DNA of 29,541 nucleotides from Pseudomonadaceae bacterium UBA836 (GTDB lineage Bacteria > Pseudomonadota > Gammaproteobacteria > Pseudomonadales > Pseudomonadaceae). The stretch is taken from NCBI GenBank assembly GCA_002296055.1, contig DBHE01000196.1, positions 1-29,541 on the forward strand. Direction: 5' to 3'. Every line of letters starts with the position of its first letter. Position 1 is the stretch's first letter. Positions 1 through 29,541 of this stretch are shown piece by piece. The notes beneath the pieces are model-generated. The model ran no database searches, was not told the origin of the DNA, and saw nothing but the letters and a program-made list of their open reading frames with translations. The position numbers and the translations under genes were made by a program.

Positions 1-724
1 CTGCGACATGGGCGAAAGCTTCGGTGCCTGGACCATGGGCATGGACGAAGCCGTGATGCCGCACGTGCACAGCGCCAACATCGCCTGCGGCTTTCACGCC
101 TCTGACCCGTCCACCATGCGCCGCACCGTGGCGCTGGCCGTGCAACATGGCGTGCGCATCGGCGCGCATCCGGCCTACCCGGATCTGGTCGGTTTTGGCC
201 GCCGCTCGATGGCCTGCTCGGCGCAGGAAGTGGAAGATCTGCTGCTCTACCAGCTTGGCGCGCTGGACGGCATCTGCCGCGCCGAAGGCGCCAACCTCAG
301 CTACGTCAAACCCCACGGCGCGCTCTACAACGACATGATGAAGCAGCCCGCGCTGCTCGCAGCGGTGATGCGCGCCGTTGCCCGCTTCAACCCGCAGCTG
401 CCGCTGATGCTGCTGGCCCGCCGCGACAACAGCGAGGCCGAGCACCTGGCCGCCGAGCAGGGCATCGGCCTGCTGTTTGAAGCCTTTGCCGACCGTGGCT
501 ATGACCCGGACGGCTACCTGCTGCCCCGCAACCAGCCGGGCGCCGTCCATCACGACCCGGAGCACATTCTGGCCCAAGCGCTGACCTTCGCCCGCGGCGA
601 GCCGATCACCGCCAGCGACGGCAGCCAATTGCACCTGCGCGCCGACAGCCTCTGCGTACACGGCGACAACACCGAATCGGTCGCCGTGGTCGCCCGCATC
701 CGCGCCGCACTGGACGCGCTGTGA
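1..724 (+). CDS. pxpA: 5-oxoprolinase subunit PxpA (LamB/YcsF family), 5' end cut off
   Basis: PxpA is the LamB/YcsF-family subunit of the three-part bacterial 5-oxoprolinase, which opens 5-oxoproline to glutamate with ATP in the cytoplasm. The reading frame is already open at base 2 (Cys-Asp-Met-Gly-Glu-Ser), matching the usual N-terminal 'DLNCDMGE' of the family, so only a few N-terminal residues lie outside the window. Family signatures are visible: [11 protein letters not shown], the [10 protein letters not shown] segment and [10 protein letters not shown]. The C-terminus has the usual LCVHGDN motif. The next gene starts inside the stop codon (GTGA overlap), so A, B and C are translationally coupled. 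Identification is by family motifs and gene order; confidence is high. Confidence 0.95.
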
Positions 725-1419
725 ACCTGCGCATCGAAAGCGCCGCCATCGACAGCCTGATGGTGCGCCTATTCGATGAGATCGACGAAGCCAACATGCC
801 CTGGCTGATGGCCGCCGCAGAAAAACTACGCGAAGCCTTCGGCGCGCAGCTGATTGATCTGGTGCCGTCGTACACCACCTTGCTGCTGCACTACGACCTG
901 CACGCCCTGAGCGAAGCAGACGCCATCGCGCTGATTCAACGCAGCCTGCATAACCTGCAACCGCTGGCGAATGAAACCGGCACCCTGCACGCCATCCCGG
1001 TCTGGTATCACCAGAGCGTCGGCACCGAACTGCCCGCCATCGCCCAGCGCGCCGGGCTCAGTGCGGAGCAGGTGATCGAGCAGCACGGCAGCCGCGACTA
1101 CCCAGTGTTCACCCTCGGCTTTGCGCCCGGTTTTGCCTACATGGGGCTGGTAGACGAAGCGCTCGCGTCCGCCCGCCTCGCCACCCCGCGCCAGCGCGTA
1201 CCCAAAGGCAGCGTCGGCATCGCCGAACGGCAGACCGCCATCTACCCACTGACCTCACCCGGCGGCTGGAACCTGATTGGCCGCTGCCCGCTGACCCTGT
1301 TCAGCGCCGAGCGCGGCAGCCTGCTACAGCCAGGCGACCGGGTGCGCTTTGTGTCCATCGACCACGCCGAATTTATCCGCCTGGGTGGAGACGATACGGC
1401 GATGGAGGCCAGCGCATGA
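721..1419 (+). CDS. pxpB: 5-oxoprolinase subunit PxpB (KipI family)
   Basis: This 232-residue protein belongs to the KipI/allophanate hydrolase subunit 1 family and pairs with PxpC to form the catalytic part of 5-oxoprolinase. It has the family motif [10 protein letters not shown] near residue 137, followed by the [13 protein letters not shown] segment and a [10 protein letters not shown] turn. The start is GTG at 721, overlapping the pxpA stop by 4 bp. The end overlaps the pxpC ATG by 4 bp (ATGA). Length is normal for the family. A KipI-like kinase-inhibitor role is known only in sporulating Bacillus, so the oxoprolinase role is the better reading here. Confidence 0.94.
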
Positions 1420-2354
1420 TCGAGCTGCTGGTCGAACACAGCCTCGGCTTTGCCCAACTGCAAGACGGCGGCCGCTTTGGCGTGCGCCACTTGGGCATCA
1501 CCCAGGGCGGCGCGCTGGACTGGGTCGCCATGCAACAGGCCAACTGGCTGCTCGGCAACGCCGCAGACGCCGCCGTGATCGAAATCCCCCTTGGCGGCCT
1601 GCAACTGCGCGCGCACGCCGAAGGCTGGCTGGCACTGACCGGCGCCGATCTGGACGCGAAACGCGATGGTCAGCCAATGGCACCCGGTCAGACATTCCAG
1701 CTGCGCCACGGCCAGACCCTGCAGTTCAACAGCCCCAAACGCGGCGTGCGCGCCTACCTCGCCACCCCCGGCGGCTTTGCGGCAGAACCTGTCATGGGCG
1801 CCGTCGCCACCGTCATGCGCGAACAGCTCGGCGGCCTGCACGGCAATGGCCGCGGCCTGCACAACGGTGATCGCCTGCAGGGCAAGGCCAGCGAAGCCGA
1901 ACCGCGCACTCTGCCCGCAGGCGCGCTCTGGTATCCGGGCGTTGGCGTCGTGCTCGACCTGATCCCCGGCGCGCAGATCGCCGCCTTCGCCGGTGCCAGC
2001 CTGTTCGCCGCCTTCAACCAAAGCTGGACCCTAGACCAACGCGCCGACCGCATGGGCATGCGCCTCACCGGCCCCGCGCTGCGCTATCAGGGCCAGGCCC
2101 TGATCTCCGAAGGCATCCCCCTCGGCGCCGTGCAGGTACCACCAGACGGCCAACCGATCATCCTGATGAACGACCGCCAGACCATCGGCGGCTATCCGCG
2201 CCTAGGCGCGGTCACACCGCTGTCGCTGGCTCGGTTGGCGCAATGTGCGCCGGGGCAGAAGGTGAGGTTACGGGTGGTGAGTCAGGAGGCTGCGCGCAGG
2301 GAGATGCTTGTGGCGTTAAAGGCCCTGGCGACGCTGGGGCAGCCCACCCCGTAG
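1416..2354 (+). CDS. pxpC: 5-oxoprolinase subunit PxpC (KipA family)
   Basis: This 312-residue protein is of the KipA/allophanate hydrolase subunit 2 (biotin-dependent carboxyltransferase-like) family and is the third oxoprolinase subunit. Near the N-terminus it shows the family segment LGITQGGALDW followed by ANWLLGN. Mid-protein it has the RADRMGMRL segment, and later the GYPRLGAVTPLSLARLAQ stretch. It starts at an ATG inside the pxpB stop. The stop codon TAG (2352-2354) is made by the first bases of a dispersed repeat (GTAGGGGC). The repeat has therefore landed at the very 3' end of the gene and may have changed the last residues. Function is probably intact because the conserved core is complete. 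Confidence 0.93.
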   Translation: MIELLVEHSLGFAQLQDGGRFGVRHLGITQGGALDWVAMQQANWLLGNAADAAVIEIPLGGLQLRAHAEGWLALTGADLDAKRDGQPMAPGQTFQLRHGQTLQFNSPKRGVRAYLATPGGFAAEPVMGAVATVMREQLGGLHGNGRGLHNGDRLQGKASEAEPRTLPAGALWYPGVGVVLDLIPGAQIAAFAGASLFAAFNQSWTLDQRADRMGMRLTGPALRYQGQALISEGIPLGAVQVPPDGQPIILMNDRQTIGGYPRLGAVTPLSLARLAQCAPGQKVRLRVVSQEAARREMLVALKALATLGQPTP

Positions 2355-2512
2355 GGGCGCGGCATGCCGTGCCCGCCCTCGCGCTCCCGCGCCGTTCGCG
2401 TCCGCCACCGTCATCCCCATCTCTCTCGTCATCCCCGCGAAGGCGGGGATCCAGATCCGCCGCCACGCCAACCAAATGGATTCCCGACTGCACGGGAATG
2501 ACGGCGATTGAG
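2351..2512 (+). repeat. Dispersed palindromic repeat, copy A
   Basis: This copy of a ~160-180 bp repeat begins GTAGGGGCGCGGCATGCCG and ends near GGGAATGACGGCGATTGAG. It contains a GC-rich palindrome around GGCATGCC, a hairpin CCCCGCGAAGGCGGGG, and a second hairpin TTCCCGACTGCACGGGAA. A direct copy lies at 3839-4017 and an inverted partial copy near 5551-5705. It looks like a REP/BIME-type non-coding family. It fills most of the gap between pxpC and the next gene. Confidence 0.85.
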
Positions 2513-2554
2513 CGGCACTAACCACCGCTGCGAGGCGCACGGCCTGCCCACCAC

Positions 2555-2779
2555 TCACACCGTCAACCACCCCACCAACCGCCGCACCCATGGCGCAACC
2601 AAGGTCACCGTCGGAAACGCCACCGGCCAGGTCAGCGCGCAGCTCCGCAGCCACGCCGCAACAAAGTGCTCATCGATACCCTGGGTAACCGCAATCACAA
2701 AGGCAGACACCAAGGTCACCATGATCGCCGACAGCAACGCGCCAAACACAATCGGGGCAAAACGCGCAGGAATAGCCAT
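2555..2779 (-). CDS. Small DUF2798-like membrane protein
   Basis: This 74-residue protein has two predicted membrane helices (FGALLSAIMVTLVSAFVIAV and a C-terminal WPVAFPTVTLVAPWVRRLV segment), which resembles the DUF2798 family. The function is unknown. ATG at 2779 is chosen because GTTAAAGGAG lies just upstream. The start follows the stop of the DUF2938-like gene by one base, so the two are certainly co-transcribed and probably coupled. Family assignment is from memory of the DUF2798 pattern and is moderately sure; the two-helix membrane topology is clearer. Confidence 0.75.
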   Translation of the reverse strand: MAIPARFAPIVFGALLSAIMVTLVSAFVIAVTQGIDEHFVAAWLRSCALTWPVAFPTVTLVAPWVRRLVGWLTV

Positions 2780-2780
2780 G

Positions 2781-3272
2781 TCAGACTCCTTTAACAACAT
2801 TGAGAACCAGTGCGGAGCCATACAGGCCCACACCAAAAACGGCATGCGTCATCAGGCTCTGCAAGCGGACAGCATTGGGGCGTGGCGTGCGACTCGCCGC
2901 AACGCCTGCGCCCATGCCGGGCTGCATCAGCAAAAAGGGCGCAGCCACCGTCACGATGCCCCAAGCCAAGGCGGGCAATAGCGTTGGCTGGCGAACCCAC
3001 CCAACGCCGCACATCACCACCAGCAACAGCGCAAACACCACCCCAATCAGGTAATGCGCGCCCCAGCCAAGCAGCCGCTCTGCAGGCACCGGTGACGCAG
3101 CAGCAATGCGCTCATGCCGAAAGCGCCCATGCGCCATATACCCCAACCAGCGCCCCACCAACGCATAGTCCGCCGGCGGTATCCCGAGCAGCTGTTTACG
3201 CACCAACCCCCACGCATCCATCACCAGCGTTGCGCCAATTCCAATGATCACCGCACTCCATAATTCATTCAT
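2781..3272 (-). CDS. DUF2938-like integral membrane protein
   Basis: This 163-residue membrane protein has about four predicted helices: one at residues 4-20 (SAVIIGIGATLVMDAWG), two in the middle (YLIGVVFALLLVVMCGVGWV; LPALAWGIVTVAAPFLL), and one at the C-terminus (GVGLYGSALVLNVV). The segment 'LVMDAWG...P..Y.LVGRWLGYM..G' fits the DUF2938 family, whose function is unknown. ATG at 3272 has a strong AGGAGG upstream. It leads the small membrane-protein gene that follows and is divergent from the MerR gene. A dyad lies in the shared promoter region, so MerR control is likely. Confidence 0.8.
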   Translation of the reverse strand: MNELWSAVIIGIGATLVMDAWGLVRKQLLGIPPADYALVGRWLGYMAHGRFRHERIAAASPVPAERLLGWGAHYLIGVVFALLLVVMCGVGWVRQPTLLPALAWGIVTVAAPFLLMQPGMGAGVAASRTPRPNAVRLQSLMTHAVFGVGLYGSALVLNVVKGV

Positions 3273-3313
3273 TTTCTGCCTCCTGTGAGTTGCCCTGGGC
3301 GGGCAGAAAATGC

Positions 3314-3344
3314 ACGATGCCACTTAAAGTCGACTTGAAGTCAA
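3314..3344 (-). promoter_or_regulatory. Candidate MerR-type promoter and operator
   Basis: An 18-bp dyad at 3323-3340 (CTTAAAGTCGACTTGAAG) pairs at 16 of 18 positions around the perfect core AAGTCGACTT. On the minus strand TTGACT (3339-3344) and CATCGT (3314-3319) are separated by 19 bp, with the dyad inside the spacer. A long spacer holding the operator is the known hallmark of MerR-activated promoters. The start would lie about 35 nt upstream of the membrane-protein gene. The -10 match is weak, so the exact promoter is inferred. Confidence 0.6.
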
Positions 3345-3354
3345 GGGCGCACCA

Positions 3355-3789
3355 ATGGACATTAACGAGGTCTCGAAAGCATCCGGCCTGCCAGCCTCCA
3401 CACTGCGTTATTACGAAGAAAAGGGCCTGATCAAATCGATTGGCAGACACGGCCTGCGCAGGGCATTTAACCCGCGCGTGGTGCAGCAACTGGCACTGAT
3501 CGCACTGGGCCGCGCGGCGGGGTTTTCACTGGATGAGATTGGGCAGATGTTCTCGCCAGACGGCCGCCCCGAGATTGATCGCGAACAGCTGTCCAACCGA
3601 GCCGACGCACTGGATCGCAAAATCCGCCAACTCAGCAACCTGCGCGACGGCCTACGCCACGCCGCCGCCTGCTCCGCGCCAAATCACCTGGAGTGCCCGA
3701 AGTTTTGTCGGTTGATGGATGCGGCGGCGATGGCGGCGAAAGGTAAGAAGACGCGAAAGGGTAAGGTGAGGCCGCCAGAAGAGTTGTGA
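3355..3789 (+). CDS. MerR family transcriptional regulator
   Basis: This 144-residue MerR-family activator has an N-terminal winged helix: residues 1-35 with 'ASTLRYYEEKGLIKSIGRHGLRR', then the GFSLDEIGQMF segment near 56-66. A coiled dimerisation helix spans about 76-104. The effector loop carries Cys106, Cys114 and Cys118. The Cys-x7-Cys-Pro spacing is like the metal loop of CueR-type regulators and unlike the SoxR cluster motif. Effector identity is unknown; a thiophilic metal or a redox signal is plausible. It diverges from the two small membrane-protein genes, with a dyad about 15 bp before its ATG. The ribosome site is weak (AAGGG). Confidence 0.9.
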   Translation: MDINEVSKASGLPASTLRYYEEKGLIKSIGRHGLRRAFNPRVVQQLALIALGRAAGFSLDEIGQMFSPDGRPEIDREQLSNRADALDRKIRQLSNLRDGLRHAAACSAPNHLECPKFCRLMDAAAMAAKGKKTRKGKVRPPEEL

Positions 3790-3838
3790 GCGCATGGCCC
3801 CCTTTGGGCCCAACGCCTCAAGACAACCAATACACACC

Positions 3839-4017
3839 GTAGGGGCACGGCATGCCGTGCTCGCCCTCGCGCGCACCCGCCATTCGCGCCGCCACCGTCA
3901 TCCCCATCTTTTCTCGCTATCCCCCTTTTCTCGTCATCCCCGCGAAGGCGGGGATCCAGATCCGCTACCACGCCAACCAAATGGATTCCCGCCTACGCGG
4001 GAATGACGGCAATTGAG
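3839..4017 (+). repeat. Dispersed palindromic repeat, copy B
   Basis: This is a direct copy of the repeat at 2351-2512, sharing the GTAGGGGCACGGCATGCCG start, the CCCCGCGAAGGCGGGG hairpin and the TTCCCGCCTACGCGGGAA hairpin. It has a short duplicated insertion (two 'TTTTCTCG' units) relative to copy A. It lies just downstream of the MerR gene. With copy A it frames the MerR/membrane-protein module. Confidence 0.85.
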
Positions 4018-4055
4018 ATCTGTGAGTGCTTTAAGCGCATACGCATTGGCAGACG

Positions 4056-4119
4056 CACGCTTCGCCCTACCGCCAGCCCTGCGCTACCCGCCCGCGTAAA
4101 CGGGACTGGGGTCCGTGCA
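4056..4119 (+). repeat. Left arm of ~65-bp inverted repeat around the integron cassette
   Basis: The segment from ACGCTTCGCCC to GGTCCGTGCA is the reverse complement, with some mismatches, of 5068-5133 (TGCACGG to GAAGCGT). The shared core is CGTTTACGCGGGCG, TAGCGCAGGGCTGGCGG. The rest of 4018-4254 shows no convincing gene. Confidence 0.75.
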
Positions 4120-4254
4120 TTCGCCACGTTCGCAGTTGCACAGCAAGACCGCGCTACTTCACCTAACCTTTATCCCTATTCAGGGTTGGCAAACGCGACG
4201 TGTAGTAGCACTATCAAATCACCGCACTTATCGCGGCCCCGTCAGGAGGCATGG

Positions 4255-4449
4255 ATGCTACATAGACCCGACTCATTTCACCTCGAATACCCAGCAGCAC
4301 CGTCACCTGCGTGCGAGCCTTCTCCGTTGACCCGTGAAGCGTTAAGCCTCGCTCAGTTTAACATTCAACACCAGCGCGAGAAGACTGCTAACCTATTGAA
4401 ATATAATAGAATATTAGGTCTCTGCATCCGGCGCTATGCCGCGTATTAA
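4255..4449 (+). CDS. Possible 64-residue small protein, unknown
   Basis: This is a short open frame beginning MLHRPDSFHLEYPAAPS and ending with a basic, helix-prone segment (SLAQFNIQHQREKTANLLKY... then IRRYAAY). It has an ideal ribosome site AGGAGG (4244-4249) five bases before ATG 4255. I do not recognise a named domain. It is not certain that it is translated: the frame is open further upstream to 4003, but the start with the ribosome site fits best. It ends 22 bases before the integron cassette boundary, and the DNA shifts to AT-rich from about 4390. Confidence 0.4.
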   Translation: MLHRPDSFHLEYPAAPSPACEPSPLTREALSLAQFNIQHQREKTANLLKYNRILGLCIRRYAAY

Positions 4450-4471
4450 AGTTAGCGCGATCTAATCACTG

Positions 4472-4969
4472 TTATGTGAAGGAGACGTAATGCGAAACTT
4501 AAAAGATGCTTTTCCGGGTGCGAAGTTCAAAGATCCGGCAAAAGAGGAAGACATTCTTGAAGCAGAGAGAATTCTTGGTGTGCTAATTCCGGAGAGATTG
4601 AAAGAGCTGTATTCTGAATCGGACGGATTTAGAGAAGATAAAGGGAATGCAAAGTATTTGCTGTCTGTATTAGATGAAGACTTCATTGGCTCGCTAGTTT
4701 CAATAACAAAACATATGTGGAGTGAATTCCCTGTTCCAGAATTCAGAAACTATATATTTTTTGGATCTTCGGTTACAGATTGTATTTGGGGAATGAATAT
4801 CTCAAAACAAAGCGAAGTAATTGCCTATCATCACTCTATGGAAGATGAGTTTGAGGTCGTTGGTGGGGATGTGATTGATGTTTATATACAAGATTATAGT
4901 ATTTACGAGCAGATCACATAACAAGTCGTTCAAGCTGACCGCGCTACGCGCGGTAGCTTAACTCCGGCG
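4472..4969 (+). mobile_element. Solitary integron gene cassette (SUKH cassette)
   Basis: The 498-bp unit has the features of an integron cassette. It begins after G in GTTATGTG (4471-4478), carries one promoterless-looking ORF 18 bp from the boundary, and ends in an attC site whose first 8 bases, CACATAAC (4915-4922), are the exact reverse complement of GTTATGTG. It ends at G4969 in GGCGTTAC. The cassette is clearly AT-rich compared with the flanks. No integrase gene or second certain attC is in the window, so it looks like an orphan cassette or the end of an array lacking the integrase. Confidence 0.85.
4490..4921 (+). CDS. SUKH/SMI1-KNR4 family protein, possible immunity protein
   Basis: This 143-residue protein has the SMI1/KNR4 (SUKH) pattern: an N-terminal helix EEDILEAERILGVLIPERLKELYSES (about residues 19-44) followed by DGF, a central strand NYIFFGSSVTD, and the late VIAYHHSMEDEFEVVGG region. 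SUKH proteins are commonly immunity proteins against contact-dependent or type VI toxins and are often mobile. No toxin gene is adjacent, so that role is inferred. ATG 4490 follows GAAGGAG with 5 bp spacing. Its base composition is far more AT-rich than any neighbour, and the stop TAA overlaps the first arm of attC. Family assignment is good; target unknown. Confidence 0.88.
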   Translation: MRNLKDAFPGAKFKDPAKEEDILEAERILGVLIPERLKELYSESDGFREDKGNAKYLLSVLDEDFIGSLVSITKHMWSEFPVPEFRNYIFFGSSVTDCIWGMNISKQSEVIAYHHSMEDEFEVVGGDVIDVYIQDYSIYEQIT

Positions 4970-4975
4970 TTACAC
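4915..4975 (+). other. attC recombination site
   Basis: R'' box CACATAAC (4915-4922) is followed by an imperfect palindrome: GTTCAAGCTGACCGCGC pairs with GCGCGGTAGCTTAAC leaving two unpaired bases, just as the extrahelical bases of known attC sites. The loop is very short. The R' box begins GTTAC at 4969, with predicted cleavage between G4969 and T4970. Length is about 61 bp, within the range of attC sites. Confidence 0.88.
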
Positions 4976-5067
4976 AATTTCCAAACTGTATTTTCTAAGT
5001 TATCTCGCGCCTAATTTACGGCCATAAAAAACTAGGACCTTCGGCCAGGAGCAAGACGGCTGACTAG
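4976..5067. other. Intergenic stretch right of the cassette, no gene seen
   Basis: Short AT-rich then mixed sequence between attC and the right arm of the 65-bp inverted repeat. I see no supported gene or RNA. It probably represents the DNA that lay beside the cassette insertion point. Confidence 0.4.
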
Positions 5068-5133
5068 TGCACGGCCCCAAGGGTCCCCGTTTACGCGGGC
5101 GAGTAGCGCAGGGCTGGCGGGAAAGAGAAGCGT
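5068..5133 (-). repeat. Right arm of ~65-bp inverted repeat around the integron cassette
   Basis: Reverse complement of 4056-4119 with mismatches; the best part is CGTTTACGCGGGCGAGTAGC and the following GCAGGGCTGGCGG. Open frames through this stretch (for example on the minus strand 5000-5245) look like translated repeat, not genes. Confidence 0.75.
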
Positions 5134-5227
5134 AGGATGTCTGAGGCGCGCAGCGCCGAGTTTTACGCTTCCCCGTCAGGCCGAGCAACGCAGCGAACCC
5201 GAAGGGCCGCGTGGTCGGGGTGGCATC

Positions 5228-5387
5228 GGGTCTGCTCGCGACCAATCGCGGCCGCGCCGTCGCCTGTTTTGGCGCAGTGCAAGGCGCGAGTCACGTGATT
5301 TGGTTATTCCAAATGAGTGACGAGTAACGCAGCAATGCGCCAAAACAGGCACGGCCCGGAGGGTTGCGATTGGTCGTGAGCAGACCC
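5228..5387. repeat. 160-bp long imperfect inverted repeat (large hairpin)
   Basis: Nested complementary arms are visible. GGGTCTGCTC (5228-5237) pairs with GAGCAGACCC (5378-5387). CGACCAATCGC (5239-5249) pairs with GCGATTGGTCG (5366-5376). GCCTGTTTTGGCGCA (5262-5276) pairs with TGCGCCAAAACAGGC (5336-5350). ATTTGG (5298-5303) pairs with CCAAAT (5309-5314). The whole could fold as one long cruciform or RNA hairpin. Confidence 0.85.
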
Positions 5388-5515
5388 GTTGGGGTGCAGG
5401 GGGAAATGGCCATGCATTTCCCCCTGCTCGCCGTGAAGGCGAAAAAGTGACGTGAAGAATCAGCGAAGCCGAGCGGGACCGCACGAAAGCCGAACGTAGA
5501 GCGTCCTGGCAGGCA

Positions 5516-5536
5516 TTCCCACGCGGAGCGTGGGAA
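5516..5536. repeat. REP-like palindrome
   Basis: TTCCCACGC-GGA-GCGTGGGAA is a perfect 9+9 bp palindrome. Its core resembles a palindrome common between Pseudomonas genes. It lies in the gene-free stretch 5134-5759, which otherwise holds the long hairpin and repeat copy C. Confidence 0.75.
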
Positions 5537-5550
5537 CGATCAGCACGAAT

Positions 5551-5705
5551 CTCGATAGCCGTCTTTCCCGCGCAGGCGGGAATCCATTGGTTTGGCGTGG
5601 TGGCGGGTCTGGATCCCCGCCTTCGCGGGGATGACGGTGAAGGGCGGGGATGACGAGAAAAGGCGGAGGTGACGGTGAAGGGCGGGGATGGCCTTGCGGG
5701 GCGGA
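5551..5705 (-). repeat. Dispersed palindromic repeat, copy C (inverted, partial)
   Basis: Reverse-oriented relative of copies A and B: it reads CTCGATAGCCGT, then the TTCCCGCGCAGGCGGGAA hairpin, the conserved ATCCATTGGTTTGGCGTGG linker, and CCCCGCCTTCGCGGGG. The 3' part is degenerate, with repeated GGGCGGGGATG units, and lacks the GGCATGCC end. It runs up to the end of the pirin gene. Confidence 0.8.
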
Positions 5706-5759
5706 GATTACGGTGAGAGTGAAGCGATAGCGCGGTTGCGCACGACGACGCAACGTCGC

Positions 5760-6650
5760 TCACCCACTCCGCCACGGCAACGCCGGTGCCGCCAACCGCT
5801 CCCCATCAAACCCCGCGACCTTGCCGAAGCGCGCAGACTCAGCCTGCCACTCCCGCGTCGCCTCAATGATGTACTCCCGGCTGTAACCAACAAAATTCCA
5901 GAACATCAGCACCTTCTCGGCCGGTGCGCCGCCGATGAGGATGAGGCGGCTGCCGGGGGTGAGGGTAAGGTGCAGGGTGGTGAGCCCGGGGTCCAGGGCG
6001 GCGAGTTCGTTTTCGGCGAAGCGTTCGCCGTCCAGGTCCAATTCGCCTTCCATCACCAGCAGGCCGTGTTCAAAGGCGGGGTTGAGGGTCAGTTCGCAGG
6101 TGCCGCCGTTGGGGCTATGGATATCCAGCCCGAGCAGCGGGCTGTAGACCTCGACCGGGGAGGTGTGGCCGGCAAAGTCGCCGACCAGCAGGGTGAAGTC
6201 GATACCGCTTTGCTGCCATGCGGGCAGGGCCGGGTAGTGGGTGAAGGCGGGCTCTGCGTTTGCCATGTGCGGCGGCAGGGCGATCCACAGTTGGGCGGCG
6301 TGCAGGCGGTTGGTGGCGTCGGTGGAGTCTTCGGTGTGGCTGATGCCGCGGCCGGCGGTCATCAGGTTGACTTCGCCGGGGCGGATCAGCTGTTCATTGC
6401 CGAGGCTGTCGCGGTGCAGCACCTCGCCTTCGATCATCCAGGTGAAGGTCTGCAGGCAGGTGTGCGGGTGCGCGCCTACGTGCATGCCGTCGCCGGATTC
6501 AAAACGGGCGGGGCCGGCGTGATCGAGGAAGCACCAGGCACCGATCTGGCGGCGCTGGCGGGTGGGCAGCACGCGGTTGACTGTAAGGCTGCCGCCGATG
6601 TCGGCGCTGCGGGCGGTGATGCGTTGGGCGCTGATAGGGTGGCTGCTCAT
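5760..6650 (-). CDS. Pirin family protein
   Basis: This 296-residue bicupin protein of the pirin family is probably cytoplasmic and iron-binding. The N-terminal cupin has the metal set His61 and His63 (AHPHTCLQTF), His105 and Glu107 (GISHTED), matching the family's three-His one-Glu site. The C-terminal cupin includes GGAPAEKVLMFWNFVGYSREYI. Bacterial pirins include quercetinases and regulators of pyruvate metabolism; which applies here cannot be said. ATG 6650 has GGAGCG upstream. It is monocistronic, with a 148-bp gap before the RND operon that contains a perfect palindrome. Confidence 0.93.
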   Translation of the reverse strand: MSSHPISAQRITARSADIGGSLTVNRVLPTRQRRQIGAWCFLDHAGPARFESGDGMHVGAHPHTCLQTFTWMIEGEVLHRDSLGNEQLIRPGEVNLMTAGRGISHTEDSTDATNRLHAAQLWIALPPHMANAEPAFTHYPALPAWQQSGIDFTLLVGDFAGHTSPVEVYSPLLGLDIHSPNGGTCELTLNPAFEHGLLVMEGELDLDGERFAENELAALDPGLTTLHLTLTPGSRLILIGGAPAEKVLMFWNFVGYSREYIIEATREWQAESARFGKVAGFDGERLAAPALPWRSG

Positions 6651-6749
6651 GCGACGCTCCGGCTGCGAGTGGATTATTGCAGCCTACTCCAGTGCGTCGG
6701 TCACGTCAGCCGGGGCTGCCCTGCCGTGACTGACCAGCCGACGCCGCTC

Positions 6750-6769
6750 GGGCACAGCATGCTGTGCCC
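6750..6769. terminator. Perfect 20-bp palindrome after the RND pump gene
   Basis: GGGCACAGCATGCTGTGCCC is a perfect palindrome located about 30 bases past the pump stop codon on the minus strand. It shares the GGCA-GCATGC-TGCC layout with the ends of repeat copies A and B. No strong U-run follows, so it may be a repeat unit rather than an intrinsic terminator. Confidence 0.5.
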
Positions 6770-6798
6770 TCCGTCAGCAGCCTTTAGCGCTCAGCCGC

Positions 6799-9700
6799 TT
6801 ATACCCGCCGCCCTTCGACCGGAATCTTGAAGAACAGACTGTAGATCACCGGCAGCACCACCAGCGTGAGCACGGTGGCAAAGCCCAGACCAAACATGAT
6901 CACTACGGCCATGCTCTGGAAGAAGGCGTCGGTCAGCAGCGGCGCCATGCCGAGGATGGTGGTCAACGCGGCCATGGAGACCGGGCGTACCCGGCTGATG
7001 GCCGAGTCCACCAAGGCGCTATAGGCCTCTTTGCCGGAGTCGATCTGTAGCCGAATTTCGTCGACCAGCACGATGCCGTTCTTCACCAGCATGCCGCTCA
7101 GACTGAGAAAGCCCAGCAGCGCCATAAAGCCGAACGGAATGCCGGTGAGCAAAAAGCCCAGCGTCACGCCGATCACCGCCAGCGGTACGGTCAGCCAGAT
7201 GATGGTGGCGCGTTTGAGTGAGTCGAATAGCAGCACGGTGATCAGGAACATGGCCAGATAACCGAGCGGCAGGCTGCCGAACACGGCGGCCTGGGCATCA
7301 CGCGAGCTTTCGTACTCGCCGCCCCACTCCAGCTTGTAGCCGCGCGGCAGGTCGATGGCTTCGATTTGCGGACGGATGCGGGCGAACAGCTCGGCGGCGG
7401 TCTGGCCGCTGATGATGCTCGGGTCGGCTTGCACGGTCAGCGTACGCTTGCGGTCTTCACGCAGAATCAGCGGGTCTTCCCAGTCGGTGACAAAGCCGCT
7501 GACTACCTGGGTGATGGGGATGTAAGCGTTGCGCACGCTGCTCCACACCAGCAGGTCGTTCAGGGTGCTGGCGTCCAGCCGCTCGTCTTCCGGTGTGCGC
7601 GCCACAATCGGCAGCATGCGCGTGCCGTCGCGGTACAGGCCAACGTTAACGCCGCTGAAGTTCATCTTCAGCAGGGTATCCAGATCGCGCTTGTCGACGC
7701 CCAGCTCGCGCGCCTGCGCTTCGGCAAACTGCGGCCGGACCAGCTTGGTGCGCTCACGCCAGTTGTGCAGCACGGCATCGGCCACCGGGTCGGCCTTGAG
7801 GATGGCAACCGCCTGCGCACCCAGGGCGCGCAGCACCTCTGGGTCGGGGCCGGTGAAGCGCGCCTCGATCTTGCTGTCGCTGCCCGGCCCAAGCATCAGC
7901 TGCTTGAGTTTGACCTTGGCGGTGGGGTGCTGGGTTTTGAAGTACTCATCCAGCTCGGCAATCAGCGGCACAATCTGGTCGCGCTGCTCGGTACGCACCA
8001 GCAGCTGGGCGTAGTTGGCGTGAATACGCTCCGGGAAGTAGGTGAGGATAAAGCGCAGCGCGCCCTGGCCGATGGTGGAGGTCACCTCGGTGACGCCCTC
8101 CTGCGCCAGCACGTACTGATCCATCTCGGCCACCACCTGCTGGGTGTAGCGGATGTCGCTGCCCTTGGGCAGCCAGACGTCGACAAAGAACATCGGCGTG
8201 TTGGACGGCGGGAAGAACGCCTGGCGCACCTGGCTGAAGCCCGCCACCGAGGCCACCAGCAGCACGCCCAGCATCACCAGCGTCAGCACGCGGTGGTGCA
8301 GCGCGCTGGCCAGCAGCTTGCGGTACACCACAAAGACGATGCCACGGTACGGGTCTTCTACTTCAGTTTGCTCGCTCTGCGTGGGCTGATCGCGGAAGAA
8401 CAGGCTGGCGAAGAAGGGCGTCAGGGTAATTGCGGTGACCCAGCTGAGGGTCAGCGAGATCAGCAGTACCTGGAACAGCGACAGACAAAACTCCCCGGTG
8501 GAGTCGTCCGACAGGCCGATCGGTGCAAAGGCGATGATGGCGATGGCGGTGGCGCCCAGCAGCGGCAGCTTGGTCTGACCGACGATATCGCCGGCCGACT
8601 GCAGGGTGGTCTGGCCGCGCTGCCGGCCGACCAGTATGCCTTCGACGATGACGATGGCGTTGTCTACCAGCATCCCCAGCGCAATCACCAGCGCGCCGAG
8701 GGAGATACGCTGCAGCTCAATGCCGATCATCTGCATAAAGATAAAGGTGCCCAGCACCGTCAGCGCCAGCACCAGGCCGATCAGCAGGCCGCTGCGCAGG
8801 CCCATAAAGATCAGCAGCACCACAATGACAATGGCGACCGAGGCGAGGAAGTTCCAGACAAAGCCACTGACCGAGTTCTCTACCTCGGCGGACTGGTTGT
8901 AGAACATGGTCACCTGCATGCCGGCCGGGCGGTCCTGCTCCAGCTCAGCCAGGCGCGCGGCTACGGCGTTGCCGACATCCACCACGTTGACGTGGGCGGC
9001 GTAGGACACGCCCAGCCCCAGCGCCGGATTACCCTGGCTGCGATACAGGCTGGTGGGGGTTTCGGTAAAGCCACGGGTGATGTGGGCAACATCCCCGAGA
9101 TAGACCTGCTTGGAGCTGCCGGGCGGGCTGATGATCAGCCGCTCCAGTTCACTGACATCCTGAAACTCGCCGGTAGGGTGCAGGCGAATTGACTCGCTGC
9201 CCACCAGCATGCGGCCGGCGTCCGACACTACGTTCTGGCTGCTCAGCAGGTCATAGATGCGTTGCGGCGCGATGCCCAGCGCGGTCATGCGCGCGCGGGA
9301 GATTTCCAGGTGCACTTCTTCCTGCGGCACGCCGGCCAGGTTGACCTTGCCCACGCCCTCGACCAGCACCAGCTCGCGGCGCAGGTAATCGGCGTAATCA
9401 CGCAGCTCGCGGTAGTCGTAGCCGTCACCGCTGATCATGAAGAAGGTGCCAAACACGTCGCCAAAGTCATCCATCACCTGGGGCTCGTCTACCCCCGGTG
9501 GCAGGTTGGGGCGCAGGTCGTTGATGCGGCGGCGCATCTCGTCCCAGATCTGCGGCAGCTGCTCGGCGCGGTACTGATCTTGTATTTCCACCATGATCTG
9601 CGACAGCCCGGCGCTGCTGGTCGAGGTAATGGTGTCGACGTACGGTAGCTGCTGGATGGCATTCTCCAGCGGGTAGGTCAGCTCCTCTTCCACCTGCTGC

Positions 9701-9867
9701 GGCGAGGCGCCGGGGTAGGGCGTGACTACCATGGCCATCTTCAGGGTAAAGGCCGGATCCTCCAGCCGCCCCAGATCGATAAAGGCGATGACGCCGCCAA
9801 TGCCGAGCAGCAGCGCGACCAGCCAGCTGGTCACCCGGCGCTGGATAAAGTACGCGGCAATATTCAT
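6799..9867 (-). CDS. RND-family efflux pump, inner-membrane permease
   Basis: This 1022-residue proton-driven pump of the AcrB/MexB superfamily (HAE-like) has TM1 near residues 14-31, a large periplasmic domain, TM2-6 from about 335 to 495, a second periplasmic loop, and TM8-12 at the C-terminus. The proton-relay helix reads GMLVDNAIVIVEG, with Asp402 followed by Asn where AcrB has two Asp; many RND subfamilies share this. The start is ATG 9867, which overlaps the adaptor stop (TAATG), so the two are coupled. No outer-membrane channel gene is in the operon, so a TolC/OprM-type channel is probably borrowed. Substrate unknown. Confidence 0.95.
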   Translation of the reverse strand: MNIAAYFIQRRVTSWLVALLLGIGGVIAFIDLGRLEDPAFTLKMAMVVTPYPGASPQQVEEELTYPLENAIQQLPYVDTITSTSSAGLSQIMVEIQDQYRAEQLPQIWDEMRRRINDLRPNLPPGVDEPQVMDDFGDVFGTFFMISGDGYDYRELRDYADYLRRELVLVEGVGKVNLAGVPQEEVHLEISRARMTALGIAPQRIYDLLSSQNVVSDAGRMLVGSESIRLHPTGEFQDVSELERLIISPPGSSKQVYLGDVAHITRGFTETPTSLYRSQGNPALGLGVSYAAHVNVVDVGNAVAARLAELEQDRPAGMQVTMFYNQSAEVENSVSGFVWNFLASVAIVIVVLLIFMGLRSGLLIGLVLALTVLGTFIFMQMIGIELQRISLGALVIALGMLVDNAIVIVEGILVGRQRGQTTLQSAGDIVGQTKLPLLGATAIAIIAFAPIGLSDDSTGEFCLSLFQVLLISLTLSWVTAITLTPFFASLFFRDQPTQSEQTEVEDPYRGIVFVVYRKLLASALHHRVLTLVMLGVLLVASVAGFSQVRQAFFPPSNTPMFFVDVWLPKGSDIRYTQQVVAEMDQYVLAQEGVTEVTSTIGQGALRFILTYFPERIHANYAQLLVRTEQRDQIVPLIAELDEYFKTQHPTAKVKLKQLMLGPGSDSKIEARFTGPDPEVLRALGAQAVAILKADPVADAVLHNWRERTKLVRPQFAEAQARELGVDKRDLDTLLKMNFSGVNVGLYRDGTRMLPIVARTPEDERLDASTLNDLLVWSSVRNAYIPITQVVSGFVTDWEDPLILREDRKRTLTVQADPSIISGQTAAELFARIRPQIEAIDLPRGYKLEWGGEYESSRDAQAAVFGSLPLGYLAMFLITVLLFDSLKRATIIWLTVPLAVIGVTLGFLLTGIPFGFMALLGFLSLSGMLVKNGIVLVDEIRLQIDSGKEAYSALVDSAISRVRPVSMAALTTILGMAPLLTDAFFQSMAVVIMFGLGFATVLTLVVLPVIYSLFFKIPVEGRRV

Positions 9868-10973
9868 TACAGCCCCCGCTCGCGAACCCAACGACGCACT
9901 TGCTGGCCTTCGCTCAGCTCGTTGCCGCCGGCGGCGACAATCTGCTCGCCGGCCTCAAGCCCGCTGAGTACCTCGATGCCATCGCGGGTCAGCTCGCCAA
10001 CAGTCACGCTGCGGGCCGTGACGTGCAGCTCACCATCCTGCTCGGTGACCACCCAGACCTGACGCGCCTCGCTGCTCTGGCTGTCAGGGCTGAATACCGC
10101 TTCAACCGGCACCACCATCGGTATCTGGGTGTGGCGGGTCAGACCGGCAAAATCGATCATCACGGTGGCGCTCATACCGGGCAGCAGCACCACACCCTCC
10201 GGGATCGGCATGCTCAGGGTGACGTCATAGGCCAGCGTGGACGGGTCCGGCTGGCTGGCGTATTCCTTGTAGGCCGCCTCGATCGGCGTGCCGGGCAGGT
10301 TTTCCAGGCGCACCTGCGAGTGCAGGTCTTCGGGTTTCAAATCACGGCGCAGGTTGCTGAACAGGTTTTCCGGCATCTGGAACACCACATCCATGCTGTC
10401 GCCGCTGTACAGCGTGGCAATCGGCTGGTTGGGCTGCACCACCTGAAACTGTTCCACATGGGTGCGCGCCACCACGCCGTCAAAGGGCGCGTTGATGCGA
10501 GTGTAGGCCAGCTCCTGACGGGCCAGGTTGAGCGCGGCTTCGGCGGAGTTGAACTGCGCCTTGCGCTGGTCGTACTCGGCCTGCGAGACCATCTGCCGTT
10601 CAACCAGTTGCTCCATGCGGGTCAGCTGGCTGCGGGTCAGGTCATAGCTGGCCTGACGGTCGCTCAGCTTGAGGCGATAGTCGGTGTCATCCAGCACGGC
10701 GATCAGCTCTCCGCGCTTGACCTCCTGGCCTTCGTGCACCTTGAGCGACTGCAGCTCACCGCCCAAACGGAACGACAGCTGCGCCTCTTCCGGCGCCTTC
10801 AGCCGCGCGGGAAACTCACGGATACGCTCGGCACCCGGATCGGTCACGGTGAAGAGTTTCACCGGACGGGGCTTTTCCGCCTGCGGTGCGGGCGGCTCGG
10901 AGCAACCAGACAGCAAAGTGGTAAGGGCAATGGCCGAGAGACCTGTGGCGATCCAGCGTGCAGCGCGATCCAT
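9867..10973 (-). CDS. RND efflux periplasmic adaptor lipoprotein
   Basis: This 368-residue membrane-fusion protein has a lipoprotein signal with lipobox LSGC (Cys24). A barrel-sandwich half-motif GELQSLKVHEGQEVKRGELIAVLD follows, then a coiled-coil hairpin of about 60 residues (ASYDLTRSQLTRMEQLVERQ...), the second half-motif (TRINAPFDGVVA), the beta-barrel, and a membrane-proximal domain (LLPGMSATVMIDF). It links the RND pump to an outer-membrane channel. I chose ATG 10973 because it gives the standard lipoprotein signal; longer upstream frames are possible but not needed. Confidence 0.93.
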   Translation of the reverse strand: MDRAARWIATGLSAIALTTLLSGCSEPPAPQAEKPRPVKLFTVTDPGAERIREFPARLKAPEEAQLSFRLGGELQSLKVHEGQEVKRGELIAVLDDTDYRLKLSDRQASYDLTRSQLTRMEQLVERQMVSQAEYDQRKAQFNSAEAALNLARQELAYTRINAPFDGVVARTHVEQFQVVQPNQPIATLYSGDSMDVVFQMPENLFSNLRRDLKPEDLHSQVRLENLPGTPIEAAYKEYASQPDPSTLAYDVTLSMPIPEGVVLLPGMSATVMIDFAGLTRHTQIPMVVPVEAVFSPDSQSSEARQVWVVTEQDGELHVTARSVTVGELTRDGIEVLSGLEAGEQIVAAGGNELSEGQQVRRWVRERGL

Positions 10974-11022
10974 GGGTAACCTGCGAAGTAGGTGGCAAAA
11001 ACGGGGCAAAAGGAGTGCACGC

Positions 11023-11028
11023 ATTATA
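11023..11028 (-). promoter_or_regulatory. Candidate -10 box of the RND operon
   Basis: Minus-strand TATAAT lies about 45 bases before ATG 10973. The -35 region is GC-rich with no good match, suggesting that an activator would be needed or that this is a chance match. Confidence 0.3.
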
Positions 11029-11131
11029 AGGGCCCCGGTCGTGCGGGGGCGGCCAATAACCTGCAGATTGCGCCATTTTCTCGTCTTTTTTTGGCCTGCG
11101 ACCCCGCGCCGCAGAGCGTTCACTTGCCGAG

Positions 11132-11163
11132 TTGCACCATTCAATATATTTTTTTATATATTG
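11132..11163 (+). promoter_or_regulatory. Promoter overlapped by an AT-rich palindromic operator
   Basis: TTGCAC (11132-11137), a 17-bp spacer and TATATA (11155-11160) form a good sigma-70 promoter. A 22-bp palindrome (11142-11163) made of CAATATAT, six T and ATATATTG covers the spacer and the -10. The arms match perfectly. Similar AT-rich palindromes are bound by the ArsR-type sulfide sensor BigR before persulfide dioxygenase genes. No such repressor gene is in the window. Confidence 0.7.
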
Positions 11164-11196
11164 TCTTTGCGTTAACTATCCTGCTGCGAGGTGATC

Positions 11197-12246
11197 ATGC
11201 TCTTTCGCCAACTGTTTGATGCTGCGTCCTCCACTTACACCTATCTGCTGGCCGATTCGGCGAGCGGCGAGGCCCTGCTGATTGATCCGGTGTTTGAGCA
11301 AAGCACCCGTGACCTGTCGCTGCTGCACGAGCTGGGGCTGACCCTGAAGCTGGTGGTCGATACCCACGCCCACGCCGACCATGTGACCGCCGCCTGGCTG
11401 CTGAAACAGAAAACCGGCTGCCAGATAGCGTCGGCCGCCGTCATCAATGCCGAGCACGTAGACCTGCCGCTGCAGCACGGCCAGCGCTTTGGCGTCAAAG
11501 GCGTTGAGCTGGAAGCACGGGCCACCCCAGGCCACACCGACGGCTGCATGAGCTATGTGCTAAGCGATGAGTCCATGGTGTTCACCGGCGATGCGCTGCT
11601 GATTCGCGGCTGCGGGCGCAGCGACTTTCAGCAGGGCAACCCGCATACCCTGTACCACTCGGTGGTCGAGCAGCTGTTCAGCCTGCCCGACAGCTGCGCG
11701 GTGTATCCGGCCCATGACTACAACGGCCGCACCGCCAGCAGCATCGATGAAGAGCGCCGCTGCAACGCTCGCCTGGGCGGCAACGCCAACGAGGCCGACT
11801 TTGTTGGCTACATGCAGGCGCTCAAGCTGCCGCACCCCAAGCGCATCGCCGAGGCCGTGCCGGCCAACCTGCGCAGCGGCTGCCCGCAGGACGGCCAGCT
11901 GCCGCCCGAGCCGGACTGGTCAAGCGATCTGCGCATGACCTACGCCGGCATCCCCGAGGTTGGCCCGCAATGGCTAATGGAACACCGCGACGCGGTCACC
12001 CTGCTGGATGTGCGCGAGCCCGCCGAGTGGCAAAACGAGCCGCTGCCCGCGCAGCTGGAAACGGTGCTGCAGATCCCCATCGGCAGCCTGGCCGAGCGGG
12101 TGGCCGAGGTGCCACAGGGCAAGCCGGTGGTCGCCCTGTGCCGCTCGGGCAAGCGCTCCTCGCTGGCTACCGGCGTGCTGCGCAGCGCGGGCTTTGAGCA
12201 GGTAGCCAGCCTGCACGGCGGGGTGCTGCCGCTGGCGCAGCACTGA
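11197..12246 (+). CDS. Persulfide dioxygenase-rhodanese fusion protein
   Basis: This 349-residue cytoplasmic two-domain enzyme has an N-terminal metallo-beta-lactamase fold with THAHADH (residues 56-62), His113 and Asp132. The spacing of His57, His113 and Asp132 is identical to the iron ligands of human ETHE1, so this is a glutathione persulfide dioxygenase that yields sulfite. A C-terminal rhodanese domain (about residues 250-349) has an active-site loop CRSGKR with Cys315. Such PRF fusions couple persulfide and sulfite/thiosulfate chemistry. ATG 11197 has GAGG upstream; the alternative GTG 11191 is less well placed. Confidence 0.93.
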   Translation: MLFRQLFDAASSTYTYLLADSASGEALLIDPVFEQSTRDLSLLHELGLTLKLVVDTHAHADHVTAAWLLKQKTGCQIASAAVINAEHVDLPLQHGQRFGVKGVELEARATPGHTDGCMSYVLSDESMVFTGDALLIRGCGRSDFQQGNPHTLYHSVVEQLFSLPDSCAVYPAHDYNGRTASSIDEERRCNARLGGNANEADFVGYMQALKLPHPKRIAEAVPANLRSGCPQDGQLPPEPDWSSDLRMTYAGIPEVGPQWLMEHRDAVTLLDVREPAEWQNEPLPAQLETVLQIPIGSLAERVAEVPQGKPVVALCRSGKRSSLATGVLRSAGFEQVASLHGGVLPLAQH

Positions 12247-12254
12247 GCGACTTT

Positions 12255-12285
12255 GCTGGTGCACGCGCCTGGGCGTTGCACCAGC
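12255..12285. terminator. Stem-loop after the persulfide dioxygenase gene
   Basis: GCTGGTGCA pairs with TGCACCAGC, and the interior GCGC/GCG can extend the stem. It starts 9 bases after the stop codon. There is no T-run after it, so intrinsic termination is uncertain. Confidence 0.55.
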
Positions 12286-12468
12286 CCTGTGCAATTACCG
12301 CAGATTTTGCGGCTATCGCTCGCTGCTGCTGGCCGCATGACAGCAGGAACGCTAGAATTTCGTCGATTTCTTGAACAGATGGCCAGCTTTTTGCTGTATC
12401 AGGAACCATCGGCCGCCGTCCAAGGACGCGGCACGGTCGCCAACAAGATCACATCCAGGAGAAGTACC

Positions 12469-13539
12469 ATGAGTTTGAAACGCACGCTTGCCCTTGCTGC
12501 AGCGCTAACCCTGCCCCTGCAGGCGGTTGCTGCCGACGACCCGCTGAAGGTCGGTTTTGTCTACGTGGGCCCCATCGGTGACCACGGCTGGAGCTACCAG
12601 CACGACCAGGGCCGCAAAGAGCTGGAAGCCCACTTTGGTGACAAGGTACAGACCACCTACGTTGAAAACGTCAACGAAGGCGCCGACGCCGAGCGCACCA
12701 TCCGCCGTCTGGCCCAGGCCGGTAACGACGTTATCTTCACCACCTCTTTCGGCTTCATGAACGCCACCGAGCGCGTTGCCGCCGACTACCCGGACAAGAC
12801 CTTCCTGCACGCCACCGGCTACAAGCGCGCCGACAACCTGGGCACCTACCTGTCGGTGACCTATGAAGGTCGCTACGTCACCGGTACCGCCGCTGGTCTG
12901 GTTACCGAAAGCAACGTGCTGGGCTACATCGCCTCCTTCCCGATTCCGGAAGTGATCCGCGACATCAACGCCACTTACCTGGGCGCCAAGGCCGTTAACC
13001 CGGATATCGAGCTGAAAGTGGTGTGGGTCAACACCTGGTTTGATCCGGCCAAGGAAGCTGACGCCGCCAACACCCTGATGGACCAGGGCGCTGACGTCAT
13101 CATCCAGCACACCGACAGCCCGGCTCCGCTGCTGGCAGCGCAAAAGCGCGGCGTGTGGGGCGTTGGTCAAGCGTCTGACATGAGCCACTTTGCTCCCGAA
13201 GCGCACCTGCTGTCAGTGGTCAACCACTGGGGTCCGTACTACATCGACAGCGTACAGGCTGTAATGGACGGCAACTGGGAATCGGCTGACTACTGGGGCG
13301 GCATCAGCGATGACGTTATCCAGATCAAGGAAATCAACGCCAAGCTGACCGACGAGCAGCGCGCCAAGGTTGAAGGCGTTATCGCGGCCATCGACAGCGG
13401 CGAGTTCCACCCCTTCACTGGCCCGATCAAGGACCAGAGCGGCACCGAGCGCGTAGCCGAAGGCGCCAGCATGACCCGCGAAGAGCTGGCCACCATGGAC
13501 TGGTACGTCGAAGGCATGACCGCGACCATTCCGAAGTAA
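12469..13539 (+). CDS. BMP family ABC transporter substrate-binding protein
   Basis: This 356-residue periplasmic binding protein of the BMP/PnrA-like family usually takes up purines or nucleosides. The signal peptide has residues 1-22 ending QAVA-A. The mature protein begins DDPLKVGFVYVGPIGDHGWSY, the classic BMP N-terminal motif, then GYIASFP and GVWGVGQASDMS. ATG 12469 has CCAGGAGA upstream. No permease or ATPase gene is beside it, so its partners must be elsewhere. A weak promoter may lie at 12371-12400 (TTGAAC, TGTATC). It ends before a strong terminator. Confidence 0.92.
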   Translation: MSLKRTLALAAALTLPLQAVAADDPLKVGFVYVGPIGDHGWSYQHDQGRKELEAHFGDKVQTTYVENVNEGADAERTIRRLAQAGNDVIFTTSFGFMNATERVAADYPDKTFLHATGYKRADNLGTYLSVTYEGRYVTGTAAGLVTESNVLGYIASFPIPEVIRDINATYLGAKAVNPDIELKVVWVNTWFDPAKEADAANTLMDQGADVIIQHTDSPAPLLAAQKRGVWGVGQASDMSHFAPEAHLLSVVNHWGPYYIDSVQAVMDGNWESADYWGGISDDVIQIKEINAKLTDEQRAKVEGVIAAIDSGEFHPFTGPIKDQSGTERVAEGASMTREELATMDWYVEGMTATIPK

Positions 13540-13586
13540 CGGGCAGCGCCGCCGCCCTGCCCATCACAGGTCAGCGGCCAGCTATA

Positions 13587-13625
13587 AAAACGCCCCCGTC
13601 AGCAACGCTGGCGGGGGCGTTTTTT
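13587..13625. terminator. Strong bidirectional intrinsic terminator
   Basis: ACGCCCCCG-T-CAGC pairs with GCTG-G-CGGGGGCGT around a CAA loop. A-run on the left and T-run on the right allow termination in both directions. It lies between the convergent BMP gene and the TSUP gene. Confidence 0.92.
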
Positions 13626-13639
13626 ATGGGCAGGGCCTG

Positions 13640-14395
13640 TCAGATCAGTGCCTTGCCCAGCAACAGCACGCCGGTCACCACCAGCAGGCTGTACACCACC
13701 TGACGAAAGCGCTGCTCGTTCAGGCGGTGATGCAGCACCTCGCCCAGCACCACGCCAATCACCAGCAGCGGCAGATAGCTGGCGATGCGCGGCAGGTTAG
13801 GCAGCAGGCTGCCGTCGAGCAGAAACAGCACCGTCATGCTGCTGTTGAGGGCGAACCAAACACTGATCAGGGTGGCGCGCAGCTGGCTTTTATCCAGCCG
13901 GGTGCCGGCCAGTGCATACACCAGCAACGGGCCGCCGGAGGCGAACAGGCCGTGGGTCAGGCCCGCGCCGAGGGTCAGACTGCGGCTCAGCCAGCTCGGG
14001 TGTGGCGGGCTGATATGGCCACGCACCATGCGTAGCAACTCACGCCCGGCAAACCACAGCACCAGCAGGCCAAACAACGCCTTGAGCAGCTCACCGCTGA
14101 GCCACGGTCGCAGCCCGTAACCCAGCAGCATACCCACCAGCATCAGCGGCAGGATCAGCCTGAGCAGGGTGGGCCAGTGGATGTGCCGACGGTTGCGCCA
14201 GGCCAGATAGCCACTCATGCAGATGTTGAGCGGCACCAACACCGGCAGCATGGCGGGAATGGGCAACAGCAAGGCGCCAAGCGACAGTGCGATGACGATG
14301 CTGCCGAAGCCGGTGATGGCTTCGATGGTGTAGGCCAGCAGGATAAACAGCCCCAGCCAGAGCCAGGGATTGAGCAGCAGGTTGTCGAGAGACAT
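13640..14395 (-). CDS. TSUP family transporter (TauE/SafE-like)
   Basis: This 251-residue inner-membrane protein has seven to eight predicted helices. The family motif EAITGFGSIVIALSLGALLLP spans residues 25-45, and the internal repeat shows GLTHGLFASGGPLLVYAL. TSUP proteins export sulfite, sulfoacetate and related organosulfur anions or import small acids; the substrate here is not known. ATG 14395 follows the SDR stop by 14 bases, so it is the last gene of the leftward operon. It converges on the BMP gene at a shared terminator. Confidence 0.9.
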   Translation of the reverse strand: MSLDNLLLNPWLWLGLFILLAYTIEAITGFGSIVIALSLGALLLPIPAMLPVLVPLNICMSGYLAWRNRRHIHWPTLLRLILPLMLVGMLLGYGLRPWLSGELLKALFGLLVLWFAGRELLRMVRGHISPPHPSWLSRSLTLGAGLTHGLFASGGPLLVYALAGTRLDKSQLRATLISVWFALNSSMTVLFLLDGSLLPNLPRIASYLPLLVIGVVLGEVLHHRLNEQRFRQVVYSLLVVTGVLLLGKALI

Positions 14396-14409
14396 TGGGT
14401 CTTCTTGTG

Positions 14410-15195
14410 TTAGCCGAGTTCACCAGCAAAGCGCTTGCGCACCTGACGCAAATACAGCGCCGGGGCAAAGCGCCAGAGCAGACTGCCAAAGCGCGAGACC
14501 GGCTCTGGCAGCAGCCAACGGTGCCGTTTTGTCAGCGCCTGGTCAATCAGCCCGACCATCCATTGCGGGGTACGCATGCCGCCGACCATCGAGCGAGCGT
14601 GGCTCGCGGGCTTGCCGTCTTTACCAAGGGCGTTGTGCTCGATCGGGGTATCGAGAAAGCTGGGGTAGACCATCAGCACGTGGATGTTGTCGCGTTCCAG
14701 CTCCAGCCGCAGCACCTCAAAGAACTGCGTCAGCGCGCCCTTTGCCGCGCAGTAGGCGGCGCGCCCCGGCACCGGCATCCAGCCGGCCATCGAGCCGATG
14801 CACAGAATCTCGCCCTGGCTGGCACGCAGCAGCGGCAGCGCCGCCATGGTCAGCTCCACCGGGCCCTGCCAGTCCACCGCCATGACCTTGCGAAACACCG
14901 CCGGGTCAGTCTGATGCGCCGGTGAGCGATGGGTAATACCGGCGTTGTTGACCAGCCGATCCAAACGGCTAAAGTGCGCTTGCGTCGCCGCCAGCAAGCG
15001 TTGAATGTCGTCGGCGCTGGTGATGTCGGCGGTGATCGCCAGCACCCGTTTGGGCGCATTCAGCTCCTGCTCGCGCTGCTTGAGCAGCACCTCGTTAACA
15101 TCAGCCATAACCAGACTGTGGCCCGCATCAAACCAGTGCTTGGCCATGGCCCAGCCGAGGCCGGAGGCGGCGCCGGTGATCAGAATGACTTTCAT
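14410..15195 (-). CDS. Classical SDR oxidoreductase
   Basis: This 261-residue NAD(P)-dependent short-chain dehydrogenase has a cofactor motif TGAASGLG (7-14), NNAG at 83-86, and the catalytic triad Ser135, Tyr148, Lys152 (YCAAK). Asp near residue 32 after beta-2 (MADVNE) favours NAD. The C-terminal region (HRWLLPEPVSRFGSLLWRFAP) is like membrane-associated SDRs of lipid or steroid metabolism. It lies 150 bp after the epimerase-like gene, a gap filled by a palindromic repeat, and 14 bp before TSUP. The substrate is unknown; an alcohol or ketone produced in the FMO pathway is plausible. Confidence 0.93.
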   Translation of the reverse strand: MKVILITGAASGLGWAMAKHWFDAGHSLVMADVNEVLLKQREQELNAPKRVLAITADITSADDIQRLLAATQAHFSRLDRLVNNAGITHRSPAHQTDPAVFRKVMAVDWQGPVELTMAALPLLRASQGEILCIGSMAGWMPVPGRAAYCAAKGALTQFFEVLRLELERDNIHVLMVYPSFLDTPIEHNALGKDGKPASHARSMVGGMRTPQWMVGLIDQALTKRHRWLLPEPVSRFGSLLWRFAPALYLRQVRKRFAGELG

Positions 15196-15216
15196 TGGGG
15201 TAGGCTCCCGTTGGTC

Positions 15217-15259
15217 GCAGCGGCAAGCTTCAAGCTGTAAGCCTCAAGCTGGCCGCTGC
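15217..15259. repeat. REP-like hairpin inside the operon
   Basis: GCAGCGGC at the left pairs with GCCGCTGC-type sequence at the right, with AAGCTT and AAGCTG inside. It contains AGCGGCAAGCTTCAAGC (15219-15235), which recurs inverted at 15321-15337. Confidence 0.75.
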
Positions 15260-15320
15260 ATCCTTCACATTTTAGAGTGGGCGCCCCACTACCGGGCGCG
15301 CTAAGTGGTTTTTGATTTTC

Positions 15321-15337
15321 GCTTGAAGCTTGCCGCT
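15321..15337 (-). repeat. Inverted copy of 17-bp repeat
   Basis: GCTTGAAGCTTGCCGCT is the exact reverse complement of 15219-15235. It ends nine bases before the stop of the extended SDR gene. The pair could fold into a large stem-loop in the operon mRNA. Confidence 0.8.
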
Positions 15338-15345
15338 TGTCGCTG

Positions 15346-16275
15346 TCACCGCCGCAGGCGGCGCTGCTCTACAAAAAACTCAAACGTCTGCGCCGACGTC
15401 TTCTGCAGCTGATAGCCAAACTCCTCCTTCAGCCGCCTATTGCTCAGTACCGGGCGGTAGCGCAGGAAGTTGATTTGTTCCGGGCCAGTGGGTTTGCCGA
15501 GCCATTTGGCGACCTGCAGGGCGCTTTTCAGCACCCAGGGCGAGAGGGTCAGCAGGGGTTTGTTCAGCCGCTGGGCGATGTCTTGAATGCTCAGAGCGCC
15601 ATCACCGGCCATATTGAAGATGCCCTGTTTGTCTTCGCGGATGCCCATTTCCACCGCCGCCAGCACGTCCTGATCCCAGATGAAGACAAAGGGCGAGTCG
15701 CTGCCCTTGATCGCCAGCACGCGGTTGGCCTCGAACAGGTTGGTGATCTGGTTGCGGGTCTCAAGGCCGAGCACAGTGCCGGGGCGAAAGATCAGCTGCG
15801 CCAGCGCCGGGTGCTCGCGGCGGTAGCGGGCCAGCAGCTCCTCGATCTGGCGCTTGTGGTCGGAGTAGGCAAACTCTCGGTTGCCGCGGATGGCGTCCTG
15901 TTCGTCGATCCAGGCCGGGTTATCAGCGTAGTAACCGTAGGCGGCGCCGGAGCTGGTCACGGTCAGGTGCTGCACGCCGGCCGCAACGCAGGCCTGGAGC
16001 ACGTTACGGGTGCCGTTGACGTCGATATCGTAGTCGCGCTCGCGGTCCTTCGAGGCTTGCAGAATGGACGCCAGATGCACCACGTGGGTGATCTGCTCGC
16101 GCTTGAGCAGGTCGCCCAGGCCGGCGTCACGGATGTCCATCACCTGCACTGAAAAGTCCAGGTCGTCACGACTGCGAATATCGGTGCCGATAACGAAATA
16201 GTCCTTGGCCAGGCGATTGCCCAACTGGTGACCGATATAACCGGCTGCGCCGGTGATGAGGATACGTTTGCTCAT
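15346..16275 (-). CDS. NAD-dependent epimerase/dehydratase-type extended SDR
   Basis: This 309-residue extended SDR has a GAAGYIG cofactor motif at 9-15, Asp32 after beta-2 (GTDIRS) for NAD preference, a HLAS motif near 67-70, Ser108/109, and the catalytic pair Tyr137 and Lys141 (YSDHK). The FRPGTVLG segment is typical of sugar epimerases and 3-beta-hydroxysteroid dehydrogenase-like enzymes. Its exact reaction is open. I chose ATG 16275 because it begins MSKRILITG and lies 4 bases past the transporter stop. It belongs to the FMO operon. Confidence 0.9.
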   Translation of the reverse strand: MSKRILITGAAGYIGHQLGNRLAKDYFVIGTDIRSRDDLDFSVQVMDIRDAGLGDLLKREQITHVVHLASILQASKDRERDYDIDVNGTRNVLQACVAAGVQHLTVTSSGAAYGYYADNPAWIDEQDAIRGNREFAYSDHKRQIEELLARYRREHPALAQLIFRPGTVLGLETRNQITNLFEANRVLAIKGSDSPFVFIWDQDVLAAVEMGIREDKQGIFNMAGDGALSIQDIAQRLNKPLLTLSPWVLKSALQVAKWLGKPTGPEQINFLRYRPVLSNRRLKEEFGYQLQKTSAQTFEFFVEQRRLRR

Positions 16276-16279
16276 GCTG

Positions 16280-17227
16280 TCAGGCTCTTTGCGCGCCGCG
16301 ACGAGCGGCATTTTGTTGTTGTTCGTGGCGTTCTGCGCGGCGGCTCTGGCGCGCCCACAGCTGCGACAGGGTCAGCCCGGACACCAGATGCCAGACACCC
16401 CAGAAGGCCGTAATCAGCATCATGCCGCCCGCCTCGGGGAAGAAGGTGAAAAGGATCACCAGCCCCAGGCCGGAGTTTTGAATGCCCACCTCCATGGTCA
16501 CCGCGCGGCGGTCGGCCAGCGGCAGGCGCAGCAGCCGCGCCATGCCGTAGCCCAGGCTCAGCGCCAGCAGGTTGTGGGCCACCACCAACCAGAAGAAGCT
16601 GTGGAAGCGCTCGATGAACAGGTCAAAGTTCTTGCTGAAGGCAATGGCGACAAAACCAAGAAACACCAGCAGCGAGATCACCCGCAGCGGCTTTTCACTG
16701 CGCGTCACCAGCTTGGGCCAGCGCTTGCCACTGAGCATGCCGAGCACTAACGGCAGCGCCAGCACCAGCAGCACAATGACCAGAATGCCGGCCGGGTCGA
16801 GGCTGATCTGGGTGAGGTACTCGCGGGTGTGCGGGTTGAGCCAGCCGTAGAAGGCGAAGTTGATTGGCGTCAGCACCGTGGCCGCGAGGCTGGAAACCGC
16901 TGTCATGCTGACTGAAACGGCGACATTGCCGCGGCCCAGCCAGGTCATGACGTTGGAAAAACTGCCGCCCGGGCAGGAGGCGACCAGGATCATGCCCAGC
17001 GCCAGCTCGGGGTCGATATTAAGCAACCAGGTGAACAGGCAGGTGGCCGCCGGCAGCAGCAGAAACTGCGCCAGCAAACCCGCCACTGGCGCCACCGGCG
17101 CCTTGATGATGCGCTTGAAATCATCCAGCGTCAGGCTTAGCGACACGCCAAACATCATGCACGCCATGATCAGGTTGAGGGTGATCAGGCTGGCTGGGTC
17201 AAACTGCATCGGCAGCGCGCCGCTCAT
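16280..17227 (-). CDS. BASS-family transporter (bile acid:sodium symporter-like)
   Basis: This 315-residue inner-membrane symporter has nine to ten predicted helices. Motifs typical of the bile acid:sodium symporter family are GMILVASCPGGSFSNVMTWLGRGNVAVSVS near residues 77-106 and MEVGIQNSGLGL near 242-253, the two crossover regions that bind sodium. BASS proteins move bile acids, pantothenate-pathway acids, pyruvate and other organic anions. ATG 17227 overlaps the FMO stop by 4 bp (ATGA). The context suggests that it imports the acid that the FMO and SDR enzymes process. The C-terminal tail is Arg- and Gln-rich. Confidence 0.92.
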   Translation of the reverse strand: MSGALPMQFDPASLITLNLIMACMMFGVSLSLTLDDFKRIIKAPVAPVAGLLAQFLLLPAATCLFTWLLNIDPELALGMILVASCPGGSFSNVMTWLGRGNVAVSVSMTAVSSLAATVLTPINFAFYGWLNPHTREYLTQISLDPAGILVIVLLVLALPLVLGMLSGKRWPKLVTRSEKPLRVISLLVFLGFVAIAFSKNFDLFIERFHSFFWLVVAHNLLALSLGYGMARLLRLPLADRRAVTMEVGIQNSGLGLVILFTFFPEAGGMMLITAFWGVWHLVSGLTLSQLWARQSRRAERHEQQQNAARRGAQRA

Positions 17228-18558
17228 GTTGCCGGCACCGGCTGCGGAGCGGCGTGCTCAAGGCCGGCTTCCAGTTCAGCGATGTGCCGATTCAACGCCT
17301 CTAGGTAGGCGTCCTTGTTGACGTAGTAAGCCATGCGCGCCAGCTTGATGTAGTCGTAACCGCCATCGAGGTTGGTGCTCGCCTGCTGGCGCTTGGTCTC
17401 GGCAAAGCTGGCGGCCTGCGCGCTGCCCTGCCGATGCTGCTGGATGTACAGCGCCGTCAGCCTGGCCTGCAGGTTGCGGCCTTCCCAGCCGAGGCCGGCG
17501 GCTTCGATCATGCCCATCATGAACAGGTTGTCGTACTCGGGGTGGAACACGTTCAGGTAGAGCTGCGGCGCATCCAGTGCGGCGGGCCAGTTCAGGTGCT
17601 CACGCGCGATAAACGGGTAGTCCAGCTGGTACCCAGTGGCCAGCAGGATCAGGTCGTACTCCGCGCTCTGGCCGTCGACAAAGTCCACCCGCGTACCGTC
17701 CATGCCCTGAATGTCCCGGCGCGCGTGAATGTCGCCGTGGCCCAGGTGATGCAGAATCAGCGAGTTGACCACCGGGTGCGACTCGTACATGCGGTAGTCC
17801 GGATCCGGCAGGCCGTAGTCCGAAGGCTTGCCCATGATGAAGCGGATCAAAGCGGCATCCACCTTCTGCTTGAGCGGCCTTGGCAGCTTGAGCTTGCGGG
17901 CCGCGCCCAGGGTATCGGTGGGTTTGCCCTTGATGAATTTGGGCAGGAAGTAATAGCCACGGCGCAGACTCATGTCGACCGACTGGGCGTGGTGCACCGC
18001 GTCTACCGCAATATCGGCGCCGGAGTTGCCGCAGCCGACAATCAGCACGCGCTTGCCCTTGAACACCTCGGGGCTGCGGTACTCGGACGAATGCATGATC
18101 TGGCCATCAAAACGGCCCGGCAACTCTGGCCGGTTGGGGGTGTGCAAGGTGCCGTTGGCGATCAGCAGCCCCTCAAAGCGGCGGTTCTGCTGCTGCCCGT
18201 CGCGCTCCGTAACGATGGTCCAGCCGGCGCCGTCCTGCGTCACGCTGAGCACCCGGGTGTTGAATTCGTAGTGCTGGTACAGGCCGAACTGGCGCGCGTA
18301 ATTCTGAAAGTAGCGGCGCAGTTCACTGTGATGCGGATAGGGCGCCACCTCGTCGTCCATCGGAAACTCGGCGAACTCGGTCATGCGCTTGGAGGAGATC
18401 AGGTGCGCGCTGTCGTACATGGTGCTGTGCGGGTTATCGATGTCCCACAGCCCGCCGACGTCGCTGTGCAGCTCCAGGCCGATAAAAGGAATGTCCAGCT
18501 TCTGCAGGTTGCGGGCAGTGGCCAGGCCCATAGGGCCGGCGCCGATAACAGCGTACAT
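17224..18558 (-). CDS. Flavin-containing monooxygenase (FMO type)
   Basis: This 444-residue FAD- and NADPH-dependent monooxygenase has an FAD motif GAGPMG (6-11), an FMO fingerprint FDGQIMHSSEY (F-x-G-x3-H-x3-Y), a second Rossmann motif GCGNSG shortly after, and an LLATGYQLDYPF motif late in the chain. The fingerprint ends in Tyr without the W-P of Baeyer-Villiger enzymes, so N-, S- or C-oxidation is possible and lactone formation is less clear. ATG 18558 has GAGGTAA upstream. It is the first gene of the leftward operon, divergent from the AraC regulator. Confidence 0.93.
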   Translation of the reverse strand: MYAVIGAGPMGLATARNLQKLDIPFIGLELHSDVGGLWDIDNPHSTMYDSAHLISSKRMTEFAEFPMDDEVAPYPHHSELRRYFQNYARQFGLYQHYEFNTRVLSVTQDGAGWTIVTERDGQQQNRRFEGLLIANGTLHTPNRPELPGRFDGQIMHSSEYRSPEVFKGKRVLIVGCGNSGADIAVDAVHHAQSVDMSLRRGYYFLPKFIKGKPTDTLGAARKLKLPRPLKQKVDAALIRFIMGKPSDYGLPDPDYRMYESHPVVNSLILHHLGHGDIHARRDIQGMDGTRVDFVDGQSAEYDLILLATGYQLDYPFIAREHLNWPAALDAPQLYLNVFHPEYDNLFMMGMIEAAGLGWEGRNLQARLTALYIQQHRQGSAQAASFAETKRQQASTNLDGGYDYIKLARMAYYVNKDAYLEALNRHIAELEAGLEHAAPQPVPAT

Positions 18559-18707
18559 GGGGTTACCTCGTCTTGTTCTTGTCATTGTTATGCGCCCGGC
18601 TCGTCATGCGTTACAGGAGCACGACGGCAAGGTTATGATCACGAGTCTAGCCAAACGCCCCCCGGCGGTATCGAACAAAACGGGACAGGAAACCGGCAAT
18701 TCAAGCC

Positions 18708-19685
18708 ATGTCGAGCGTCGATCACAGTGTTACTCCGCTCTATGCCCAGGCGCTGCTGCAATCAGCGCAGCGCCTGGGTATTGCCCTGCCCGCCGACCTG
18801 GTAGCGCGACTGCAGGGCAACGAGCGGATTCCGCTGGCGCTGCAGGATGAGCTGTGGGACAGCTATTGCCGCCTCAGCGGTGACCCGCTGGCCGGCCTGC
18901 GTCTGGGGCTTGAGGTCCAGGTGGGCCACCTGGACAGCGCCGGCATGTTGCTGGTGACCTGCGACACCCTGGGCGAGGCGCTGGCAGAGCAGGTGGAATA
19001 CGCGCCGGTGATTGGCGGCGGCGGCGGCTTTGAGCTGCTGCACGAGGGGGACCAGGTGGCGCTGGACTACCGCCCGCAGCTCAACGTGCGACAGGCCGAG
19101 CGGGTGGAAGCAGTGCTCTCAGGCCAGCTCAATCTGACCCGTTGGGCTACCGGTGGCCAATTCCGCGCCAGCGGTATCTGGCTGGCGCATGCACCGCTGG
19201 CGCCGCTGGCCGAGTACCAGGCGCTGATCGACTGCCCGCTGCATTTCGAGGCGGGCTGCAACCGCATAAGCTTCAGCGCCGATCAGCTGGCACTGCCACA
19301 AATCCAGGCCAACAGCGCGCTACGCGATCATTTGCGTCAGTTGGCCGATCAGACCCTGGCCAGCCTTGGCCAGCATAGCCTGGCTGCCGAGGTACAAGCC
19401 CTGGTGCGCAGCCAGCCGCGCTGGGGCAAGGAACGCATCGCCGAGCAGCTGGGCCTGAGCGGCCGGCACCTGAACCGCAAGCTGGCCGAAGAAGGCCTGT
19501 CATTTAAGACCCTGCGCGAAGCCGTGCTCCAGCAAATGGCCTGTCAGGCCCTGCAGCAGGGCCGCCTGAGCGTGGCGCACATTGCCGAGCAGCTGGGCTT
19601 CTCCGATGAAAACGCCTTTATCCGCGCCTTCCGCCGCTGGCAGGGTGAAACGCCGGCACGGTACAAGCTGGCTGCAACACGCTGA
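18708..19685 (+). CDS. AraC family regulator with arabinose-binding-like N-domain
   Basis: This 325-residue regulator has an N-terminal ligand-sensing region (about residues 20-200) of the kind seen in OruR/ArgR-like AraC proteins of pseudomonads. The C-terminal AraC DNA-binding domain (about 225-325) has two helix-turn-helix units: GKERIAEQLGLSGRHLNRKL and VAHIAEQLGFSDENAFIRAFRRW, ending GETPARYK. It probably activates the divergent FMO operon in response to the substrate. The ribosome site before ATG 18708 is poor. The 149-bp gap to the FMO gene should hold its binding sites, but I could not pick them out. Confidence 0.93.
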   Translation: MSSVDHSVTPLYAQALLQSAQRLGIALPADLVARLQGNERIPLALQDELWDSYCRLSGDPLAGLRLGLEVQVGHLDSAGMLLVTCDTLGEALAEQVEYAPVIGGGGGFELLHEGDQVALDYRPQLNVRQAERVEAVLSGQLNLTRWATGGQFRASGIWLAHAPLAPLAEYQALIDCPLHFEAGCNRISFSADQLALPQIQANSALRDHLRQLADQTLASLGQHSLAAEVQALVRSQPRWGKERIAEQLGLSGRHLNRKLAEEGLSFKTLREAVLQQMACQALQQGRLSVAHIAEQLGFSDENAFIRAFRRWQGETPARYKLAATR

Positions 19686-19739
19686 ACCAGTCTCTGGCTT
19701 GCCTTTAGCGGGCGCTGGCGTATGGTGAGGCGTCCTACC

Positions 19740-19879
19740 TGATTATCCTGTTCGGAGTGACACCTGTGCTCCTTGCCTACCGCGTGTCTGCCACTGCCTT
19801 TCTGATCTGAGCCGGGACGGTTCGTCCGTACCCGGCTATCGCCGCCTTCCCTTAACACTTTGCTGTGGAGAGTGCAGAT
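19740..19879 (+). promoter_or_regulatory. Leader region of rnk with mini-ORF and hairpin
   Basis: The region between the AraC gene and rnk holds a 14-codon frame (19766-19810, GTG start, peptide MLLAYRVSATAFLI) with CGGAG 8 bases before it. A strong hairpin at 19810-19837 follows at once (AGCCGGGACGG / CCGTACCCGGCT with one bulge). A putative attenuator upstream of rnk in Pseudomonas has been described; I believe this is that leader, though I cannot check the alignment. Confidence 0.55.
19766..19810 (+). CDS. Possible 14-residue leader peptide
   Basis: GTG-started mini-ORF ending in TGA directly at the base of the 19810-19837 hairpin. Its position suggests that its translation could control the hairpin and so rnk expression. 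It is too short for sequence evidence alone. Confidence 0.35.
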   Translation: MLLAYRVSATAFLI

Positions 19880-20236
19880 ATGACCTCTGCTGCCTCAGGC
19901 GCGCCCGCGCGCCTGCACCGGCTGCTGCGCGAGCGTGGCGCCTGGTACCTGACCGGCCCATTGGAGCTGGCCACCGTGATCGGTCGTCTGGAACGACTGG
20001 AACAAGACCCCAACCCCGCACTGGCCCGGCCGGGCAGCCGCTTGCTGCTGCTCGATCTGGACAACCAGACGCTGTTCAACCTGCGCCTTGCGGAGCGCTG
20101 TCGCAGCGCCGGGGAAGCGTCCATCTTCTCGCCGCTGGGCGCTCGACTGTTGGGCGTGCGCGTCGGGGAGCAGGTAACCCTGCACGGCTTCGGTAGCGGT
20201 TGGCGCTTGCTACTGGTGCAGATTCAGCCCGCTTGA
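19880..20236 (+). CDS. rnk: Nucleoside diphosphate kinase regulator-like (Rnk/GreA-GreB C-domain)
   Basis: This 118-residue protein lacks the GreA/GreB coiled coil but keeps an FKBP-like C-terminal domain: SIFSPLGARLLGVRVGEQVTLHG, matching the 'SPxGxALLGxxxGD' pattern of GreA/GreB and Rnk. Rnk-type proteins bind RNA polymerase and influence nucleoside diphosphate kinase levels. ATG 19880 follows GTGGAG by about 10 bases; a GTG at 19865 in frame is possible but has no ribosome site. The leader-bearing upstream gap supports the rnk identification. The N-terminal half is more divergent, so the exact ortholog is likely but not certain. Confidence 0.75.
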   Translation: MTSAASGAPARLHRLLRERGAWYLTGPLELATVIGRLERLEQDPNPALARPGSRLLLLDLDNQTLFNLRLAERCRSAGEASIFSPLGARLLGVRVGEQVTLHGFGSGWRLLLVQIQPA

Positions 20237-20267
20237 TTGCCCGCACAGCGTCCCTTGTCGCCTGACG

Positions 20268-20291
20268 GTCAGCCGGATGGCTCCGGCTGAC
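20268..20291. terminator. Perfect stem-loop after rnk
   Basis: GTCAGCCGGA-TGGC-TCCGGCTGAC is a perfect 10-bp stem with a 4-base loop, 32 bases after the rnk stop. There is no U-run. The rest of 20237-20451 shows no other feature apart from the sulfatase ribosome site (AAAGGAG). Confidence 0.6.
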
Positions 20292-20451
20292 ACTGCTGAA
20301 CGCTGGTATCGACTCAACGTGACGCGAACTGACAAGCGGCCACGCGCCTCAGCCGGCAGGATACAAGCAGTGATGATGACCCGCGCATACCCGCGCCGGG
20401 CTATCTGCGTTACCCGCACAGACTCTGACAAGAACAAAAAGGAGTAGTCAC

Positions 20452-22002
20452 ATGCAGTATTCACGTCAGTTCAGGCACTGGGCCAAAGCTGCGCTCTGCG
20501 TAGTCACCCTCAGCGCCGCCCCTCTGGTGACCGCCGCCGACAAGCCAAACATCCTGATCATCATGGGTGATGACATCGGCATCACCAATATCAGCAAGTA
20601 CAGCCACGGCATGATGGGTTACCCAACGCCCAACATCGACCGACTGGCCAACGAAGGCATGATGTTTACCGACTACTACGGCGAGCAGAGCTGCACCGCC
20701 GGTCGCTCAGCCTTTATCACCGGCCAGCACCCGGTGCGCACCGGGTTGACCAAGGTTGGCGTACCTGGCGCGCCGCTGGGTATTCAGCCGGAGGATCCGA
20801 CCCTGGCCGAGCTGCTCAAGCCGCAAGGCTATACCACCGGCCAGTTCGGCAAGAATCACCTGGGTGATCGCAACGAGTTTCTGCCAACCGAGCACGGTTT
20901 TGATGAGTTTTTCGGCAACCTCTACCACCTGAATGCCGAGGAAGCGCCAGAAGACCCGGACTGGACCACGGACCCGGCCATCGACAAGGCAATCCGTCCG
21001 CGCGGCGTGATCCGCAGCAGCGCCGACGGCAAGGTCGAAGATCTCGGCCCGCTGAACCGCCAACGCATGCAGACCATTGATGCCGAGTTCCTGCAGGCCT
21101 CGATGGACTTTATCGACCGTGCAGTGAAGGCCGATAAGCCGTTCTTCGTCTGGTTCAACTCCAGCCGCATGCACTATTACACCCACCTGGCAGAGGAAAG
21201 CGTCGGCCTGTCCGGGCAAGACTTCTATAACGACGGCATGGTTGAACACGACGGCCAGGTAGGGCAGTTGCTCAAGCAGCTGGACGATCTGGGCGTGGCC
21301 GACAACACAATCGTGCTGTACACCACGGACAACGGCGTGCACTACAACATGTGGCCGGATGCCGGCATTACCCCCTTCCGCGGTGAGAAGAACACCAACT
21401 GGGAGGGCGGTTTCCGGGTGCCAGCCATCGTGCGCTGGCCCGGCCAGATCGACGCCAACGTGATCTCCAACGAGGTGATGTCGCATCAGGACTGGGTACC
21501 AACCCTGATGGCCGCCGCCGGCGTACCGGATGTGAAAGAGCAGTTGCTCAGCGGCTACAGCGCCGGTGCCAAGCAGTTCAAGGTGCATCTGGATGGGTTC
21601 AACTTTCTGCCGTACCTGACAGGTGAGCAGCAGGAAGGCCCGCGCGAGCAGTTCTACTACTTCAGCGACGATGGCAAGTTTCTCGCCATCCGCGACGGCG
21701 ACTGGAAAGTAGTCTTTCAGGAGCAGCGCGCCCGCAGCTTCGACGTGTGGCGCGACCCCTTTGTCGAACTGCGCATCCCCAAGGTGTTCAACCTGCGGCG
21801 TGACCCCTTCGAGCGGGCCGACACCGACTCCAACGGCTACAACAACTGGTGGGACAAGAAGATTGCCCCGGTAGGGCTGCCGGCTATGGTTCGCGTGCAG
21901 CAGTTCCTCGGCACCTTCCAGCAGTTCCCGCCACGTCAGCGCCCGGCGAGCTTCACCATTGACCAGATGATGGAGAAGTTCATGAGTTTGCAGGAGCAGT
22001 AG
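20452..22002 (+). CDS. Periplasmic sulfatase (arylsulfatase-like)
   Basis: This 516-residue formylglycine-dependent sulfatase has a signal peptide covering residues 1-29 (cut near VTAA-D). The mature start KPNILIIMGDDIG supplies the metal-binding Asp40/Asp41. The sulfatase signature CTAGRSAFITGQ has Cys81 as the formylglycine precursor (C-x-A-x-R). FGKNHLGD and a late TTDNGVHYNMWPD segment complete the active site. It releases sulfate from organic sulfate esters in the periplasm. A formylglycine-generating enzyme is required and is not encoded here. ATG 20452 has AAAAAGGAG upstream. Confidence 0.95.
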   Translation: MQYSRQFRHWAKAALCVVTLSAAPLVTAADKPNILIIMGDDIGITNISKYSHGMMGYPTPNIDRLANEGMMFTDYYGEQSCTAGRSAFITGQHPVRTGLTKVGVPGAPLGIQPEDPTLAELLKPQGYTTGQFGKNHLGDRNEFLPTEHGFDEFFGNLYHLNAEEAPEDPDWTTDPAIDKAIRPRGVIRSSADGKVEDLGPLNRQRMQTIDAEFLQASMDFIDRAVKADKPFFVWFNSSRMHYYTHLAEESVGLSGQDFYNDGMVEHDGQVGQLLKQLDDLGVADNTIVLYTTDNGVHYNMWPDAGITPFRGEKNTNWEGGFRVPAIVRWPGQIDANVISNEVMSHQDWVPTLMAAAGVPDVKEQLLSGYSAGAKQFKVHLDGFNFLPYLTGEQQEGPREQFYYFSDDGKFLAIRDGDWKVVFQEQRARSFDVWRDPFVELRIPKVFNLRRDPFERADTDSNGYNNWWDKKIAPVGLPAMVRVQQFLGTFQQFPPRQRPASFTIDQMMEKFMSLQEQ

Positions 22003-22011
22003 CATGCCCCC

Positions 22012-22037
22012 CTGTCGCGCCGCTCAAGGCGCGACAG
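22012..22037. terminator. Stem-loop between convergent genes
   Basis: CTGTCGCGCC-GCTCAA-GGCGCGACAG, a perfect 10-bp stem, 9 bases after the sulfatase stop and before the end of the convergent MarR-like gene. There is no clear T-run on either side. Confidence 0.65.
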
Positions 22038-22076
22038 GCTCCGCCCCAGGCACGCGCGCACTCGGTGCTGCGCGTA

Positions 22077-22481
22077 TCAGTCTTGCTTGCCGACGGAGCT
22101 GAAACTCAGGCAGGTGTAGTCGAGAAAGCGCTCCATTAACGCGACCGCCTCTGGCGTCAGGCTAACCAGCCGAATGCGGCGGTCACTCTCGCAGGGCTGC
22201 TCCTGCAGCATGCCGTGTTCTATACCGTGCTGCACATATTTGACGGCCGTGCGGCGACTGATATTGGGCATCATGGGGTACAGCTCGGTCTTTGGCTGCG
22301 GGGGTTGCTCGCGCATCAGCCACAGGTGCGTAAAGAGGTCGCAGTAATTGAGATCGCTGGTGCCCGTGCCGGCAAAGGTTTCTGCCCAAAACGCGTCCAT
22401 GTCCAAAATGGCGCGGCTGGCCAGCGCGCGCTGGGTGTCACTGTATTTCCTGCTCATCCGTTGTTTCGCTCTGCTCATCAT
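22077..22481 (-). CDS. MarR-like winged-helix regulator
   Basis: This ~134-residue DNA-binding protein has a central winged helix-turn-helix (YPMMPNISRRTAVKYVQHGIEHGMLQEQPCESDRRIRLVSLTPEAVALMERFLDY) whose wing and 'DRR.R.V.LT..A' pattern match MarR-type regulators. Several starts are close together (22481, 22478, 22457). I prefer 22481 because GGGGTGAAAG lies upstream, but MSRKYSD at 22457 is possible. It is divergent from the isomerase-desaturase-ABC operon with a perfect inverted repeat between them, and convergent to the sulfatase. It probably responds to the pathway substrate or to sulfur status. Confidence 0.82.
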   Translation of the reverse strand: MMSRAKQRMSRKYSDTQRALASRAILDMDAFWAETFAGTGTSDLNYCDLFTHLWLMREQPPQPKTELYPMMPNISRRTAVKYVQHGIEHGMLQEQPCESDRRIRLVSLTPEAVALMERFLDYTCLSFSSVGKQD

Positions 22482-22540
22482 GGGGCGTCTTTCACCCCTC
22501 TGCACCAGTCAGGCGCAGTCGGGCGCTGGACCACCTGCGC

Positions 22541-22568
22541 GATTTACATGCCGATGAGCATGTAAATC
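22541..22568. promoter_or_regulatory. Perfect 11+11 bp inverted repeat (candidate operator)
   Basis: GATTTACATGC and GCATGTAAATC are exact reverse complements separated by six bases (CGATGA). It lies in the divergent gap between the MarR-like gene and the isomerase gene. Arms and spacing fit a dimeric winged-helix regulator, or an enhancer-binding protein of the nearby sigma-54 promoter. Confidence 0.75.
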
Positions 22569-22595
22569 AGCAACATATGCAACTTTGCACCTATA

Positions 22596-22611
22596 TGGCA
22601 TGGCGCTTGCT
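22596..22611 (+). promoter_or_regulatory. Sigma-54 type promoter
   Basis: TGGCATGGCGCTTGCT matches the sigma-54 consensus TGGCACG-N4-TTGCW at every position but one, with GG and GC exactly 12 bases apart (start to start). Transcription would begin near 22622, about 28 bases before ATG 22650. Confidence 0.75.
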
Positions 22612-22649
22612 TTGTCCTGCTCAGCTAATGATACGAGCGGAGAAGCAGC

Positions 22650-23519
22650 ATGCAATGCGATTTGTTCAAGACCCTTTGGGGCCACACCGGCTCATTCGAG
22701 GATGCCGCCCTGCTAGCCTCGGCAGCCAACTTTACCGGCATTGAAGCGCCTGCTCCCGAGCATGATGACCAGCGCGACGAGCTGGCACAAGTTCTGCGGC
22801 GACACGGCCTGCGCTACATCGCTGAAATCTGCACGACCGGCAGCTACGTGCCGGATCGCCACGCCACACCGCAGGAGCATCTGCAATCGCTGGAGCACAA
22901 GATTCAGCGCAGCCTGCCGCTGGAGCCGGCGTTCTTCAACGTGATGGGCGGCTGCGACGCCTGGCCGCTGGATGTGCAGATCGACTTCTTTGGGCAGGCG
23001 CAGGCGCTGGCTGACCGACTGGGCGTGGTCTGCTCTTTTGAAACCCACCGCGGCCGCTCCTTCTTCAACCCCTGGGTAACCCGTGACGTACTGCGCGCGC
23101 TGCCCGAGCTACGCATCACCTGCGACTTCAGCCATTGGGTGGTGGTCTGCGAAAGGCTGATGGACAGTGAGTGGGAAACCATTCTCGAAGTGGCCGAGCG
23201 CGCCCACCACATTCACGCTCGCGTGGGTTATGACCAGGGCCCGCAGGTACCCCACCCGGCGGCGCCTGAATACGCCGAGGCGCTGGCCTCGCACGAGCGC
23301 TGCTGGCAGGCGATCTGGGCTTCGCAGGCGCGGCGCGGCTATCAGCGCACCACCATGACCCCCGAGTTTGGCCCTGATGGCTACCTGCACACCCTGCCCT
23401 TTACCCATCAGCCAGTAGCTGACCTGTGGCAGATGAACAGCTGGATCGGTAACCGCCAGCAAGATCAATTTGCGCGCTGGCGAGACGGCCAGCCTGCCGC
23501 CGCTACAACCGAGGAGTGA
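22650..23519 (+). CDS. Sugar phosphate isomerase/epimerase-like TIM barrel
   Basis: This 289-residue protein belongs to the xylose-isomerase-like TIM barrel superfamily (AP endonuclease 2 type). Metal ligands can be picked out by position: Glu in CSFETHRGR (about 131), Asp/His in TCDFSHW, His in HARVGYDQGP, and Glu in MTPEFGPDGY near the end. These barrels isomerise or epimerise sugars or hydroxy acids, and some cleave or hydrate other substrates, so the reaction cannot be named. ATG 22650 has GGAGAAG upstream. It is the first gene of the operon, 4 bases before the desaturase gene. Confidence 0.85.
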   Translation: MQCDLFKTLWGHTGSFEDAALLASAANFTGIEAPAPEHDDQRDELAQVLRRHGLRYIAEICTTGSYVPDRHATPQEHLQSLEHKIQRSLPLEPAFFNVMGGCDAWPLDVQIDFFGQAQALADRLGVVCSFETHRGRSFFNPWVTRDVLRALPELRITCDFSHWVVVCERLMDSEWETILEVAERAHHIHARVGYDQGPQVPHPAAPEYAEALASHERCWQAIWASQARRGYQRTTMTPEFGPDGYLHTLPFTHQPVADLWQMNSWIGNRQQDQFARWRDGQPAAATTEE

Positions 23520-23523
23520 ACTG

Positions 23524-24540
23524 ATGTCTGCCGCAAAAACCATCTGGCGCGACGAGCAGGGCATGCTGCCCAATATGCTGGCCATCGCCTATATCCTGCT
23601 GACTTACCTGGGCGGTTGGTACGCCATGTGGGTTGCCACCTGGTGGAGCTGGCCGCTCGGGGTGCTGGCAGTTGCCCATGGCATGATCATCGCGGCCTAC
23701 CTGCTGCACGACTGCGGGCACAACGCGATCTTCCGCAAAGTTGAGCACAACACCCGGTTGGGGCGCTGGTTGAACGTGGTAACCGGCTCCAACTATGGCA
23801 CCTACGAAGATGTGCGCTACAAGCATATGCGTCATCACGTCGATAACTGCGAGCCACTGAGCTTCGACTACCGCGCCTGGCTGCTCAGTCACCCACGCAC
23901 ACACAAGCTGGTGCGGGCGCTGGAATGGGCCTATATCCCGGCGGTGGAGCTGCTGATGCACGCCATGTTGATCACAGCCCCGTTTTGCATGGAGAGCAAG
24001 CGCGATCAGCGCAGCCGGGTGATTCGCGTCACGCTGGTGCGCGCCACGCTGTTCGCCGTAGTGCTGTATCTGGCACCGCTGGCCGCACTTGGCTATGGGG
24101 TTGCCTACCTGCTGTTTCTCACCTTCCTGCGTTTTATGGATTCCTTCCAGCACAACTACGAAATCGTCTACACGCTGGACGCCAAGGGGCAGGCGGCGCC
24201 TTACAAGGGCAACCGGGAATACGAGGAAGCCAATACCTACAGCAACCTGATTTCCAGCCGCTGGCCGTGGCTCAACCTGCTGGCGCTGAACTTTTCCTAT
24301 CACAACGCACACCACACCCGGCCGACCGTGGCCTGGCACCGTCTGCCGGCCTACCACAAGGAGCTCTACGGCGACGATTGCCCGCAACTGCTGAGCTTCT
24401 GGGGGCAAGTGAAATGCTTCCACCGCTTGCGCGTCGAGCGCGTGCTGGCAGAAGACTACGGCACAGCCGACGTACGCGAGACAGTGCGCAACGGCGATGC
24501 CGTTGGGGTCAACGCGCTGTCCTTCCTGACGGCGTTCTGA
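23524..24540 (+). CDS. Membrane di-iron fatty acid desaturase/hydroxylase-like protein
   Basis: This 338-residue integral membrane protein of the fatty acid desaturase superfamily shows all three histidine boxes: HDCGH (62-66), HMRHH (101-105) and HNAHH (260-264), plus an extra His210 in SFQHNYE. Four or more predicted helices lie around 15-60 and 172-205. Such enzymes desaturate, hydroxylate or demethylate lipids and other apolar compounds using O2 and an electron carrier. ATG 23524 has GAGGAG upstream. The tight spacing with the isomerase and ABC permease genes suggests a catabolic job, not membrane-lipid tuning. Confidence 0.88.
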   Translation: MSAAKTIWRDEQGMLPNMLAIAYILLTYLGGWYAMWVATWWSWPLGVLAVAHGMIIAAYLLHDCGHNAIFRKVEHNTRLGRWLNVVTGSNYGTYEDVRYKHMRHHVDNCEPLSFDYRAWLLSHPRTHKLVRALEWAYIPAVELLMHAMLITAPFCMESKRDQRSRVIRVTLVRATLFAVVLYLAPLAALGYGVAYLLFLTFLRFMDSFQHNYEIVYTLDAKGQAAPYKGNREYEEANTYSNLISSRWPWLNLLALNFSYHNAHHTRPTVAWHRLPAYHKELYGDDCPQLLSFWGQVKCFHRLRVERVLAEDYGTADVRETVRNGDAVGVNALSFLTAF

Positions 24541-24549
24541 GAGGTGTTT

Positions 24550-25359
24550 ATGGGCCAGTGGCTGATGCGCTTTGGTGACCTGTTCGATTTCAAGCAGCCG
24601 GTCGCGCCCAGCATGAAGCTGGTGCTCGGCATCGCCGCCTGGTGTCTGCTGCTGCTCGGCTGGCATTGGGCGGCAAGCTGGGGCGGCACAGTCAGCCCGT
24701 TATTTCCGGGGCCGCTGCAGGTGCTCGAAGCACTGCGCGAGCTGTTCTTTGAGCGCGGCTTTATCAGCGATGTCTGGAGCAGCCTGACGCGGATCGGCAT
24801 CAGCTTTGCGCTGGCTGCGCTGATTGCCATCCCGCTGGGTGTCTTGATGGGCAGCTTTGCCCCGGTGGCGGCCTTCTTCAATCCGCTGGTGTCGGCCTTT
24901 CGCTACTTGCCCGCTCCCGCCTTCATACCCCTGCTGCTGATGTGGCTGGGCACCGGCGATGAACAGAAGATCGCCTTGCTGATCCTCGGGGTGATCTGGT
25001 TTCTGATCACGCTGGTCAGCGACGTCACCAGCCAGGTGCCGCAGGACTTTATCGAGACCTCGAAGACCCTCGGCGGCTCAAAGCGCATCGTGCTCTGGAC
25101 GGTAGTCGTTCGCTCGGCACTGCCAGGCATTGTCGATACCTGTCGGCAGATGATGGCAGTGAGCTGGACCTATCTGGTGATTGCCGAAATTGTCGCCGCC
25201 ACCGACGGCATCGGCGCCATGATGATGCGCGCCCGGCGCTTTGTGCATGTGGACGAAATCATGGCAGGGATCGTCGTCATCGGCGTATTGGGTTTGCTGT
25301 GCGATCTGGGCTTTCGGGCGCTGCACTGGTGGTGGTTTCCCTACCTGAGACGGCGTTAG
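24550..25359 (+). CDS. ABC transporter permease (nitrate/sulfonate/taurine type)
   Basis: This 269-residue inner-membrane permease of the SsuC/TauC/NrtB family has six predicted helices. An EAA-like loop at DFIETSKTLGGSKRIVLWTVVVRSALPGI couples to the ATPase. 'LFPGPLQVLEALRELF' is the usual early segment of this family. ATG 24550 follows GAGGTG; GTG 24544 is an alternative start but lies inside the ribosome site. It is ten bases after the desaturase stop. A hairpin separates it from the binding-protein gene. Confidence 0.92.
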   Translation: MGQWLMRFGDLFDFKQPVAPSMKLVLGIAAWCLLLLGWHWAASWGGTVSPLFPGPLQVLEALRELFFERGFISDVWSSLTRIGISFALAALIAIPLGVLMGSFAPVAAFFNPLVSAFRYLPAPAFIPLLLMWLGTGDEQKIALLILGVIWFLITLVSDVTSQVPQDFIETSKTLGGSKRIVLWTVVVRSALPGIVDTCRQMMAVSWTYLVIAEIVAATDGIGAMMMRARRFVHVDEIMAGIVVIGVLGLLCDLGFRALHWWWFPYLRRR

Positions 25360-25376
25360 TAGCGAGCAAGTGTGAG

Positions 25377-25403
25377 CCCGGCATGCCTGCTGGCAATGCC
25401 GGG
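25377..25403 (+). repeat. Intercistronic stem-loop before the binding-protein gene
   Basis: CCCGGCAT pairs with ATGCCGGG (8-bp perfect stem, 11-base loop), midway between permease and binding-protein genes. It may raise the yield of the binding-protein mRNA by protecting its 5' end or by partial termination. Confidence 0.65.
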
Positions 25404-25429
25404 CGCGGTTAACCATGGGGAGAGACAAC

Positions 25430-26485
25430 ATGCAGTTGAGCAACTGGAGTAACGCGTTCAAAGGGTGTGTGCTGGGGGCTGCGCTACTGGGCGCAGCAGG
25501 TGTGGCGCAGGCAGTCGAAAAGGTCAATGTGTCGCTGTTCTCGTGGCCTGGCTATGCCTTCTGGTATATCGCCAAGGAGAAGAACCTGGTGCCGGATCTG
25601 GACCTGCAGATCAGCATCATTGAAGACCCGTACGAGAGCTTTGCGCTGATGAGTGCAGGGCAGCTGGACGTAACCTCCAGCACGGTTGAGTACGGCCCCA
25701 TCGCGGTCGACAAGAACGTGCCGGTGCGGCTGGTGACCTATACCAACCCGTCTTACGGCACCGACAAGATCATTCTCGCGCCGTCGATTTCATCGCCGAG
25801 CGAGTTGAAAGGTAAAAAGGTTGCCGTGCTGGAAGGCGGCCTGACGCAGATCTTCATGGGCATCTGGTTGGAGGAAAACGGCGTCGGCATCAACGACGTG
25901 GAATTCGTCAACGTGATCATGGACGAGGCCGCAGGGGCCATGCTGGGCGGCACCGTCAGCGCCGCCGAATTCTGGGAGCCCTTCGGCAGCCAGGTGCTGG
26001 AAAACATGCCCGGCTCCCGCGTGATGGCGACCTCAAGTGAGGACAAGTGGATTAGCACCGCGCTGCTGGGCGACGGCATGTATATGAGCGAAGCCTTCCT
26101 CGATGAACGCCCGGAAGCCGCGGCAATGGCCATGGACGCCTACTTCAAGGCTGTGGAGTGGTGGAAGGCAAATCCGGAAGAAGGCAACAAGATCATCGCT
26201 GATGCCATTCAGTTCTCTGTAGATGATGTTGAAATGGTCATCGGCTCCGATGGCCAGATTCTCAAGGGTGGCATCATGGTGTTTGATCGGGAGCAGGCTG
26301 GCCGCTTTATGGGTGTAGTCGAGGGTGAGCTGCCGCTGGGCATGCAGAACGGTCAGATTGTCGAGCACTGGAACACCACCAACAGCTGGTGGCAGAAGTT
26401 TGGCCAGGTGGACGCCATGCATGACTGGACCAGTGGGGTGAACCTGCAGCCGCTACGTTCGGTGCTGCAGGTCGAACAGCCATGA
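25430..26485 (+). CDS. ABC transporter substrate-binding protein (NitT/TauT type)
   Basis: This 351-residue periplasmic protein of the NMT1/SsuA-like class has a signal peptide ending GVAQA-V (about residue 29). The mature region begins VNVSLFSWPGYAFWYIAKEKNLVPD, the class signature, followed by LDVTSSTVEYGPIAV and KGKKVAVLEGG. Binding proteins of this class take sulfonates, sulfate esters, taurine, thiamine precursor or nitrate. ATG 25430 has GGGGAGAG upstream. Its final codon overlaps the ATPase start (ATGA), so the two are coupled. Confidence 0.92.
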   Translation: MQLSNWSNAFKGCVLGAALLGAAGVAQAVEKVNVSLFSWPGYAFWYIAKEKNLVPDLDLQISIIEDPYESFALMSAGQLDVTSSTVEYGPIAVDKNVPVRLVTYTNPSYGTDKIILAPSISSPSELKGKKVAVLEGGLTQIFMGIWLEENGVGINDVEFVNVIMDEAAGAMLGGTVSAAEFWEPFGSQVLENMPGSRVMATSSEDKWISTALLGDGMYMSEAFLDERPEAAAMAMDAYFKAVEWWKANPEEGNKIIADAIQFSVDDVEMVIGSDGQILKGGIMVFDREQAGRFMGVVEGELPLGMQNGQIVEHWNTTNSWWQKFGQVDAMHDWTSGVNLQPLRSVLQVEQP

Positions 26486-27294
26486 ACGCGGCACTTGATG
26501 CTCTGCCCTTGACCGTCCGGCAGGCGCTGCGGGTCAGTGAGCTGAGCAAATCGTTTAGCGACCGGGGGCGGGATGTGCTTGCGGTAGACCGGGTGAGCTT
26601 TGATGTGGAGGCGCATCAGGTCTGCATTCTGCTGGGCCCATCCGGCTGTGGAAAGTCTACTGTGCTGCGCATGATGGCCGGCCTGGAGCGACCAACCAGC
26701 GGCGAAATCACCCTGGGCGGGGAGCCGGTGCGCGGGCCGCACCGGGACCGCGGCATGGTCTTTCAAGGCTATACCTCGTTTCCCTGGCTGACGGTGCGCG
26801 AGAATGTCGCGTACGGTCTGAAGATCAACGGCGACACACTGGCACTGCGTGAGGGCACGGTCGATTACTTTATCGACCGGGTCGGTTTGCGACGCTTCGC
26901 CGACGCCTATCCGCATGAGTTGTCAGGCGGCATGCGTCAGCGCGTAGCGTTGGCCCGTGCTCTGGCCAACGCGCCCAAGGTTTTGCTGATGGACGAGCCC
27001 TTCGGCGCGCTGGACGCGGAAACCCGCTGGCAGATGCAGGAGCTGCTGCTGGATGTGGTGCGCAAGGAGCGCATGACAGTGGTCATGGTCACCCACGACG
27101 TTGAGGAAGGCCTGCTGCTTGGTGACCGCATCGTCTTCATGTCACGACACCCGGGTCGGGTGCGCAGCCTGCTTGAGCCACCGTTCAAGGCCGACGGCAG
27201 CATCGCCACCCGCGAGGCCCTGCGCTCGCATCCGCAGTACGCACCGATGGAGCAACAGATCCTCGGCATGATGCGCGACGAGGGCGGTCACTAG
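26482..27294 (+). CDS. ABC transporter ATP-binding protein
   Basis: This 270-residue ATPase of the SsuB/TauB/NrtD group energises the permease and binding protein encoded upstream. Walker A is GPSGCGKST (52-60), Q-loop Gln95, signature LSGGMRQR (147-154), Walker B with Asp171-Glu172 (LLMDEPFGALD), and switch His205. It overlaps the binding-protein gene by 4 bp. It is the last gene of the operon; 46 bases separate it from the convergent chemoreceptor gene. Confidence 0.94.
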   Translation: MNAALDALPLTVRQALRVSELSKSFSDRGRDVLAVDRVSFDVEAHQVCILLGPSGCGKSTVLRMMAGLERPTSGEITLGGEPVRGPHRDRGMVFQGYTSFPWLTVRENVAYGLKINGDTLALREGTVDYFIDRVGLRRFADAYPHELSGGMRQRVALARALANAPKVLLMDEPFGALDAETRWQMQELLLDVVRKERMTVVMVTHDVEEGLLLGDRIVFMSRHPGRVRSLLEPPFKADGSIATREALRSHPQYAPMEQQILGMMRDEGGH

Positions 27295-27340
27295 AGCCTT
27301 CTAGCCGTCCGCCCGCCTGCCGCCGCCAGACAGCGCCAGC

Positions 27341-29272
27341 TCAGAGCTGAAACCGCTCCATCTGCCGGCGCAGGTTGTCGGCCAGTTGGGCCAGGGCCTG
27401 GCAGTCGGCCTGGCAGGCGCGCACCTCGTCAGCCGTGGCGTGGGCCAGGTCGGCGATGCCCTGGGCGTTGCGGGTTACCTCTTCGGTCACGCTGGACTGC
27501 TCTTCGGTGGCGGTGGCGACCTGGTGGTTGATGTCGCTGATTTGCTCCACCTGCCCGGCGATGGTCTGCAGCGACTCACCCGCCGCGCGGCTTGCCTCCA
27601 CACCGCTGACGGTCGCAGTCTGCCCGGCACGCATGGCGTCGACGGCCTGTTCAGCGCCGCGCTTGAGTGACTCGATCATCTGCTGAATCTCATCGGTCGA
27701 GTCCTGGGTGCGGCTGGCCAGGGTGCGCACCTCATCGGCCACCACAGCAAAGCCGCGCCCGGATTCACCCGCCCGCGCCGCCTCGATGGCGGCGTTGAGG
27801 GCCAGCAGGTTGGTCTGCTCGGAGACACTGCGAATCACCGTCAGCACGCGGTCGATAGACGTCACCTGCTCGGCCAGGTCGGTGACCGAGTCGGCGGCGC
27901 GGCCGATATCGGCGGACATCCGTTCAATCGCCTCCACCGAGCGGCCCACCACGGCGCGACCTTCCCCTGCTTCGGCATGCGCGGCACTGGAGCTGATCGC
28001 AGCGTTGCTGGCGTTGCGGGCAATTTCCTGCACGGTCAGACCAAGCTCGTGGGCAGCGGTGGCGACCAGATCGGTCATTTCGTGCTGACGGCCGGCGCGC
28101 TCGGCGGTGTTGTCGATCACCTTGGATACCTGGGTAACTGCACTGCCCAGCCGGCGACTGGTATCCAGCACTTCGCTGATCAACTGACGTTGGCTGGCAA
28201 CAAAGGCATTGAAGCCGCGGGCCAGATCGCCCAGCTCGTCCTGACGGTTGTCGTCCAATCGGGCGTTCAGATCGCCGCCGCCGGCGGAGATCGCACCAAG
28301 AGCCTGCGAGACACGGCGCAGCGGCTGCACCAGACCGCGCACCAGCAGCGCCATCAGGGCGAGTGCGATCAGGCCAACGGCGCCGGCGATCAGGCTGGTG
28401 CGCAGCAGCGCGGCGCGGGCGTCGGCGTATATTTCGTCCTCTGGCACCAGGCTCACCAGTGTCAGGCCGAGCCGTTGCAGTGGCTGCGCGCTGGCCAACC
28501 AGGGTTCGTCATTGCGCTGATAATGCACCGGCCCGCTGCCGCCCGACGTCAGTGCGCTGGCGGCCTCAGCACTGGTCAGTTCGCTCAGGCTGCGGTTGTC
28601 GTTGAAGCTGGCGTTGGGGTGCACCTTGACCTGCTGATCGGCGCCGATCAGGAAGATCACCCCGCGCTCGCCAAACTGGAAGCCGCCAATCAACTCGGAC
28701 AGGCTTTGCAGGCTGTAGCCCAAGCCGGCCACACCCAGGGTTTTACCGTCGAGGCTGATGCGCTGGTTGATAAACAAGGTCGGCAGCCCGGAGGCCTTGT
28801 CGGTGTCGATGGAAGCCACCTGGTCCGCATCGCCGTCGACCAGGCTGTAAAACCAGCCGTCGCTCGGGTTGTCACGGCTCAGTACGCGCATCTGACCCTG
28901 CTCGGAGTAGTAGTTGCCGCTCTCCAGTACCGCCAGGGTGGTGGTCAGCGCGTTTTGCTGCTGCTTTACGCCGTCCAGATAGCGCGCAAAGGCACTCATG
29001 CGAATGGGGTTCTCACCGTAGGCCAGCCAGTCCTGTACCAGGCTGTTACCGGCAATGGCTTCAGTCGCTGATATGGGCGCGGCGAGGGTGCGCTCCAGGT
29101 CATTGCGGATGGCGCTGACCTGCGCAGGCAAGGCCTGTTGAACCAGATAGCGCTCGGTGATCTGGCGCAACACGGAGGAATAGATCAGCACAACGATCAG
29201 GGTGGTGAGCCCCAGGGCCGCCCCCATGCTGATGATCAGTTGCCATTGAATACTGCGTTTCCAGAGGGTCAC
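27341..29272 (-). CDS. Methyl-accepting chemotaxis protein
   Basis: This 643-residue transmembrane chemoreceptor has TM1 at about 12-32, a periplasmic dCache-like sensor of about 255 residues (with [10 protein letters not shown] and [28 protein letters not shown]), TM2 at about 292-314, a HAMP linker to about 365, and a signalling coiled coil. The hairpin tip [20 protein letters not shown] is diagnostic of the methyl-accepting family. The start is GTG 29272, with GAGAG 7 bases before it. The ligand is unknown. It is convergent to the ABC operon and may be unrelated to it, although co-location with uptake genes is common. Confidence 0.94.
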
Positions 29273-29296
29273 AGGCGTGCTCTCGACAAAGGCTGG

Positions 29297-29338
29297 CCGT
29301 CGCCGCAGGTGCAGGGCCTGCGGACGGGCGACGGTCAG
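29297..29338. terminator. Imperfect stem-loop before the chemoreceptor gene
   Basis: GGCCGTCGCC and CAGG pair with CCTG and GGGCGACGGTC with a mismatch bulge. It lies in the gap between the edge reading frame (minus strand) and the chemoreceptor and could end the edge gene's transcript. No U-run. Confidence 0.4.
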
Positions 29339-29397
29339 GGGGAGATGGTGGGCTGCGTTGCGGGCGGCTCAGGGCGAGGCGCCAGCAGCCCCTTGAA

Positions 29398-29541
29398 TCA
29401 GTCTTTCCAGAAGTCTTCGTGGACGCGGATGGATTCCTCTTCCAGCAGCGGGCCAACGACGTCGACCTTGCGCTGGCCAGCCTCGAACACCGTGCGGCAC
29501 GGCAGATCCAGCGTCGGGTTTTCCGGGTGGTTGCCGGTCAT
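29398..29541 (-). CDS. Unknown protein, whole or C-terminal fragment at the window edge
   Basis: A minus-strand frame ends with TGA at 29398-29400 and reads MTGNHPENPTLDLPCR..., ending EESIRVHEDFWKD. The leftmost codon at the window end is ATG, which may be the true start (47 residues) or an internal Met of a longer protein. I do not recognise the family. It is acidic with no membrane segment. It is upstream of the chemoreceptor on the same strand, separated by 125 bp and an imperfect stem-loop. Confidence 0.6.
   Translation of the reverse strand: MTGNHPENPTLDLPCRTVFEAGQRKVDVVGPLLEEESIRVHEDFWKD

Follow-up and report, generated by a model that had tools for sequence, protein, structure and literature searches.

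Integrons are described as typically having one attI site near the integrase gene, and attI sites as poorly characterized and, outside class 1, missed by standard software (PMC9024848). It follows that orphan attIs, i.e., attI sites away from an integrase, would be missed as well. Among the closest described systems are CALINs, which are found in Xanthomonas at conserved loci away from intI (PMC12444791), and, in the Shewanella prophage M16-3, one CALIN with its own attI (PMC9892861). CALINs, SALINs and insertions at attG sites are already known; conserved orphan attIs at several loci are, as far as searched, the new part of the present analysis, and no description of them was found in the literature searched, most subscription papers lying outside its reach. 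Here, we discuss a solitary gene cassette in a 29,541-nucleotide stretch of DNA from Pseudomonadaceae bacterium UBA836 (the whole stretch is called the window in the following). With a probability of roughly 70%, an integron integrase inserted this cassette, which encodes a SUKH protein, into an orphan attI, that is, a docking site of the type found beside intI, but situated at another chromosomal locus that has no integrase gene.

The integrated cassette occupies positions 4471..4968 of the + strand (498 bp), counted from the G of the first GTT up to the base preceding the next GTT. As claimed in an earlier note made from the letters alone, the start of the cassette recurs in R'' as an exact reverse complement; GTTATGTG at 4471-4478 and CACATAAC at 4915-4922 are reverse-complementary at 8/8 positions, and each octamer is present only once on the + strand of the window. 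The same note had named a SUKH protein as cargo, and this assignment is supported by a match to Pfam PF09346 (32.1 bits vs. a cut-off of 25.4) of the SUKH (SMI1/KNR4) protein of 143 aa encoded at 4490..4921 (+). A search for relatives gave 51 at E<=0.001, a figure that includes the window protein; no PADLOC match was obtained for the latter. The role in toxin defence suggested by the note is putative. The ORF begins 19 nt past the insertion site, its stop codon falls within R'', and no further ORF of 60 aa or more is contained in the cassette. The marked AT-richness that had been remarked upon is equally borne out, with a G+C content of 0.400 for the cassette vs. 0.629 for the whole window.

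The attC site of the cassette is located at 4915..4975 (+). The bottom strand of this piece, folded as DNA, forms a hairpin that has a loop of 3 nt and is interrupted by two single-base bulges (z -2.87; 4/200 shuffles equally good), which agrees with the two extrahelical bases and the tiny loop proposed beforehand; a longer piece, 4905-4985, folds less strikingly (z -1.51; 12/200 shuffles equally good). A covariance model (R1) that was built from 12 attCs of other loci, with the window left out, and that contains compensatory changes in 13/18 pairs, finds the predicted attC at 4916-4975 with 35.4 bits (E=1.2e-6), this being its sole match at E<=5 in the 29.5-kb window. R'' complementarity, a structured attC with extrahelical bases and a single short ORF near the start with few non-coding bases—the features of a gene cassette—are all present. 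When used as a DNA query, the 61-bp attC revealed no second full copy. A strict attC pattern (RYYYAAC..GTTRRRY) was also tried on the own genome and is uninformative, because the reversed control gives more matches (94 forward and 94 reverse) than the pattern itself (43 and 43).

On its left, the cassette joins an attI-type core of 18 bp, GCGATCTAATCACT/GTTA (4457..4474, +; the slash marks the cut), the sequence of which is found, exactly or nearly so, at intI-adjacent attIs of other species. The DNA 5' of the insertion point (4130..4470, +) is a leader that, according to sequence matches, belongs to a multi-copy family in the genus Halopseudomonas, taken here to include, among others, H. oceani, H. 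aestusnigri, H. formosensis, H. pertucinogena and P. abyssi. For the leader of ~345 bp, 11 further matches of 175-407 bits are found in five other genus genomes, together with weak or partial ones, one of which is in the own genome on contig C209. The copies terminate at GCGATCTAATCACT/GTTA or a close form, followed by unrelated DNA; at one of them (G008:C1:1721085) the core is disrupted. Over ten copies, the mean identity to the window is 0.80 for the leader outside the core and 0.94 for the core, and drops to 0.11 by 45-60 nt past the cut.

A second block of the leader (4185..4265, +), which is strongly conserved, can be folded as a branched stem; wherever it was found together with the att core, it is situated 221-222 nt 5' of this core, and a copy without att core is present on C209 (L111:5545-5660). 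This block is possibly an undescribed structured RNA, as a candidate from its predicted fold, with compensatory changes in 0/23 predicted pairs; Rfam yields no match in the window at gathering scores and none in 4100-4500 at E<=5. Since a sigma-70 promoter scan of 4100-5100 returned zero hits, no Pc promoter is claimed. To the right of the cassette, a conserved flank (4969..5085) matches the genomes G001 (87%) and G008 (82%), both matches starting at 4969, and is followed by a high-copy dispersed repeat (5086..5219), which lies outside the cassette and has a partial inverted copy at 4057-4119. This repeat of ~135 bp has at least 17-23 matches in 9/10 matching genus genomes and at least two in G035. 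A 48-nt inverted repeat (4057-4104 and 5086-5133) was considered as the ends of a mobile unit and rejected, as it belongs to this dispersed repeat. REP-like repeats in inverted orientation, at 3893-4024 and 5544-5690, also flank the locus.

The identity of the insertion target becomes evident upon comparison with other species. A scan of public genomes for the core gave 53 stretches, including some from Stutzerimonas, Litchfieldella, Halomonas, Marinobacter, Methylonatrum and Tamilnaduibacter; 12 of the 53 fetched stretches contain an intI-like gene that is 54% or more identical to the own IntI, and one more (L163) has a 33% match. In Tamilnaduibacter salinus (L169), the window's exact GCGCGATCTAATCACT/GTTA adjoins an intI that is free of stops and 68% identical to the own IntI. 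A search that started from intI instead of from the motif, covering 25 intI loci of the genus, revealed the core with one to two mismatches upstream of intI in nine (L065, L066, L068, L069, L073, L074, L076, L080 and L083), mostly in the form CGGTCTAATCACT/GTTA, and a form with four mismatches at a tenth (L072). Judged by these matches, the insertion target in the window is an attI-type core. It has the sequence of an intI-adjacent site, exactly in Tamilnaduibacter and near-exactly in Halopseudomonas and Stutzerimonas, and different cassettes are found at the same base; the window site itself does not adjoin intI.

These matches bear directly on the view that the locus is a SALIN, that is, an ordinary off-target insertion of a single cassette into a non-classical genomic (attG) site. 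One attC without a nearby intI is what such an insertion would leave behind, and 115 SALINs have been published in 41 Shewanella genomes (PMC9229058). However, an attG site is neither attI nor attC, while the core in the window is of the attI type; moreover, the target is no loose consensus but an 18-bp core of the intI-linked attI type, which is multi-copy, occupies orthologous loci and mostly heads attC cassettes. Because this core is common to intI-linked attIs, such an off-target insertion is very improbable here. The earlier note had offered a CALIN-type remnant or an insertion at a secondary site; the CALIN/SALIN-type status of the locus holds, whereas a "secondary site" is not the best reading, because the target core adjoins intI in other species and recurs at orphan loci.

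How frequent such orphan cores are can be seen from a census of GRTCTAATCACTGTT, which occurs 45 times in 25/37 genus genomes, compared to zero for a reversed-pattern control, the conservation of the core among these pattern matches being given partly by construction. Each Halopseudomonas genome with exact cores has one to three of them. Among 398 genomes sampled from the family, 46 contain the 16-mer (control 0), all of them in 3/19 genera; viral contigs yielded no match to the exact core pattern, and no plasmid match was obtained for one 78-bp stretch that ends at an orphan attI (L174). Eight of the 45 genus sites are linked to intI, seven of them within 1.5 kb of the gene and the eighth beside a split intI (G022:C1:189282). 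The remaining 37 are orphan, three of which (G001:C17:160, G002:C17:421 and G011:C44:508) are no more than ~520 bp from the contig start, with the DNA further upstream out of view. In the fetched part of 2.5 kb around the 37 orphan sites, tblastn at E<=1e-3 detected no intI, the sole match being a recombinase of 33% identity in an element at G035:C43.

An attC on the right strand follows 33/37 orphan sites, 23 by an exact 7-nt R'' and ten more by model R1; in the control for the R'' test, 42/631 GTTR positions were positive, some possibly being genuine positions within arrays. The exact R'' scan is too strict, as it gave no attC at 5/15 sites listed and then at 14/38, where the model found 10 of the 14. 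The four orphan sites without attC by both methods comprise two (G010:C45 and G024:C66) where the contig ends ~1 kb past the site, one (G013:C35) with a transposase-like ORF, and one (G035:C17) that may be a chance match. The first ORF (>=80 aa) starts 10-70 nt past the site in 39 of the 45 cases (no control run), and the first 10 nt after the site are distinct in 42.

One junction counted among the 23, G035:C43, has as its first element not an ordinary cassette but a recombinase/IS91-like one. This element with a 312-aa tyrosine recombinase is known from two stretches (L114:6830-9239 and L263:5658-3762) that are 77% identical over 1.9 kb, and an ORF of it is read as an IS91-like transposase; a more distant relative (65-68%) is present in Marinobacter ELB17 (L163). 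Both copies begin at the junction GTT, one at an attI core in G035 and the other at the intI-linked attI in G016, and so it could be argued that another recombinase, such as this one, uses the site. Yet 23/37 orphan junctions have a cassette with an R'' matching its own start, which is the signature of IntI, and the IS91-like element is seen at few sites, so that such a role is extremely improbable.

Concerning the cargo, 20 chosen first-ORF proteins from orphan sites were scanned against Pfam and 20 against PADLOC, the latter with the window's included. Strong PADLOC matches are LmuA (L241), PDC-S32 (L258) and PDC-M34A (L112), and the weaker ones include a ThsB-like TIR protein, a type IIG restriction enzyme, Avs1c, PDC-S35 and DndD. 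Among the cargo proteins are also one with a HEPN domain (L255) and another SUKH protein (L106), the latter scoring 24.2 bits and thus falling short of the cut-off of 25.4.

Many of the orphan sites are, judged by their left flanks, orthologous loci, which share 984-1,516 bp upstream at 74-100% identity and are unalignable downstream from the cut. At locus A, represented in six species, the ~1,500 bp that precede the cut have an identity of 83-96%, and six different first cassettes follow it; downstream, only attC-sized patches or displaced stretches are common. Loci B, C, E, F and H are like locus A, with an upstream identity of 74-93%. At locus I, the upstream DNA is 94% identical, and the right flanks become alignable again (94%) 3.3 and 3.7 kb further on. 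The locus of the intI-linked attI presents the same picture. At locus D, the genomes G009 and G010 are identical at 100% over 2,015 bp before and at 99.9% over 1,789 bp after the site, and G010 is longer by exactly 1,029 bp, corresponding to two attC cassettes, the second of which has an R'' one base off its start. Because G010 is without an intI at E<=1e-60 and the intI of G009 contains two stops, the integrase at locus D acted earlier or came from elsewhere.

The window locus itself has orthologs in other genomes. In G001 (Pseudomonas abyssi), leader and tail are conserved and a cassette of 1,684 bp is present instead of the SUKH cassette, and in G002 the position is taken by a TIR-domain cassette, behind which, at the contig end, an ORF read as reverse-transcriptase-like, perhaps of a retron, was observed (L027:1-438). 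In G008, where the core is disrupted, leader and tail enclose a defence-like operon, the first ORF of which resembles the L241 protein that PADLOC calls LmuA; despite the disrupted core, an attC (43.6 bits; L026:9731-9802) abuts the conserved right flank at 9796. The ortholog in G012 has the core with two mismatches, and neither R'' scan nor model found an attC behind it.

The earlier note had described the cassette as lacking an integrase. This is correct for its surroundings, as no intI was found within 2.5 kb of the window site, and the locus—one attC, no integrase nearby—is not a complete integron; it does not apply genome-wide, since an intact intI without stops (403 bits) is contained on contig C181 (C181:29198-30127), the window being on a different contig of an assembly that is 84% complete and comprises 275 contigs. 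On C181, the intI-linked attI is followed by one attC cassette (24.3 bits). By attC model search, the own genome has at least two attC arrays besides, on C154 and C162, a lower bound, since 150 of the 2,226 first-look candidates were scored and the window site was not listed among them. Both arrays are headed by copies of the C181 intI-linked attI, GAAGTCACTGATATGCAAT..CGGTCCA....CT/GTTA, and tblastn detected no intI in the fetched stretches. On C154, 4/4 R'' are exact complements of their cassette starts, compared to the first one alone on C162, the attC of which scores weakly (15.1 bits, E=0.18). The own genome hence contains, besides the orphan site of the window, which is of another subtype, one attI linked to intI and two orphan copies of the latter attI. 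The C181 site, CGGTCCACTCAACT/GTTA, differs from the window core, and for this reason an action of the own IntI in trans on the window site is not supported by sequence; aligning the window leader by MAFFT to the three attIs of the own genome gave no meaningful alignment of the window type. In six genus genomes that have core sites, no intI was found at E<=1e-60, and only weak intI matches (~1e-22) were obtained for five site-bearing genomes from outside the genus, L. anticariensis, L. qijiaojingensis, Methylonatrum kenyense, Halomonas heilongjiangensis and Pseudomonas sp. TTU2014-080ASC. Given that several site-bearing genomes are without a strong intI, some of these ports are fossils or dependent on visiting integrases.

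Some indications of the origin of orphan sites come from the architecture of their platforms. The motifs GGGCGGTAGCGTGCC, CAGTAGTAAT, GTCAAGCGAATAC and CGGAGTTATATCG are common to orphan and intI platforms in several species; GGGCGGTAGCGTGCC is positioned at ~-1,190 where intI is intact vs. ~-200 where it is missing, the gap of ~990 bp being the size of intI. The middle motifs may be remnants of the intI promoter and LexA box. The platform ends similarly at loci A, B, E and G033:C82, which suggests copying of a platform without intI, the alternative being parallel deletion. The window-type architecture differs in that it is without the motifs GGGCGGTAGCGTGCC to CGGAGTTATATCG. A second orphan-attI architecture was observed at L238, L240, L271-L273, L275 and L277-L281; in G009 (L238), its neighbours are an smpB-like gene and an ORF read as a phage-type integrase. 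Its upstream motif is present in 9/14 Stutzerimonas (g15) stretches, six of which then have the same GTTAGTGGC start as G009.

Orphan platforms of other species that keep the intI-attI motifs and the motif 3' of intI without the gene itself, the split intI in G022 and the several site-bearing genomes without intI are also what would be expected of fossil arrays, i.e., several complete integrons that each lost intI and left cassettes stranded, with no exchange today. Such fossils alone are an unlikely explanation, considering that cassettes differ among species with flanks 83-96% identical, that one member of the locus D pair has two whole cassettes more, with flanks of ~100% identity on either side, that the tblastn search gave no intI around the 37 orphan sites, and that similar unit boundaries recur at unrelated loci. 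We lean, by a little, towards Halopseudomonas and some relatives running a distributed integron, with dedicated orphan attI ports that are dispersed along the chromosome at conserved, orthologous positions, are copies of an intI-less platform and are loaded in trans by one integrase. According to this scheme, orphan ports would go back to an intI-less form of the integron platform, either copied into several loci or left behind there; one IntI would load them in trans by attI x attC recombination; and the window cassette would occupy one port of a dispersed multi-attI integron.

If true, several first-position cassettes would be held simultaneously at different loci of a distributed integron. 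Should orphan attIs work, a cell would not be limited to one first position, arrays now filed as integrase-less remnants could be active landing sites, and conserved CALIN positions away from intI would gain a possible explanation.

Compared to known systems, the locus is like CALINs and SALINs in having attC cassettes without a nearby intI, but differs in that the arrays begin at an attI-type site, which the accessible parts of the CALIN accounts do not name except for the Shewanella prophage. That case, M16-3, concerns one prophage (PMC9892861), whereas here the sites are on chromosomal contigs, with up to three exact cores per genome at orthologous loci with differing cassettes. Insertions at attG sites (Loot et al. 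2024, via citing papers) share with the window the position of a cassette away from the integron, yet attG is described there as neither attC nor attI, while the window site resembles attI and is found repeatedly. In Stutzerimonas (g15), chromosomal integrons have the same attI core beside intI at 5/14 sites examined, the other 9/14 not being beside an intI of that type; in the 14 matching genomes there is one exact core per genome, in contrast to the one to three in Halopseudomonas.
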